A program made the translations under genes and the position numbers. The notes beneath the pieces were generated by a model that made no database searches, was not told the DNA's origin, and was given only the letters and a program-made list of their open reading frames with translations. This document shows positions 1 through 64,000 of a stretch of DNA of 64,000 nt, one piece after another. Position 1 is the stretch's first letter, and every line of letters starts with the position of its first letter. This stretch comes from Bacteroidota bacterium (GTDB taxonomy: Bacteria; Bacteroidota; Ignavibacteria; Kapaibacteriales; HRBIN21): positions 124,001 to 188,000 of the forward strand of contig JAUQPL010000003.1 of the NCBI GenBank assembly GCA_030550395.1, written 5' to 3'.

Positions 1-1
1 T

Positions 2-193
2 CCACAGGTCAAGATTCTCCGCTTTCCCGACGGAGTAATTGCCGAGCTGAAGCGGCAAACTCAGCTTCTGCTCCAGGAATATGCCTCCGCCAATCCGCTT
101 TTCCGAGAGGTCTGGGAGCACCAGCAACGCTTTCTGGAGCGTGCCCGGCGATGGACGGAGCTTTCTGAGTTTTACTACTTGACCATCCGCTGA
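2..193 (+). CDS. TRAP transporter substrate-binding protein DctP, C-terminal fragment (truncated by window edge)
   Basis: Open frame from base 2: PQVKILRFPDGVIAELKRQTQLLLQEYASANPLFREVWEHQQRFLERARRWTELSEFYYLTIR*; resembles the C-terminus of DctP-family proteins. Confidence 0.75.
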   Translation, partial: PQVKILRFPDGVIAELKRQTQLLLQEYASANPLFREVWEHQQRFLERARRWTELSEFYYLTIR

Positions 194-1458
194 AGCCCGA
201 ACAGTTCGGGCATAGCGACGAGAGCAATGACACACAGAAGCTGTAGAGCAATGAAGGGGACCACTCCTCGGTAAATGTCCAACGTATCTAGCTGCTGGGT
301 TGTGCCTTTGAGATAAAACAGACTGAATCCAAACGGCGGTGTGAGGAAGGAAGTCTGCAAGTTTATCCCAATGAGAACTCCCAACCAAGTGGGATCAAAG
401 CCTGCCTGTAGAAGAGGCGGGGTAACGACGGGCACAACGATGTAGCTGATTTCTATGAAGTCCAGGAACAAGCCCAGCAAGAAGATCAGCCCCATAGTAA
501 AGGTAAGCATGCCCAGCGTTCCTCCAGGCAGGGAGTGCAGGAAGTCGTGTACGGCTTGTTCGCCACCGGTGTAGGAGAAGACCATAGAGAAAGCCGTGGC
601 TCCGATGAGGATAGCAAAGACCATTGCGCTGATGCGGGTTGTCTCGCGAGCCGCTTCCCAGAGCAGCTTCCAGGAGAAGCGGCGATAGAGGAAGGCTAAT
701 CCAACACTGCCCAATGCCCCGACACTGGCGGACTCCGTCGGGGTTGCAACTCCGGTGAAGATAGAGCCCAAAACCAGCACGATCAGAAGCAGCGGGGGAG
801 CAATTGCCCGTATAACCTCCCTCCAGGCTGGTGTCTGCTCTACAGGAAGTGGAGGAAGCCAGCTGGGCTTGATGAAGCCCAGAATAACAGTCCAGACAAT
901 GTAGAGCAATGCCAATGCAAGTCCAGGCAAAAGAGCCGCACGGAAGAGTTCACCGACGGATACTTGTAAGACCTCTCCCAGTACAATGAGGACGACGGAG
1001 GGAGGGATAATCTGCCCCAGAGTTCCTGCGGCACAGATAATACCTGCCGCAAAGCGACGGTTGTAGCCATACTTGAGCATAACCGGCAGGGCAATAAGGC
1101 TCATGGCGACTACTGTTGCCCCGACAATACCGGTGGAAGCAGCTAAAATTGCCCCGACAATAACCGTCCCAATTGCAATGCCACCGCGCAAACGGCCGAA
1201 GAGCATGCCAATAGTTTCCAAAAGTGTCTCTGCCAGACCGGAGCGCTGCAGAATCATTCCCATAAAGACAAACAATGGTACCGCCATGAGCGGGACGTTC
1301 GTCATGATAGCGTAAATGCGCTCCGGCATCATGGCGAAGAGTTCCAACTGTCCCGTCACAGCAGCAAAGCCCATAGCGACGGCAGCAAAGGTGAATGCAA
1401 CCGGGTAGCCGAGCATCAATAACACGAATGCCGCTACGAAGAGCGCAATTCCTATCAT
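175..1458 (-). CDS. TRAP transporter large permease (DctM family)
   Basis: 427 aa, many TM segments, DctM-like motifs (TPTESASVGALGS, LGxxxxxxEISYIVVPVVTP, NLQTSFLTPPFGFSLFYLKG). Confidence 0.93.
   Translation of the reverse strand: MIGIALFVAAFVLLMLGYPVAFTFAAVAMGFAAVTGQLELFAMMPERIYAIMTNVPLMAVPLFVFMGMILQRSGLAETLLETIGMLFGRLRGGIAIGTVIVGAILAASTGIVGATVVAMSLIALPVMLKYGYNRRFAAGIICAAGTLGQIIPPSVVLIVLGEVLQVSVGELFRAALLPGLALALLYIVWTVILGFIKPSWLPPLPVEQTPAWREVIRAIAPPLLLIVLVLGSIFTGVATPTESASVGALGSVGLAFLYRRFSWKLLWEAARETTRISAMVFAILIGATAFSMVFSYTGGEQAVHDFLHSLPGGTLGMLTFTMGLIFLLGLFLDFIEISYIVVPVVTPPLLQAGFDPTWLGVLIGINLQTSFLTPPFGFSLFYLKGTTQQLDTLDIYRGVVPFIALQLLCVIALVAMPELFGLQRMVK
195..211. terminator. Hairpin GCCCGAA-CAG-TTCGGGC just after the dctP stop
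   Basis: Perfect 7-bp stem, 3-nt loop, 1 nt after the TGA at 191-193; no U-tract; terminator role inferred. Confidence 0.4.
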
Positions 1459-1985
1459 AACCCGCCCTCTTTCCGGCCGGAATCCTCGTCAAGATTGCTC
1501 AGCCAGCGCCAGAGAAGCCCTATGGCCGCGAGTACTAACAGAAAAAAGCTGAGGGGCAAAACTGCCTTGAAAACAAAAAGTGCAGGAAGTCCGCCCGGAT
1601 TCGGGGAGGCTTCCCGGATGGAAAAAGAATATGCTACGAAGTCGTACGAGGCCCAGATGACCAAACCGGCAAATGGGAGAAGGAAGAAAAAGGTGCCTCC
1701 TACGTTAACCCACCGCTGCCATGAAGTGGGGAAACGGGCGTAGAAGGTGTCTATCCGCACATGCCGGTCTATCCATAGTGCTGGCGCCATCGCTAAGAGG
1801 AAACCGAAAGCGTGGAAGTACCACTGAAGTTCTTGGACTGCCATGGCACTCATACCAAAGACATAGCGCAGGAGGACGTTGACGAAGACCAATATTGCTA
1901 ATCCCATTGTCAAAGCTGTAGCAATGCCCTCAACCACCCGGAGGAAGCGCTCAATTTGCCGAGGAACCCATAGCATTCGGCGCAT
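1455..1985 (-). CDS. TRAP transporter small permease (DctQ family)
   Basis: 176 aa, four TM segments, VQELQWYFHAFGFLLAMAPALWIDRHVRIDTFY motif; overlaps the dctM start. Confidence 0.88.
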   Translation of the reverse strand: MRRMLWVPRQIERFLRVVEGIATALTMGLAILVFVNVLLRYVFGMSAMAVQELQWYFHAFGFLLAMAPALWIDRHVRIDTFYARFPTSWQRWVNVGGTFFFLLPFAGLVIWASYDFVAYSFSIREASPNPGGLPALFVFKAVLPLSFFLLVLAAIGLLWRWLSNLDEDSGRKEGGL

Positions 1986-2085
1986 ATACAGCAGAGGGCA
2001 TGTTCGACTTGTTGCGAAATTACTCGAAGAAGAGATGCTTTGGGGAAGCTAATTTTGCCGCTTGTCCCGCAACATTGGAATAGCT

Positions 2086-2850
2086 ATGCGCCTGTGGGTT
2101 GAGTTGCCATCCCGACGGGTACTCATTGATGCTAGTCGTCCCATAGATTTGGCATTTCCTATCACTGACGCAGCTGAAGCTCCACGGGCGTTTGGTTTGC
2201 CTAATCCCCGCATACAGCCTGTGCGCTCTGGTAGCTTTATTGGAGCCGTCTCCGAGGGGGGTAGTTGTAACTGCGATGTTATTATGCTCGTCCCGCACGG
2301 GAATGGAACCCATACTGAGTGCATAGGGCATATCATGCTGGGGCGTTTGCCGATTTACCACTGCTTGCGGCGCTACTTGTTCTGGGCGCAGTTGGTAACA
2401 GTGGAGCCAGTGCGGCTTGCTACAGGCGATGCCGTCATTACGGCAGCCCAGCTTCAGTCGGTCCTCCTCCAGCCACCGCCGGAAGCGCTCATTGTCCGTA
2501 CGCCCCTCTCCGATGGGCGTCCACGGGACTTTTCCGGGACGAATCCACCGTACTTTACCCCGGAGGCAATGGAATTGATAGCCCACCAGGCGATTCTCCA
2601 TCTCCTCACAGACCTGCCTTCCCTGGACCGGGAGGAGGATGGGGGCGAACTCCAAGCCCATCGGGCATTCTGGCAGTATCCTCATGCTCCTCGCATGGAA
2701 GCCACTGTAACGGAGATGCTCTCAATTCCGCCGGCTCTCCCCGATGGAGAGTATCTGCTGCAGTTCCATATTCTGAATCTCCACAGTGATGCCAGCCCCA
2801 GTAAACCCGTGCTTTATGCTCCACTGGCTGAAGAGCACTATCCGGGATGA
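2086..2850 (+). CDS. Cyclase family protein (kynurenine formamidase-like metal-dependent hydrolase)
   Basis: HGNGTHTECIGH metal-binding motif; start placed at ATG 2086 because a TAnnTTTG element lies at 2050-2057 (ORF track starts at 2062). Confidence 0.75.
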   Translation: MRLWVELPSRRVLIDASRPIDLAFPITDAAEAPRAFGLPNPRIQPVRSGSFIGAVSEGGSCNCDVIMLVPHGNGTHTECIGHIMLGRLPIYHCLRRYLFWAQLVTVEPVRLATGDAVITAAQLQSVLLQPPPEALIVRTPLSDGRPRDFSGTNPPYFTPEAMELIAHQAILHLLTDLPSLDREEDGGELQAHRAFWQYPHAPRMEATVTEMLSIPPALPDGEYLLQFHILNLHSDASPSKPVLYAPLAEEHYPG

Positions 2851-2973
2851 GCTCTCGATGTTGGGGCTTTTCTCTAAGTTTGGGTTTGTTCCATTTCCTC
2901 TGGCTTCTGTTGTTTGTTTTCCGGCCAATAGACGGCGGAGATAGCACAGGCAGAACACAACTGAGGCGGTGCG

Positions 2974-4614
2974 ATGCCGATGACGAAATACATCTTTATC
3001 ACCGGCGGTGTTCTCTCCTCCTTAGGGAAGGGAATTGCGGCGGCTTCGCTGGGGTTATTGCTCAAACTCCGAGGTTTCCACGTCACGGCACTCAAGTTTG
3101 ACCCCTACATCAACGTGGACCCCGGAACTATGAATCCCTACCAACATGGCGAAGTCTATGTCACAGACGATGGGGCTGAGACGGATTTGGATTTGGGACA
3201 CTACGAGCGCTTTATGGGTATTACGACATCGCGATTGAACAATACCACTACTGGGCAGGTCTACTACGAAGTCATTCAGCGTGAGAGGAAAGGGTACTAT
3301 TTGGGGAAGACCGTGCAGGTCATACCTCACATTACCGACGAGATCAAGCGCCGTATGACTGTCTTTGACGGACAATATGACATCGTGCTCGTTGAGATCG
3401 GAGGGACAGTGGGCGACATTGAATCGCTTCCATTCTTAGAAGCAGCCCGCCAACTGTGTTTGGAGCGTGGGTCGCAGAATACGCTCAATATTCACTTGAC
3501 CTATGTGCCGTACATCCGCTCGGCAGGGGAGCTCAAGACCAAGCCGACCCAACACTCGGTCAAGGCGCTGATGGAATCGGGGATTCGCCCGGATATCCTC
3601 CTCTGCCGTACGGAGCAACGATTGAGCCGGGAAATCCGCACCAAGATTGCTCTCTTCTGCAATGTGGATGAGGAATCCGTAATTGAGGCCCTGGACGTGG
3701 AGACAATCTATGAAGTGCCCTTGATGTTTGCCCGGCGAGGGCTGGATACCATTGTGTTGCGGAAGCTCGGGCTTCAGGGAAAGCCACTCCGGCTGGAGCG
3801 GTGGAGCCGCTTCGTGCAACGGATAAAGAATCCACGCTATGCCGTCACTATTGCCTTTGTGGGCAAGTACACGCAGTATCGGGATTCCTACAAAAGCATC
3901 CTGGAGGCACTCATACATGCAGGAGCCATTGTGAATGCTCGGGTTAACCTGCGTTGGATTAACGCTGAGGAGTTGTCGTTGAATGGGACGCTGGATGACC
4001 CATTTGAGGGAGTAGATGGGATTTTGGTGGCTCCTGGTTTTGGAGCGCGCGGGGTAGAGGGGAAGATTTCTGCTGCCGGTTACGCTCGTCGCCACAACAT
4101 CCCGTATTTCGGAATCTGCCTGGGGATGCAGTGTGCGGTCATTGAATTTGCTCGCAATGTCTGTGGCTGGAAAGATGCCCATTCTGCGGAGTTTGCTCGT
4201 ACGGCACATAACGTCATTGATCTGCTGCCGGAGCAACGCAAGGTCAAGCAGAAAGGGGGAACAATGCGCTTGGGTGCCTACCCGTGTGTCATCCGTAAAG
4301 GAACAAAGGCGTGGCAGGCGTATGGGCGAGAGCTTATCTATGAGCGACATCGCCATCGCTATGAGGTCAATCCAGAATTCCTCCCTGTGCTACAGCAACA
4401 TAGTCTCGTTGTGAGTGGGGCATCACCGGATGGACGTCTGGTGGAAATTATTGAGCTGGCCTCACATCCCTGGTTCGTTGGGGTCCAATTCCATCCTGAG
4501 TTTAAGTCCCGGGTCCCGGAAGGACATCCGCTCTTTATTCACTTCCTGCGGGCGGCTCTCCGCTATCGCCAGCAGCGGCAGATGGTCTCGGTGGAAACAC
4601 TGCCGACAGAATGA
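2974..4614 (+). CDS. pyrG: CTP synthase
   Basis: 546 aa, [26 protein letters not shown]-terminus and glutamine amidotransferase domain ([19 protein letters not shown]). Confidence 0.98.
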
Positions 4615-5897
4615 ATCCTCAGACGCTGGTTGTGGCAGAGTTGTCAGGGGTGGAGGGATTCTACCCTTTTGACCGTCTCCATTGTGTGTGGGAGGTGCGA
4701 TGGGGACCTTGGTCGCTACTCCAGTGGTGGAGACGGCGTTTCCCGGAAACATCCATTGTGGGTGCAGTATCTCCGGAGCGCCGGCAGTGGTACTATTCCT
4801 TTCTCAAGCGATTCCCCGAGAGTTGTAGTGCAGAAGTCCGGTTGCCGGCGCTGGTGGTAGACGCCCGGCTTGTTCCGAAATCTCATACTGTGGGTGTGCT
4901 TCAGCAAGTGTGGGAACGTAGCGTTACGGAGAGGACGATTCTTGCACTCTACAGCGAGGGTGAACTAGCGGCCCTTATTCTCCCGACGGCTTCGTTACCG
5001 CCGGAGCTTCTGACATTGGAACAGGGCATATGGACGGAGGAATGCGCGGCTTTTAGCTCCGAGCTTCCACGGGTGGAGTCGTTTGTTCCTCGGCTGCGCT
5101 TTCTCTGGGAGGCTGTCACGATGCTTGGCGAGGCTTTCGCTGAGGTAGAAGCGGTACTGACCACGGGGGTAGAGCCCAGGATGTGGCAGCAACGGGGTGT
5201 CTGGATCCTTGCTCCAGAACGGGTCCAGATTGCTCCGACGGCGGACCTGGCTCCGGGTGTGGTCCTGGATGCTCGCAGTGGACCGGTGTTTATAGACGAG
5301 GGAGCTATTATTCAACCGGGTGCTGTACTGCTGGGGCCATGTGCCATTGGAGTCAATGCCCTTGTGCGAGCTCATGCCACAATTGGCGGCTATACAGTGG
5401 TGGGAGAAGGGTGCCGTATTGGCGGGGAAGTCGCCCACAGTGTCTTCCATGCCTACGCTAATAAGCAGCACGAGGGCTTTGTGGGGCACTCGTATGTTGG
5501 AGAATGGGTCAATCTCGGAGCTGGGACGACGACCTCGAACCTGAAAAATACATATGGAACGGTGCGCCTGCATTTGCCCTGGGGTGAAGTGGATACAGGT
5601 GCGCAGTTCCTAGGTACACTATGCGGCGATCACACGAAAACAGCAATTGGGACATACCTTCGTACGGGTGCTGTGATAGGAATCAGCGTGAACCTACTGG
5701 CTGGCGGGATGGAAGCGCGGTTTGTTCCTTCCTTTTCGTGGGGGCATGCCGCCCAACCTCAGCCGTATCAGGTAGGGAAAGCCCTTGAGGTTGCCCGCCG
5801 AGTTATGGCGCGGCGCGGTAGGGAACTGTTGCCAGAGGAGGAATGGCTACTCCGTGCTGAGTATGAGCGCGTGTGGGGTGTTCCACGGCAGAATTAG
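4611..5897 (+). CDS. GlmU-family putative sugar nucleotidyltransferase with left-handed beta-helix acyltransferase domain
   Basis: C-terminal hexapeptide repeats with [16 protein letters not shown]; divergent N-terminal domain as in Bacteroidota GlmU-like proteins; 4-bp overlap with pyrG. Confidence 0.75.
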
Positions 5898-5904
5898 GTA
5901 GGAG

Positions 5905-7314
5905 ATGTTCTTCCGCCTTCTCTACTATGAGGTGTTAGCACAAGCTTCGTATGTGGTCGCCTGCGAGACAACGGGCGAAGCACTCGTTGTGGACCCGACA
6001 CGGGACGTGGATCGCTATATTGAGCTTGCCCATCGCCATGGGTTTCGGATAAGCGCTGTAACGGAGACGCACATTCATGCGGATTTCCTTTCAGGAACTC
6101 GCCAGTTAGCACACCAGACCGGTGCAACTGTCTATCTTTCAGGGGCAGGAACACCGGAATGGCAGTATAGCTGGGCATCGGAAGGAGCCATTCTCCTCCA
6201 CAATGGAGATGCTTTCCGGGTGGGGAATATGCTACTGACAGCCCTGCACACGCCGGGGCATACGCCGGAACATCTCTGTTTTGCGGTCACCGATCGCGGA
6301 CGAGGTGCAACCTATCCAATCGGCGTCTTTACCGGTGACTTTCTCTTTGTTGGAGATGTGGGACGCCCTGATTTACTGGAGAGTGCCGTAGGCGAGCAGG
6401 GAAAAGCGCAAGAGGCTGCCCATCAACTTTTTGAATCCTTGCAAATCCTGGAAACCTTCCCAGAGTTTGTCCAAGTCTGGCCTGGACATGGTGCAGGCAG
6501 TGCATGTGGCAAGGCTTTAGGGGCAATCCCGCAGTCTACCATTGGGTACGAACGACGCTACAACCCGGCGCTCCAGCTGCTTGCGGATCGGGAGCGCTTT
6601 ATTGCCTTTGTCCTTTCGGGACAGCCAGAGCCACCTCTGTATTTTGCTCGGATGAAGCGCCTGAACCGGGCAGGCCCTCCGTTGTTGGACAATTCACCGC
6701 AGCTACACCGGATGACGCCTCGTGAGCTTTACTCCTCTCAAGAGGAGCTCTGGATTGTGGATACCCGTCCATGGGAGCTCTTCCACCGCGCCCATTGGGA
6801 AGGGGCGCTTTTTGCTCCATTGACTCGGGCATTTCCGACGGTGGTAGCCTCATATGTCCCAGAAGGGGCTCCTATTGTGCTGATTATCTCCGAGGATGCT
6901 CTGCCTGAGGCGATTCGTCAGTTGATTCGTGTTGGAGTGGACTCTGTTGTTGGATTCGTGCGTCCCGAGGAAGTGGAGCAGTCGGGGATACCAGTGGTGC
7001 AGATTCCGAATGTAACGTTTGATGAACTGGCGGTGCTGTGGCGGCGTGAGCGGATAGCGCTGGTTGATGTACGGAACCACGATGAGTATAGAGCTGGTCA
7101 TATCCCAGGAGCCCTCCACGCACCGTATGTGCGGTTACCGGAGTACGTCAAGAGCTTGCCGCGGGAAGCGGAAGTAGTGGTATACTGTCAATCGGGGGAA
7201 CGTTCAGCGTACGCTGCGGCATTCTTACAGCGAGGAGGCTTTCGGGTGCGACTCTATCCCGGCGGCATGAGTGAATGGCTACGCCGTGGTGGGGAGGTTG
7301 AGCGCATTGGGTAG
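5905..7314 (+). CDS. MBL-fold metallo-hydrolase (persulfide dioxygenase-like) fused to two rhodanese domains
   Basis: TETHIHADFLSG and HTPGHTPEHLCF metal ligands; second rhodanese domain has VVYCQSGERSAYAAAFL; first rhodanese-like domain lacks the Cys loop. Confidence 0.9.
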   Translation: MFFRLLYYEVLAQASYVVACETTGEALVVDPTRDVDRYIELAHRHGFRISAVTETHIHADFLSGTRQLAHQTGATVYLSGAGTPEWQYSWASEGAILLHNGDAFRVGNMLLTALHTPGHTPEHLCFAVTDRGRGATYPIGVFTGDFLFVGDVGRPDLLESAVGEQGKAQEAAHQLFESLQILETFPEFVQVWPGHGAGSACGKALGAIPQSTIGYERRYNPALQLLADRERFIAFVLSGQPEPPLYFARMKRLNRAGPPLLDNSPQLHRMTPRELYSSQEELWIVDTRPWELFHRAHWEGALFAPLTRAFPTVVASYVPEGAPIVLIISEDALPEAIRQLIRVGVDSVVGFVRPEEVEQSGIPVVQIPNVTFDELAVLWRRERIALVDVRNHDEYRAGHIPGALHAPYVRLPEYVKSLPREAEVVVYCQSGERSAYAAAFLQRGGFRVRLYPGGMSEWLRRGGEVERIG

Positions 7315-8223
7315 TCGTTCAGCAGCTCGGAGTCGGGCGCTGCGGGCACGGGGGTTGCGATGAATTTCGTCTGCAGAGGGGCGCACAGGCTTGCGGGTCA
7401 GTAGACGGAAGAGTGGCATACGGTTTGTTGAATGCTTCTGTAGGAATTCTTTGACAAGCCGGTCCTCAAGGGAATGGTAGCATAGGACGACCAATCGTCC
7501 TCCAGGTGCTAAGAGGTCGGGAGAGCAGGCGAGAGTATCCCGGAGAGCCCCGAGTTCATCATTGACGGCGATGCGGAGGGCTTGGAAGATACGGGCTAAC
7601 GTCTTCCGGCGGTGGGGGGGAGGAATGACCTCCTCCACCACCGCCCGAAGATCGGCTGTAGTGCGCAAGGGAGCACTCCGCCGGCGCTGCACAATCCGAC
7701 GGGCTAATGCCCTTGCGCGGGGCTCTTCGCCGTAGCGGCGAAAGAGCGACGCGAGCTCTTCCTCCGATGCTGCAGCCAGCAGGGCTTCCGCCGTCTGCGG
7801 GCTATCGGGTCCGAAGCGCATGTCCAATGGAGCCCGCGCTCGGAAGGTAAACCCCCGCGCAGGGGTGTCTACCTGATGCCACGATAGCCCCAGATCGAGG
7901 AGGAAGCCCTGCACCTTCCCCCGTATATCGCGCAATAACTCGCAAGCCTGCCGGAAGTTCGCCTGCAGGAGGCGGAGTCTCCCCTGCTGAATTGCCTCAG
8001 CGAAACGGTGCCGGCAGTAAGTAATGGCATCGGGATCTCTGTCCATCCCGATGATATATCCTCCCTGCTGCAGGCGCTCTAATAGCGCCGCAGTATGACC
8101 TCCTCCACCAATGGTGCCGTCCACGTATATCCCGTCTGGAGTGGTATACCAAAACTCAACGACCTTTTCTACCATAACGGGAACGTGGTACGGCTGTGAG
8201 CCGTTGGAGTAAGTGCGCTTCAT
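7279..8223 (-). CDS. rsmH: 16S rRNA (cytosine(1402)-N(4))-methyltransferase
   Basis: YHVPVMVEKVVEF, DGTIGGGGHTAALL, RIFQALRIAVNDELGAL, CYHSLEDRLVKEF signatures. Confidence 0.97.
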   Translation of the reverse strand: MKRTYSNGSQPYHVPVMVEKVVEFWYTTPDGIYVDGTIGGGGHTAALLERLQQGGYIIGMDRDPDAITYCRHRFAEAIQQGRLRLLQANFRQACELLRDIRGKVQGFLLDLGLSWHQVDTPARGFTFRARAPLDMRFGPDSPQTAEALLAAASEEELASLFRRYGEEPRARALARRIVQRRRSAPLRTTADLRAVVEEVIPPPHRRKTLARIFQALRIAVNDELGALRDTLACSPDLLAPGGRLVVLCYHSLEDRLVKEFLQKHSTNRMPLFRLLTRKPVRPSADEIHRNPRARSARLRAAERLPNALNLPTTA

Positions 8224-8666
8224 GGCGATCGCATTACGTGAGCAGCAACTTCCTCATACGAGCGAGCAAATCCTGCCAAGTAGCGCTCAAATTCTTCAGG
8301 AGCCCAAAACTCTATGTGGTCAACCACGCCAACGATGGTGACCTTGGAATCGATACCAGCGAACTCCAAATGGCGGCGTGGAAGCATAATGCGTTGCTGG
8401 GCATCAAGCTGAACTTCCTCGCTCCATGCCAGGATCATTCGCAGGAAGAAACGCTCTTGCTCATCGTACTGATTGAGTCGGGAAAAACGTTCTTCGTACT
8501 TACGCCACTCATCCAGAGGGTAGGCCACAATGCACCGGTCAACTCCACGGGTAACGACAAATGTATCCTGTGCCTCTGGGGAAAGGCTGCGCCGCATCTT
8601 CGCTGGGATGTTGACCCGTCCCTTGCTATCCAGTGAGTAGGTCTCCTGTCCCTTGAAGAATGCCAC
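8220..8666 (-). CDS. mraZ: Transcriptional regulator / division cluster protein MraZ
   Basis: AFFKGQETYSLDSKGRVNIPAKMRR; start set at GTG 8666, which matches MraZ N-termini (ORF track starts at 8696); overlaps rsmH start. Confidence 0.9.
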   Translation of the reverse strand: MAFFKGQETYSLDSKGRVNIPAKMRRSLSPEAQDTFVVTRGVDRCIVAYPLDEWRKYEERFSRLNQYDEQERFFLRMILAWSEEVQLDAQQRIMLPRRHLEFAGIDSKVTIVGVVDHIEFWAPEEFERYLAGFARSYEEVAAHVMRSP

Positions 8667-8698
8667 GGCACTACTCTGAATTGTTGCTCTTACCACGG

Positions 8699-8725
8699 GT
8701 GGGAGTATCTCCCACTTTCTCCCAC
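8699..8725 (-). promoter_or_regulatory. Putative MraZ operator: three GTGGGAG boxes (two direct with 10-bp period, one inverted)
   Basis: Minus strand reads GTGGGAGAAAGTGGGAGATACTCCCAC just upstream of mraZ; resembles known MraZ TGGG-N box arrays. Confidence 0.65.
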
Positions 8726-8917
8726 CGTAGCGAGCGCGAAAAACGGAAGCAGCCCAATTCAGTCATTTTCAAAGTCTACTTTGTCGGGTTGTAGGGGATA
8801 GCATAGTTCAGGATAAGCGTTTTTGAGCAAAAAATGCTTATTTTGAGCAAGGTTATTGCCGTTATCCAACGTTTACACTCTCCTCAGCGCATAGCAGGAG
8901 CAGTGGGAAGGGGGGAA

Positions 8918-8954
8918 CCTGAATATTTGTTCAGGAGACTGCGTAGTCCCTGAA
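8918..8954. promoter_or_regulatory. Putative LexA-like operator: CCTGAA-N6-TTCAGG perfect inverted repeat plus a further CCTGAA
   Basis: CCTGAA 8918-8923, TTCAGG 8930-8935, CCTGAA 8949-8954; another TTCAGG at 8807-8812; immediately upstream of the lexA -7 candidate. Confidence 0.55.
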
Positions 8955-8966
8955 AAGATTTTCCCA

Positions 8967-8974
8967 TAACTTTG
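8967..8974 (+). promoter_or_regulatory. Candidate Bacteroidota-type -7 element (TAACTTTG) upstream of lexA
   Basis: Perfect TAnnTTTG, 28 nt before the lexA ATG. Confidence 0.5.
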
Positions 8975-9002
8975 TGCGGGTATCCCTGTACACTGATATG
9001 TC

Positions 9003-9689
9003 ATGGCACAGTTCTTCCAGCAAGACGACGCCTTGGGTCTTACCCCACGGCAGTTGCAGGTACTCCGCCTTATAGTGGAGAGTGTTGTCACGAAAGGATT
9101 CCCACCCACAATTCACGAGATATGCCAGCAGTTGGGATGTCGCTCTACGAATGCGGTATATGAATTCCTGAGAGCTTTAGAGCGGAAGGGCTATATCCGT
9201 CGCTTGGGAAGGGGGCGTGCTCGGAGCATTCAGTTGACGGAAAAGGTGTCAGGAGGCAGGATGATGCATCCTCTACCTCAAGGACGTTCAATACCCTTGC
9301 TTCCCTCGGGCGTTGTGTTAGAGCCTCTGCAGTTGTTCCGTATGCCCCAAGCGCATATCTTTATTGATCCCATGCTCTTTCCGGGGGAGGAGCTGTTCGC
9401 GGTGGTGGTTTCAGAGGGAGGGCTTCGGGAGGAGGGTATTTGGGCAGGGGATATCGTGATTGCGCGTCGTATTAGTGAACAGCTGACACCTGGTCAACTT
9501 GTTGTGGCGTGGGTTCATGGAACCCTGTTCGTGCGTTATTTGTACTCGCACGCTCATGGTTGGGAGTTAAGGGGGAGAGGGCGTCAGCCTCCCCCAATTC
9601 GTTTTGATAGTTCCTCCGATGTCGTTGTGCTTGGCTATGTCCTTGGGCTGCTTCGTCGCTTTGTTCATGAAACCTCCCTTGAGCGATAA
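9003..9689 (+). CDS. lexA: LexA-family repressor with apparently inactive S24 autoprotease domain
   Basis: LexA winged HTH (LTPRQLQVLRLIVESVVTKGFPPTIHEICQQLGCRSTNAVYEFLRALERKGYI) and S24-like fold (AGDIVIARRISEQLTPGQLVVAWVHGTLFVRYL); catalytic positions substituted. Confidence 0.85.
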   Translation: MAQFFQQDDALGLTPRQLQVLRLIVESVVTKGFPPTIHEICQQLGCRSTNAVYEFLRALERKGYIRRLGRGRARSIQLTEKVSGGRMMHPLPQGRSIPLLPSGVVLEPLQLFRMPQAHIFIDPMLFPGEELFAVVVSEGGLREEGIWAGDIVIARRISEQLTPGQLVVAWVHGTLFVRYLYSHAHGWELRGRGRQPPPIRFDSSSDVVVLGYVLGLLRRFVHETSLER

Positions 9690-9795
9690 GGTATGGGATG
9701 CTGATATAGCTCATGGTCCGTGTTGTACACAAGAGTGTAATATTGCAACGCTGCTTGCTGCCGAGTTAAGTAAGACAAGTTTCAAAGGAATCCAA

Positions 9796-10296
9796 ATGAA
9801 TCGTGGTGGCGTCATGTTCGGGATACTCGGGTTAAGCTTGCTCCTAGCATGTTCGGGGAATTCCAATGCGGAGAGGGTGAATACAGGGGTGGAACAGCCA
9901 AAGGAGAAAGGAGCGACGTCGGGATTACCGACCGTAGCAGAGGTTCCACCTGTAGCGGGTGTTCCGACGGCAACGCTACAGCGGGGTAAGCAGATCTATG
10001 ACTCCTACTGCAAGACATGTCACCAAAGTCAAGGACAGGGAATTCCTGGTGTTTATCCTCCTTTGGCAAAGTCAGATTATCTGCAGGATAAGCAAAAGGT
10101 TATTCGGGCGCTAGTTTTTGGACTTTCGGGTCCGATAACGGTTAATGGAAAAAAGTACAATGGCGTAATGCCGCCAGCGCCATACAATGATGAAGATATA
10201 GCAGCAGTACTAACGTATGTGTACAACAGCTTCGGCAATTCTGGAGGGGTCATCACTGCTGCGGAAGTAGCTGCAGTACGTAAGGCGGGCAAATAA
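9796..10296 (+). CDS. Lipoprotein c-type cytochrome
   Basis: Lipobox-like LLLACSG, CKTCH haem motif, downstream GVMPPAPYNDEDIAAV; start trimmed to ATG 9796. Confidence 0.85.
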   Translation: MNRGGVMFGILGLSLLLACSGNSNAERVNTGVEQPKEKGATSGLPTVAEVPPVAGVPTATLQRGKQIYDSYCKTCHQSQGQGIPGVYPPLAKSDYLQDKQKVIRALVFGLSGPITVNGKKYNGVMPPAPYNDEDIAAVLTYVYNSFGNSGGVITAAEVAAVRKAGK

Positions 10297-10431
10297 GACT
10301 GTGGGACGGCGTTCACCTAAGGGTAGCAGCTTACGGGGGATTGTAGGAGGCGAGAAGGGAAGCTATGATTTAGACAATCGGCTTCTGTAATGGACGTCTA
10401 TCCATAGGTCTCACAAAATAGTAGGAGTCCT

Positions 10432-10905
10432 ATGCATTGGCGAGCCATTTTCCCATTTCTTGTTTTCCCTGTGTTGCTCGGTTGTGGTGGGGAAAAACCG
10501 GAGCAGTCCCGTGGTGGCGAACAAGGAACCAATGTGGCTTCTCCGGTGGCTGCTGGGGTTCCTGCTACAATGTTGCAACGAGGCAAGCAGATCTACGAGT
10601 CTTACTGTCGGACCTGTCATCAGGCGAATGGACAGGGTATTCCGGGAATGTATCCGCCGCTTGCCAAATCAGACTTTCTGCAGGACAAGCGTCGGGTAAT
10701 CCACGCATTGGTCTTTGGGCTGTCGGGTTCGATAACGGTTAATGGGAAGCAGTTCAATGGTGTTATGCCCCCAGCACCGTACAATGATGAGGATTTGGCG
10801 GCAGTGTTGACCTATGTCTACAACAGCTTTGGCAATCCTGGCGGGAGCGTCACACCTGAGGAAGTTGCAGCTGTTCGTAAAGCGGGCAAGCAAGCTCTGC
10901 AGTGA
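10432..10905 (+). CDS. Lipoprotein c-type cytochrome (tandem paralog)
   Basis: Lipobox-like LLGCGG, CRTCH motif; very similar to the preceding gene after the signal region. Confidence 0.87.
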   Translation: MHWRAIFPFLVFPVLLGCGGEKPEQSRGGEQGTNVASPVAAGVPATMLQRGKQIYESYCRTCHQANGQGIPGMYPPLAKSDFLQDKRRVIHALVFGLSGSITVNGKQFNGVMPPAPYNDEDLAAVLTYVYNSFGNPGGSVTPEEVAAVRKAGKQALQ

Positions 10906-10911
10906 GAGCTT
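10892..10911. terminator. Hairpin AAGCTCT-GCAGTG-AGAGCTT spanning the cytochrome c stop at a convergent junction
   Basis: Perfect 7-bp stem, 6-nt loop; TGA at 10903-10905. Confidence 0.4.
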
Positions 10912-12151
10912 AGCGGAGCCATTCCAGAGGGTTCAGTGGGGAGCGCCCACGCCAGAGTTGAAGGTGAAAGCCTTCGCCATCGAGGGTTATACCACTGGAA
11001 CCAATCGTGGTGCCGGCTGCTATGGCTGTTCCTGGGCTGACAAGAACGCGTTCTAAGTTGGCGTAAACAGAGCGCAAGGCATCTGCGTGCTCAACCACGA
11101 CGACGTTTTGGTACGTTGGCAGCCATTGGACCAGTTTAACGATACCGGCAGCGACAGCGTGGACAGGGCTTCCCCGTGGAGCGGCGATGTCGATCCCGGG
11201 GTTTTGCCATACGATTCCAGTTTCAATGTTTCTCTGTAATCCATACCCGCGAAGGAGTCGGCGTGAGGAAGAGGGCCAGCGGAGTTCTCCCTTAGGGGGG
11301 AGTGTTGAAGCGGCAGGAGGAAGCTGTGCCTTGGGAGAGGAGAGCGGGGGAAGAACGCGCTTTGTGGAGGTAGGAGAGGTCTGATATTGGCGGGATTCGG
11401 TGATCAGGCGTTGGATCATGCTCTGGAGTTGCTGTGCACTGCGCTGGCGTTCCCGAAGGAGAGTGTGAAGCTCCTGGCGGCGAGAGCGGAGTTTTGCCAG
11501 TAGACGCTCCTGGTGGCGGAGGGTTTGGTAAAGCTCCTGTCGCTGTTTCTCCCGCTTGTGGAGCCATTGTAAGCGCTGATGTTGCAGGGATTGCAACCGT
11601 ATCCGCAATTGCGACACTGTATCGTGTCTGTGTTGGAGGTGTCGGTACTGGTGGAGGTAGTGGAAAAGTAGGCTGCGCACGTAGGGTTGGGAAGGAACAG
11701 GGAGATTATGCTCGGCGCCGGAGTGGTAGTGAAGGTAGAATTGGCGGAGCAGCAAGCGTTGGTGATGTCCAAGGCTGTCGCGCCGAGCGCTGAGTCGGTT
11801 GAGCTCATATTGGACGAGTCGGAGGGAATCTTCGAGCCGTCGCAGTTCCTGAGTCTGCAGTGCGATAGAGCGTTCCAGCAGTATTCGGTAGCGCTGGAGG
11901 CGTGCCAGCTGCTGATGGAGGGAGATCTCTTGTTGAGTGTGCTGCTGGAGCTGTTCCTTCAGCTCGTCAATGGAGCGTTGAAGTTGCTGGAGTTTCTGCT
12001 GATGTTGCTGAAGCTGGCGAGAAGCCGGAATCTGAGACCAGCTGAAGGTGCTGGTCAGTAATAGTCCAAGGCTAATCGTCCACCCGAACCCGCTGAACAT
12101 CAGCGCCCAACTGCTGTAGTTTCTGTTCGATGGCTTCATAGCCTCGGTCAA
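10910..12151 (-). CDS. Murein hydrolase activator EnvC-like protein (coiled coil + M23 peptidase domain)
   Basis: N-terminal TM, long Q/L/R-rich coiled coil, C-terminal GIDIAAPRGSPVHAVAAGIVKLVQWLPTYQNVVVVEHADALRSVYANL. Confidence 0.88.
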   Translation of the reverse strand: MTEAMKPSNRNYSSWALMFSGFGWTISLGLLLTSTFSWSQIPASRQLQQHQQKLQQLQRSIDELKEQLQQHTQQEISLHQQLARLQRYRILLERSIALQTQELRRLEDSLRLVQYELNRLSARRDSLGHHQRLLLRQFYLHYHSGAEHNLPVPSQPYVRSLLFHYLHQYRHLQHRHDTVSQLRIRLQSLQHQRLQWLHKREKQRQELYQTLRHQERLLAKLRSRRQELHTLLRERQRSAQQLQSMIQRLITESRQYQTSPTSTKRVLPPLSSPKAQLPPAASTLPPKGELRWPSSSRRLLRGYGLQRNIETGIVWQNPGIDIAAPRGSPVHAVAAGIVKLVQWLPTYQNVVVVEHADALRSVYANLERVLVSPGTAIAAGTTIGSSGITLDGEGFHLQLWRGRSPLNPLEWLR

Positions 12152-13331
12152 TGTGATGGAGTCCTAAGACTTCCGTTTCTCCTTCGGCAATAAGCCCGGC
12201 GATGAGAAGAGCGGCGCTGGCGCGGAGGTCGCTAGAGACAACTGTTGTGCCAGTGAGCGGATGACCTCCGAAGACGATAGCGGTATTGCCGTGTAACTCA
12301 ATGCGGGCTCCTAATCGTTGAAGTTCAGGGATATGTTTGAAGCGGTCAAGGTAGATGGTGTCAGTAATGCGGGAGACCCCTGGCGCTCGGAGCATGAGGG
12401 CTGTCCATTGGGCTTGGACATCTGTCGGAAAACCAGGGTAAGGGGCAGTTGTAACCGTGCTGGGGGCAGGGAGAGTCTCCATGCGGAGAGTCAGGGTATC
12501 GTGGGTTGTGACAATTGAGCAACCAACTTCCTGGAGCTTTGTGAGAATGGCATGGAGATGATCACTACGAGCCTGCGTTAGAGTAACTTCTCCCTGAGTG
12601 GCGGCAGCTGCTATGAGGAAAGTTGCTGCTTCAATGCGGTCAGGGATGACCTCCACGGTGGCAGGGTGCAAGTGCGAAACCCCCCGGATGCGGAGAACGG
12701 GGCTACCCAGTCCCTCAATGGAAGCTCCCATGGCGCAGAGGTACTCGCCCAGCTGGACAATTTCGGGTTCTCTGGCGGCGTTGCGGATGAGAGTTTCTCC
12801 TTCGGCTAAGACGGCAGCCATAAGAAGGTTTCCTGTTGCGCCAACGCTAGGAAAGCGCAGGTCAATGGTGGTACCGCGTAGGCGCTCAGCTCGGGCATAG
12901 ACGCGTCTATTTCGGACGGTCAGTTGAGCGCCCAGTTGCTGGAGCCCTTCCAGATGGAGATCAACCGGGCGTGGTCCGAAAGCACAACCCCCTGGGAGGG
13001 AGACTTCTGCATGGCCGTAGCGAGCCAATAGAGGGCCGAGGACATAGAAAGAGGCGCGCATGCGCCCGACCAATTCGTCGGGCGCATGGAAGGAGTGTAT
13101 CGTACTTGTGTCAATCAGCAGTTCTTTCCCCGTAAGGCGGCAAGAGCATCCGAGCGACTCTAGCAATTCCATCATAGTGAGGACATCGGTCAGGTGCGGT
13201 ACATTCAGCAGGCGGTGGGAACCCGGTGCCAATAGGGTTGCCGGTGCCAGCGCTAAGACAGCGTTTTTGGCACCGGAAATAGCAATGCGTCCTCGTAGGG
13301 AGCGTCCGCCACGGATGAGGAGTTTTTCCAT
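12072..13331 (-). CDS. murA: UDP-N-acetylglucosamine 1-carboxyvinyltransferase
   Basis: MEKLLIRGGRSLRGRIAISGAKNAVLAL; PGGCAFGPRPVDLHLEGL; start trimmed to ATG at 13331. Confidence 0.95.
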   Translation of the reverse strand: MEKLLIRGGRSLRGRIAISGAKNAVLALAPATLLAPGSHRLLNVPHLTDVLTMMELLESLGCSCRLTGKELLIDTSTIHSFHAPDELVGRMRASFYVLGPLLARYGHAEVSLPGGCAFGPRPVDLHLEGLQQLGAQLTVRNRRVYARAERLRGTTIDLRFPSVGATGNLLMAAVLAEGETLIRNAAREPEIVQLGEYLCAMGASIEGLGSPVLRIRGVSHLHPATVEVIPDRIEAATFLIAAAATQGEVTLTQARSDHLHAILTKLQEVGCSIVTTHDTLTLRMETLPAPSTVTTAPYPGFPTDVQAQWTALMLRAPGVSRITDTIYLDRFKHIPELQRLGARIELHGNTAIVFGGHPLTGTTVVSSDLRASAALLIAGLIAEGETEVLGLHHIDRGYEAIEQKLQQLGADVQRVRVDD

Positions 13332-13454
13332 GCTCTGCCTTCTTCCCTGAGGCATCTCGGCTGTATAGGCAAAAGTAGGGGCTTCTGGACAAACAGTGGG
13401 AGGGTTTTGTAATTTCGTACCATGCTGAAAGGTCCCACGAGGGGATAGGGTAGT

Positions 13455-14819
13455 GTGTTCCGGAAAATTCTGATTGCAAATCGGGGCGAGATTGCGCTGC
13501 GGATTATCCGTACCTGCCGGGAAATGGGTATTCGGACGGTAGCGGTCTATTCGGAGGCGGATCAATACTCGCTCCATGTCCGATTTGCTGATGAGGCAGT
13601 CTGCATTGGACCCCCACCGAGTAAGCAGAGTTATCTGAATATTCCCGCCATCATTGCTGCAGCGGAAGTGACGAATGCAGATGCTATCCACCCAGGCTAT
13701 GGATTCCTGGCGGAGAACGAGACCTTTGCGGAAATTTGCCGTGACTGTGGCTTTGTCTTCATCGGCCCCAGCCCGGAAGCAATTGCGAAGATGGGCAATA
13801 AATCCGTCGCTAAGGAAACAGTGCGGGCAGCGGGAGTACCAGTTGTGCCAGGGAGTGAAGGGGTGGTCAACTCACTAGGGGAGGCACGAGAGATTGCCCG
13901 TGCCATTGGATATCCTATTATGCTCAAAGCTGCTGCAGGTGGCGGGGGTAAGGGGATGCGCTTAGTGCGAAGTGAAGAAGAGCTGGAGCGGGCGTTTGTC
14001 TTGGCGCGCAATGAGGCGGAGGCTGCTTTCGGCAGTCCGGATGTGTACATAGAGAAGTTCATTGAACAACCGCGGCATGTGGAGATCCAGGTCTTTGGCG
14101 ATCATCACGGTGCGATTATCCACCTGAATGAGCGCGAATGCTCCATCCAGCGGCGCCATCAGAAGCTCATTGAGGAATGCCCCTCTCCCGTTATGACTCC
14201 GGAGTTACGGCAGGCAATGGGGGAAGCAGCAGTTCGGGCAGCTCGTGCTGTGGGCTATGTTAATGCGGGAACGGTAGAATTCCTGGTCGACCGGGAGCTC
14301 AACTTCTACTTCATGGAGATGAACACCCGCATTCAGGTGGAGCATCCTGTCACGGAGGAGGCCATCGGTGGAATTGACCTCATTAGGGAGCAGATTCGGG
14401 TAGCGGCGGGAGAACCGCTCACGCTACAGCCACAACCACCCCGATTCCATGCGATTGAGTGCCGGATTAACGCTGAAGATCCTTTTGCCGATTACCGTCC
14501 TTCCCCGGGCACCATTACAAGCCTGCACTTTCCGGGAGGTCCCGGTATTCGGGTAGATTCTCACGTCTATCAGGGCTATACCATTCCGCCGCACTATGAT
14601 TCCCTGATTGCTAAGCTCATCGCGGTTGCTCCAACGCGAGAGGAGGCCATAGCCCGTATGCGGCGAGCCTTGGAAGAATTTGTCGTTGAGGGGATTGCGA
14701 CAACTATCCCCTTCCATCGGGCTATGATGAACAACCCGGATTTCCTTGCCGGGTGCTTTGATACGCGGTATCTGGAAGAGCATGACTGGCGTCAGTATGC
14801 ACCGGCTCTTGAAGTGTAA
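13455..14819 (+). CDS. accC: Biotin carboxylase (acetyl-CoA carboxylase subunit)
   Basis: [68 protein letters not shown] start. Confidence 0.95.
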
Positions 14820-14839
14820 CGAAGTCAAGGAGACACAAG

Positions 14840-15226
14840 ATGCGCTTCCCGGAGGAACTCCGCTATACGAAGGACCATGAGTGGGTGCGCGTTGAGGACG
14901 GTATGGCTGTTGTGGGTATCACAGACCATGCACAGCACGAATTGGGGGACATTGTGTACGTGGATGTATCCGTAGGCGTTGACCAGGAAGTCCGTGCAGG
15001 AGAGGTTATTGCTACGTTGGAGGCGGTCAAAACAGTTGCTGACGTCTATGCACCAGTCAGTGGGCGGGTTGTAGAGATTAACCCCATCCTTGCTGAGCGG
15101 CCGGAAGCGATTAACCAAGATCCCTATGGTGAAGGATGGATTCTCCGGCTGCAGGTGACGCAGCCTGCGGAGTTGGAGCAGCTGTTGGATGCTTCAGCTT
15201 ATAAGGAGCTCATTGGACAGGCATGA
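14840..15226 (+). CDS. gcvH: Glycine cleavage system H protein
   Basis: RYTKDHEWVRVEDG, ITDHAQHELGDIVYVDV, LEAVKTVADVYAPVSG lipoyl-Lys site. Confidence 0.96.
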   Translation: MRFPEELRYTKDHEWVRVEDGMAVVGITDHAQHELGDIVYVDVSVGVDQEVRAGEVIATLEAVKTVADVYAPVSGRVVEINPILAERPEAINQDPYGEGWILRLQVTQPAELEQLLDASAYKELIGQA

Positions 15227-16323
15227 CCGTGCGGGGGTGGAGGAAGCCTCTGGTGGGCATTTTCGTTTTCAGTGTGGGGGGCATAGGGGCACAGGAACTT
15301 CAGACGGCGTTTGAGCGTGGATACGCCCTGTGGCAACAGGGGCGCTATACGGAGGCTGCTGAGGCGTTCCGGCTGTGGACCGCAGCGAACCCGCGCGATT
15401 GGGAAGCCTTCATCCTTTTGGCGCGGTGTCTCCTCCGGCAGGCGGACACTCCGGCAGCTCTTCAGGCGCTGCAGGGGGCTGTCCGTGCCGGATGGGTAGA
15501 TACGACGCTTATCATATCAGAGCCTGAGTGGCGCTTTTTGGAGCGCCATCGGCAGGGACGTCCCATTGTGCAGGGATTGCGCCATCGGGCGGCCGTTTAT
15601 GCGGGAGTGGATACCGTCCTTATTCGTCAGGAGCGCTTAGGGCGGTACTTTGTGCTCTATCCTGAGCGGTTTGATACGGTACGGCGCTATCACCTTGTGC
15701 TTCTACTCCATGGTAATTCCCAGGCGCCATCGCAGTTATACAGCTGGGTTCGGGAATGGCAGCATGAGGACATGCTCGTGGTAATACCAGAGGCGCCTTA
15801 TGTCCGACTTCGTCCTACGCTGAATGCCGCTGCTCTCCGTTTTTCGGCTTTGGGAGAAGAGCTCGGGGTGCTGCCGGTGGAGCTCAGGGAAGATATTATC
15901 GCTGTGACGGCGGAGTGGTATCATGCCGTTGTTCAGGATGCTCGTCAGCGCTTGCCGGTTCGGCGAGCGCTTCCCCTTGTAGTGGGCTTTTCGCAGGGCG
16001 GATTTATGGCTGCTGTCCTCGTTTCGCGCCATCCCGAAGCGTATGCCGGAGCAGCTTTGGTGGCTGCAAGCTATTATCCCGAGGGTCGGGTGCTGGAACG
16101 ACTGCCGGAGATACGGCGGTATGGAGTCTCCTTCCTGCTGATGCATGGTTCTCAAGACCCAATTGTTCCCTTTCAAACCACTCAGCTGTTTGCCAATTCT
16201 TTGGCGCAAGCAGGGATTGAGCATGAATTTTTCGCCTTCACTGGGGGACATTGGGCCTCACCGGAGGCAACCCAACGGTTACGGGAGTGGATTCTCCAGC
16301 TCCAGCGGCGTTATGGGAAGTGA
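15223..16323 (+). CDS. TPR-containing alpha/beta hydrolase (putative esterase)
   Basis: N-terminal TPR-like segment (GYALWQQGRYTEAAEAFRLW), LVLLLHGNSQ, GFSQGGFMA nucleophile elbow, late GGHW His. Confidence 0.75.
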   Translation: MTVRGWRKPLVGIFVFSVGGIGAQELQTAFERGYALWQQGRYTEAAEAFRLWTAANPRDWEAFILLARCLLRQADTPAALQALQGAVRAGWVDTTLIISEPEWRFLERHRQGRPIVQGLRHRAAVYAGVDTVLIRQERLGRYFVLYPERFDTVRRYHLVLLLHGNSQAPSQLYSWVREWQHEDMLVVIPEAPYVRLRPTLNAAALRFSALGEELGVLPVELREDIIAVTAEWYHAVVQDARQRLPVRRALPLVVGFSQGGFMAAVLVSRHPEAYAGAALVAASYYPEGRVLERLPEIRRYGVSFLLMHGSQDPIVPFQTTQLFANSLAQAGIEHEFFAFTGGHWASPEATQRLREWILQLQRRYGK

Positions 16324-16386
16324 GGGCTCCCGGGACTAAGCTATCCCCTCCTTCGTCTTGCGCTTGAGAGACAGTGTGAGGGGGAT

Positions 16387-17064
16387 ATGAGACAGATTGC
16401 TGTTCTGTGCAGTGTTGTTGCGGTTTCGCTTTGGGCTCAGATTGCTGGAGAGACGACTTCGGAATTACCCGATAGTCTCTTTGTCTTTGACTCTCCCCGA
16501 CCGTTGGTGAGCTCTTCCCGGGAACTTCCGGCTTCATGGGGAATCCTGCTGACGTTTTCAGAAAGTGGCTTTGGAGGTGGTCTCTCCTACCAGAGGGGAA
16601 TACGCAATGATTTGGCGTGGTCTGCGGAGGTGACTGTCTCGGGAGCGCGAAACACGAATGAGTTTGAGGTTTACGATCCCTACAGTGGAACAGTGTACGT
16701 TCCGGGGAAGGTGAACCGCCTCTTCATGGTTCCGCTTTCTCTCAGTGTGCTCTACTTTCTCTTTACGGAGTCGCTGGAGGAGACCTTTGCTCCGTTGATT
16801 TCTGCTGGGATTGTCCCAACGCTGATTGTTGCGACGCCGTACGCAGAGGAGTTTTTCCGTGCCTTCCAGCAGGCGCGATTATTTGGGCGGATGGGGGCGC
16901 ATCTGGGCATCGGCGTGCGGATTCGCTATGCGGGGCAAAGCTTTCTGGGCGTCGGGCTGCGTTACTACACAATTCCCTTTGGGGGGTCAGGGTTGGAGAG
17001 TGTTCGGGGAAGCCCCATTCGGGATTTTGGTGGGATTGTCTTGAGTTTGCGCTTGCCTTTGTAA
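16387..17064 (+). CDS. Hypothetical outer-membrane beta-barrel-like protein
   Basis: 225 aa with signal peptide and alternating amphipathic strands; no specific family recognised. Confidence 0.5.
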   Translation: MRQIAVLCSVVAVSLWAQIAGETTSELPDSLFVFDSPRPLVSSSRELPASWGILLTFSESGFGGGLSYQRGIRNDLAWSAEVTVSGARNTNEFEVYDPYSGTVYVPGKVNRLFMVPLSLSVLYFLFTESLEETFAPLISAGIVPTLIVATPYAEEFFRAFQQARLFGRMGAHLGIGVRIRYAGQSFLGVGLRYYTIPFGGSGLESVRGSPIRDFGGIVLSLRLPL

Positions 17065-17226
17065 AGGGCTCGGTACCAAGTACCTGTGCTGGGAGCAATT
17101 CATGAGTTAGCTCTCAGCAATCGTTCACTCGTCTTTCAGGAAAATGGGCGTTTTTCGCATTGCTCACCGGAGGCTTCACTGTACCCTGAGGGGGCGAGTG
17201 TAGGGGGAGGTAGCGTATGTAGGACA

Positions 17227-17991
17227 ATGGCGGATGGGAGGAGCATGAGAGCCCGAGGAATCTGGCGCTGGACCTTAGGGAAGTGGCTGGTATTCTGGTC
17301 GGTGTTAGTTGTGGTATTGTTGATCTCCTTCCTGGTTCAGGCGCAAGAGCCCCTTGGGGAAGAGGGAGACGGAAGGGGGTGGGAAGATTCAGTCAAGGTA
17401 GAGGTGGCTTCCTGGCGGCAATGGTTGCCTTTCTTTGAGCAAGAGGGGATAGCAACGTGGTATGGCCCGGGATTCCATGGAAGGCGCTCGGCATCGGGCA
17501 AGCGCTTTAACATGTACGAACTCACGGCCGCCCATCGCTGGTTGCCTTTCGGTACGTTGGTGCGGGTTTATGTGCCAGGGCGGGATACGGCGATGGTGGT
17601 GCAGATAATGGACCGAGGTCCGTTTGTGCGGCGGCGTGTGATTGATCTCTCTTGGGCGGCGGCGCGAATGCTGGGGATACGGTTACATCCGGTGCGGTTA
17701 GAGGCGTATTTGCCACCCCGTGACCAGCGCTATCTTTTAGGGTTCGGGGATGGATGGAAACCATACATTGTAGAGCGGGAGGCGGTGCTATCGATGGATA
17801 CTGTCTACACATGGACGGAGGCGGTGCGGCAGTGGGAGAGGCGCCGAAAGGAATTGCCGGGGGTGTGGATTTTCGCAAGCTGGTCATCCGGGCAGGACAG
17901 TGCAGAAAGTCGGCAGCCGTATGCACTCTATTTTTGCATTGGGATTCCTCGGAGGCTTGGGACGGATTCCCTCTTGAGTCATCGCAGCTGA
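17227..17991 (+). CDS. RlpA-like (double-psi beta-barrel) septal ring lytic transglycosylase family protein
   Basis: GIATWYGPGFHGRRSASGKRFNMYELTAAHRWLPFGTLVRV...VQIMDRGPFVRRRVIDLSWAAARMLG; N-terminal TM. Confidence 0.85.
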   Translation: MADGRSMRARGIWRWTLGKWLVFWSVLVVVLLISFLVQAQEPLGEEGDGRGWEDSVKVEVASWRQWLPFFEQEGIATWYGPGFHGRRSASGKRFNMYELTAAHRWLPFGTLVRVYVPGRDTAMVVQIMDRGPFVRRRVIDLSWAAARMLGIRLHPVRLEAYLPPRDQRYLLGFGDGWKPYIVEREAVLSMDTVYTWTEAVRQWERRRKELPGVWIFASWSSGQDSAESRQPYALYFCIGIPRRLGTDSLLSHRS

Positions 17992-18014
17992 GCCGAGAGA
18001 GGGCAGGGCTCTCC

Positions 18015-18022
18015 TATTTTTG
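18015..18022 (+). promoter_or_regulatory. Candidate -7 element TATTTTTG upstream of dapA
   Basis: Perfect TAnnTTTG, 32 nt before the dapA start. Confidence 0.45.
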
Positions 18023-18054
18023 CGCAGTGATAGTGTAACGGGGAGGGAGAGCCT

Positions 18055-18954
18055 ATGGTGCGGTTGCGTGGAACGCTTACAGCGTTGGTGACGCCTTTTC
18101 GGCAAGATGGTGCTATTGACTGGGAAGCTTTCCGGCGTTTGGTAGAATTCCAAGTTCAGCAAGGTGTTGAAGGGCTAGTCCCTCTTGGCTCAACGGGGGA
18201 GGGGGCGACGATAGAGCTAGCGGAAAAGTTGGAAATTATTGCCCGCGTGGTGGAATGGGTCAATGGGCGAGTTCCTGTCGTTGTTGGGACAGGGACTAAC
18301 GACACGCGCAGTACAATTGCCTTGACACGGCATGCCAAGCAGCTCGGGGCTGATGCAGCATTAGTGGTGTGTCCATACTACAATAAGCCGACGCAGCAGG
18401 GACTATACGAGCATTTCCGGGCGATTGCTGAGGCGGTGGATTTGCCGATTGTGCTCTATAACGTGCCGGGGAGAACAGCGGTCAATATGACGGCAGAAAC
18501 TCAGCTCCGCTTAGCCGAGGAGTTTCCAACCATTGTTGCTACCAAGGAGGCCTCGGGGAATATGGAGCAGGTGATGGAAATTCTGCACGCAGCTCCAGAG
18601 CATTTCGCCGTCTTGGCAGGGGATGATGCGCTGGCGTTGCCAATTGTTGCCTGTGGGGGGCATGGGGTTGTGTCGGTGATTTCTAACTACGCGCCGCGGC
18701 TTTTTGGCGAGTGCATTCGGGCAGCATTGGTGGGAGATTGGGAGCAGGCGCGCCGGATTCATTACCGCCTTTTCCCCTTGATGCGGCTCAATTTCATCGA
18801 GTCCAATCCAATCCCGGTCAAAGCCATTTTGGCGATGATGGGGTTTATTGAAGAGGTGTACCGGCTTCCGCTGACGCCGTTGCAGCCGAAGCATCGGGAA
18901 GTGCTCGAGCGTGCGCTGCGGGAAGCAGGGCTTATTCAAGGCGTTGCTGTATGA
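18055..18954 (+). CDS. dapA: 4-hydroxy-tetrahydrodipicolinate synthase
   Basis: RGTLTALVTPF, PLGSTGEGATI, PYYNKPTQQGLYEHF, IVLYNVPGRTAVNM. Confidence 0.97.
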   Translation: MVRLRGTLTALVTPFRQDGAIDWEAFRRLVEFQVQQGVEGLVPLGSTGEGATIELAEKLEIIARVVEWVNGRVPVVVGTGTNDTRSTIALTRHAKQLGADAALVVCPYYNKPTQQGLYEHFRAIAEAVDLPIVLYNVPGRTAVNMTAETQLRLAEEFPTIVATKEASGNMEQVMEILHAAPEHFAVLAGDDALALPIVACGGHGVVSVISNYAPRLFGECIRAALVGDWEQARRIHYRLFPLMRLNFIESNPIPVKAILAMMGFIEEVYRLPLTPLQPKHREVLERALREAGLIQGVAV

Positions 18955-19538
18955 GGTGGCTTTTGCTGTCGGTTGGAGTCAGCTGTGGATGTGGGCTTTT
19001 TAGCCCGCGCGCCCCACAAGCTCCCGAGGGGGGGGAAGATCAAGGCTATCGGCAGCCATTGACTCCGGAGGCAATTGTGGAGAACATGCAGACGGCGATA
19101 GCTCGGCGGGATGTGGTTTTGTACCTAAGCTGCCTTGTGGATAGTGCTGTTGCCTCTGGGCGTCCCTACCGTTTTGAGCCTTCGGGGCGAGCACGGAGCC
19201 AGTATAGTTGGCTTTTTGCTCGCTGGGATCGAGAGGCGGAGCGCCGTAGTTTCGTTGCTTTTGCCGGCAAGATCCCGGAGGGCTTCGTGCCGGAGTTGTT
19301 GTTGATAGCGCCTGTGTTTGAGCTCCGGACGCCGGACTCTGTGCTGCTGCGGGCGGAGTATCAGCTCTCTGTCCCTCACCGAGAGCCGGGGATAGCAACT
19401 GTCTTCCGGGGCAGCTTGCGGTGGACGATGATCCCGCAGCAGAATGGTTCCTGGGCAATTTTGCGCTGGAGCGATTCTGATGCACCCGATACAGCAGCCA
19501 TGAGCTGGAGTATCCTCAAAGCCGTTTGGAGCCAATGA
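18951..19538 (+). CDS. Hypothetical lipoprotein
   Basis: Signal/lipobox-like VSCGCGLF; paralogous to the next gene; 4-bp overlap with dapA. Confidence 0.55.
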   Translation: MRWLLLSVGVSCGCGLFSPRAPQAPEGGEDQGYRQPLTPEAIVENMQTAIARRDVVLYLSCLVDSAVASGRPYRFEPSGRARSQYSWLFARWDREAERRSFVAFAGKIPEGFVPELLLIAPVFELRTPDSVLLRAEYQLSVPHREPGIATVFRGSLRWTMIPQQNGSWAILRWSDSDAPDTAAMSWSILKAVWSQ

Positions 19539-20038
19539 AGGGAGTGCTGTTCCTGCTTGGGCTTTGGTGCGTCAATGGCGGATGTATCAATCCTTTTGCA
19601 CCGCGCCTTCAGGAGGCAGCTACAGGGGGCAGCATGCTGAGGGATCAGCGGACGGTGGAGGGTTTGTTTGAGAATTTCCGCTACGCTTATGTCCTCCGGG
19701 ATACGCTGCTATATGGACGTCTGCTGGACAGTGCTTTCACCTTTATTTACCGCAACTATGAGCGTGGGGTTGATGTGACGTGGGGGCGATACGAGGATAT
19801 GCAAGCGACGGCGGGCTTGTTCCGGGCAGCGCAGCACATCGAGTTAGTCTGGCATGAGATTGTGGCTGCCTATGGGGATTCGGTGCGGTACGACGTCTCG
19901 CGCAGTTTCGCTTTAGCGATAGCATTTTCCGCCACAGACATCGTGCGAGTTTACGGGCGCGCCACATTTCGTCTACGTCGGGGGCATCCGGATGAGCCAT
20001 GGCGGATTCTCCGTTGGCGGGATGAGTCGGAGTACTAA
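19526..20038 (+). CDS. Hypothetical lipoprotein, paralog of the upstream gene
   Basis: Lipobox-like CVNGGC; LFENFRYAYVLRDTLLYGRLLDSAF resembles IVENMQTAIARRDVVLYLSCLVDSAV. Confidence 0.55.
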   Translation: MEPMKGVLFLLGLWCVNGGCINPFAPRLQEAATGGSMLRDQRTVEGLFENFRYAYVLRDTLLYGRLLDSAFTFIYRNYERGVDVTWGRYEDMQATAGLFRAAQHIELVWHEIVAAYGDSVRYDVSRSFALAIAFSATDIVRVYGRATFRLRRGHPDEPWRILRWRDESEY

Positions 20039-20439
20039 TGATGCGCCTCCGAGGCGTTATACGCTTTGAGCGCCGTCATGAACCACTGGCACCACCGTTA
20101 CGTTTCCTTGGGCGAATGCTCGTGTATTGGGGGATTGTGGGGATTGCTTCTGCTGTGACCTTGGGGATTGGGGTTATGGGGTATCACTGGTTGGCTGGGC
20201 TACCGTGGGTAGATGCTATCCTGGAGGCAGCGCTCATCTTAGGAGGGATGGGACCGTTGCATTCCTTGCCCAATGCAACGGCGAAGCTCTTTGCTGCCGC
20301 TTATGCTCTCTTCAGTGGGCTTTTCTTTATCGCCGCTATGGGCGTGATCGTGACCCCGGTACTGCATCGGATTCTGCACCACCTCCACGTGGAAATACCG
20401 GAGAGTATAGAAGGAGAGCAAGGGAGGCGTGCTGGGTGA
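20038..20439 (+). CDS. Hypothetical small membrane protein
   Basis: 133 aa with several predicted TM segments; overlaps upstream stop (TAATG). Confidence 0.5.
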   Translation: MMRLRGVIRFERRHEPLAPPLRFLGRMLVYWGIVGIASAVTLGIGVMGYHWLAGLPWVDAILEAALILGGMGPLHSLPNATAKLFAAAYALFSGLFFIAAMGVIVTPVLHRILHHLHVEIPESIEGEQGRRAG

Positions 20440-20444
20440 AGCGC

Positions 20445-20452
20445 TATTTTTG
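20445..20452 (+). promoter_or_regulatory. Candidate -7 element TATTTTTG upstream of purB
   Basis: Perfect TAnnTTTG, 31 nt before the purB start. Confidence 0.45.
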
Positions 20453-20483
20453 CACGGGAGTCTAATATCACAAGATAGCGAGC

Positions 20484-21809
20484 ATGATTGCACGGTACAG
20501 CCGTCCGGCGATGGCGGCAATTTGGTCAGAAGAGGCAAAGTTTCGGCTCTGGCTGGAGATTGAGCTTTTGGTCTGTGAGGCGTTCGCACGGCAGGGATGG
20601 ATCCCGCAGGAGGTTCCGCAACGTCTCCGGCAGAGGTTGCAGATCCGTCCGGAGCGGATTGCGGAATTGGAGCAAAAAGTGCGGCACGATGTCATTGCAT
20701 TTGTTCGTAGTCTGAGCGAGCAGGCAGGAGAAGATGGACGATACTTGCACTTTGGGCTTACCTCCAGCGATATTGTGGACACAGCGTTAGCGGTACAATT
20801 GAAGCAGGCTGGTGAGCTGCTCTTGCAGGATTTGGCAGCGTTGGAGGAGGTGCTGAAGAAACGGGCGCAGCAGTATCGGCGCACGCTCTGTGTCGGGCGT
20901 ACGCACGGTGTCCACGCTGAGCCGATGGCCTTTGGGCTGAAATTCCTAAGCTGGCGGGAGGAGTGCCGGCGAAACCAGCAACGGCTCCGGGGGGCTGTGG
21001 AGGAGATATGCTACGGAAAGCTCAGTGGGACCGTGGGCACGTACACGCAATTGCCACCGGAGGTAGAGGCATACGTATGTGAACGTCTGGGACTCCGTCC
21101 GGAGCCGGTGGCAACGCAAGTGGTACCCCGCGATCGGCATGCTTATTTCGTTAGCCTTTTGGCGCTGATTGCGGGCATGTGCGAGCGGATTGCCCTGGAA
21201 ATCCGCCATCTCCATCGGACGGAGGTGCGGGAGGCGGAAGAGTATTTCGCCGCCGGGCAGCAGGGTAGTTCTGCCATGCCTCATAAGCGGAATCCGATTC
21301 ATGCGGAGCGGATCTGTGGTCTGGCGCGGCTAATGCGCTCGTATGTGCTGGTTGCTTTGGAAAACATTGCTCTCTGGCACGAGCGGGACATTTCCCATAG
21401 CAGCACGGAGCGGGTGATTCTGCCCGATGCCACGATTGCCTTGGACTACATGTTGGCGTTGACAACAGAGCTAGTGGAGACGCTCCAGGTGTATCCAGAG
21501 CGGATGGCACAGAATCTGGAGCTGACCCACGGGTTGGTATACTCGCAGAGTGTTCTCCTGGAATTGGTTCGCCGTGGGGTAAGTCGTGGGGAAGCGTACG
21601 AAGTTGTCCAGCGGGCGGCAATGGAGACCTGGCGGACGGGGCGGCATTTCCGGCAGACGCTCTGGGAGCAGCCGGAGATTCGGCAATGGTTGGGTGGCAG
21701 TGGAGAAGTTCTTGCAGAACTCTTCACGCCGGAGCCGTTGCTCCGCCATGTTGACGGCATTTTTGAGCGCTGTGGGCTCGTGCTGCCCTCGGAGGTATCG
21801 GAGGCATGA
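20484..21809 (+). CDS. purB: Adenylosuccinate lyase
   Basis: HFGLTSSDIVDTALAVQL, GRTHGVHAEPMAFGLK, GSSAMPHKRNPIHAERICGLAR. Confidence 0.97.
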   Translation: MIARYSRPAMAAIWSEEAKFRLWLEIELLVCEAFARQGWIPQEVPQRLRQRLQIRPERIAELEQKVRHDVIAFVRSLSEQAGEDGRYLHFGLTSSDIVDTALAVQLKQAGELLLQDLAALEEVLKKRAQQYRRTLCVGRTHGVHAEPMAFGLKFLSWREECRRNQQRLRGAVEEICYGKLSGTVGTYTQLPPEVEAYVCERLGLRPEPVATQVVPRDRHAYFVSLLALIAGMCERIALEIRHLHRTEVREAEEYFAAGQQGSSAMPHKRNPIHAERICGLARLMRSYVLVALENIALWHERDISHSSTERVILPDATIALDYMLALTTELVETLQVYPERMAQNLELTHGLVYSQSVLLELVRRGVSRGEAYEVVQRAAMETWRTGRHFRQTLWEQPEIRQWLGGSGEVLAELFTPEPLLRHVDGIFERCGLVLPSEVSEA

Positions 21810-22927
21810 GTTGGATTGCGGTGCTGTGCGTGGGGGCGATTGCCGCATATTTGCTGCGTGCGGGGTTCCTTCTGCTCGGGGCGTGGCGGGAGCAACGCCG
21901 GAGTCGGGACTATGGAAGCGTGACAGGGTGGGCACCGAAGGTTTCCGTAGTTGTCCCCGCGCGGAATGAGGAGCATAACATTGCCCGTTGCCTGGATTCC
22001 ATCTTTGCTTGCCAGTATCCGGATTTTGAGGTGATTGTGGTCAACGATCGGTCTACGGACGGGACAGAGAAGGTGTTGGAGGCGCTACAGCGCCGTTATG
22101 GTGGACGTCTTCGCATTTTCCATCGGCGGCAGGAGCCACAGAAGGCGAGCTTGCAAGGGAAAGCTGGGGCGTTGCACATGGGGGTTGAGCATGCGCAGGG
22201 GGAGATATTGTTGTTCACGGATGCAGACTGTGTGGTGCCCCCGACATGGGTACAGGCCATGGTTGCACCGTTTTCTCGGGAAGGCATTGGGTTCGTGGCT
22301 GGCTTCGTGCTCGTGGAGGGGAGGCGGTTTTTCCACAGATTACAAGCGGCAGAGTGGTTATTGCTGAGTGCAGCGGGAAGCGCTGGTATAGGGTGGGGGA
22401 AAGCGTTGGGCTGCTTTGGGAACAACATCGCCGTACGGGCAAGGGCGTACTGGGATACGGGGGGATATGAGCGGATTCCCTTCTCGGTAACGGAGGACCT
22501 GGCGCTCCAACAAGCCGTCCATGCAAGCGGCTGGCAGATGCACTACTGCTATGCTCCCGAAGCTGTGGTTCAGACACTTCCCGTTCCTACCGTTGGCGAC
22601 CGCCTCCGCCAACTTCAACGCTGGGGACAAGGGGGGCGTCGGCTGGGACTATGGGCGGTTATCTTTGTTGTGACGACGGTGTTGTTTTTCTCCGCCTTGG
22701 TAGCGGCGGGGATAACACAGCAGTGGCTCTGGGTAGCTGGTGTTGCAGCCGTGCGCTTGGGAGCGGATACTGCGCTGGGGGTGCTGTCGGCTTTCTCTAT
22801 CCGGCGTCCGCGGCTGCTGTTCATGGTGCCTTTTGCTGTTGTTTCCTTAGCGCTGGTGGAGTTGATTTTGCCCTTCTTAGTGTATCTCCGCCCACGAGTG
22901 CGGTGGAAGGGACAGGTCCTGTTCTGA
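21806..22927 (+). CDS. Family 2 glycosyltransferase, membrane associated
   Basis: VSVVVPARNEEHNIARCLDSI, VNDRSTDGT, FTDADCVVPPTWVQAM, C-terminal TMs. Confidence 0.9.
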   Translation: MSWIAVLCVGAIAAYLLRAGFLLLGAWREQRRSRDYGSVTGWAPKVSVVVPARNEEHNIARCLDSIFACQYPDFEVIVVNDRSTDGTEKVLEALQRRYGGRLRIFHRRQEPQKASLQGKAGALHMGVEHAQGEILLFTDADCVVPPTWVQAMVAPFSREGIGFVAGFVLVEGRRFFHRLQAAEWLLLSAAGSAGIGWGKALGCFGNNIAVRARAYWDTGGYERIPFSVTEDLALQQAVHASGWQMHYCYAPEAVVQTLPVPTVGDRLRQLQRWGQGGRRLGLWAVIFVVTTVLFFSALVAAGITQQWLWVAGVAAVRLGADTALGVLSAFSIRRPRLLFMVPFAVVSLALVELILPFLVYLRPRVRWKGQVLF

Positions 22928-22991
22928 GCGGCCTTGCTAGCTACCCCTGAAGGGTTTTCGTAATTTTGGATTAAACAGCCGGGAGCTTTCC

Positions 22992-25433
22992 ATGGCAACG
23001 GTGCGGAAGCAGCGGGAGGCTATCATTCATGGTGATGGTCTCCGAAGATTGCCAGAGTGGGTGACGCGGGAGGTCGTGCTGAATGATTACCGGCTCTGTT
23101 GGGAGAGCCGACATGCGAGCCTATTGGGGCGGCGTGAGGTGTTAACAGGTAAGGCCAAATTTGGCATCTTCGGAGATGGTAAGGAGGTCGCTCAGGTAGC
23201 GATGGCAAAGGCTGTCCGTCCTGGTGACTGGCGTTCGGGGTATTACCGGGACCAGACTCTGCTAATGGCTTTGGGGCTGTTAACACTGGAGCAATTCTTT
23301 GCTCAGCTGTATGCACACGCCGATGAAGAGGCGGAGCCGCACTCGGCGGGACGTCAGATGAATTGTCATTTCAGCGTACGGCTTGTCGGTCCGGATGGAC
23401 GTTGGCTTCCGCAGCTGGAGCGGGTGAATATCGCTTCTGATATTTCCCCCACCGGATCGCAGATGCCCCGTCTGGTAGGTCTGGCATATGCTTCACGCTT
23501 ATACCGGGAATTACCCGAGTTACGGCAATTCCGGGAGTTTTCCGACAACGGCAATGAAGTTGCCTGGGGGACCATTGGGAATGCGACGTGTGCTGAGGGG
23601 ATGTTCTGGGAAGCAATCAACGCCATTGGGGTTCTCAAGGCGCCGGCGATTATCTCTATTTGGGACGATGGGTATGGTATCTCGGTGCCGAATGAGTATC
23701 AGGTGACCAAGGCGAACATTGGGGCCTTGTTAGAGGGCTTTCGGCGTACACCTGGGCAGCACGATGGATTTGACATCTATGTGGTTCGCGGCTGGGATTA
23801 TCCGGCGCTCATCAATGTATACTTGCAGGCGGCGGAGATGGCTCGTCGGGAGCACGTGCCGGCCATTATTCACGTGACCGAACTGACGCAGCCGCAGGGA
23901 CATTCCACCAGTGGAAGTCACGAGCGCTACAAGCCAGCGGAGCGTTTGCAGTGGGAGCGGGAGTATGATTGTCTGGTACGGATGCGTCAGTGGATTCTAC
24001 AGGAGGGATTAGCCACGGCGGAGGAGCTGGAGGCAATTGAACGGCAGGCCGCTGAGACTGTCCGGCAGGCGAAGGAACGAGCCTGGCGGGCGTATCAGGA
24101 GCCTATCGTGCGTGAGAGAGCAGAGCTGGCAGAGCTGCTGTCGGAGTTAGCCCAAGTCAGTTCGGCGTCAAGGGAGCTCCTGCGGGTGCGGGACGAGCTA
24201 CTGGCAATTCGGGAGCCGGTGCGGAAGGATTTTGCTGTTGCGGTAAACCGAGCGCTGATTGCCGTTGCTCGTGAGCCTAGTCCCCAGCGGGAACGCCTTG
24301 TGCAGTGGCGTCGACAACTAGAGGAGCGGCAGATTGAACGGTACGATTCCCACCTATACAGCGAAACTCCCTTCTCGGCGCTTCGGGTTCCAGAGGTTCC
24401 CCCGGTATACACAGAGGATTCGCCGTTGGTTAATGGTTTTGAGGTGATCAATGCTTGCTTCAATGAAGCGTTGCGTAGGGATCCGCGGGTGATCATCTTC
24501 GGCGAGGATGTAGGTCGGTTGGGGGATGTCAACCAAGGGTGTGCTGGTCTGCAAGCGCGCTATGGCCAGCTACGGGTCAGCGATACAGGGATACGGGAAT
24601 GCACCATTGTGGGACAGGCTATTGGGATGGCGCTGCGGGGCTTGCGTCCTATTGCCGAAATCCAGTACTTGGATTACCTGTTGTACGCCCTGCAGATTAT
24701 GTCCGATGACATTGCCACGTTTCAGTGGCGCACGAAAGGGATGCAGCGGGCGCCGGTTATTATCCGCACGCGGGGACATCGTCTAGAGGGTATTTGGCAT
24801 TCCGGCTCGCCGATGGCCGGGATTGTTCATCTGGTGCGGGGGATGTTAGTTCTGGTTCCCCGAGATATGACTCGAGCAGCGGGTTTTTACAACACGGTAC
24901 TCCGCTCCGATGAGCCGGCTCTTATCGTGGAGGTTCTCAATGGTTACCGACTCAAGGAACGCCTGCCAGCCAACATTGGGGAGATGACCGTTCCGGTGGG
25001 TGTGCCGGAGGTGCTACGGGAGGGCACGGACATTACAATCGTAACCTACGGGGCTTGCTGTCGTATTGTTTTAGAGGCAGCGCAACTGCTCGAGCGCGTC
25101 GGTATTAGCGCGGAAGTGATTGATGTCCAGTCCCTCGTGCCCTTTGACGTGCACCATCGCATTGGAGAGTCACTCAAGAAGACAAATCGGATCTTGTTCG
25201 TGGATGAAGATGTGCCAGGAGGGACCACTGCCTATATGATGCAGCAGGTTCTGGAAGTCCAGGGAGGATATCGGTGGCTGGATTCTCCACCGCGGACATT
25301 ATCGGGGAAGGCACATCGCCCAGCGTACGGCACAGACGGTGATTACTGGTCTAAGCCGAACGTTGAGCACGTCTTCGAAGCCGCTTATGAGATCCTCCAC
25401 GAAGCCGATCCCCGGCGTTATCCTGCCTTTTGA
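22992..25433 (+). CDS. 2-oxoacid (branched-chain/pyruvate-like) dehydrogenase E1, fused alpha-beta subunits
   Basis: 813 aa: alpha part ([35 protein letters not shown]) followed by beta part ([26 protein letters not shown]...[16 protein letters not shown]). Confidence 0.9.
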
Positions 25434-25472
25434 TGTAGCTCTCTCGTAGCATGTCCTAGAAAATAGGGCGAC

Positions 25473-26840
25473 ATGGACATGAAGGTTGAACTATTGGAGC
25501 GCTACTATGCCTGCCCGAAGACGCCGATAGAGCGTTTCCAGGAAAAGTTGCAGGCGCTTTTGGAACGTCCGTATATGCCGGGACTCCTCTTGATGTCTTG
25601 TACTGTCATAGCTCTGCTGTGGGCAAACAGCCCATGGGGGGATAGTTACACGAGGCTGTTTTTCACGTACTTCACGGTCGGCTACGGCGATTTTGCTCTC
25701 TCCAAGCCGCTGGTCTTTTGGATTAATGACGGCTTGATGACGATTTTTTTCTTCCTGGTTGGGCTTGAGATCAAACAAGAGATCCTGGAGGGTGAATTGT
25801 CCTCGTGGAGGAAAGCGGCTCTCCCAGTCATTGCTGCAATGGGGGGGATGCTCTTTCCTGGGTTGATCTTTACGGCGTTGAACTACGGGACTCCGGAACA
25901 GCGCGGGTGGGCGATTCCTGTAGCGACGGATATCGCCTTCGCTATTGGGGTCCTGTCGCTGCTGGGCGAGCGGGTTCCCCAGGGGCTGCGGATGTTCTTG
26001 CTGAGCTTAGCTATTGCCGATGACATTGGTGCTGTTCTCATCATTGCGCTGTTTTATACAGAGGACCTGTCCCTGGGTGCCCTCCTATTTGGACTGATTG
26101 GGGTGGCGGTGCTGTGGGGGTGCAACCGACTTCGGGTTTACAACCTGGGGGTGTATGGAGTCATCGGGGTATTGATTTGGATAGCCTTTCTCAAATCGGG
26201 TGTTCATCCAACCATTGCGGGAGTACTGATTGCGTTGACAGTCCCGATGCGCCCACGTATGTCCTGGGAACGTTTTCGGGACGGAACGCGTGGTCTCCTG
26301 TCCGATCCGGCGTTAAGTGAGAATTCATCCCCGATATTTGTGACAGCCGTGACGGAGCAGGTGGAGAGGGCAAGCATTCAGGCAATGTCGCCGTTGCGCC
26401 GTGCCATGCATGGATTGCACGGGTGGGTTAGCTATGGGATTATGCCCTTGTTTGCGTTTGCAAATGCTGGAGTACACCTCCGTTGGGAAGGGATAGGGGA
26501 GCTTATGCACTCGACGGTGCTATGGGGAGTAGCAATGGGACTTTTTTTCGGGAACCAAATTGGGATACTGGGATTTTCATGGCTTGCGGTTCGTCTGAGG
26601 TTGGCAGTTCTCCCTGCGCATGTGCGCTGGGGTCATATTTACGGGATTTCCTTGTTAGCAGGCATTGGCTTTACGATGGCACTGTTCATTGCGGGGTTAG
26701 CCTATGGTGATACTCTATTGACCCTCAACGAGGCAAAGGTGGGGATTCTACTCGGATCGGCGCTATCGGGGTTGGTGGGGGTAGTGGTTCTGCGGTGGGT
26801 CCTGCCTAAGGGGGCAGTCGCACCTAAGGAAGCTCCATAG
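25473..26840 (+). CDS. nhaA: Na+/H+ antiporter NhaA
   Basis: FWINDGLMTIFFFLVGLEIKQEILEGELSSWRKAALPVIAAMGGM; ATDIAFAIGVLSLLG; IADDIGAVLIIALFY. Confidence 0.96.
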   Translation: MDMKVELLERYYACPKTPIERFQEKLQALLERPYMPGLLLMSCTVIALLWANSPWGDSYTRLFFTYFTVGYGDFALSKPLVFWINDGLMTIFFFLVGLEIKQEILEGELSSWRKAALPVIAAMGGMLFPGLIFTALNYGTPEQRGWAIPVATDIAFAIGVLSLLGERVPQGLRMFLLSLAIADDIGAVLIIALFYTEDLSLGALLFGLIGVAVLWGCNRLRVYNLGVYGVIGVLIWIAFLKSGVHPTIAGVLIALTVPMRPRMSWERFRDGTRGLLSDPALSENSSPIFVTAVTEQVERASIQAMSPLRRAMHGLHGWVSYGIMPLFAFANAGVHLRWEGIGELMHSTVLWGVAMGLFFGNQIGILGFSWLAVRLRLAVLPAHVRWGHIYGISLLAGIGFTMALFIAGLAYGDTLLTLNEAKVGILLGSALSGLVGVVVLRWVLPKGAVAPKEAP

Positions 26841-26843
26841 ACT

Positions 26844-28361
26844 ATGCCATTGGACGGGGAGCAGGGGCAGCGATCCTTAGTAGTAGAGCCTTTGCACCGG
26901 ATTGTGCGTAATGCCGGTATTACGGCGGGAGGAAATCTTCTAGGGCAGCTGCTCTCTCCACTGATTGGGGTCATCACGACGCGAGTATTGGGGGCTGAGC
27001 TTTATGGACTTTACGCTTTGCTGGTCCAATGGGCAGCGTTTGTAGCGGAGATTGCGAAGGCGGGTTGGGGAGCGGCGTTAGTGCGCTTCGTTGGGGTCTA
27101 TCGAGCACTTGGACAGCTGGAGCGGTTAAAGGGAGCGATTCAGGGAGGATTGGTGTGGACAGCGGTGGTCGGGGGGGGCATAACGCTCCTTGTGGTGCTT
27201 TGTGCCGAGCCGATTGCGGAAGGAGTACTCCGACATCCGGAGGCAACTGCGGCTTTGCGCTTCTACGCTCCAGCGATAGTGCTGACGGCGCTCTATGGCC
27301 TTTTTCTGGCAACCCTTACAGGCTTCCAGCAGCAACGGTTTGTTCAGTTAAGCTATGCCGTGGTTGGGAACCTGGTCAAGTTGGGGACTCTCCTCCTCCT
27401 TGTGTGGGCAGGCTTAGACATATATGCCGCCCTGGGCTCCAGCTTGCTTCAAGACGTTGTGGTGTTGGTACTGAGTGCTTACTTTGTTTTCCGCACTTTC
27501 CCGACGTTGCAGTCTGCTGCGGTACCGGCGCAGATAGAGTGGCGTCCGCTGTTGATGTATGCTCTTACGATTTTTGCTACAAGCCTGTTCTATCGCTACA
27601 CGTTTCAGCTGGATGTGCTCGTATTGGGGGCCTTTCGCTCAGCTGCAGAGGTTGGGCTCTATGCGGCGGCGCTGCGGGTGCAGCCTCTGCTTTCGCTGCC
27701 CACGTATGCAATTGGGGAAACCTTCAATCCGGTCGTTGCTGAGCTGCATGCCCGTGGAGAGCGGGAGCAGCTGCAGGTTGTGTATTGCAGTGCGGTGCGC
27801 TGGGCACTGCTTTTGACGTTTCCGCTCGTTGTTCCGTTGATAACAGTTCCCGAAGCTGTATTGAGTATCTTTGGACCGGATTTCCCCGGGGCAGCACCGG
27901 TACTTCCTGTGTTGAGTGTCGGGACGTGGATAGGAGCGGCTTTCGGTATTGCGGGGTATGTGCTCAACATGGTGGGGAAGCCACAGGTGAACTTGTTGAA
28001 CAGCATTATCACGGCAGGGCTTAATGTGGGCTTATTTCTCTGGCTTATCCCGCTGGCGGGGATGGAAGGGGCAGCGTGGGCGTATGCGGTTGTCAATATC
28101 GGCATGGCGCTGGTTCGGGTCGGGCAGGTATGGTGGCTACTTCGGCTGCACCCATGGGAATGGGCGTTGGTACGGGCACTTCTTGTCATTGGAGTTGCTA
28201 TCGTGGGCGCTGTAGCAGGGGGTATGGTGGTGCCGTGGCTGGGGAGTGTGATGGGGCTTGCTATTTTTGGGCTGCTTATTCGGTGGAGCTTGAGCCCGCA
28301 TGATTGGGAGGTATGGCGACGGTGGCGCTATCGTGAATCCGGAGCAGGAAGCAGAGGTTGA
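26844..28361 (+). CDS. Polysaccharide biosynthesis flippase (MATE/Wzx-like)
   Basis: 505 aa polytopic; NAGITAGGNLLGQLLSPLIGVITTRVLGAELYGLYALL. Confidence 0.85.
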   Translation: MPLDGEQGQRSLVVEPLHRIVRNAGITAGGNLLGQLLSPLIGVITTRVLGAELYGLYALLVQWAAFVAEIAKAGWGAALVRFVGVYRALGQLERLKGAIQGGLVWTAVVGGGITLLVVLCAEPIAEGVLRHPEATAALRFYAPAIVLTALYGLFLATLTGFQQQRFVQLSYAVVGNLVKLGTLLLLVWAGLDIYAALGSSLLQDVVVLVLSAYFVFRTFPTLQSAAVPAQIEWRPLLMYALTIFATSLFYRYTFQLDVLVLGAFRSAAEVGLYAAALRVQPLLSLPTYAIGETFNPVVAELHARGEREQLQVVYCSAVRWALLLTFPLVVPLITVPEAVLSIFGPDFPGAAPVLPVLSVGTWIGAAFGIAGYVLNMVGKPQVNLLNSIITAGLNVGLFLWLIPLAGMEGAAWAYAVVNIGMALVRVGQVWWLLRLHPWEWALVRALLVIGVAIVGAVAGGMVVPWLGSVMGLAIFGLLIRWSLSPHDWEVWRRWRYRESGAGSRG

Positions 28362-29076
28362 GTTTCGCAACCGGACAGCGAGGCAGTATGCGGAGCTTGT
28401 GAGCCAACGTGGGGCATATTGGTGGTATGCTGTGCGGGAGTTCTTACTGCGACGGCTGGGATTGCGGCGTGGAGGATGGCTCTACGATGCAGGCTGTGGA
28501 GTCGGACTCTACGCTGTCCCCATTGTGGAGCGTTATCCGCAGGTTCGGGTATGGGCGGTGGACTTTTCCGCGGAGAGTCTCCGTCTTTTGGAGGAACAGG
28601 TACGGCAGCGTGGGATTCAGGAGCGGGTTTGCTGTGTGCAGGCAGACATTACTGCATGGATACCGCCGGAGCCAGTGCAGTGGGTGTTGTGTACGGAAGT
28701 CATCCAGCATATACCGACGGCAGAGTTGCGATTGCGGGCACTTCGGTGTTTCTATCAAAGCTTGGCGCCGCAAGGCGAGCTCTGCTTACTGGTGGCACGG
28801 TACACGTGGCAGGATCGGCAGCGGGGCATACCGAAGGAGATTGATGAACGTGATAGGGGAGGCTACTTTCGCATGCGCTTTACACCGATGGAAGTGCGTT
28901 CTCTTCTCCGGCAAGCTGGGTTCCGAACCATACGGCTATTGGGAGCACCTGTACCATCGGTTCGCATTGGGCGGCGCCTGCCGGCGCGGCTGTGGTGGCT
29001 ATCGCATTGGTTACAGGGGTTTCCGGGCAGTGGGAACGTCGGAAAGGTGATCCTCGCTTTCGCTCGCCGATGGTGA
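28333..29076 (+). CDS. Class I SAM-dependent methyltransferase
   Basis: WLYDAGCGVGLYAVPIVERYPQVRVWAVDFSAESL; probable GTG start at 28333. Confidence 0.85.
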   Translation: MNPEQEAEVEFRNRTARQYAELVSQRGAYWWYAVREFLLRRLGLRRGGWLYDAGCGVGLYAVPIVERYPQVRVWAVDFSAESLRLLEEQVRQRGIQERVCCVQADITAWIPPEPVQWVLCTEVIQHIPTAELRLRALRCFYQSLAPQGELCLLVARYTWQDRQRGIPKEIDERDRGGYFRMRFTPMEVRSLLRQAGFRTIRLLGAPVPSVRIGRRLPARLWWLSHWLQGFPGSGNVGKVILAFARRW

Positions 29077-30137
29077 CGGTGGAAGAGGTGTCGGTGGAGG
29101 AGTTCCGCACATTGCGGGCGGAATGGAATCGATGGCTGGCAGAGTCTGGGAGCGACACACCTTTCTTGCGGCATGAGTGGCTCTGTGCCCTTGTAGACAC
29201 GCTGGTTGTAAAGCCGCAGCAGCGACCACTCATTCTCCGGTTATGCTGGCATGGGCAGACGGTTGGATATGCACCGCTCATGCAGCTTCGGAGCCGGCTC
29301 CGCGGCGTTGTGCCAGTATGGCGTCTGCACTTCCTGGGCGCACAGTTGACAGAGTTTGCCGACCTTGTGACGGCGGAGCGGGACCCAGAAGTTGTCAGGG
29401 CATTTTTCCACCTGCTGCGGCGATGGCGATGGATGGAATTTGTCGGTCACTACATCGGGCAAGACTCTCCTCGCCTTGCTTCGTACAAAGAATTAGTGCG
29501 CACGTGGCGGGGGGCGCAGATAGAGCCCTATGAGCCCTGCTGGTATATCCCGATTGCCGGGCGATCCTGGGGGGAGTATGTGCAGGAGGAGGCGGGACGG
29601 GAGTTTGTGGTCCGTGGTGTGCGACGACGGAAAGCGCTCTATGAGCAGGTGGAGTGGGGAATTAAGCAGCTACAGACGCTGTCCCCAAGCGATGTGGACA
29701 TGGTGGTTCGCCTTCATGCCCTTTCGCAGCGTCGTAAGGGACGGAGCTCGCTTTTTGCCAATCACGGGGCTTACCGGATGTTTCTGGAGCGCATTCTTGC
29801 GGAAACCTCCTGCCTGGGTTGGCTACGGTTGTTCGTGCTGCGCATTGCACAGCGTTGGGCTGCTTTCATCCTGGGGTTTGTCTATCGGGATGTTTTCTAC
29901 TGGTGGCTCCAAGGGTTTGACCCTGCCTACGAACGGTTTGCTCCAACGAAGGTCCTGCTCTGGCATGTCTTGCAGCGGGCTTTTCACGAGCAGTGTTGGC
30001 GAGAGTTCAATTTTATGGGCGGAGATACAGAGTACAAGCGCCATTGGGCAAAACAACACCGTTTGTTCTACCGTCTTCGACTTCCAAACTGGTCTTCCCC
30101 ACTCCAGTGGTTTCGCACATGGTGGCGGCAGACATAA
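29070..30137 (+). CDS. GNAT/FemAB-like N-acyltransferase
   Basis: WNRWLAESGSDTPFLRHEWL N-terminus and YERFAPTKVLLWHVLQRAFHEQCWREFNFMGGDTEYKRHWA C-terminal motif of BioF2-like acyltransferases. Confidence 0.75.
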   Translation: MVTVEEVSVEEFRTLRAEWNRWLAESGSDTPFLRHEWLCALVDTLVVKPQQRPLILRLCWHGQTVGYAPLMQLRSRLRGVVPVWRLHFLGAQLTEFADLVTAERDPEVVRAFFHLLRRWRWMEFVGHYIGQDSPRLASYKELVRTWRGAQIEPYEPCWYIPIAGRSWGEYVQEEAGREFVVRGVRRRKALYEQVEWGIKQLQTLSPSDVDMVVRLHALSQRRKGRSSLFANHGAYRMFLERILAETSCLGWLRLFVLRIAQRWAAFILGFVYRDVFYWWLQGFDPAYERFAPTKVLLWHVLQRAFHEQCWREFNFMGGDTEYKRHWAKQHRLFYRLRLPNWSSPLQWFRTWWRQT

Positions 30138-30751
30138 GGGGGTGGGTCCGCACTCTCCGGCGGCTGCTGCGGCGCGGTCAGCGCTGGATTCTGTGGCGAC
30201 AAGAATTCCTTTGGCTACGGGCACAGTTGGCAATCGAAGTCATGGAAGAAGTCCAGGCCCCAGAAGGGGTGGTGATACAGCAGTATGACTTTGAAACTCG
30301 GCAGCGATTTCTAACGGCTGTCTCTTCGGACATCGCCGGACGTCTTGCCCGACTATGGGAGGCTTTACCGCAGTCATGGGTTTTTGCGGTGGAGCTGAAC
30401 TCCGTAACGGTGGCGTACTATTGCTTCGTCAGCGTGGGCAAAGTGTGGATTGAGGAATTGGGCACCCAGTGGTCGTTTGCGCCAGGGCAGGCTTATGTTC
30501 ACACCTGTTATGCGATGCCGGGCTACCGTGGGTGTGGTTTCCATAGCATGGCGATGCGCTATGTTCACTCTTGGTTGGCTCGGCGGGGATTCCGGGAAGC
30601 GTTTGCACTTGTGGCTTCGGGGAACACCCCTTCGTTGCGGGGATTCCAGCGAGCTGGATTTGCGGTTGCCGGATGTGTCGTTCACTGGCATTTCTTGGGG
30701 CGTGTCTATCGTCGGGCGCAGCTATACGGAAAGGGGCAGGCCAATGGGTGA
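30119..30751 (+). CDS. GNAT family N-acetyltransferase
   Basis: TCYAMPGYRGCGFHSMAMRYVHSWLARRGFREAFALVASGNTPSLRGFQRAGFAVAG. Confidence 0.75.
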   Translation: MVAADIRGWVRTLRRLLRRGQRWILWRQEFLWLRAQLAIEVMEEVQAPEGVVIQQYDFETRQRFLTAVSSDIAGRLARLWEALPQSWVFAVELNSVTVAYYCFVSVGKVWIEELGTQWSFAPGQAYVHTCYAMPGYRGCGFHSMAMRYVHSWLARRGFREAFALVASGNTPSLRGFQRAGFAVAGCVVHWHFLGRVYRRAQLYGKGQANG

Positions 30752-31742
30752 CATCCGGCGTTTCTTCGTGGTCACGGTGGATACGGAATGCGATAAGGGG
30801 TTGAACTGGCGGACGCAGCGTCCGATCCGGTGCTGGAATGTGATTGAGGACACGCCGCGTCGGTTCCATTCAGCGATTCTGCAGTTGGGCATTGCGCCGA
30901 CGTACTTGCTCAGTGCTGAGGTTATTCGGGATGAGGAGGCAGCGGCCGTATTGCAGGCACTGCCTGGGCGTCCGGAGTTTGGAACGCATCTGCATGGGGA
31001 GTATGTGGAGCCCGAGCCGCGCTGGGATGCCGAAGGCACATATACGATGCAGTGCGAGTACTCGGCAGAGCTGGAGCGAGCGAAGCTGCAGCGTCTGACG
31101 GAATTATTCCGGGAGCGTTTTGGTCGGGCACCGCTGAGTTTCCGGGCAGGGCGCTATGGTATCAGTGGGCGGACTATCCCGATGCTGGAGGCTTTGGGGT
31201 ATCGGGTTGATAGCAGTGTGACTCCATACAAATGGTGGGCACCGTCCGTGCGCTTTACCACGGCACCGCCGTTTCCGTACTATCCTTCGCCCCATGATGT
31301 GAATGAGCCCCTGGAGAGCGGTGCCATTGTGGAAATCCCCGTTGGTGTCTTGCCGGGTCTGTTTGGGAGACTTCCCCGTCGGTGGAGACAACGCTTTAAC
31401 CCGTACCATCCGGTGATGGCGTGGATACTGCGCCGTTGGAATCGCTCCGTCTACGATATTCGCCCCCGTCTGTTCTATGCAGCTTTCACCCCCCTGCGAG
31501 AGCTCCTGTTGACGGTAGAGTGGTATTCCCATCTGGCGGAGAAGAGGGAGCGGGATATTGCTCTGGTCATGACGTGCCATAGTTGTGAGTTCCGTCCTGG
31601 GGCGAATCCCTACTTCCACACAGAGGCGCAGTGCCAGCGATTTGTGGATACGATGTGTCGTGTTGCTGAGTATGCGTTGCGGCGGGGCTTTGTGGCGGCA
31701 ACTTTGGCGGATGTGGCTGCACAGATCCGCATACGCAAATGA
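30744..31742 (+). CDS. Polysaccharide deacetylase-like protein
   Basis: FFVVTVDTECDKGLNW, FGTHLHGEYVEPE, FRAGRYGISGRTIPMLEALGYRVDSSVTP, TCHSCEFRPGANPYF. Confidence 0.8.
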   Translation: MGDIRRFFVVTVDTECDKGLNWRTQRPIRCWNVIEDTPRRFHSAILQLGIAPTYLLSAEVIRDEEAAAVLQALPGRPEFGTHLHGEYVEPEPRWDAEGTYTMQCEYSAELERAKLQRLTELFRERFGRAPLSFRAGRYGISGRTIPMLEALGYRVDSSVTPYKWWAPSVRFTTAPPFPYYPSPHDVNEPLESGAIVEIPVGVLPGLFGRLPRRWRQRFNPYHPVMAWILRRWNRSVYDIRPRLFYAAFTPLRELLLTVEWYSHLAEKRERDIALVMTCHSCEFRPGANPYFHTEAQCQRFVDTMCRVAEYALRRGFVAATLADVAAQIRIRK

Positions 31743-33697
31743 GGTGCTGGTGGGTTATTGCGGTGGGAATAGGGGCAGTATCGGGCAGGTCCTTTGCGGC
31801 ATCACGGGACTCCCTCCAACTGGATACACTGCGGTTTGTGTTTCCGCCAGTTCAGGTCCAAGCTCCATCGGTTCCGGAGGAGCAGGGGGGATTTGTGTCC
31901 GTGTGGAGGATTGAGGCTCGGGAGTTAGCACGTTCCCTCTTTTGGCAGGGGGCGGACGTGCTGTGGGGGATGCCCGGAGTTTTCGTCCGTGATTACGGAG
32001 GAGTTGCAGGAATGAAGACCGTTTCTGTCCGCGGCTTGGGGGCGGCGCAAACCCTTATTCTCTGGGAGGGTGTTCGGCTCAATACGGCTGTGCATGGGGT
32101 CTACGATGTCGGCAACCTTCCCCTGGCATTTGTGGAATCTGTGGAATTAGCTCTCGGGGGAGGGTCGGCAATGTTGGGTGCGTATGCGGGTTCGGGGGTC
32201 TTGTTCCTGCGTTCGCTTCCGCGGGAGGCATTTCCGTTTCTGCGGACGACGGTAGGGCTGGGTTCCTTTGGGCAACGGCGGGCAGCCGTCATTGGGCATG
32301 TTTCGGGGCAGGCGGTGGCGGTGCGGCTTGGGTTGAATTACCTCTCTGCCCGCGATGATTATCCATTTCTGGCTCGGCAGTTTGGGGAGCTGCGGAAGGA
32401 GCGCCGACAGAATGCCGACCGGGTGATGTTGTCGGCGATGTGCGCCCTCGGCTATGAAGGCTCGCAGGTTCAGGTCTGGGGACAATTGCTCGGGTACCGG
32501 AGTCACCGGGGGGTACCAGGGCCGGTGGTTCAAGGACGCGTTGAGTTTGCTCATGCCCGGTTGGAGGAAGAGGAATGGCTTGGACTTCTGCGGTTCCTTG
32601 TTCCTGTTCATGGGTTAGAATGGTCGATGGCGGCTCGTCGTTTGTGGCTGTTTTATCGCGATCCCGATGCGCGAGCGTGGGGAGAACGTGGGGCGCACGA
32701 TGATGCTACAACGTGGGAGGCCAGCTCTACCATCCGCTGGAGTGGGAAATGGGGCAGGTGGTTGCGGGGGGGAGTTTGGGGGGAGATGCGGTGGGAGCAA
32801 GTAGTGGGGACCCTTTTGCGTCCTCAGGGACGGGAAGCTGCGCAGCGGGGCAGTGCTGCCCTAAGTGTGTGGGGGCATACAGAAGTGGGCTGGGGGGAAC
32901 TTTGGGTCGGGCTCCGTGGGGAAACAAATCAGCACTATGCACCGGCGCTTTCTCCAACGCTAGGCATCCGGGGAAGCTTCGCAGGGGTGCAACTCCAGCT
33001 CCAGTGGGGCTGGAACTTCCGTCCCCCCAGCTTTGCTGAGTTGTATTACTTCAACTTCGGCTCGCCGGACTTGCGTCCAGAGCGGACCAGTTCCTGGAAT
33101 CTCGGGTTGGAGTGGGGCCTACAGGGGAAAGTGTTGCTGCGGGGCAATCTGTTTTCCCTGTGGGTTCGGGATCAAATTGTGGCGGTACCTCGGAGTCCGG
33201 TCATGTGGAGTGCACGCAACATTGGGCGTGTGTGGAGCCGGGGGATGGAGATCGGTGGGGAGTATGCTCCGATGTCCTGGATACGCCTGTTTGCCCAAGT
33301 GACGTACCAGTGGGTTACCGACCAGACGGGGAATCCATACACGACTGGGCGGCAGTTGCCATATGTTCCGCAGCTTTTGGCTTCAGGGAGCCTCCTTGCG
33401 CGCTTTGCGCAAGTGGAAGGAGAGTTCCGCTTTACTGCCATGGGTGAGCGATGGAGCCTTCCGGATCAGTCCTCCGAAAGCCGCTTGTCCCCTTATGTCC
33501 TTGCAGATTGTGCACTCAGCTATCACGTGCTGACGGGGCGAAAGGTCCGGGGTGAGGTGCGGATTGCTCTGCGCAATGCTTTTGACGTTGCCTATGAACT
33601 CATCCGTAATTACCCGCTGCCTGGGCGTTCGTTCCGGGCAGAAGTTATGCTGCAATGGCAGCCTCAAGGGGACGTAAGTTCCCATGCACGCCACTGA
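31739..33697 (+). CDS. TonB-dependent receptor (BtuB-like outer-membrane transporter)
   Basis: Plug motifs (WGMPGVFVRDYGGVAGMKTVSVRGLGAAQTLILWEGVRLN), beta-barrel FNFGSPDLRPERTSSWNLGLEWG. Confidence 0.88.
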   Translation: MRCWWVIAVGIGAVSGRSFAASRDSLQLDTLRFVFPPVQVQAPSVPEEQGGFVSVWRIEARELARSLFWQGADVLWGMPGVFVRDYGGVAGMKTVSVRGLGAAQTLILWEGVRLNTAVHGVYDVGNLPLAFVESVELALGGGSAMLGAYAGSGVLFLRSLPREAFPFLRTTVGLGSFGQRRAAVIGHVSGQAVAVRLGLNYLSARDDYPFLARQFGELRKERRQNADRVMLSAMCALGYEGSQVQVWGQLLGYRSHRGVPGPVVQGRVEFAHARLEEEEWLGLLRFLVPVHGLEWSMAARRLWLFYRDPDARAWGERGAHDDATTWEASSTIRWSGKWGRWLRGGVWGEMRWEQVVGTLLRPQGREAAQRGSAALSVWGHTEVGWGELWVGLRGETNQHYAPALSPTLGIRGSFAGVQLQLQWGWNFRPPSFAELYYFNFGSPDLRPERTSSWNLGLEWGLQGKVLLRGNLFSLWVRDQIVAVPRSPVMWSARNIGRVWSRGMEIGGEYAPMSWIRLFAQVTYQWVTDQTGNPYTTGRQLPYVPQLLASGSLLARFAQVEGEFRFTAMGERWSLPDQSSESRLSPYVLADCALSYHVLTGRKVRGEVRIALRNAFDVAYELIRNYPLPGRSFRAEVMLQWQPQGDVSSHARH

Positions 33698-35859
33698 AGG
33701 CGTGCTGTCCGTGGAGGATCGCCGTTGAGTTGCAGAGGGAAGAAAGAAGGGGGTGCCTGGAAGAGGGTTTGGCTGCCGAAGGTGAGGAAGGTTCCGTATG
33801 TTAGACCAGCGGTGAGTCCATCCGAGGTTTGTCGCACGAAAGCGAAATCGGCATCGGAGGAAAGGGAATCAAGAACGAGAGTCCGCAGGGTGCTCTCATA
33901 TTGTGGTCGGCGTCCATCCCCTATGCTCCCTGCCAGTACGTCCCATTGGACTACGATGTTCCAGAGGGTATCGCCGTAGGACAGCTGGAGGCCGAGTCCG
34001 GTGGGCATAGAGTTCAAAGTGGCGCGGGGAGGGTGGGGGAGCGTATGACGGGGGACGGGGATGAGATAGGATACGATAGCGGTGCGCTCTCCCGCTCGGT
34101 ACCATCCTGTTTGCCAACGGGCGTAAGCAATGGCAGGGTGTCCGTGGCGTCGGCTTGGGAACAAGGTATCTCGGACTTTGTTGCCTGTTACGTCCCAGAT
34201 ACCTAAGGCCCAGGTTGTGTCCCCGAGGAGGCCTGCCGCGCTCTTCGTTGCGAGTATACAGCCTGCCTTGTCAGCGTGCAGAGCTTCATCTCCGTGCCAG
34301 AGTTGGACGAGTGTGAAGGGTCCATCTCGCAGAAACTGGACAAGGTCGGCAATCAGTAATTGGATGGGATGCCCTCGGATGGCGATGAGGATTCGTTCCC
34401 AAATGTATCCTCGGGAGAAATCGGTGAGGCGGAGGCGGGCATAGGTGAGGGGGGAGAAGTCCCAGGCGTCAATTTTCGTAGTCTGTACGGGTTGATGGCT
34501 TCCGGCATGGCGGAGGAAGTCCCAGAGGGATTGTCCGCTACTTGGCCGCCCTGGTTGAACGACGAGCCGATTGTGGAAGTACTCCGCTCGATATGCGCCA
34601 TTGGGTCCGGAGGGGATACCCTCTCGGTAGCCCGGCGGGCTAAGCAGGAGGCAGCTTTGGTCGATGAACCATATGAGTGCCAGTTCGTCTGACTGCCCAT
34701 GGGAGCCCTTTTCTTCTTCGATGGGCAGGGATTGGTGTAGGAATGCCTGGGCGCGCCATCCGTAGGTTGGGGCATCGCGGTAGTTCAGGAGCAAGTACGT
34801 TGCTGAAGAGTCCCATCCGCTTCGGAGGATGAGTTTCTTGATGACGGCATCCTCGCTACACCATAGAGATGGTGCCGGTGGGGGAAGGGGGGGCAGTGTA
34901 GTATCTGCCCAACGGGCGGCATCGCAGAGGATGAGGGCCCGATAGGCAGGAAGGGGTTTCAGTGGGACAAGCCATCGTTGAGTCAACTGAGCGGCTGCCC
35001 AGCGGTATGCGGGATTGCGGTAGCGTGCGGCTGCCCACTCAAAGATGGCGGCAAACTCAGCGGCGTTCTCCCCAGCTGTCCGGGTATCCCCGAAAGGAGC
35101 AACGGCGCTGAAGGGTGTCATCAACTGCAGAGCAGCCTCGATGTAGAAAGGTAGCGAAGGGAGCTGCCAAAGGCTGGAATCAGCATATTCGCCCAGCAGG
35201 AGCAGAGCATATAGCCAGATACCCCAGTATAGCTGGGCATCTTCCAAAAGCCAGCTTGTGCGGCTTTCGGCAATGAGGGTTTGGGCAAGACTTCGCCACT
35301 GGGGTGCCTGTGGGGCAGAGGGGCAGGCGTGGGCGGAGAGCGCAAGCCCAAGGGCGCGCAGGATGGAGCGGTTGATTGCTCCCCACTCCAGGAAGTGGAG
35401 CATGGAGTTAGTGCTAGCGGTGATGAGCTGTTGCAGATACGCTTGCTGGGTGGGTGAGAGCGCAGGGCGGATGCGCAGGTAGGCACGGCAAAAGATCGGA
35501 AGGGCGAAGAAATCCGGAACTGGGGGAACGCCCTGGGCGTACGACGGAAGCCGCCTCCGAAGAGCTTCGGGGTAGAGCTGACGGAGGGTGTCATAGAGTG
35601 CTAGCCAGCGAAAGGCGGTCCATGCGTAGGTGGGAGCTGCTGTAGCTTCGTACAACGCTGCTGCTATGCCGGCAACGGCTGCTGGTTCTATCGGAGGGGC
35701 GAATTCCTGCCCTTCGCTGAAATACTGGCGCCAACGAGCGAGCTGCTCAGGAAGCTGCCGAAGAGCTGCTTCGTAGCTTTCCTGGACAAGTTGGCGGTAT
35801 GGCAGAGCGGAAGCGCAGAGGCTGACGGCGCTTATGAGCCCAACGAGGAAAGAGCCCAT
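33664..35859 (-). CDS. Heparinase II/III-like protein (putative polysaccharide lyase)
   Basis: Signal-like start MGSFLVGLISAVSLCASA at 35859; helical toroid-like N-terminal half then beta-rich C-terminus; adjacent SSS symporter. Family assignment tentative. Confidence 0.5.
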   Translation of the reverse strand: MGSFLVGLISAVSLCASALPYRQLVQESYEAALRQLPEQLARWRQYFSEGQEFAPPIEPAAVAGIAAALYEATAAPTYAWTAFRWLALYDTLRQLYPEALRRRLPSYAQGVPPVPDFFALPIFCRAYLRIRPALSPTQQAYLQQLITASTNSMLHFLEWGAINRSILRALGLALSAHACPSAPQAPQWRSLAQTLIAESRTSWLLEDAQLYWGIWLYALLLLGEYADSSLWQLPSLPFYIEAALQLMTPFSAVAPFGDTRTAGENAAEFAAIFEWAAARYRNPAYRWAAAQLTQRWLVPLKPLPAYRALILCDAARWADTTLPPLPPPAPSLWCSEDAVIKKLILRSGWDSSATYLLLNYRDAPTYGWRAQAFLHQSLPIEEEKGSHGQSDELALIWFIDQSCLLLSPPGYREGIPSGPNGAYRAEYFHNRLVVQPGRPSSGQSLWDFLRHAGSHQPVQTTKIDAWDFSPLTYARLRLTDFSRGYIWERILIAIRGHPIQLLIADLVQFLRDGPFTLVQLWHGDEALHADKAGCILATKSAAGLLGDTTWALGIWDVTGNKVRDTLFPSRRHGHPAIAYARWQTGWYRAGERTAIVSYLIPVPRHTLPHPPRATLNSMPTGLGLQLSYGDTLWNIVVQWDVLAGSIGDGRRPQYESTLRTLVLDSLSSDADFAFVRQTSDGLTAGLTYGTFLTFGSQTLFQAPPSFFPLQLNGDPPRTARLQWRAWELTSP
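33686..33705. terminator. Hairpin GCACGCC-ACTGAA-GGCGTGC within overlapping convergent 3' ends
   Basis: Perfect 7-bp stem, 6-nt loop; the loop contains the TonB-receptor TGA (33695-33697). Confidence 0.45.
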
Positions 35860-37937
35860 AGCGCTGCCAAGAAGAGCCCAACTATAAGCCATGAGCCACC
35901 AAAGCCGAGGATGTCTTCCCATGAGGGCTTTCCAATCTCCCACGTAGAATCCGGAAAGAGTTTCTGCGCTTTGCACCATTGCGGATTCCGCAGAGCTTCT
36001 TCTAATGCTTGGCGGTCGGCTTCGGGAGTCGGCTGAACGGACACGTGGAGGCGGCAGAAAAAGCGCTGGAGACGCTCTGTTGGCTCCGGGCGAGTCACCA
36101 AGCTCAGTCCAAACAGGAGCAGGAAGGGGAAGAGAGCATCGAAGGCAAAACGAGCGGTGTTCAGATCGGCCTTTGTCCATTTCCGCAGGTCTATCCCCAG
36201 CCACGATAGAACCCATAGCTCAGCATGGAAGCGTCCCAGTCCAAGGCGCCGGGAGGTGGGATCTTCGGGGTGCTCTCGGATCACTGTTTCAAAGAAGACC
36301 CCCGTCGGCGGGATGAGCACGGTACGCTGGATCGGCTCCCCGACAGAGCGCGCTCGACCTTGACGCACGTCCTCTTCTGTTGCTGCAACGCGAATCGCTT
36401 CTGTCCGTGCTTCGGTCTCTACTGTCAGTGCCGGGTGTGAACGGGTCCAGGGCAGGATAGGAAAGAGGTGGGGGATGCCGACGTAGAGGAGGAGGCAGAT
36501 GAGTACGTGGAGGATGACGGCTTTCCGTGTCAGGCGCCGCCAAAGAAAACCCAACCAAATGGGGGCACCGAAGATTGCCGGCAGCGTGATGAAGTACTTG
36601 AACAAGTCCAGCACATTATTGACCCCAATTGCCACAGCGGCAGAGCCGAAGAGGGTAAAGGCAACGGTCAGGCGTCCTACGAAGACATAGTGACGTTCTG
36701 GATATCCAGGACGGAGCGGCATGTAGAGATGTCGCACGAACAAAGCAGCGTAGGTCAGCGAGTTTGTGTCCATTGTGGACATATTCGCCGCAGTCATGCC
36801 AATCAGCATCACGCCAAGCATTCCTGGTCCGAGAAATTCGCGGGCTAAGCTTCCCCAGAGCAATTCCGGATCATGCAGGCGTCCAGCGAAGAGGGCTGCT
36901 CCAATCAGTCCTACGAATGCCCACAGAAGCATGACAAGGCGTTTGGCGAACATGCCTCCCAGAAGCCCTATTTGAGCAGGGCGCTCGCTGCGGGCAGAAC
37001 CAGCGATGGAGACAAGAGGCGCTGCGGCAATAATGGAGACCAGATTCGCCAAGGACATCGCTATAACGGTCATGGTGCCGTAGTCAGTTACCGTTGGGTC
37101 TCCGAACACCGAGAAGAAATGCTCGGGGAGGCGTCGCCGAAGTTCGCTCACGCTGCCGATAGCTGCTAACCCCCTTGGAAGCAGTAAGCACGAGAAGATC
37201 AGGATGAGGAGCCCTTGGAGCACGTTCGTCCAGGCAGCAGCGGCAAAGCCCCCCATGAGTGTGTAGAGGGTTACAACAGCGGCAAAGAGGAGGTAGATGG
37301 TGACAGGTTCGACGAAAGAAATCACGCCGCGGAGTTCGCCCCGCTTTGCCCTCTCGTGGAGTTCCTCCAACCGTTGGCGCTCCGGCTGAGACAGCTCCTC
37401 CGGTGCCCGAGCTTGTAGGCGTTGGTATTCAGCGAAGAGTTCAACCCGATGGCGCTCTTCCGCTGTATATGCTTCCGGAGGTTTGACCAGGAGGGCTGCC
37501 GTAGTCTTTCCTAAGATGACGAAGCTTACCGCCCCGCCGATAATAGCCATGAGCAGGGTGAATCCAGCATAGAGGCTTGCCAGCAATTGGCTCCCGAAGC
37601 GCTCTACGAAGAAGTCACTCAGTGTCACAATCCGAGCCCGACGGTACAGCTTGGCGATGAACCAGTAAAAGGGTGTCAGAAAGAGCACCAGGTACTGAAT
37701 CCACATGCCTCCTAACCCTTGCCGGAAGACTTCTCGGCTGATGGCGACAGCCTGATCGGCATTTGTAGCGTTCCCGAAGCTGAGGAAGAACTGGACTACT
37801 GTGCGCAGCCGACGCCCTGCGAGGAAGAATTCTTCCTGGTTCCGTTGCAATTTCCGAAAGCGGTAACCAAGCCAGAACAAAAGGGCCAGATAGCCTATGA
37901 TGACAGCTCCATCCAGCCAATGGAGTCCCCAGAGCAT
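35832..37937 (-). CDS. Sodium:solute symporter (SSS family)
   Basis: 701 aa polytopic; LFWLGYRFRKLQRNQEEFFLAGRRLRTVVQFFLSFGNATNADQAV; GMTAANMSTMDTNSLTYAALF. Confidence 0.9.
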   Translation of the reverse strand: MLWGLHWLDGAVIIGYLALLFWLGYRFRKLQRNQEEFFLAGRRLRTVVQFFLSFGNATNADQAVAISREVFRQGLGGMWIQYLVLFLTPFYWFIAKLYRRARIVTLSDFFVERFGSQLLASLYAGFTLLMAIIGGAVSFVILGKTTAALLVKPPEAYTAEERHRVELFAEYQRLQARAPEELSQPERQRLEELHERAKRGELRGVISFVEPVTIYLLFAAVVTLYTLMGGFAAAAWTNVLQGLLILIFSCLLLPRGLAAIGSVSELRRRLPEHFFSVFGDPTVTDYGTMTVIAMSLANLVSIIAAAPLVSIAGSARSERPAQIGLLGGMFAKRLVMLLWAFVGLIGAALFAGRLHDPELLWGSLAREFLGPGMLGVMLIGMTAANMSTMDTNSLTYAALFVRHLYMPLRPGYPERHYVFVGRLTVAFTLFGSAAVAIGVNNVLDLFKYFITLPAIFGAPIWLGFLWRRLTRKAVILHVLICLLLYVGIPHLFPILPWTRSHPALTVETEARTEAIRVAATEEDVRQGRARSVGEPIQRTVLIPPTGVFFETVIREHPEDPTSRRLGLGRFHAELWVLSWLGIDLRKWTKADLNTARFAFDALFPFLLLFGLSLVTRPEPTERLQRFFCRLHVSVQPTPEADRQALEEALRNPQWCKAQKLFPDSTWEIGKPSWEDILGFGGSWLIVGLFLAALWALSSLGS

Positions 37938-37940
37938 CTT

Positions 37941-39044
37941 CTACCGGCGGTGTTTCCATTGGTACCGGTACTTCGGTAGGCTCTGCCAAAGGCGGCAGTA
38001 GTGGTCGTACCGCAATGAGTCTATGTTCCCCTGCTCCACGGCACTGCGGACGGCACACCCTGGCTCATGAATGTGACTGCAGGGTTGGTAGAGGCATTCT
38101 TTAGCCCATGGTTGGAAGTCGGGGAAGAAATCCTCCAACTCGTCGCGGGTGATGTTCCAGAAAAACAGTTCCCGAATGCCAGGGGTGTCGACGATGTAAC
38201 CCCCTTCCGGAAGACGAAACATCCGAGCCATTGTAGTCACGTGACGTCCTTGCCTTAACTTGGGACTGATGGGACCGACCCGCTGTAGCTCTCTACCCAA
38301 GAGAAGGTTGGCCAGGGTAGACTTCCCAACTCCGGATGGGCCGGAGAGAATGGAAATCTTTCCCTGAAGGACCGCCCGAAGGGAATCGATACCCTCGCCG
38401 GTAAGGGCGCTACAGAGGAGAAGCGGAACGTGCAGCACGTCGGTGTATACACGGAGCTCTTCCCGAATCTGTTGGGGGCAGCCAAGATCAATCTTGTTCA
38501 GGCAAATCAGCGCCTGTAACCCACCGAGCTCCGCAGCGATAAGGTACCGGTCAATCAGGAAGCGATCGTAGCGCGGCTCAGCGGCGGCTTGCAGAATAAC
38601 CAATTGGTCTGCGTTGCTGACAAGAACTTGTTCCTTTCCTTCTCCTCGTCGGTAGCGAGTAAGCTTTGTGTGCCGTCGGAGGATTTGCACAATGACACCC
38701 TGTGGATAGCCGCTGGGAGCCCGTTCTTTGGTCCGCACGAAGCTTACTAAGTCTCCCACAGCTACAACATGGGAGCTATCCGGTTCTTCGCTAACGACCG
38801 TGCCGGCAACGGTGCATTCCAACAGTTCTTCAGGATTCTCCTCCGGCTCTACAATCCAATGGCGCCCAGTTCCTTCCAATATGCGCCCCCGGTAGAGTTC
38901 TTGGTCAGCCAGAGGCTTTTGCTTCACAAACTTGATAGAGGGTAATACAGGCTTCGGCGCGTCGGTAGGCTCCTCATGCTCACCCCATAGTTCTTCGGGG
39001 GCGGGACGTCCCATTTCAGAAAGCGGGGAGGAAGCGCAAGACAT
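37941..39044 (-). CDS. rsgA: Ribosome small subunit-dependent GTPase A
   Basis: SGPSGVGKSTLANLLLG, circularly permuted GTPase motifs, C-terminal zinc-binding CLYQPCSHIHEPGCAV. Confidence 0.95.
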   Translation of the reverse strand: MSCASSPLSEMGRPAPEELWGEHEEPTDAPKPVLPSIKFVKQKPLADQELYRGRILEGTGRHWIVEPEENPEELLECTVAGTVVSEEPDSSHVVAVGDLVSFVRTKERAPSGYPQGVIVQILRRHTKLTRYRRGEGKEQVLVSNADQLVILQAAAEPRYDRFLIDRYLIAAELGGLQALICLNKIDLGCPQQIREELRVYTDVLHVPLLLCSALTGEGIDSLRAVLQGKISILSGPSGVGKSTLANLLLGRELQRVGPISPKLRQGRHVTTMARMFRLPEGGYIVDTPGIRELFFWNITRDELEDFFPDFQPWAKECLYQPCSHIHEPGCAVRSAVEQGNIDSLRYDHYCRLWQSLPKYRYQWKHRR

Positions 39045-39744
39045 CGTGCCACCGTATAGCAGTCAGGATGCGCATACCCAAGACTGCTCCAACCCCAATG
39101 AAAGCAACCCCCACGACTCGCCGCAATCGTTCCATAGCTTCTCCACTGAAGTAACGCCGGAAACGGTGAATCCCATGGGATACCAGCGCAAGCCAGCTAA
39201 AATTCCCCGCTCCAAAGCCGATAGCGAAAGCCGTAAGGCTGTACCACTGTCCTGCAGGGACGACACCGAACTCATGCACTGCTACAGCCAAGTATGCCAG
39301 TGAGGAAGGGAAAGTAGGATTTGCCAGATTGGTCAATGCCATTCCTATCCCTACGAAAAAGTGCCCTCGGCGCAGCAGGGGTTCCACAAATGGCAGAGAG
39401 GTGGTGGTAGCACTCCTGCGAGGTGTCAGGGAATCGTGACGTCGCAACTGGAGGACCCCATATCCGATGAGAATGCCAACGCAGCCGAACTGGATAAGCA
39501 CCGAGAGAAGTGGGTGCACATTGAGAAAGCTCATGAGCGTACTCAGAAAGCCAGTAGCCAGCAGCGCTACAAGACAGAGCATGGTGTCAACGAGAGCGGC
39601 TCCGAGTGCAACGAAAAAACCTGCCCGCTGTCCCTGAGCCAGGCTGCTACGAACTACACTGAGCGAAACCGGACCGATGGCAGGTAGAGCAAACAGAAAT
39701 CCAATGCCCGCTCCCATTAGACCGGCAACCACTGCTTCAACCAT
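39016..39744 (-). CDS. LysE-family amino acid exporter
   Basis: FLFALPAIGPVSLSVVRSSLAQGQRAGFFVALGAALVDTMLC; ALTNLANPTF. Confidence 0.82.
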   Translation of the reverse strand: MVEAVVAGLMGAGIGFLFALPAIGPVSLSVVRSSLAQGQRAGFFVALGAALVDTMLCLVALLATGFLSTLMSFLNVHPLLSVLIQFGCVGILIGYGVLQLRRHDSLTPRRSATTTSLPFVEPLLRRGHFFVGIGMALTNLANPTFPSSLAYLAVAVHEFGVVPAGQWYSLTAFAIGFGAGNFSWLALVSHGIHRFRRYFSGEAMERLRRVVGVAFIGVGAVLGMRILTAIRWHDVLRFLPAF

Positions 39745-39801
39745 GTTCTTTCATCTTGCCAGTGGCACAACCTCAGGTGCCACTTCCTCTCTGCTGCCGG
39801 C

Positions 39802-41490
39802 TTATCGATGGAGGAGGAGCGAGTATAACCGAACAGGAGCCAGTGTCATTAGGCGGCACAAATATACACCGTCAGCAACAGAAAAAGGCACAGGGACAGC
39901 AATTCTACCTTGGCTGTTCTCTATCTGCCATCGTCCAAGGCGGTGCCCAGTGAGGGTGAACAACTCTAAGAGCGCCGAGGGGGTAGAGGAAGGGAGGTGC
40001 ACCCAAAGCCATCGTCCGTCGGGAGAAAACCGCGCTATGGGACCGCTTGTCTCTGCAGGCGCAGCAATGTTCAGGATAGGTGATAGCTTGAGGACTGTAC
40101 CATCGGGGAATACCAATATCGGTTCCAGTGGGGGACCATTTTCGTTCGATGCAGGGTTGGCAAATCCCGTCAACACCAAGACGCCCGCTTTCCCGCCATG
40201 AGAAGCCAGGTTTAGCACATACGGTCGAGGTAGGTTGTACAAAGTGTCCAGTGTGGCAGGAAGGGTCTGATAAGGTATAGCGTCGGCATAGCGTATGGAA
40301 TCAGTGACGGGGACAGTGCTCGTGCGCAGGGAAATGGGACCGTAGTCAGTTATAGCATGAACCACGGCTAACCGGACTTGCGCTGGAGGAGCCGCGTCAG
40401 CAGCAGGAAAGGCAATGACGGTTAACTCGGTGGGACGTCCGTCAGGATTGGGAGTAAAGCGACCCGGGTCCAGGACTCCACAGACGACGGCGCAGAGTTT
40501 TGCTCCTGGGGGAAGTATTGCCGAAAAGCTCTTCAGAGTGTCCGCAATACTTTGGCTATTGCCCGGAGCGATCCCAACCTGGAGCGGAGTGCCAGCGGGA
40601 AGGGTGGTAAGTGGCGTTGCGCCCTGGAACCCGAAATCTTCCAGCATCTTTTCTCCGTTGACGTAAACGTCCACGATGGCAAGTTGTGGGTCTGGACTAG
40701 CGTGGATCAGCTGGACCAGTGCCGTTGGGCTTTGAGTGGTGTCTAAGCGCCGAAAGGAAACGACGCTTCCGTCTGTGAATACAGCTTGGAGTGCCAAGGC
40801 TGGACCATTCTGGTTCTGTGCTGGCTGAAGGAAGCCTGAGAGAACCAGGAGTCCCACGTCACTACCTTGGCTTCGCAGATCGCCCCAGAAACGGGCAACA
40901 AGGGTCCCGTCAGCTGTGATGAGCTCTACGGTCAAGGTATCGTAGGGGAGAGAACCCAGGAATGCAGAGCCAAAGCTGGTCAGCCCATAGAGAGGTTGAC
41001 CGTCAGCCCGCAGGATACGGACAGCCGGAGCGTCGGGAACAGCATGCACGAAGGTTAGTGGGATGTTTGCCGTGTCAACAACATCTACCGGTACCGGCTG
41101 AACGAGTATCTTTGCTCTAGTACTAATCCCATCGGGATTAGGGGCAAACTGTTGGGGATTTCCAACCCCTGTGAAGACAAGCATGTAGTTCTGGTCTGAA
41201 GCTGGAGTGAAGGGAGTTCGGACAACGAAGTCCTGTTCCCCTGAACGGGTAATGCCGATTTGGTATTGTGTGCCGGAGAGCACCTCGGTCCAGAAACTCA
41301 ATTCTCGGAAGGGAAGACCAAGTTGAATCCAATTGTCATCGTAGTAAACGTCCACGGAAGACAAGCTCGGATCAGGACTGGCGTGGAAGACAGCAAAGCT
41401 GGCAATCTGAGCCGACGTAGGAAGTGCGGATGTGCAGAGGAAGGAGAGCGTCAGCCAGTACTTGCAACACAGCATTCGTAAGTGTGTCAT
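39802..41490 (-). CDS. Secreted DUF4397-repeat protein with T9SS-type C-terminal domain
   Basis: Repeated HAxPDxxxVDVYxxG units (FHASPDPSLSSVDVYYD, VHAVPDAPAVRIL, IHASPDPQLAIVDVYVNG, VHAITDYGPISL) and C-terminal ALLELFTLTGHRLGRWQI...GVYLCRLM. Confidence 0.78.
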   Translation of the reverse strand: MTHLRMLCCKYWLTLSFLCTSALPTSAQIASFAVFHASPDPSLSSVDVYYDDNWIQLGLPFRELSFWTEVLSGTQYQIGITRSGEQDFVVRTPFTPASDQNYMLVFTGVGNPQQFAPNPDGISTRAKILVQPVPVDVVDTANIPLTFVHAVPDAPAVRILRADGQPLYGLTSFGSAFLGSLPYDTLTVELITADGTLVARFWGDLRSQGSDVGLLVLSGFLQPAQNQNGPALALQAVFTDGSVVSFRRLDTTQSPTALVQLIHASPDPQLAIVDVYVNGEKMLEDFGFQGATPLTTLPAGTPLQVGIAPGNSQSIADTLKSFSAILPPGAKLCAVVCGVLDPGRFTPNPDGRPTELTVIAFPAADAAPPAQVRLAVVHAITDYGPISLRTSTVPVTDSIRYADAIPYQTLPATLDTLYNLPRPYVLNLASHGGKAGVLVLTGFANPASNENGPPLEPILVFPDGTVLKLSPILNIAAPAETSGPIARFSPDGRWLWVHLPSSTPSALLELFTLTGHRLGRWQIENSQGRIAVPVPFSVADGVYLCRLMTLAPVRLYSLLLHR

Positions 41491-41595
41491 GGGGGAATGA
41501 GGCTGTTGTTCTACATGTGTTGGACACGCAAATTACAGCATACCGTCAGTCTACCCAGGCAGAACGGGCGTATAACCAGTGGTGGGGGTAAAGTG

Positions 41596-42243
41596 TTACG
41601 TTTCGGGGAGGTGAGAAGGCGGGGGTTGCGGGGGACGGAGAAGAAGTTCCTTGATGAGCTCTGGGCGGAGTGCCGATGGGTCGGTCTCGACTTGGTAACG
41701 GCGGAGAGCTTCGCCTGGATGGACGTTGTGCCGTTCTCCTGGTGGGACAGGTGCTGGAGCGGCAGGGGAAGGGGTTGGCACTTCCTCTTCGGGCTCTGGG
41801 GTTTTCTGCTGGAGGCGTAGTACGGCCAGGGCTTGTACCAACTCGCTTCCCAAGAGCTCTTGGAGCTTTTCCAGGATTAGTGCCCGGGTAAATGGTTTGC
41901 GAATAAAACCGGCAGCCCCTTCCTTGACGGCTAACCCCAGGTTCTCTGTGTCCGAGAGAGCTGTGATCATGATGACGGGGATGGAGCGTGTTGCCTTCAA
42001 ACGCTTGAGCAGCTTCAATGTCTGATGACCGCTCAGGTCGGGCATGAGAATGTCCAGGAAGATCACTGCCGGCTTACGCTCCAGAGCGACCGCAACGGCG
42101 TCATAGCCATTGCTTGCAACCAGTGCCTCGAAACCCATGCTCTCCAGGGTGCGCGACAGAATGCGCTGCATCCAGATGTCGTCATCCACAATGAGAACAG
42201 GGATGGGCTGGGGATGGGTTTCAATGCTCTCTTGGGCGGTCAT
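41596..42243 (-). CDS. Response regulator (receiver domain with Pro-rich C-terminal tail)
   Basis: VLIVDDDIWMQRILSRTLESMGFEALVASNGYDAV...FLDILMPDLSG...ITALSD...GFIRKPF. Confidence 0.9.
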   Translation of the reverse strand: MTAQESIETHPQPIPVLIVDDDIWMQRILSRTLESMGFEALVASNGYDAVAVALERKPAVIFLDILMPDLSGHQTLKLLKRLKATRSIPVIMITALSDTENLGLAVKEGAAGFIRKPFTRALILEKLQELLGSELVQALAVLRLQQKTPEPEEEVPTPSPAAPAPVPPGERHNVHPGEALRRYQVETDPSALRPELIKELLLRPPQPPPSHLPET

Positions 42244-42535
42244 CGATAGCCATGCTCGATTCTTCTACTAGTGGCACTGAAGGAAGCTCTGTTGATGGAG
42301 CCACAGTGTAGAGCCGGACGGAGCGCAATGCGGTAACCAGGGGCAGTGCTTGCGCTGTCGTTGCTTGCCGGTTCAGCTCCTCGATGCGACGATAGAGCTC
42401 CCGACGGTAGATACCGATCCCCCGCGGGGCTTCAATTCCCAGCCGCACTATACCTCGTTCAACGGAAAGTACTCGGATCGTCACAATGCCGTCAATGGCG
42501 ATTTCTTCTCCAACTTTGCGCGAAAGTACTAACAT
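42221..42535 (-). CDS. csrA: Carbon storage regulator CsrA with C-terminal extension
   Basis: MLVLSRKVGEEIAIDGIVTIRVLSVERGIVRLGIEAPRGIGIYRRELYRRI; about 50 aa extra C-terminus. Confidence 0.93.
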   Translation of the reverse strand: MLVLSRKVGEEIAIDGIVTIRVLSVERGIVRLGIEAPRGIGIYRRELYRRIEELNRQATTAQALPLVTALRSVRLYTVAPSTELPSVPLVEESSMAIDDRPREH

Positions 42536-43008
42536 GGTGAGCTTCCCACACCCTGTGGAACGGAACCCAGTGGATGCGTTGCCGAGTATCGGTCTCCTGG
42601 AAGGATGAGTTGTTGCCCTTGGCGCCTTCGGACGTCCAAGAGGATAGGGGCTTTCAGGTTCACCACAATGTGAGAGGAGCCCGTAAAGGTAGTAACCACG
42701 ACTAAGGGGACAAACGTGTGAGGATCAGAGTATTCAGCGGGCAGTTCGTATTCTGGAACAACGTGCCAGGGAAGCAGGACAGGAAACCCAATGGTGGGTT
42801 CCTCTACAGCAATGAGCCATCGTAGGGGTTCCAGACGGGTAGAGGTAACGAGGACGAACTCTTTGAGATTTTCAAAGCCAATGAGTCCGTTGGGAAAGGT
42901 GAAGATGTGCTTAGGACGGACACGGACAACTCCCAAGCCAGGAATGCAAAGTATACGAGCGCGTTGAGATGAAGAAGATGTCATGGTGTCTGCGAGGGCT
43001 GTTTCCAC
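42529..43008 (-). CDS. fliW: Flagellar assembly factor FliW
   Basis: IFTFPNGLIGFENLKEFVLV...VNLKAPILLDVRRRQGQQLIL; adjacent to csrA. Confidence 0.92.
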   Translation of the reverse strand: METALADTMTSSSSQRARILCIPGLGVVRVRPKHIFTFPNGLIGFENLKEFVLVTSTRLEPLRWLIAVEEPTIGFPVLLPWHVVPEYELPAEYSDPHTFVPLVVVTTFTGSSHIVVNLKAPILLDVRRRQGQQLILPGDRYSATHPLGSVPQGVGSSPC

Positions 43009-43802
43009 TTGGGTTGGGGAAGAAGAACTGGCTGTCCAGGTTTCCAGTATCCATAGTCAGTACGCAAGGAGTTGCGGAACTCCGTGAGAACAACCTCCAC
43101 ACGGCGATTCCGAGCACGTCCCTCGGGGGTACTGTTGGGGGCTATGGGACGCTGTGGGCCAAAGCCGCGAATGGCTACCTGGGGTTCTGGTACCCCGTGC
43201 TGAATCAGGTAGTATGCGACAGCTAGTGCCCGTGCGGTGGAAAGATGCCAGTTGGATTCATAACGAAGAGTGCGAATCGGGATGCTATCCGTATGGCCGT
43301 CAACGTTGATAAGGTAGGGAACATTCCGCAGGAGAGCAGACAGAGTATCCAGGAAGGGGAGGGCTTGGGGCTGGAGATCGGCTTTACCCGTTTCAAAGAG
43401 CAATGCGTCCGAGACTCGGATGACGGCTCCCTCAGCTGTTCGCTCTACTGTGAGCCTCCCAGCAACGATATACGGCATGAAAAGACGCTCTGTTTCCTGG
43501 AGCCATTCATCTATATTCCGCTGGGGGACCCGGGGCAGAATAGGCTGAGGAATACCCACTTCCCCGCTCAACAACTGGGTTCCCTGCTGCTCCAGCGGGG
43601 CAACGGAGGCCCCGGGGTTGAAATGCCGTACTAGCGCTTGGGCAACCTCACGGTATTTGCCCAAGTCCACCTGTGAGGCGGCGTAGAGAATGACAAAGAG
43701 TCCCAGCAATAGCGTAATGAGGTCGGCATACGTAATAATGTAGCGCTCCGTACTGGGGTGCTGCTCGTCCGATGTAGGAAGCTGTCGTGCCATGGCATTC
43801 AA
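42981..43802 (-). CDS. motB: MotB/OmpA-family flagellar motor protein
   Basis: YIITYADLITLLLGLFVILYAAS stator helix and OmpA domain (VDGHTDSIPIRTLRYESNWHLSTARALAVAYYL). Confidence 0.85.
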   Translation of the reverse strand: MNAMARQLPTSDEQHPSTERYIITYADLITLLLGLFVILYAASQVDLGKYREVAQALVRHFNPGASVAPLEQQGTQLLSGEVGIPQPILPRVPQRNIDEWLQETERLFMPYIVAGRLTVERTAEGAVIRVSDALLFETGKADLQPQALPFLDTLSALLRNVPYLINVDGHTDSIPIRTLRYESNWHLSTARALAVAYYLIQHGVPEPQVAIRGFGPQRPIAPNSTPEGRARNRRVEVVLTEFRNSLRTDYGYWKPGQPVLLPQPKWKQPSQTP

Positions 43803-43853
43803 CTATATCGGCACTTCAGGCGCAAAGTCAAGTCGCGGCAGCACCCTGTTGCT

Positions 43854-46800
43854 TCAGGGTAGGCGGATGAAGGGATGGGCTTCAACGATGCTCCCACCGA
43901 TGCGGAGCAGGCACCAGTAAGTTCCCGACGTCAGCGATGACAGAGGAATGGACCAACTCCGTCCACATAAGCTGGAGGCATCCCCCTCAGCAAGTACAGC
44001 CCAGAGCCGTCCGAAGGAGTCATGCAACTCAAGGCGTATGGACTGCGGGTGAAGCGGTACCGAGCACCGGAGCCATACCTGGAGCTGTTCTCGTGCAGGC
44101 TGGGGAGTGATGGCCAACTGGTGTTGTGCGGATGGAGGAGGTGTAGATGAAGGAACAGAGACCACGGGATGGAAGCCAAGGATCTTGTATACGTTGCCGC
44201 TGAAATCCGTTATCCAGAATCCCCCATCGCCTGGGTCGTACTCCACTCCTCGAGCATTTATCAGCCCGCCCCGCGGGGAAGTCAATATCAAGCTATCCTC
44301 AACCATTGCTGAGGAGGGAAGTGAAAGCTGGAGAAGGTATGTTGCTGTCAGCGAATTGCCAGAGAAGTCGGTGACGATGTGGTAGAGCTTGTCGTTACGC
44401 TCATTAGCAGTCAACCCCCGAGGACCCAAGGGGAGGCGGAAAGGATGGCCGTATGTTGCTTCAACGCTACCTGTAGCAGGATCGACGATGTACAATTGCT
44501 GCTGTCCATCGCGTTCAGCTACGATGAGCTTTCCACGGTAGAAGGCAAGTCCCGTTGGGTAGCGGGCAGGGCTGGGGTAGGAGTTGAGAAGCCGACCGGT
44601 GGTGTCCATGGCAAGGATAATGCCGGGGCTGTTTGAAGCCGTTCCATTGAGCTTGTGAATGTAGAGGAGTCCCCGCTCCCGGTCCATCGTCAGGTCAGTG
44701 TAGAGACTATCTCCGCCCGGAATGCGTAGCTCCTTTTCCACCTGCAGCGTGGATGCGTTCAGCTTGTAGAGGCGCGGTGTGTAAAAGCTCGTCGTCCATA
44801 ACCCACCCCGTCCATCCGATACGATGCCATAGGGCACGTGGACAACGCTGCTCTGCTGCGTGACCATTCCGCGTTCTGGAGGTAGGAGGGTAAAGGTTGA
44901 GGTTACCCGGACCTGGGTCGGGTCAGTCTGCGAACGGACGCGTATCCGCGCCCAGAGAGTGGGTCGGTTCGGGGTCCTCCACCGCAACACGGTGGAGGAG
45001 ACATTCTCCGCAACCAACTCCCAGTTCTGTCCATCGTCGGCGGAGAATTCCACCTGCACTGGGGGGGTAAATCCGTACCAGGCAATAAGCACGGGAGAGC
45101 CAACCACAAAGACTTCGCCTCCAGTCGGGGCGGTGATTGCTGGCTCGGTGATTGTCTCCTCCGGTAGGGGCACCTCCCACATGGAGCGTCCATGAGTAGC
45201 AGCTCGAAGTAGGCGACGCCTTGCGTGAATAGCTATGTCCACAATCGGTGCTCGGGGAAGCCCAACACCGTAAGGGAACCAGGTTGCTCCACCGTCCAGG
45301 GAAGCGAATACCCCGATATCCGTCCCGACGAAGAGGTGCTGTTCGTTTTGTGGATCTATAGCGATGGCGTTGACGGGGATGTCCGGTAGGCCGATGCTGA
45401 TATCATGCCAGCTCTGTCCGCCATCGGTTGTGCGCCAGACGTGGCCCACTCCGAAGCCAGAGAGGGTCACGTAGGCTATATCTGGGTTCTGTTCGGAGCA
45501 AGCGAAGTCGGTGACGAAGCGGCTGGGAACGCCGTTTTTGCCGACGTCTTGCCACGTCTGTCCTCCATCACTGGTACGCCAAATTTCGCCGCGGGCATTC
45601 CCGATGTAGATGACATTGGGGTCTGCTGGCGAGACGCCGATGGCGGTGATGGAAGCGCTCATCCGTGGGGAAATGGGGGTCCAAGAGTCCCCGCCGTTGT
45701 ACGTTGCATACAGGCGTTGACGCCCGTGGTAGAGTGTTTGGGAGTTCGTCGGGTCTATGACGAGCGGAGCAGACCAATAGCCGGGATCGTTGGGGTCTAT
45801 ACCGCTGGTGATGCGTCGGAAAAGGCCTGTTGCGAGGTTGTATTGCCAAAGATCGCCGTTGGGGAACTCACCATAGATGACGTCAGGGTTGTCGTGGTCT
45901 ACGGCGACGAAGAAACCATCACCACCGGCAACCATGCCCCAGTTGTTGTTGCGGTTGCCCAGGGTGCCATTGTCTTGAGTGCCGCCGTAGTTGACGTTGT
46001 CTTTGCTTTGGTCAATCGCCATCGCATAGAACTGTGTCACTGCCAACCCATTGTTGATAGGGCTCCACGTGGCCCCAGCGTCCGTACTGCGGTACATTCC
46101 CCCATCATTGCCGGCATAGACCACATTGGGGTTCCGTGGGTTAAAGGCGGCGGCGTGTTGGTCCACATGGACATTCCCCCCGGTATAGCCGTTGGTGACA
46201 TTTATCCAGGTCGTGCCACCGTCAGTGGTGCGGTATATATCAATGCCGCCAGCCAAGACCAGGTTGGGGTTTGTTGGATGGATTACAACGTAGGCGTTGT
46301 ACCATCCCTGTCCATTGAAAAAGCTGCTTTGTCCTTGGTAGACCAGCGACCAGCTTTGTCCGCGGTTGGAAGACTTGTAGATGGCGCCAATTCCTCCACT
46401 GCCGCCTTGTTCAATGAGGGCATAGAGGATGTCGGCCGCCGAGGGGGCTTGCTGGACGCAAACTCGTCCTAAGCTGGTTGGAAGCCCGTTGCTCCGGAAC
46501 TGCCACGTCTGTCCCCCGTCGGTGGAGTGGTAAACCCCGCGTCCTTGGACGCCAATGAAAAATTCTGCGGTGTCCCGTGGATTCAGGCTCACGTCGGTGA
46601 CAACTCCAATGAAGGTCCGCTGCCATGTCCGACCGCCGTCGGTAGAACGCCAGAAGCCTGGAAAATTCTTCGTAGCTCCCGCGACGACGAGGTTGGAGTT
46701 GAGGGGATGGACTTCAATTTTTGAAAATGCCCCGACGTGCGTCAGCCCGATGGGGGTCCAGGATTGTCCCGCGTCAGTGGACTTGAAAATGCCGGCACCG

Positions 46801-47297
46801 AGGTAGGAGTCAATATTATTGCTCATCTCCCCCGTGGCAGCGTAGAGGATATCGGGGTTGTTGGGGTCTATTGCCAGGGCGCCAAAGGAGAGGGAGTTTC
46901 CGTCGTCAAACAGGGGGGTCCAGGATTGTCCGCCGTCGGTGGTGCGCCAGATGCCGCCAGCGGCTGCCCCAATATAGACCCAGCCGTCTTTGGTCGGGTG
47001 GTGGACAACCGTGCGGACGCGCCCGCCAATGGTAAAGGGGCCGATTGGTTGCCAGCGTGGCTGGAGTGCCTGCAGCGAGGCTTTGCCGGTGGCGCGCTCG
47101 ATAGAGCGCAGCTGCTCTAGTGCCCGGAGCCGAGCTCCCTCGGGAATCCGCTCGAACGGATATGCCCGTGCCCATCGGAATGCTTCCTCCCGTTGGCGGG
47201 GGTCCTCCTTGCCTATAGTGCGGAGATGGTCTTCCACCGCCTGTCCGTAAGCGGTAATGGCTACAAGGAGAAACGTCACCCAACGTCCCTTTTGCAT
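43854..47297 (-). CDS. Secreted Asp-box (BNR)/beta-propeller repeat protein with T9SS-type C-terminal domain
   Basis: Signal peptide MQKGRWVTFLLVAITAYGQA; about 11 S/T-x-D-x-G-x-x-W repeats; C-terminal LAITPQPAREQLQVWL...SGTYWCLLRIG. Confidence 0.88.
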   Translation of the reverse strand: MQKGRWVTFLLVAITAYGQAVEDHLRTIGKEDPRQREEAFRWARAYPFERIPEGARLRALEQLRSIERATGKASLQALQPRWQPIGPFTIGGRVRTVVHHPTKDGWVYIGAAAGGIWRTTDGGQSWTPLFDDGNSLSFGALAIDPNNPDILYAATGEMSNNIDSYLGAGIFKSTDAGQSWTPIGLTHVGAFSKIEVHPLNSNLVVAGATKNFPGFWRSTDGGRTWQRTFIGVVTDVSLNPRDTAEFFIGVQGRGVYHSTDGGQTWQFRSNGLPTSLGRVCVQQAPSAADILYALIEQGGSGGIGAIYKSSNRGQSWSLVYQGQSSFFNGQGWYNAYVVIHPTNPNLVLAGGIDIYRTTDGGTTWINVTNGYTGGNVHVDQHAAAFNPRNPNVVYAGNDGGMYRSTDAGATWSPINNGLAVTQFYAMAIDQSKDNVNYGGTQDNGTLGNRNNNWGMVAGGDGFFVAVDHDNPDVIYGEFPNGDLWQYNLATGLFRRITSGIDPNDPGYWSAPLVIDPTNSQTLYHGRQRLYATYNGGDSWTPISPRMSASITAIGVSPADPNVIYIGNARGEIWRTSDGGQTWQDVGKNGVPSRFVTDFACSEQNPDIAYVTLSGFGVGHVWRTTDGGQSWHDISIGLPDIPVNAIAIDPQNEQHLFVGTDIGVFASLDGGATWFPYGVGLPRAPIVDIAIHARRRLLRAATHGRSMWEVPLPEETITEPAITAPTGGEVFVVGSPVLIAWYGFTPPVQVEFSADDGQNWELVAENVSSTVLRWRTPNRPTLWARIRVRSQTDPTQVRVTSTFTLLPPERGMVTQQSSVVHVPYGIVSDGRGGLWTTSFYTPRLYKLNASTLQVEKELRIPGGDSLYTDLTMDRERGLLYIHKLNGTASNSPGIILAMDTTGRLLNSYPSPARYPTGLAFYRGKLIVAERDGQQQLYIVDPATGSVEATYGHPFRLPLGPRGLTANERNDKLYHIVTDFSGNSLTATYLLQLSLPSSAMVEDSLILTSPRGGLINARGVEYDPGDGGFWITDFSGNVYKILGFHPVVSVPSSTPPPSAQHQLAITPQPAREQLQVWLRCSVPLHPQSIRLELHDSFGRLWAVLAEGDASSLCGRSWSIPLSSLTSGTYWCLLRIGGSIVEAHPFIRLP

Positions 47298-47363
47298 GTC
47301 CCAAACTCCTTGTTGGTTTGTTCTGTCTGCCTCCAAATTACAGGATTGGGGGGAATGCGGCAC

Positions 47364-47540
47364 TTACAGGCGAATGAGGCGTTCGTAGATGAGCTTTACA
47401 GCGGCATAAAGCAGAGCGGTAAACAGCAGGACTCCCACCCACCAGCCGTATTCCTGCCCAATGACGACGATGCTGATGGAGAGCAGGAAGACGACAACAG
47501 TTGTCGTAATGAAGACCACCAGTGTCCGCACGAATTGCAT
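47364..47540 (-). CDS. Small membrane protein (58 aa), not in the supplied ORF track
   Basis: MQFVRTLVVFITTTVVVFLLSISIVVIGQEYGWWVGVLLFTALLYAAVKLIYERLIRL*; two TM helices; starts 6 nt after the hflX stop. Confidence 0.65.
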   Translation of the reverse strand: MQFVRTLVVFITTTVVVFLLSISIVVIGQEYGWWVGVLLFTALLYAAVKLIYERLIRL

Positions 47541-47546
47541 GGTGTC

Positions 47547-48833
47547 TCAGGGCTGTGGAGCGATAGGTGAGACATACGGCGCATACTGCCCGCGCAGGCG
47601 TTCCCCTACGGGCAGTGGGCAGCGAAGCTGGACAAGGAGACCCTGGGGAAGCGGCTCTTGACGGAGGAGTTGTCCGGAAGAGCGAAGCTGTTGGAGGGCG
47701 CGAAGCTCTGTGTAGGGGAGAAGAAATGAGATCACCTCAGTTTGTCCCTCATAGGCCTTCTGCATTGCAAGGAGGAGGCGCCACAGATGGATTCCCCGTT
47801 CGGCAGAGATGAAGATAGCGTCGGGATATTCTACCTCTATCTCCCGCAGGAGAGTGATTTGGTCGGACAAGCGGTCTACTTTGTTCAAAGCAAGTATTGT
47901 GGGCTTTGTCCCCGCGCCTAACAGATGGAGAGTGTTGGAAACGACCTGGATATGCTGACGGAAATTCGGGTGGGACACATCCACTACGTGCACGAGGACG
48001 TCAGCTTCAAGTACTTCGGCTAGCGTGCTGTGGAATGCGGCGATCAGTTGTGGGGGAAGTTTACGCAGGAAACCGACAGTATCGGCTAACAAGGCGGTTT
48101 GTCCTCCGGGCAGTCGGAAGCGGCGCACTGTGGTGTCTAACGTAGCGAAGAGCTGATCGGCCACCGCCACGGGAGCTGAGGTAAGGGCACGCATGAGGGT
48201 AGATTTCCCGGCGTTTGTGTAGCCAACTAAGGCGAAGCGTGGCAGCTCTTCGCGCCCCCGGCGTCGTTGCTGTCGTTGTTGGGTAATCTCGTGCAATTTG
48301 CGCTGTAAGCGCTGGATCCGCTGGCGAATGAGCCGGCGGTCTGTTTCCAACTGCGTCTCTCCGGGACCCCGGGTTCCAATGCCACCGACCTGTTTGGACA
48401 GGTGGGTCCACAGCCGGCTGAGGCGAGGGAGGAGGTATTGCAGCTGGGCTAGCTCAACTTGGACTTTTGCCTCTTGTGTCCGGGCTCGTTCAGCGAAGAT
48501 GTGGAGGATAACTCCTGCGCGGTCTAACACTTTGACATTCCATATCCGCTCCAGATTACGGACCTGCGCAGGAGTTAATTCTTGGTCGAAGACAACCGTT
48601 GAGACGTGCTGCTGTTCAATGATGGTGGCTAACTCTGCGACCTTTCCGCGACCAATGTAGGTTGCGGCATCTGGGGTAGGGCGTTCTTGCCAGTATACTC
48701 CTACAACGTCGGCACCGGCACTCCGGACGAGAGCTTCCAATTCCTGGAGCTGGTCTTCCAATTCCGCACGAGTCACCTGGCGGTGAAGGAGCCCGACAAG
48801 CAGAGCTCGTTCCCCTGTAAGATGCTGCTTCAC
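47547..48833 (-). CDS. hflX: GTPase HflX
   Basis: GIGTRGPGETQLETDRRLIRQRI, ALVGYTNAGKSTLMRALT, DTVGFLRKLPPQLIAAFHSTL. Confidence 0.95.
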   Translation of the reverse strand: MKQHLTGERALLVGLLHRQVTRAELEDQLQELEALVRSAGADVVGVYWQERPTPDAATYIGRGKVAELATIIEQQHVSTVVFDQELTPAQVRNLERIWNVKVLDRAGVILHIFAERARTQEAKVQVELAQLQYLLPRLSRLWTHLSKQVGGIGTRGPGETQLETDRRLIRQRIQRLQRKLHEITQQRQQRRRGREELPRFALVGYTNAGKSTLMRALTSAPVAVADQLFATLDTTVRRFRLPGGQTALLADTVGFLRKLPPQLIAAFHSTLAEVLEADVLVHVVDVSHPNFRQHIQVVSNTLHLLGAGTKPTILALNKVDRLSDQITLLREIEVEYPDAIFISAERGIHLWRLLLAMQKAYEGQTEVISFLLPYTELRALQQLRSSGQLLRQEPLPQGLLVQLRCPLPVGERLRGQYAPYVSPIAPQP

Positions 48834-48895
48834 AGTACGCCGTGCAGATCCCTCAGGTAATACCAGGCAAAGAGACGAAGTCTATGGGGCTTCTA

Positions 48896-51430
48896 TTACG
48901 GTATCGTCCACGGTTGTGCCCAATGGCAGAGTCGCAGTTCAGCAGGGGTCGGCAATGCGGGGTGGTGAGGAAGGATGCGAACTGTGTAACCGAACTGACC
49001 GCTCTCGTCTAAAACAAGGCTCCCGGCAAACCAGTGGTGTCCGTGCTCATCAATATGGGTGAATTCCAAAGCAAGGGTTCGGATGTCGCAGAGGCTTCCA
49101 TCTGGCTGTACGCGTCCGGTATAGAGCTCTACCCGCACTTCCTCGGGGGTCAATCCTCCAAGGGAAGCTTTCACCTGAACAGCGATGCTGCTGCCAGTGT
49201 GGAACTCGGGATCTTGGGGAGTGGAGACATAGAGAATCCGAACCTTTGACCAGGCAGCATTGACCCGGGAATGCCAACTGGCGAGGTGTTGCGCCAAGGC
49301 AGCATTGTTGGAGAGCAAGCGGGAGCGGAGCCGTTGGGCTGGAAAGTAGCACTGGCTGATATACTGCTGGAGCATGCGATAGGTGTTGTAGAAAGGTGCA
49401 AGGGTGGCGATGGCATTTTTCATCATCTGGACCCATCGTTCAGGGATGTCGTCGGCGTTGCGTTCATAGAAGAGGGGTATAACACGCTGCTCCAGCAATG
49501 TGTAGAGGAGTTCTGCTTCTATGGCATCGCCTTCTTCGGGAGTGGGATATTCCTCACCCGTGCCAATGGCAAATCCGTTAGTCCCCGTATAGGCTTCTTC
49601 CCACCAGCCATCGAGGGTACTGCAGTGGAGGACTCCATTGAGGGCGGCTTTCATGCCACTGGTTCCGCTTGCCTCTTGTGGTCGGCGCGGAGTATTGAGC
49701 CATAGGTCGCAGCCCTGGACCAAGAGGCGGGCTAATTCCAAAGAGTAGTTCTCAACGAAGACTACGTGACCTTCCAGCCCTGCCTCCAGGATAGTGCGCA
49801 CAAGACGCTGGATTGCTTCCTTGGCAGGTATGTCCTGTGGGTGAGCTTTCCCGGCTATGATGAGCTGGACGGGGCGTTCGGGATTGGTCAGGAGGCGGCG
49901 GAGACGCTCCAGGTTGTGGAAGAGCAGTAAGGGGCGTTTGTAGAGGGCAATACGGCGGGCAAAACCAATGGTGAGGGCCTCGGGATTGAGTCTAGAGGGA
50001 GCAGGGAACGTATGGAAGCGGTCGCGCAGCGTGGTCAGTAAGCGCATCCGGAGTACTTGATGGACTTGCCATAGCTCGCGATCGGGGACGTCGGCAATGC
50101 GCGACCAGAGCGCAGCCGAAGTGCTTTCCGTGCGCCATCGTTTGCCTATGTAACGGTCGAAAAGGTGTGCCATTTCCGGAGCAACCCATGTGGGTGGGTG
50201 CACCCCGTTAGTGATGGAGCCGATAGGGACTTCATCCTCTGGGAACTCGTTCCAGAGGCTATGCCACATCCGACGGGCAGTCCGTCCATGGAGTCGGCTG
50301 ACAGCGCGGCGGTGCCATGCCATGTTCAAACCACAGACACTAGTCCCGAAGTTGCTGCCGTCTGCTAAGGGGAGCTGCCCAAGGGCAAGTAGGGAGTCTA
50401 CAGGGATTCCGCTTTCGGCGGCATAAGGCTCCAGGTATGTGCGAAGTAGGTCAGTAGCGAAGATCTCGTTGCCAGCTGGAACAGGGGTGTGCGTGACAAA
50501 GACTGTGGAGGAACGCACAATCTCGACGGCTGTGGGAAAATCCACAGCGTAATCCTCCATAGTCTGTCGGCTCCACTCCATAGCAGCAAAGACAGTATGC
50601 CCTTCGTTAAGATGGCAGACTGTTGGGCGAATTCCCATTGCTCGTAGGGCTCGCATACCGCCGATGCCGAGGACAAGCTCTTGCTGGATCCGGGTTTCGA
50701 TGGTGCCCCCGTAGAGGCGATCCGTGATGTCGCGGTACTCCACCAAGGGATTGTCCTCGTGGTTGGTGTCCAGCAAGTACAGCGGAGTGCGCCCGATGAG
50801 CATACGCCAGATGCGGATGCGTACCTCTCCTTTGGGCAAGGGGATAGAGACAAAGAGGGGGCGACCGGTTTCATCCCGCATCAGCGTGACGGGGAGAGCA
50901 GAGATGTCGTTTGCCGGGTAGAGTTCGTATTGCCATCCAGTCTCGCTCAGGCGCTGCTGGAAATAGCCTTGCTGGTAAAGGAGCCCAACAGCAACCAAGG
51001 GGACTCCCATGTCGCTGGCCGTCTTTAGATAATCGCCGGAGAGCACCCCTAGTCCACCGGAATAGTTTGCGAAGCTTTCATGGATACCGTATTCGGCGCA
51101 GAAGTAGGCGATGGTTTCCAATGTGCTACCCGATGGGAGGCTATACCGGCTGGGAGCTTCTTGGGATGCCTGAAAGCGCTGGTAGACATAGTGCAGGAAG
51201 GCAAGGAAGTCGTCATCGTGAGCAAGCTCTTCTAAGCGGGCTTGGGGAATTCGTTGGAGGAGTAGAAGCGGATTATGGTGCACGCGTTCCCAAAGATCGG
51301 GATCTATTCGTGCAAAAAGGTCTTGGGCATCCCGATCCCAGCTCCACCAATAGTTATACGCTAACTCCCGTAGCGATGCCAGAGGGGGCGGGAGTGTAGG
51401 GGTAACGACGAGGATACGGAGTGGATGCAT
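48896..51430 (-). CDS. glgP: Alpha-glucan phosphorylase
   Basis: 844 aa; AYNYWWSWD, AYFCAEYGIHESFANYSGGLGVLSGDYLKTASDMGVPLVAVGLLYQQGYF, TPRRPQEASGTSGMKAALNG. Confidence 0.95.
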   Translation of the reverse strand: MHPLRILVVTPTLPPPLASLRELAYNYWWSWDRDAQDLFARIDPDLWERVHHNPLLLLQRIPQARLEELAHDDDFLAFLHYVYQRFQASQEAPSRYSLPSGSTLETIAYFCAEYGIHESFANYSGGLGVLSGDYLKTASDMGVPLVAVGLLYQQGYFQQRLSETGWQYELYPANDISALPVTLMRDETGRPLFVSIPLPKGEVRIRIWRMLIGRTPLYLLDTNHEDNPLVEYRDITDRLYGGTIETRIQQELVLGIGGMRALRAMGIRPTVCHLNEGHTVFAAMEWSRQTMEDYAVDFPTAVEIVRSSTVFVTHTPVPAGNEIFATDLLRTYLEPYAAESGIPVDSLLALGQLPLADGSNFGTSVCGLNMAWHRRAVSRLHGRTARRMWHSLWNEFPEDEVPIGSITNGVHPPTWVAPEMAHLFDRYIGKRWRTESTSAALWSRIADVPDRELWQVHQVLRMRLLTTLRDRFHTFPAPSRLNPEALTIGFARRIALYKRPLLLFHNLERLRRLLTNPERPVQLIIAGKAHPQDIPAKEAIQRLVRTILEAGLEGHVVFVENYSLELARLLVQGCDLWLNTPRRPQEASGTSGMKAALNGVLHCSTLDGWWEEAYTGTNGFAIGTGEEYPTPEEGDAIEAELLYTLLEQRVIPLFYERNADDIPERWVQMMKNAIATLAPFYNTYRMLQQYISQCYFPAQRLRSRLLSNNAALAQHLASWHSRVNAAWSKVRILYVSTPQDPEFHTGSSIAVQVKASLGGLTPEEVRVELYTGRVQPDGSLCDIRTLALEFTHIDEHGHHWFAGSLVLDESGQFGYTVRILPHHPALPTPAELRLCHWAQPWTIP

Positions 51431-51465
51431 AGAGAGTGCTTCCGTTGTGGGTCAGACCAGGCTTA

Positions 51466-51473
51466 CAAACTTA
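51466..51473 (-). promoter_or_regulatory. Candidate -7 element TAAGTTTG (minus strand) upstream of glgP
   Basis: Perfect TAnnTTTG on minus strand, 35 nt before glgP start. Confidence 0.45.
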
Positions 51474-51496
51474 GGGTCAAATCGGGAGGTACTTCT

Positions 51497-52078
51497 TCAG
51501 CGGGGAACCCCGGTGGTCAGGACAGCGGCAGCCTGTTCAGGAGGAAGAGCTGCCGCAACCCGTGCAGCTTGCCGACGGTTCATCAGGCGTAAGATCAAGG
51601 CAGCATCTGCGGGGGAAAGTTGTGCCAAGACCCGAGCAACCTCGCCTGGGGGTGCTGTGTTGTAAATCTTTGCGAAAGCTTCGTAATGGGCGATTCGGAG
51701 AGAATCGCTCTGCTGACGGAAGCGGCGCTGCCATTGGGCAAGGCTGTCTTGGAGTTGACGGAGCTCCGTCTTGAGACTGTCGGCTAAATGGCGGACGAGG
51801 CGGAGGGAATCCTGAAGCTGGGTGATGAGCCCTGTTTGTTGGTGTAGCTGCTCTTGGAGTTCGTCCCATGGAGAGGGTGAAAGGAAGGTATCTGCGGCAA
51901 GTGTGTCGCCCCGGTGAAGGGTATCGGCAGGGACAGCCTGCTTTGGCGGGGAAAGTCCCAGCCAGTCGGGACGAAAGAGAAACAGGGCAACAGTGGCGAT
52001 GCCAATGGTAGCAAGGATTCCAATCAGTACTACCACAAGCCCTATGGGGATGCGGACTTCCACGGGGATTTCCGACAT
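51497..52078 (-). CDS. MotE/MgtE_N-like flagellar-associated protein
   Basis: N-terminal TM, coiled coil, C-terminal VARVLAQLSPADAALILRLMNRRQAARVAAALPPEQAAAV; follows fliJ. Confidence 0.7.
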   Translation of the reverse strand: MSEIPVEVRIPIGLVVVLIGILATIGIATVALFLFRPDWLGLSPPKQAVPADTLHRGDTLAADTFLSPSPWDELQEQLHQQTGLITQLQDSLRLVRHLADSLKTELRQLQDSLAQWQRRFRQQSDSLRIAHYEAFAKIYNTAPPGEVARVLAQLSPADAALILRLMNRRQAARVAAALPPEQAAAVLTTGVPR

Positions 52079-52491
52079 TGGGCAACTTCATCCAGTTGAC
52101 GCTGTTCCTGTCGGTCCATGGACTGACGGAAAAGTCCCCATCGTCGCTCGCGCAAGCGGTGGAGTATTTCCTCGGCTTTGAGGGCTTCGTGAAGATGGAG
52201 CCGCTGTACTTGCTCGAGCTCCTGCAGATGTTCATACTGCTGCTGCTCGTGCTGAATTGTATGCCGAAGGTGTTGGCAATACGCCCATACTTCCTGGAGT
52301 TGGTGGGCGTGGAGTATACCTCTTTGGAGAGCTTCTTCCTGTGCTGTATCGTGCTGGTGCTGAAGTTGATGGAGAGCGTTTTCTGTGCGGCGGCGTTGCT
52401 CTGTGAGGTAGTGGAGGATATTCCGTGCCTGCTGGGCTTGCTGTGTCCGCAGGCGGAGAAGTCGTTCTAATGAGAAGCGAAAGGTTGCCAT
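52042..52491 (-). CDS. fliJ: Flagellar export protein FliJ
   Basis: MATFRFSLERLLRLRTQQAQQARNIL followed by coiled coil; position after fliI. Confidence 0.82.
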   Translation of the reverse strand: MATFRFSLERLLRLRTQQAQQARNILHYLTEQRRRTENALHQLQHQHDTAQEEALQRGILHAHQLQEVWAYCQHLRHTIQHEQQQYEHLQELEQVQRLHLHEALKAEEILHRLRERRWGLFRQSMDRQEQRQLDEVAQCRKSPWKSASP

Positions 52492-52525
52492 GGCACTTTT
52501 CCTATCGGCGTATTGTGACACAACT

Positions 52526-53860
52526 TTAGTGACGCTCGGCTTCCCGAGCCAGTTGGAGTATGGATGCTACGGTATCTTCAAAGAGGCTGCTTTCGGTAAT
52601 GTCCTGCCGCAGGAAGGCCATCAGTTTATCGTACATGGCAATAGCGCGATCTAGCTTTGGGTTTGTGCCTGGCTGATATGCTCCGACGGTGATCAGGTCT
52701 TCGGAGTCTCGGTAGGTTGACAATAGAGCCTTCAGCGTGTGGGCAGCTCGCAGGTGATCGGGGGAGACAATGTCGGGCATCAGCCGGCTGACGCTCTCCA
52801 GCAGGTCTATGGCAGGGTAATGGGCTCGGGTGGCTAATTGGCGTGAGAGGACGATATGTCCGTCTACGATGCCGCGTACGGTGTCGGCAATGGGTTCAGT
52901 TAAATCATCGCCTTCCACCAAGACAGTGTACAAGCCTGTAATTGTCCCATTGACGCTGGTTCCTGCGCGTTCAATCGTGCGGTGAAGGAGCGAGAAGACA
53001 GAAGGGGTGTATCCTTTCGTTGTTGGAGGTTCCCCGATGGCGATACCGATTTCCCGTTGTGCCATCGCCAGACGAGTCACGGAGTCCATCATAAGCATGA
53101 CGTCAAAGCCATGGTCGCGGAAGTATTCGGCAATTGTTGTAGCAACCAAGGCGGCTTTGACACGGACCAATGGGGGTGTATCGCTGGTGGCTACAACTAA
53201 CACAGAACGCCGTAGGCCTTCAGTCTGGAGGTCTTTCTCGATGAAGTCCCGTACTTCACGTCCACGTTCGCCAACGAGGGCGATCACATTGACATCAGCG
53301 CTAGTATTGCGGGCAATCATACCCAGCAGGACGGATTTGCCCACACCTGATCCTGAGAAGATGCCCATCCGCTGCCCTTTGCCAAGGGTAAGGAAGCCGT
53401 CTATCGCTCGGATTCCCGTCCCGATCGGCAGGAGCACCCGCTGCCGTTGGAGAGGGTTAGGAGATGAACCCTGGACTGGACGTTCATCCAGTCCTGGGGG
53501 CAGAGGCTTGCCATCCAGGGGCTGTCCTAAGCCATCGAGAACCCGCCCTAAGAGAGCGCTTCCGACGCGAATGCTCAGTGGCTTGCCTAATGCAACCAGT
53601 TCCATTCCGGGGGCTATGGCGCTTGTCTCGCCTAACACCATGGACAGCATCGTTGTGTGGCGGAAGCCGACGACCTCTACTTTGCAAAGTTCCTCCCCGT
53701 TGGAACCCCGCAAGCTGCAAAGTTCGCCGATGGGAACGTATGGACCGGTGCTTTCCAAGACAGGTCCAACAACGTTGCGTACGAAACCCCGTAAGCGCAA
53801 CGGTCGGGTACACCGTATGCGCTTCTCCCAGTAAGCCACGATGTCGGAAGCGGTCAGCAT
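52526..53860 (-). CDS. fliI: Flagellar export ATPase FliI
   Basis: GQRMGIFSGSGVGKSVLLGMIARNTSADVNVIALVGERGREVRDFIE; MMDSVTRLAMAQREIGIAIGEPPTTKGYTPSVFS. Confidence 0.97.
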   Translation of the reverse strand: MLTASDIVAYWEKRIRCTRPLRLRGFVRNVVGPVLESTGPYVPIGELCSLRGSNGEELCKVEVVGFRHTTMLSMVLGETSAIAPGMELVALGKPLSIRVGSALLGRVLDGLGQPLDGKPLPPGLDERPVQGSSPNPLQRQRVLLPIGTGIRAIDGFLTLGKGQRMGIFSGSGVGKSVLLGMIARNTSADVNVIALVGERGREVRDFIEKDLQTEGLRRSVLVVATSDTPPLVRVKAALVATTIAEYFRDHGFDVMLMMDSVTRLAMAQREIGIAIGEPPTTKGYTPSVFSLLHRTIERAGTSVNGTITGLYTVLVEGDDLTEPIADTVRGIVDGHIVLSRQLATRAHYPAIDLLESVSRLMPDIVSPDHLRAAHTLKALLSTYRDSEDLITVGAYQPGTNPKLDRAIAMYDKLMAFLRQDITESSLFEDTVASILQLAREAERH

Positions 53861-54594
53861 TGGAGTTGTTCGCGTATGCTCTGCAGTTGTTGGTGGAGCT
53901 GAGCATCAACGATGCCCCACGGACTCTCAATGAGGCACCCCATCGGCTCCACGGATGGATCACTGATGAGGGTGATACCTTCCTCCGGAGCTGACACGAG
54001 AGTGCTGCCGGCGCGACGCAAGATTTCAAGAGTTTCCGGGTGTAAGTGGATACGGAGGTGCCCGCTTCCACTTGGGATGGCTTGTAAGGCTTGCTGAATC
54101 AACTGCTCAAGAGCAGTGGAGTCTTGACGCAGTTGATAGCCAAGAATATGTTCTGCCAAGACGAAGGCAAGTCGGACAGCAGCTTGCTCCACTTCTTGCT
54201 GGAGCTGCTGCATATGGGTCCGGAGATTGCGGATGACGGTATCCAGTTGCTGGAACCACTGGTTGTAGCGGCGGAACTCTGCTTCGTAGAGTGCTGCAGC
54301 AGCAGTTTTCCCATCCTCGAAGCCACGGTTGTAGGCTTCCTGAATGTTTTGCTCCCACGCAGGGTTTTCTTCCCATACTTCCTGGTCAGTAAAGGACAGG
54401 CTTTCCGCAGTTGGCGGCGGCAGTACTGGAGGGGATGGAACGGGGGAAGGCTCTGCTGACGAAGCTTCATGCGGAGGGGTAGGTTCAATGGCGGGAGTGC
54501 GCAAAAAATCTTCAAAGACAGCTGGACGGACCCGTAGGCGTTCCTGCGGTGAGAGAAGACCCGTCTTTTCGATACTCCGCATGGCCTCAGACAT
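53854..54594 (-). CDS. fliH: Flagellar assembly protein FliH
   Basis: AYNRGFEDGKTAA, coiled coil, LAFVLAEHILGYQL, HLHPETLEILR; between fliG and fliI. Confidence 0.85.
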   Translation of the reverse strand: MSEAMRSIEKTGLLSPQERLRVRPAVFEDFLRTPAIEPTPPHEASSAEPSPVPSPPVLPPPTAESLSFTDQEVWEENPAWEQNIQEAYNRGFEDGKTAAAALYEAEFRRYNQWFQQLDTVIRNLRTHMQQLQQEVEQAAVRLAFVLAEHILGYQLRQDSTALEQLIQQALQAIPSGSGHLRIHLHPETLEILRRAGSTLVSAPEEGITLISDPSVEPMGCLIESPWGIVDAQLHQQLQSIREQLQC

Positions 54595-55612
54595 AGACCT
54601 CTTCCTTTCCGCGCCCGGCAATGACAATTTCCTCCTGCTCGGCTAAGCGACGAATCACTTCAATGATGCGGCCTTGGGCTGCTTCAACTTCTTTCAGGCG
54701 CACGGGTCCCATAAACTCTAACTCTTCCTTGATCACAGCGGCGGCACGCTCGGACATGTTCTTGAAGATCTTCTGTCGCACTTTTTCGTCGGCGACTTTG
54801 AGAGCCAGCGCCAAGTCGCGCTTGTCCACCTCGCGGAGAATTCGTTGGACACCACGGTCGTCAATGAGAACGATGTCTTCAAAGAGGAACATACGCCGCT
54901 TGATGTCTTCGGCCAGTGTAGGATCGCGGGATTCCAATGCTTCCAATAAGGACTTTGCTAATGCAGAGCTGCTTCTGTTGAGTACCTCCGCAACCAGCTG
55001 GCTTCCACCGCGCATGGTGATGTGGGATTGCAGGGTTGTTTCGGCGATTTGTTCCATGACGCTTTCAATCTCGCGGACTAAGTCTGGGGAAACTTTCCCT
55101 AAGGTGGCAATGCGCGCTATGACCTCGATGCGGAGAGACTGGTCAAAGTGAGAGATAATTTCTGCAATTTGATCGGGGGGCAAGTAGGACAGGATAAAGG
55201 CGATGGTTTGGGGATGTTCTTTTGCCAGGAAACTGGCGGCTTGCGCTGGATCTGCTTTCTTGAGGGTATCAAAGCCGCGAATGCTCGTCAAGAGTTTCAC
55301 ACGCTCCACAATTTCCCGAGCACGGTCAAGACCGAGTGATTTTTCTAGCAGCAACGTTGCATACTCAATTCCTCCCTCCACAACGTAAGTGTGCGCCGTG
55401 AGCAATTGGTAGTATTCTTGGAGTACTGCATTGCTGACTTCTGGGGGAACACTTCGGAGGCTGGCGATTTCCAGCACTATTTGTTCTACCTCTTTGGGCT
55501 CCAGCTCTTTAAGAATGTGGCTGGCTGCCTCCGCCCCAAGCGCTATCAGGAGGATGGCCGCTTTCTGACGTCCGCTGAGGTGCTCGTACTGTATGGGGCT
55601 TGTCGCTTCCAT
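54587..55612 (-). CDS. fliG: Flagellar motor switch protein FliG
   Basis: LSGRQKAAILLIALGAEAASHILKELEPKEVEQIVLEIA; EHPQTIAFILSYLPPDQIAEI; MFLFEDIVLIDDRGVQRILREVDKRDLALALK. Confidence 0.97.
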   Translation of the reverse strand: MEATSPIQYEHLSGRQKAAILLIALGAEAASHILKELEPKEVEQIVLEIASLRSVPPEVSNAVLQEYYQLLTAHTYVVEGGIEYATLLLEKSLGLDRAREIVERVKLLTSIRGFDTLKKADPAQAASFLAKEHPQTIAFILSYLPPDQIAEIISHFDQSLRIEVIARIATLGKVSPDLVREIESVMEQIAETTLQSHITMRGGSQLVAEVLNRSSSALAKSLLEALESRDPTLAEDIKRRMFLFEDIVLIDDRGVQRILREVDKRDLALALKVADEKVRQKIFKNMSERAAAVIKEELEFMGPVRLKEVEAAQGRIIEVIRRLAEQEEIVIAGRGKEEVYV

Positions 55613-57232
55613 TTACTCCTCGCTCAGCAGAAGACGGACAACCCGAGCCGCTTCTTGGGGTTTCTGTTCTACAAATTGGCGGATTCGATCGCGCAATTGC
55701 TCCGTCAATACAGCTTCCTCGGTTACGGTTTCCGCTTCAGCAAGTCGGCGGCGCACGCGCTCTTCGAGGGCTTTCCGTTCTTCAGCGGCGGGCAGGCCTT
55801 CCTCTACACCAGTGGGTGGGCTCGGAAGGGGAGGAGGAAGTTCCTTAGCAGGAAGCATAGCGAAAGGCATTGCCTCGGGCGGCACCGTCGGGGATGGTTC
55901 CAAGTGAGGACGCAGTAATGGGGAGCGCAGCAGGCTGCGAAGTACCCAAAATCCCATCAGCATTGCTACAACAACAAGGGCGATTCGGAGCCATTGTTCC
56001 AGTGGTAGTTCGTACCATGTTCGTGGAGGCTGAGGCGCTTCCCCGGTGTCAAACTGAATGTTGACCACGGAAATCTGGTCATTGCGGGAGGGATCATAGC
56101 CAACGGCGGTTTTGATGATTTCGGTGAGCTTTTCCATCTCCTCGGGTGTGCGGGGGACAACAATACGTTTCCAGCTCCCTCCTTCCTGTATCAGTTGGGG
56201 TTTCCCGTTGATGAGGGCAGCGGCAGTAATTCGTTTTACGACGCCGGGGGCAGTGGTGAGGCGTTCAATAGTGCGGGGAATTTCGTAGTTGACAATGGTG
56301 TTGGTGCGTTGTGTTTGGGGTCCTGCGGTGTCACCGCTGCGGCTTTGTTCGGTAATGGTCTGTTCACTCCGGGCGACCTGGCGCTCGGGGTCGTAGTCTT
56401 CGCGGGTGCGTTCCAACTGGGTAAAATCCAGCTCGGCCGTGACGCGAACAACAGCATTACCAGCACCCAGGACGCCGTCAAGCAAAGATTGGACTTTCGT
56501 GGTTAGGTCCTGAGCAACGCGTTGTTGGAGTTCGTATTGAGCTTGAGTCAGACCGGCAGGAGTTGTGGGAGCGGGAACAAGTTCTGACAAGAGGCGTCCG
56601 CGCTGATCTATGACGGTGACGGCGGAAGGTTCCAGACCTTCCACACTACTGGCAACCAGGTGTTGGATTCCGGCGATGTTGAGTCGGCTGAGACTACGTC
56701 CATCCTTGAGCCGTACGATGACAGAGGCTGTTGGTTTTTGTTGTTCTTGCTCAAAGAGTGTGCGTTCGGGAATGACGATGTGGACTCGCGCTTGCTCTAC
56801 TTCCTCCAAAGTGCTGATGGTTCGGGCTAGCTCGCCTTCTAATGCGCGACGATAATTGAGCTTTTGCACGAAGTCGCTCATACCGAAGCTGGTTTTGTCA
56901 AAAATTTCGTATCCAACAACGCTTTTCTGCGGCAGGCCCTGAGCAGCCAGTGCCAGTCGGGTGTCGTAAAGCTGGGCAGCAGGAACCCTAATGGTGCCTC
57001 CTTCGTCAGACAGTTCGTATGGGATCCCTTGCTCTTTCAGCTTCTCTACGATGGCGGCGGCGTCTTGGGGCTCTAATCCGGAGAAAAGGACTCGCATCTC
57101 TGGACGTAGGGTCAGACTCAATAACCAGATGGCTACTCCTACGGTGAGGACAGTTCCGGCGATGAGTCCTACCCGCTGTGCCGTGGAAAGTCCGTCCCAG
57201 AATCGGCGTATGGAAAGCCACACGGGAGGCAT
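55613..57232 (-). CDS. fliF: Flagellar M-ring protein FliF
   Basis: VLFSGLEPQDAAAIVEKLKEQGIPYELSDEGGTIRVPAAQLYDTRLALAAQGLP; ARVHIVIPERTLFE; NYEIPRTIE. Confidence 0.96.
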   Translation of the reverse strand: MPPVWLSIRRFWDGLSTAQRVGLIAGTVLTVGVAIWLLSLTLRPEMRVLFSGLEPQDAAAIVEKLKEQGIPYELSDEGGTIRVPAAQLYDTRLALAAQGLPQKSVVGYEIFDKTSFGMSDFVQKLNYRRALEGELARTISTLEEVEQARVHIVIPERTLFEQEQQKPTASVIVRLKDGRSLSRLNIAGIQHLVASSVEGLEPSAVTVIDQRGRLLSELVPAPTTPAGLTQAQYELQQRVAQDLTTKVQSLLDGVLGAGNAVVRVTAELDFTQLERTREDYDPERQVARSEQTITEQSRSGDTAGPQTQRTNTIVNYEIPRTIERLTTAPGVVKRITAAALINGKPQLIQEGGSWKRIVVPRTPEEMEKLTEIIKTAVGYDPSRNDQISVVNIQFDTGEAPQPPRTWYELPLEQWLRIALVVVAMLMGFWVLRSLLRSPLLRPHLEPSPTVPPEAMPFAMLPAKELPPPLPSPPTGVEEGLPAAEERKALEERVRRRLAEAETVTEEAVLTEQLRDRIRQFVEQKPQEAARVVRLLLSEE

Positions 57233-57240
57233 CGTGCTTT

Positions 57241-57549
57241 TCAGACTTGGATCCGGAGTACTTCACGGTAGAGGTCCAGAGCCTTGTTCCGCAGCTCTAA
57301 CAGGAGTTGGAAACTTGTTCGGGCTTTCTCGGCGGCGATCATAACATCGTGAAGCTCAATCGGCTCGCCCTTGATTAAGCGTTCCGTGTAGTCGGCAGCT
57401 TCTGCCTGTAGAGTATTGACCTCCGAAATAAAGGCGCGGAGCGTTTCCAGGAAGCTCTGTTTGCTTTCAGGAGTAGCAAGCGCTGCTTGTCTATGCTGTT
57501 GGAGGAGTGGTTCATAGAGTCGGTTCTGCAGGATTTCGGGAGTCAGCAT
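57241..57549 (-). CDS. fliE: Flagellar hook-basal body protein FliE
   Basis: 102 aa; DVMIAAEKARTSFQLLLELRNKALDLYREVLRIQV. Confidence 0.9.
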   Translation of the reverse strand: MLTPEILQNRLYEPLLQQHRQAALATPESKQSFLETLRAFISEVNTLQAEAADYTERLIKGEPIELHDVMIAAEKARTSFQLLLELRNKALDLYREVLRIQV

Positions 57550-57566
57550 TGCTTTCGCCGGTTTGG

Positions 57567-57827
57567 TTAGACTCGGATATCAACGAAGGTGCCCTTGTAG
57601 ATATCGGGTTCATGGAGACGCCCTTCCCGTGTAAAGAGTACATGGTGTGCGATGTAGGAGGCGCTTTCGGGAAATAGGCGGATGAACAACTCCCGCTCCG
57701 CCGGGGTGAGGGTAGCGGGTTCAGTATTGTTCGTGCTCTTCGTCCCCGTGGGAGCGCTGAGGGGTTGTGCGGCGCCCGAAGGTGCCGAGACCCCGTAGAT
57801 GTATGGCTGAACGGGAGCGACTTTCAT
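57567..57827 (-). CDS. Hypothetical protein encoded in the flagellar operon
   Basis: 86 aa ORF between flgC and fliE: TPAERELFIRLFPESASYIAHHVLFTREGRLHEPDIYKGTFVDIRV; tight spacing. Confidence 0.6.
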   Translation of the reverse strand: MKVAPVQPYIYGVSAPSGAAQPLSAPTGTKSTNNTEPATLTPAERELFIRLFPESASYIAHHVLFTREGRLHEPDIYKGTFVDIRV

Positions 57828-57839
57828 GGGACTTCGGCA

Positions 57840-58325
57840 TCAGATTTCTAGTGAGTCTCGCGCAAGGTTTTTCGCCGCTTCAATGACGGCTGTATTTGCT
57901 TCGAATGCGCGCTGAGCGCTGAGAAGTTCCACCATCTCCGTGACAATATTGACATTGGGGTAGCGCACATATCCTTGGGCGTCAGCGTCGGGGTGGGTCG
58001 GATCATAGACCAGCCGGAAGGGGGATGGATCCTGTGCGACAGTGGCGGACAGGACTCGGGGCGGGCTCCAGCGATGAGGAGGCTGGACAGTGGGGGCATG
58101 TCCGACGGCTGTCTGCTGCAAGCGTAATTGAAAACCCAAGGCTTCCTCAAAGGGGTCGGCGGGATGGGCACGGACGAGAACGATCTCCCTCCGGTAGGGC
58201 TCTCCGTTGGGACCGTTGGTAGCGTCCGCGTTAGCGATGTTTTTGGCAATGCTATTGAGGCGCTGTCGTTGGAGGCTTAGTCCTTGGGCGCTGATAGCCA
58301 GGCTATGGAAGATATTGCCAGCCAT
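57840..58325 (-). CDS. flgC: Flagellar basal-body rod protein FlgC
   Basis: MAGNIFHSLAISAQGLSLQRQRLNSIAKNIANADATN...VRYPNVNIVTEMVELLSAQRAFEANTAVIEAAKNL. Confidence 0.94.
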   Translation of the reverse strand: MAGNIFHSLAISAQGLSLQRQRLNSIAKNIANADATNGPNGEPYRREIVLVRAHPADPFEEALGFQLRLQQTAVGHAPTVQPPHRWSPPRVLSATVAQDPSPFRLVYDPTHPDADAQGYVRYPNVNIVTEMVELLSAQRAFEANTAVIEAAKNLARDSLEI

Positions 58326-58344
58326 GGTGCGGAACCACCTGCTA

Positions 58345-58767
58345 CTACAACGTACCCCGGATAGCCGTCTGCAGAGATTGGAAGTACCGACCCACCATGC
58401 GAGCGGCAAAGCGGAAGCGGAGTTGTGTCTCCAACAGCTCGGTCATTTCCCGATCAATGTTGACATGCGACTCGCCAGCGGCGTACCGTTCGGGTTCTGG
58501 CAGTGAGTCCATGTCTCTTTCTGCCTGGACGCTGGCAGGATCAGGGGGACCGATAGGGATATGGCGATTATTGGTTCGGAGCCCCTTATTGGCAACCCCT
58601 GCGTGTTGCTGGAAGAATTCCTCAAATCGGACACGGTATGGGCGATATTCCGGAGTGGTGACATTGGCAATATTTTCAGCAATCACCCGTTGCCGTAAAG
58701 TGTAGGCATCTAAGGCTCTTTGCAGGAGAGGTAGCCGTTCTCGGAAGAGCCACTCGCGGATTTCCAT
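58345..58767 (-). CDS. flgB: Flagellar basal-body rod protein FlgB
   Basis: LLQRALDAYTLRQRVIAENIANVTTPEYRPYRVRFEEFF...VNIDREMTELLETQLRFRFAARMVGRYF. Confidence 0.92.
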   Translation of the reverse strand: MEIREWLFRERLPLLQRALDAYTLRQRVIAENIANVTTPEYRPYRVRFEEFFQQHAGVANKGLRTNNRHIPIGPPDPASVQAERDMDSLPEPERYAAGESHVNIDREMTELLETQLRFRFAARMVGRYFQSLQTAIRGTL

Positions 58768-58862
58768 CGTCCTTGCAAGTGTTGTGATACCGGATGACAT
58801 CCAAGACATAAGCAACGCTAATGCCAATACCGAAGCGCAAGAAACTACTGCCGAAGGCGCTG

Positions 58863-58870
58863 TATTTTTG
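58863..58870 (+). promoter_or_regulatory. Candidate -7 element TATTTTTG upstream of the MerR-family gene
   Basis: Perfect TAnnTTTG 14 nt before the start. Confidence 0.45.
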
Positions 58871-58884
58871 TATCGGCACATGTC

Positions 58885-59226
58885 ATGGAATCTGTGCAGC
58901 GTTACTACCGTATCGGAGAGGTTGCCCGTCTGCTGAAGGAGCAACCCCATACGCTCCGCTATTGGGAGCGGCAGTTTCAGCGACCCTGTCCGCGTCGGGG
59001 TGCATCAGGTGAGCGGCTCTACAGCGAGGAGGATATTGCTATTCTGCGGCGCATTCAACACGTGCTCCGGGTACAGCGCTGCACTGTGCACCAAGCTAAG
59101 CAAATTCTGGGTGGGAGTGCCGAACATTCATCTACCCTTTCCCCTGCTGTAGCCGCGGTGCTTCGGGAGACCTTGGAGTTGATGCTGTTCTTCCTGAAGC
59201 TTTTGGGGAATGCTTCCCAGGGATAG
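58885..59226 (+). CDS. MerR-family transcriptional regulator
   Basis: YYRIGEVARLLKEQPHTLRYWERQF...GERLYSEEDIAILRRIQHVLRVQRCTVHQAKQIL. Confidence 0.92.
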   Translation: MESVQRYYRIGEVARLLKEQPHTLRYWERQFQRPCPRRGASGERLYSEEDIAILRRIQHVLRVQRCTVHQAKQILGGSAEHSSTLSPAVAAVLRETLELMLFFLKLLGNASQG

Positions 59227-59282
59227 AAATGTGCGTATTTTTACGCCCGCCTGGGACAAGTTGCACGTCAGGATGGGCAGCG

Positions 59283-59723
59283 ATGCGGAACTCGCTCAAC
59301 AAGGTGATGTTGATTGGAAACGTCGGCCGCGATCCAGAGCTCCGCTATACACCGGAAGGTATTCCAGTGGTGACCTTCCGTCTGGCGATGAGTGAGTCAC
59401 GACGTGACCGGGATGGCAATCTCCGGGAGCATACGGAATGGCATACGATTGTTGCCTGGCGGGAGCTGGCGGAACGTACCCAGCGGATTGTCCAGAAGGG
59501 GTCGTTAGTGTATGTAGAGGGGCGACTGCGGACACGGGAATTTGAGGACCGCGGTGGGAATCGCCGTCGGGTTGTGGAAGTGTGGGCTGACAGCCTATTG
59601 GTCCTGGATCGCCGTCACCGAGATGCGGGGAGTAGTGTGAGCGAAGAGAAAAACGCGGCACCAGAGTTGCCGCCTGAGGATGCAGACGCCCCAACGATGC
59701 CCGATGATGAGGTTCCCTTCTAA
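59283..59723 (+). CDS. ssb: Single-stranded DNA-binding protein
   Basis: SLNKVMLIGNVGRDPELRYTPEGIPVVTFRLAMSE; C-terminal acidic tip DDEVPF. Confidence 0.96.
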   Translation: MRNSLNKVMLIGNVGRDPELRYTPEGIPVVTFRLAMSESRRDRDGNLREHTEWHTIVAWRELAERTQRIVQKGSLVYVEGRLRTREFEDRGGNRRRVVEVWADSLLVLDRRHRDAGSSVSEEKNAAPELPPEDADAPTMPDDEVPF

Positions 59724-59731
59724 GATAGGGG

Positions 59732-60682
59732 GTGCTCGTGGAGGAGCTGCAGCGCTTAGAGCTTCGTATCGGTGTGGTGACCTTAGTGGCGGTAGCACTA
59801 TTTCTGTTGGGGATCACGTGGGCGCGGGGAATACGGCTGGGGGGTGCGCAGCGGGAATTCGTGTTGCGCTTTCCTACGGCAGCAGGATTAGAGGTTGGAG
59901 CCCCGGTCTTCATCAATGGGGTACGTCAGGGAAGTGTGATCAGCATAAAGGTGCAGGATAGCAGCGCCCTTGTCCATATCGCCGTAGAGCCCACAGTTCC
60001 CATACGCCGAGATGCGACCGCACGGATTGGACTGCAGGAGTTGACGGGGGGACGGAAGGTGGATCTTTTCCCGGGGACATCTCCGGAGTTTCTGCCTGCT
60101 GGTGCGGAAATCCCGGGCTTTGCTTCCCCGGATGTGGCGGAATTGATTGCGCAGCTGGGCTCCCTCGGGGGGGAGATTGAACGTGTTGTGGCGCGCTTGG
60201 ATACGGTGTCGGCTGCATTAGTCCATATTCTCACACCGCAGACACAACAGGCGGTGCGCTCTATTGCCGATGATCTTGCCTTAGTTGCGGAGCGTTTACG
60301 GACCTTTACGGAAGAGCATGGGGAAGCTATCGAGCGCACGGCAGATAACATCGCAGCGCTTTCTACAGAGTTGCGGGACGTTGTTGCGCAGAATCGTTCG
60401 GCAGCTTCCTCTGCAGTCCAGAGCCTACAGAGGGCATCGGCTGCGGCAGAGCAGACGCTGAGGCGAGTGGATAGTCTGGTCGGGGAGCTACGGAGTGCCA
60501 CAACGCACCTGAGTAGTGTTTTGGAAAAGTTGCAGCAAAGAACGACTCTTGCAGGACGCTTGGTTGCTGATGAAGAACTAGCGCGGCAAGTGGACTCTAC
60601 GCTTGCTCTCGTGCGGGAATTTCTGGGGCAGATCCGGCAGTATGGGGTCAATGTTAACGTGCGCTTGGGGACGCGACCGTAA
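59732..60682 (+). CDS. MCE/MlaD-family protein
   Basis: N-terminal TM, FPTAAGLEVGAPVFINGVRQGSVISIKV...ATARIGLQELTGGRKVDLFPGT; GTG start. Confidence 0.88.
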   Translation: MLVEELQRLELRIGVVTLVAVALFLLGITWARGIRLGGAQREFVLRFPTAAGLEVGAPVFINGVRQGSVISIKVQDSSALVHIAVEPTVPIRRDATARIGLQELTGGRKVDLFPGTSPEFLPAGAEIPGFASPDVAELIAQLGSLGGEIERVVARLDTVSAALVHILTPQTQQAVRSIADDLALVAERLRTFTEEHGEAIERTADNIAALSTELRDVVAQNRSAASSAVQSLQRASAAAEQTLRRVDSLVGELRSATTHLSSVLEKLQQRTTLAGRLVADEELARQVDSTLALVREFLGQIRQYGVNVNVRLGTRP

Positions 60683-61341
60683 TGGCCGTAGGGGCACAGA
60701 CGACAGCGACGACGCCAGACCTTATCGCCTACATTCAGCGTTATTTCTCTGCCGAGGATGAGTTTCTTGCGACACTGCGCCAGCAGGCTCTGGAGGCGGG
60801 CTTTCCTGAAATCTGGATTGCTCCAGAGCAAGGAGCCTTCCTGCAGGTTGTCCTCCGTGCGATGGGAGCTCGGCACGTGCTGGAGATTGGGACTTTGGCG
60901 GGATATTCGGCCATCACATTGGCTCGGGCGCTTCCAGAGGAAGGGTGGCTCATTACGGTTGAGCGTGATGCCCAGCGGGCGGAGTTTGCCCGGCGTGCCG
61001 TTGAGCGGGCAGGACTGGCACACAAGATTCGTGTAGAATGTGCCGATGCTCGCGAATGGCTCCGGACCTTCCATCCACCAGAGCCGCTGGACTTTGTCTT
61101 CATTGATGCAGACAAGCCGAGCTATAGCTTGTATTTGGACTTGTGTCTTCCGCTTTTGCGTATTGGTGGTCTCATCTGCACCGATAATGCCTTAGCATGG
61201 GGAGAGATTGCCTCCGAAACGACCGATCCCGATGTTCAAGCCCTCCAGGCGTTCAACCTTCGGATGGCAACGCATCCGCAATTGCAATGCTGCCTTGTCC
61301 CATTGGGCGACGGTATGGTGCTTGGCGTTCGGCGTTGGTAG
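60682..61341 (+). CDS. O-methyltransferase (class I SAM-dependent, COMT-like)
   Basis: HVLEIGTLAGYSAITLARALPEEGWLITVERD; FVFIDADKPSYSLYLDLCLPLLRIGGLICTDNALAWG. Confidence 0.93.
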   Translation: MAVGAQTTATTPDLIAYIQRYFSAEDEFLATLRQQALEAGFPEIWIAPEQGAFLQVVLRAMGARHVLEIGTLAGYSAITLARALPEEGWLITVERDAQRAEFARRAVERAGLAHKIRVECADAREWLRTFHPPEPLDFVFIDADKPSYSLYLDLCLPLLRIGGLICTDNALAWGEIASETTDPDVQALQAFNLRMATHPQLQCCLVPLGDGMVLGVRRW

Positions 61342-62654
61342 TTGCCGGCACTGTCCTGCTGACACTTCCGGGGGCTTCTCAGCCTGTCTTGCTGAGTCGC
61401 CCAGCCTCGAGCCTCAAAGCCGGGGAGCCCCTGTTTGCCGATATTTGGCGAATTGATGCGCGGGACTATCCTCGTGAGGTTCGCTTGTTCGTTCGGATTC
61501 GGGATCGCTCCGGTACCCCGGTGACCCACCTGGCACCCCCGTATGCCTCGGAGCTCTGGCGTCAGTACTGGCGGAGCTTATCCGAACAGCTCGGGCTTTC
61601 GAGGGTGCCTATTGATAGTTTTGCCGTACAGGAATTCAACGAGTGGGATACGCTTCGCTACGCTATTGCTCTGCTCTTGGACTACAGCGGCTCAATGATG
61701 CCGATATTGCCTATTGTCTCCACAGCGACGGAGGAATTTCTCCAGCTCAAGCATCCTAGCGATGCTCTTGCTCTCATGAGTTTTAGCGAGCGGGTGCAGG
61801 AGATAAGCTCCCTGGAGACCAATTCTGCGGTGTTATTGCAAGCGTTTCGCCAGCAGCGTCGCCGTGGTGTCGGAGTCTATACCGCCGTCTATGATGCCTT
61901 GCTCAGTGGTATTGAGCTGCTCAAGCATGCCAATGTTCCTGCCCGTGTGCTCATTCTTTTCTCTGACGGCAATGAGAATGCTTCTACAGCTTCAGCGCTC
62001 TCGGTGTACGAAGCTGCCAGGGCTGCCGATGTCCGCATTTTCACCGTTGGCTTTGGCTACACACAGGATTCCCTTCTGGCAGCGCTGGCAACGTATACAG
62101 GGGGGCAGTACTATCCCTTGAGCCGTCCCGAAGAAGTGAGTAGCGTGTTGAGCGATATCTATCGTAGCCTGCGCAATTTCTATCTGGTTCGCTATCGTCC
62201 GCCTTTGTATGCGGGTCTCCATCGCGTTCGCTTGCAGCTCCTTCTGTCTGGCGACACGGTGGTAGCGGAGGGAGAGTACGACACAGCTCCCATCACCCCG
62301 TTTGACACCGTAGGGAAGCAGTTTGAGCGAATTATTCTGTTTGACTTTGACAAGGCAACACTCCGCCCGGAGGCATTGCCTATCATTGAGGAACTTGCGG
62401 AGTTGCTCAAGCGCTATCCCCGAATTCGGTTGGAGGTGCAGGGGCATACGGACAACATTGGGACGCTGGAGTATAATCAGCGCCTCTCGGAACAACGGGC
62501 GTATGCGGTTGTCGAAGCACTGGTTGAGCGGGGGATAGACCGACGGCGCCTGCGCCCACGTGGTTTCGGCATGACAATGCCGGTTGCACCGAACGATACG
62601 GAGGAGAATCGGCAGAAGAACCGGAGGACGGTGTTCAAAATCATTGCCAAGTGA
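61287..62654 (+). CDS. von Willebrand factor A domain + OmpA C-terminal domain protein
   Basis: LLDYSGSMMP MIDAS, FSDGNENAST; OmpA: VQGHTDNIGTLEYNQRLSEQRAYAVVEALVERGIDRRRLRPRGFG. Confidence 0.85.
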   Translation: MLPCPIGRRYGAWRSALVVAGTVLLTLPGASQPVLLSRPASSLKAGEPLFADIWRIDARDYPREVRLFVRIRDRSGTPVTHLAPPYASELWRQYWRSLSEQLGLSRVPIDSFAVQEFNEWDTLRYAIALLLDYSGSMMPILPIVSTATEEFLQLKHPSDALALMSFSERVQEISSLETNSAVLLQAFRQQRRRGVGVYTAVYDALLSGIELLKHANVPARVLILFSDGNENASTASALSVYEAARAADVRIFTVGFGYTQDSLLAALATYTGGQYYPLSRPEEVSSVLSDIYRSLRNFYLVRYRPPLYAGLHRVRLQLLLSGDTVVAEGEYDTAPITPFDTVGKQFERIILFDFDKATLRPEALPIIEELAELLKRYPRIRLEVQGHTDNIGTLEYNQRLSEQRAYAVVEALVERGIDRRRLRPRGFGMTMPVAPNDTEENRQKNRRTVFKIIAK

Positions 62655-62656
62655 GC

Positions 62657-63940
62657 TCAAAAGCCCAAAAGAAGGAGCTCATTGAGGAGTGCTTCCGCAA
62701 GGACATTGCGGCTTTCCCCATACCACTGCCCTGCTGGCAGCAAGAGGAGATCGCCGTACGTATTGGGGTCTTCGGGGCGGAAGTCTGACGAAGTACAGAC
62801 AATGGAAACTTCCTCCGGACGGAACTCATTGTCAACGTCTATCACTTCGGCTGTGAATCGGAGGGCGACCACGGAGGTACCAACGCTGTCAGGAGGGACC
62901 TGGAGCAGGGCAAGGGGGATGCGGAGCTTAACGGCGTAGCCGATTGGGCGGCGTATGACTAAGGCTTTCGTCTGACGCCAAAGGCCAGAGTGAGCAAGCT
63001 CTTGCCACTGCTGGCTGTGGAAGGTCAGTTGGGGAGCTTGTTCGGCGAAGTTTCCCAACCGGAGGCTAATGCTGGAGTGAGACCACGAGAGGGTTGTTGA
63101 CGGGGCTGACTTCCGAGAGCGCTTTGGGGGAGATGGTGCTGAGGATTGCACGGTGGCAAACCAAAGGCGGACCATATCTGCAGCACACGTATCACATCGT
63201 CCAGTAATCAATTCATCGTCGGTGACCCATAGGGCAAGGTAGAGGAAGCGCTCATCATAGGCAGCGCGGATTTGGAAGGAGGCATCTTCAGGTCCGTTCC
63301 AGTAGTAAGCTCCTCGGGGTACGTAGTCAACGGTGGCACATGTGGCGTCTATGGTGTAGGTTCCCACAACGCGATGGCGGCGGGGATATGCTGGAAGCAC
63401 TATGGAACGCCGTTCTTTCTCAAAGCTACCGTCGGGGCGGAACAGGCGGTACCATTGTTCTAAGGTGGCGTAGTTGCGCCCTTGCTCAGAGCTTTGTCCG
63501 CCGAGGGTCTGTAGCGTCCGTTCTTCCCATAGAGTGAAATTGCCTTGCCAGTAGCGGTAACGTCGGATCTTCCAGACCCCGTGGCGTAGCTTTTGACTGA
63601 CGGTGCAGAGGGTGTCTCCTATGGCGACGCCGACTTCCAGGGGGGTTCCTAAGTAGGGGACCGGGAATTGAGCTACGTTGAGCAAGAAGCCATCTTGGTC
63701 AACGAAAGCGTAGAAATGGGTGCGTCGCTGGCGTTCCTGGGGGATGAGGACGGTCAAGGCAAGGTCGGGATATCTGTCCCCGGAAAAGTCCCCCACATCC
63801 CAGCTCCAGATTTCGTAAGGGGCCCCCAAGGGGAGTTGAGTCCGGAGGTCGGCCAGTTGAGCGCGGTCGAAGTATGCCTCCAGAGTATCCAGCAACTCCT
63901 GTAGACTCATGCCGCGCTGGGCGAGCGCAGGGAGATACAA
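62657..63940 (-). CDS. Hypothetical secreted protein with CBM9/DOMON-like domain
   Basis: YYWNGPEDASFQIRAAYDERFLYLALWVTDDELITGRCD; N-terminal FG-GAP-like DVGDFSGDRYPDLALTV; signal peptide likely. Confidence 0.6.
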   Translation of the reverse strand: MYLPALAQRGMSLQELLDTLEAYFDRAQLADLRTQLPLGAPYEIWSWDVGDFSGDRYPDLALTVLIPQERQRRTHFYAFVDQDGFLLNVAQFPVPYLGTPLEVGVAIGDTLCTVSQKLRHGVWKIRRYRYWQGNFTLWEERTLQTLGGQSSEQGRNYATLEQWYRLFRPDGSFEKERRSIVLPAYPRRHRVVGTYTIDATCATVDYVPRGAYYWNGPEDASFQIRAAYDERFLYLALWVTDDELITGRCDTCAADMVRLWFATVQSSAPSPPKRSRKSAPSTTLSWSHSSISLRLGNFAEQAPQLTFHSQQWQELAHSGLWRQTKALVIRRPIGYAVKLRIPLALLQVPPDSVGTSVVALRFTAEVIDVDNEFRPEEVSIVCTSSDFRPEDPNTYGDLLLLPAGQWYGESRNVLAEALLNELLLLGF

Positions 63941-64000
63941 GCCACAGACGACAATCAGGCTCCTTATCCAGCGCCAGCCAGCGCCATATGGACTAAGCGT

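Follow-up and report, generated by a model that had tools for sequence, protein, structure and literature searches.

In Escherichia coli, LexA reads the operator CTG(TA)5CAG with residues that include Ser39, Asn41 and Ala42 (PMC3091678), and its own promoter contains two operators (PMC7440846). It also represses the division and cell-wall (dcw) cluster through SOS boxes in the 5' region of the cluster (PMC3265435), and Bacillus subtilis LexA bound a site at the mraZ homologue in vitro (PMC3998124). The LexA of Synechocystis PCC 6803 lacks the Ala-Gly bond and Ser119 and is thought not to control an SOS response; its reported targets are carbon metabolism, the hox genes and crhR (PMC3091678). 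Non-canonical LexA proteins of the Bacteroidetes have a CI-like N-terminal domain and other motifs, but are cleavable and are true SOS repressors; the paper describing them does not mention Chlorobi, Ignavibacteria or Kapabacteria (PMC8565304). MraZ, a local regulator of the dcw cluster, is autoregulated; in M. genitalium its motif is confined to its own promoter, which heads the cluster (PMC8475190).

The protein characterized here is called LexA-R; no description of it was found in the open literature searched. Its gene lies in a 64,000-nucleotide stretch of DNA (the window) from a 1.94 Mb genome that is 99.3% complete and contains one RecA and one S24-family match in all. The original prediction left room for a second, cleavable LexA elsewhere in this genome, but the S24-family search found neither that nor any other S24 regulator. 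The genome is Kapabacteria-like, its named relatives being Candidatus Kapabacteria/Kapaibacterium MAGs and bacterium HR21; NCBI places Kapaibacterium in the Bacteroidota. The features of the locus are as follows:

7279..8223, minus strand: rsmH (mraW), downstream of mraZ (PF01795, 308 bits)
8220..8666, minus strand: mraZ, divergent neighbour with a GTG start (PF02381, 107 bits)
8700..8726, minus strand: TGGGA repeats upstream of mraZ, MraZ-box-like (from the sequence)
8919..8934, no strand: putative operator 1, palindrome CTGAATATTTGTTCAG; CTGAA-N6-TTCAG has no other exact match in the 1.94-Mb genome
8950..8965, no strand: putative operator 2, a weaker copy, CTGAAAAGATTTTCCC, 31 bp downstream of operator 1
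8967..8974, plus strand: TAACTTTG, putative promoter element directly after operator 2 (from the sequence; same arrangement in relatives)
9003..9689, plus strand: lexA-R, encoding the putative protease-dead LexA paralogue LexA-R, 228 aa (domain profile matches)
9036..9206, plus strand: LexA-type winged helix-turn-helix, residues 12-68 (profile match)
9315..9320, plus strand: former scissile bond, Val105-Leu106 for Ala84-Gly85 (alignment with E. coli LexA)
9414..9416, plus strand: Glu138 for Gly117 (alignment; Asp/Glu in 41/41 R-type proteins)
9420..9422, plus strand: Gly140 for catalytic Ser119 (alignment with E. coli LexA)
9534..9536, plus strand: Arg178 for catalytic Lys156 (alignment; Arg in 41/41 R-type proteins)

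Like canonical E. coli LexA (TIGR00498, S24 family), its nearest solved relative by sequence, LexA-R consists of a PF01726 winged helix (73 bits) followed by a PF00717 S24-like domain (29 bits), both above the Pfam cut-offs; both profiles are also matched by all 11 members of alignment A3. The N-terminus is thus of the PF01726 type and not the CI-like helix-turn-helix of the Bacteroidetes proteins (PMC8565304), with which LexA-R has in common that they are S24 regulators of the same broad phylum. An AlphaFold2 model (pLDDT 86.6) has LexA structures as its top PDB fold matches and superposes on the LexA DNA-binding domain (1lea) with 1.0 A rmsd, and the S24/LexA fold of the modelled protein is intact, as had been predicted for it and for the winged helix. 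The E. coli DNA-contact residues S39, N41 and A42 are kept as S48, N50 and A51. With the LexA equivalog model TIGR00498, LexA-R scores 104.1 bits, below the curated cut-off of 110.95. Some other R-type members (LexA-R and the relatives sharing its signature) score better (best E-value: 1.2e-43), so that naming as LexA by that model is possible; R-type proteins matching it may be annotated "LexA, SOS repressor" although they are without the self-cleavage residues.

As judged by alignment with E. coli LexA, LexA-R is without the self-cleavage apparatus: Val-Leu, Gly and Arg stand in place of Ala-Gly, Ser and Lys, at the very codons named in the original prediction. That prediction did not list a fourth change, Gly117 to Glu138. 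The Ala-Gly site and Ser-Lys dyad of a canonical SOS LexA are replaced clade-wide. Position counts were taken on order and class sequences, with 41 R-type proteins set against up to 65 canonical LexA proteins. At position 156, all R-type proteins have Arg (41/41) and nearly all canonical ones Lys (64/65); position 117 is Asp or Glu in 41/41 R-type while Gly is found in 62/63 canonical proteins, and position 119 is Gly or Ala in 37/41 R-type proteins (Ser in two, Thr in two) compared with Ser in 63/63. On these aligned sequences, the pattern at 117, 119 and 156 is far beyond chance. Since the pairing of an acid with Arg is invariant, a salt bridge between acid 117 and Arg156 may stand in place of the Ser-Lys dyad; a literature search found no data on K156R. 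The DNA-contact residues are also retained among R-type proteins, with Ser39 in 41/41, and Asn41 and Ala42 in 30/41. Two R-type proteins (L012 and L298) retain Ser119, yet have Arg at 156 and no Ala-Gly bond.

A relocated Ser-Lys dyad, which would have contradicted the prediction of a non-cleavable protein, was rejected because among R-type proteins the C-terminal domain has no further Ser or Lys position with a conservation of 70% or more. For most close R-type pairs dN/dS is 0.02-0.09 (0.22 in one pair, from f13), values that indicate strong purifying selection on these genes. A pseudogene was likewise rejected, and so was a sequencing error, against which the three changes themselves had been taken to argue, since the same substitutions occur in relatives and dN/dS is low.

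Orthologues of LexA-R were found in four of the five other genomes of the genus, with identities of 42-67% within the genus, and in several families of the order; the gene was not found in the remaining same-genus genome (G005, 92% complete, 310 contigs). Order, class and phylum-wide searches together place R-type genes in 19 families of the phylum:

Order: f1, f3, f4, f5, f7, f9, f10
Class: f13, f16, f23
Other classes: f33, f38, f43, f49, f52, f54, f56, f59, f61

In several genomes of the sister families f13, f16 and f23, an R-type gene and a canonical Ala-Gly/Ser/Lys LexA occur together. Trees were built with the catalytic columns removed and with sampling within the phylum. All R-type proteins fall in one clade (support 99), with canonical Ser-Lys LexA separate from it; support was 100/99 across 10 order and class families with two long-branch rows left out, and again 100/99 after nine families of other classes were added. 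The best reading of these trees is that LexA-R would represent an old, phylum-wide LexA paralogue branch. The original prediction therefore holds in describing a LexA-family protein without its self-cleavage apparatus, but not in its wording that this homolog "has lost" the apparatus, a loss confined to one lineage, because the R-type proteins form one ancient clade found beside canonical LexA in several genomes. The cyanobacterial precedent that it invoked is apt only in part: Synechocystis LexA does lack the Ala-Gly bond and Ser119, yet it is a lone diverged orthologue (PMC3091678), for which, unlike LexA-R, neither a paralogue clade nor linkage to mraZ is reported. The R-type clade would show a self-cleaving repressor turned into a stable local regulator early in the phylum, with its dead active site strictly conserved. 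A separate multiplication of canonical genes was observed at L387 (G260 C28) and in families f13, f18 and f28, where canonical LexA genes number two or three in several genomes, with one pair arranged in tandem.

By keeping to the coordinates of the gene, the original prediction left out its tell-tale surroundings, a divergent mraZ and a nearly private palindromic operator. MraZ is unrelated to LexA-R as a protein and is here the product of the divergent partner gene. This arrangement is found in 14 families, including f1, f3, f4, f16 and f23, and in each of the 11 R-type genes from other classes whose wider flanks were inspected. Among distinct sequences that extend 700 bp or more upstream, which are related and do not represent independent events, 36/54 R-type genes are divergent from mraZ compared with 0/27 canonical genes. 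The 18 R-type genes without a divergent mraZ belong to f5, f7, f9, f10 and f13. A conserved operon partner was rejected, as moved R-type copies have different neighbours in different families. The TGGGA repeats at 8700..8726 (minus strand) resemble MraZ boxes. At 8857-8877, a conserved GCCGTTAT followed by about TTTACA lies between mraZ and lexA-R in f1 and f4, and f16 and f23 have a similar stretch; this is perhaps the mraZ promoter.

The mraZ/lexA-R intergenic region usually contains a twin, and otherwise a single, palindrome TGAA-N6-TTCA. The CTG-N10-CAG frame of the window operator is common to E. coli LexA and LexA-R, and two operators are predicted in many R-type promoters, as in that of E. 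coli lexA. All five promoters of the genus place the two copies 31 bp apart. In f4 the distance is 41 bp, and where other-class families have two clear copies it is 31-34 bp in most of them; these distances approximate three or four turns of the helix. In other families a single copy is clear. Among mraZ-divergent order and class promoters, 13/18 have the palindrome with 0-1 mismatch, and summed mismatches were 23, whereas none of 300 dinucleotide-shuffled sets gave fewer than 53. Promoters of f16 have three mismatches and that of f3 L340 has four. The same mismatch test revealed no comparable excess upstream of canonical lexA or of moved R-type genes. No such operator was found upstream of the gene in f5, f7, f9, f10 and f13, where it lies away from mraZ, which means that not all families share the circuit. 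Elsewhere the palindrome takes the forms GTGAA-N6-TTCAC and TGAACA-N3-TGTTCA. A palindrome of another kind, around TAGTAGA-N8-TCTACTA and TTAGACATATGTCTAA, was recognized by eye at the canonical lexA genes of f16 and f23. In G036, lexA-R is on another contig, yet mraZ has kept two perfect operators next to it, spaced by 41 bp (L138:2965-3021, C570), which now also precede a kynurenine-monooxygenase-like gene; this suggests that the putative operators serve more than autoregulation there.

Genome-wide scans find the exact palindrome once in the window genome and twice each in G002 and G003, in every case at the promoter of lexA-R itself. With GTGAA-N6-TTCAC, matches were at the own locus only in G252, G256, G385 and G273, at one own-locus site plus others in G288 and G294, and only at other sites in G418 and G428; in f49, exact matches in G350, G462 and G344 are at the own locus. 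Other exact matches in f4 genomes fall for the most part within coding regions or next to unrelated genes, without recurrence, and a regulon in the order was rejected on this basis. The exact composite of operator and -7 pattern is mostly found at the gene's own promoter, and extra exact matches in G017, G165 and G100 are non-recurring. When one mismatch was allowed, the window genome had 49 sites compared with 18 for a control pattern; weaker, distant targets are possible. An SOS operator is expected upstream of SOS genes such as recA, but in the window genome the exact operator is solely at its own gene and the recA promoter has no obvious operator box (by eye). The operator is nearly private to the lexA-R/mraZ locus, which argues that LexA-R acts locally. 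On this evidence, R-type proteins would run no SOS regulon, and SOS reconstructions for the phylum that count them would be wrong. Away from lexA-R, a perfect palindrome with promoter-like ends on both sides, AATATACTGAAAATTTGTTCAGTATATT, was observed at L330:4129-4156 (G100 C71).

LexA-R is homologous to LexA, yet it fails as an SOS LexA on the defining features open to computation, the cleavage residues and an operator at SOS genes. It differs from canonical LexA in having no Ala-Gly, Ser or Lys and an acid at 117, in its separate clade, in its nearly private operator, and in having its gene divergent from mraZ. We consider it probable that LexA-R is an old protease-dead LexA paralogue that controls its own gene and represses locally at the head of the dcw cluster, without being an SOS switch. 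A LexA-R dimer would bind the palindromes between lexA-R and mraZ. The putative promoter element TAACTTTG (8967..8974) matches the Bacteroidota -7 element TAnnTTTG. Because operator 2 abuts this element of the lexA-R promoter, binding would repress lexA-R itself and keep its level constant. SOS LexA represses its own gene via promoter operators; for LexA-R, sequence comparison reveals conserved putative operators beside the -7 element, and negative autoregulation would be a possibility. With no Ser, Lys or Ala-Gly bond, RecA-stimulated self-cleavage is not expected; RecA would then not inactivate LexA-R, and there would be no SOS switching. LexA-R could thus be a homeostatic repressor at the divergent promoter region heading the dcw cluster. 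Its most likely second target would be mraZ-rsmH, an effect made plausible by the shared locus. The MraZ-box-like repeats, however, adjoin mraZ while the LexA-R operators adjoin lexA-R, so direct control of mraZ is unproven.

The main role could instead be mraZ/dcw control by a signal bound in the former active-site pocket, with autorepression secondary. The linkage to mraZ in 14 families and the two perfect operators kept beside mraZ in G036 after the gene moved away speak for it, as do the action of canonical E. coli LexA at its dcw cluster (PMC3265435) and the binding of LexA at a mraZ homologue in vitro (PMC3998124). The operators are nevertheless nearest to lexA-R, those in G036 have a possible alternative target in the kynurenine-monooxygenase-like gene, and no ligand is known; we regard this reading as tentative. 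Doubtful, in our estimation, is its extension to a phylum-wide division-control module, in which a pocket of acidic 117 and Arg156 would sense a signal other than DNA damage and LexA-R, with the divergent MraZ, would set dcw expression via twin, helically phased operators. LexA-R is a possible new regulator of mraZ and the dcw cluster, about whose control little is known beyond model organisms.

It is improbable that LexA-R still represses SOS genes and is removed along another route, for instance by a ligand or, in the manner of IrrE acting on DdrO, by a different protease. This would supply the SOS repressor otherwise missing from a genome with RecA and no other S24 regulator, but the exact operator is nowhere else in that genome, the recA promoter appears to lack it, and in other families a coexisting cleavable LexA has a different-looking palindrome in its own promoter. 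Control of the DdrO/IrrE type was rejected because none of five genus genomes has an IrrE-like M78 protease. Decay of a LexA whose function was lost in this lineage, the substitutions being drift, would fit the high divergence within the genus (42-67% identity) and the absence of the gene from G005 (92% complete, 310 contigs). We hold it to be very unlikely given the invariant Arg156 and acid 117 (41/41 each), the low dN/dS, the conserved DNA-contact residues and operator, and a single clade over 19 families. Self-cleavage by unusual chemistry, with Arg as general base or another nucleophile, deserves the least credence of all: a few members (L012, L298) keep Ser119, but most do not, the C-terminal domain offers no conserved alternative Ser or Lys, and the Ala-Gly bond is absent.

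The wider flanks of the window locus have features of their own. At 5905-8223, mraZ-rsmH is separated from the remaining dcw cluster, the next gene being a convergent metallo-beta-lactamase/rhodanese gene that overlaps the end of rsmH. Just downstream of lexA-R are two tandem paralogous c-type cytochrome genes (PF00034) at 9796-10296 and 10432-10905 on the plus strand, and one or two copies of such a gene are also found downstream of lexA-R in the same-genus loci L033 and L034.
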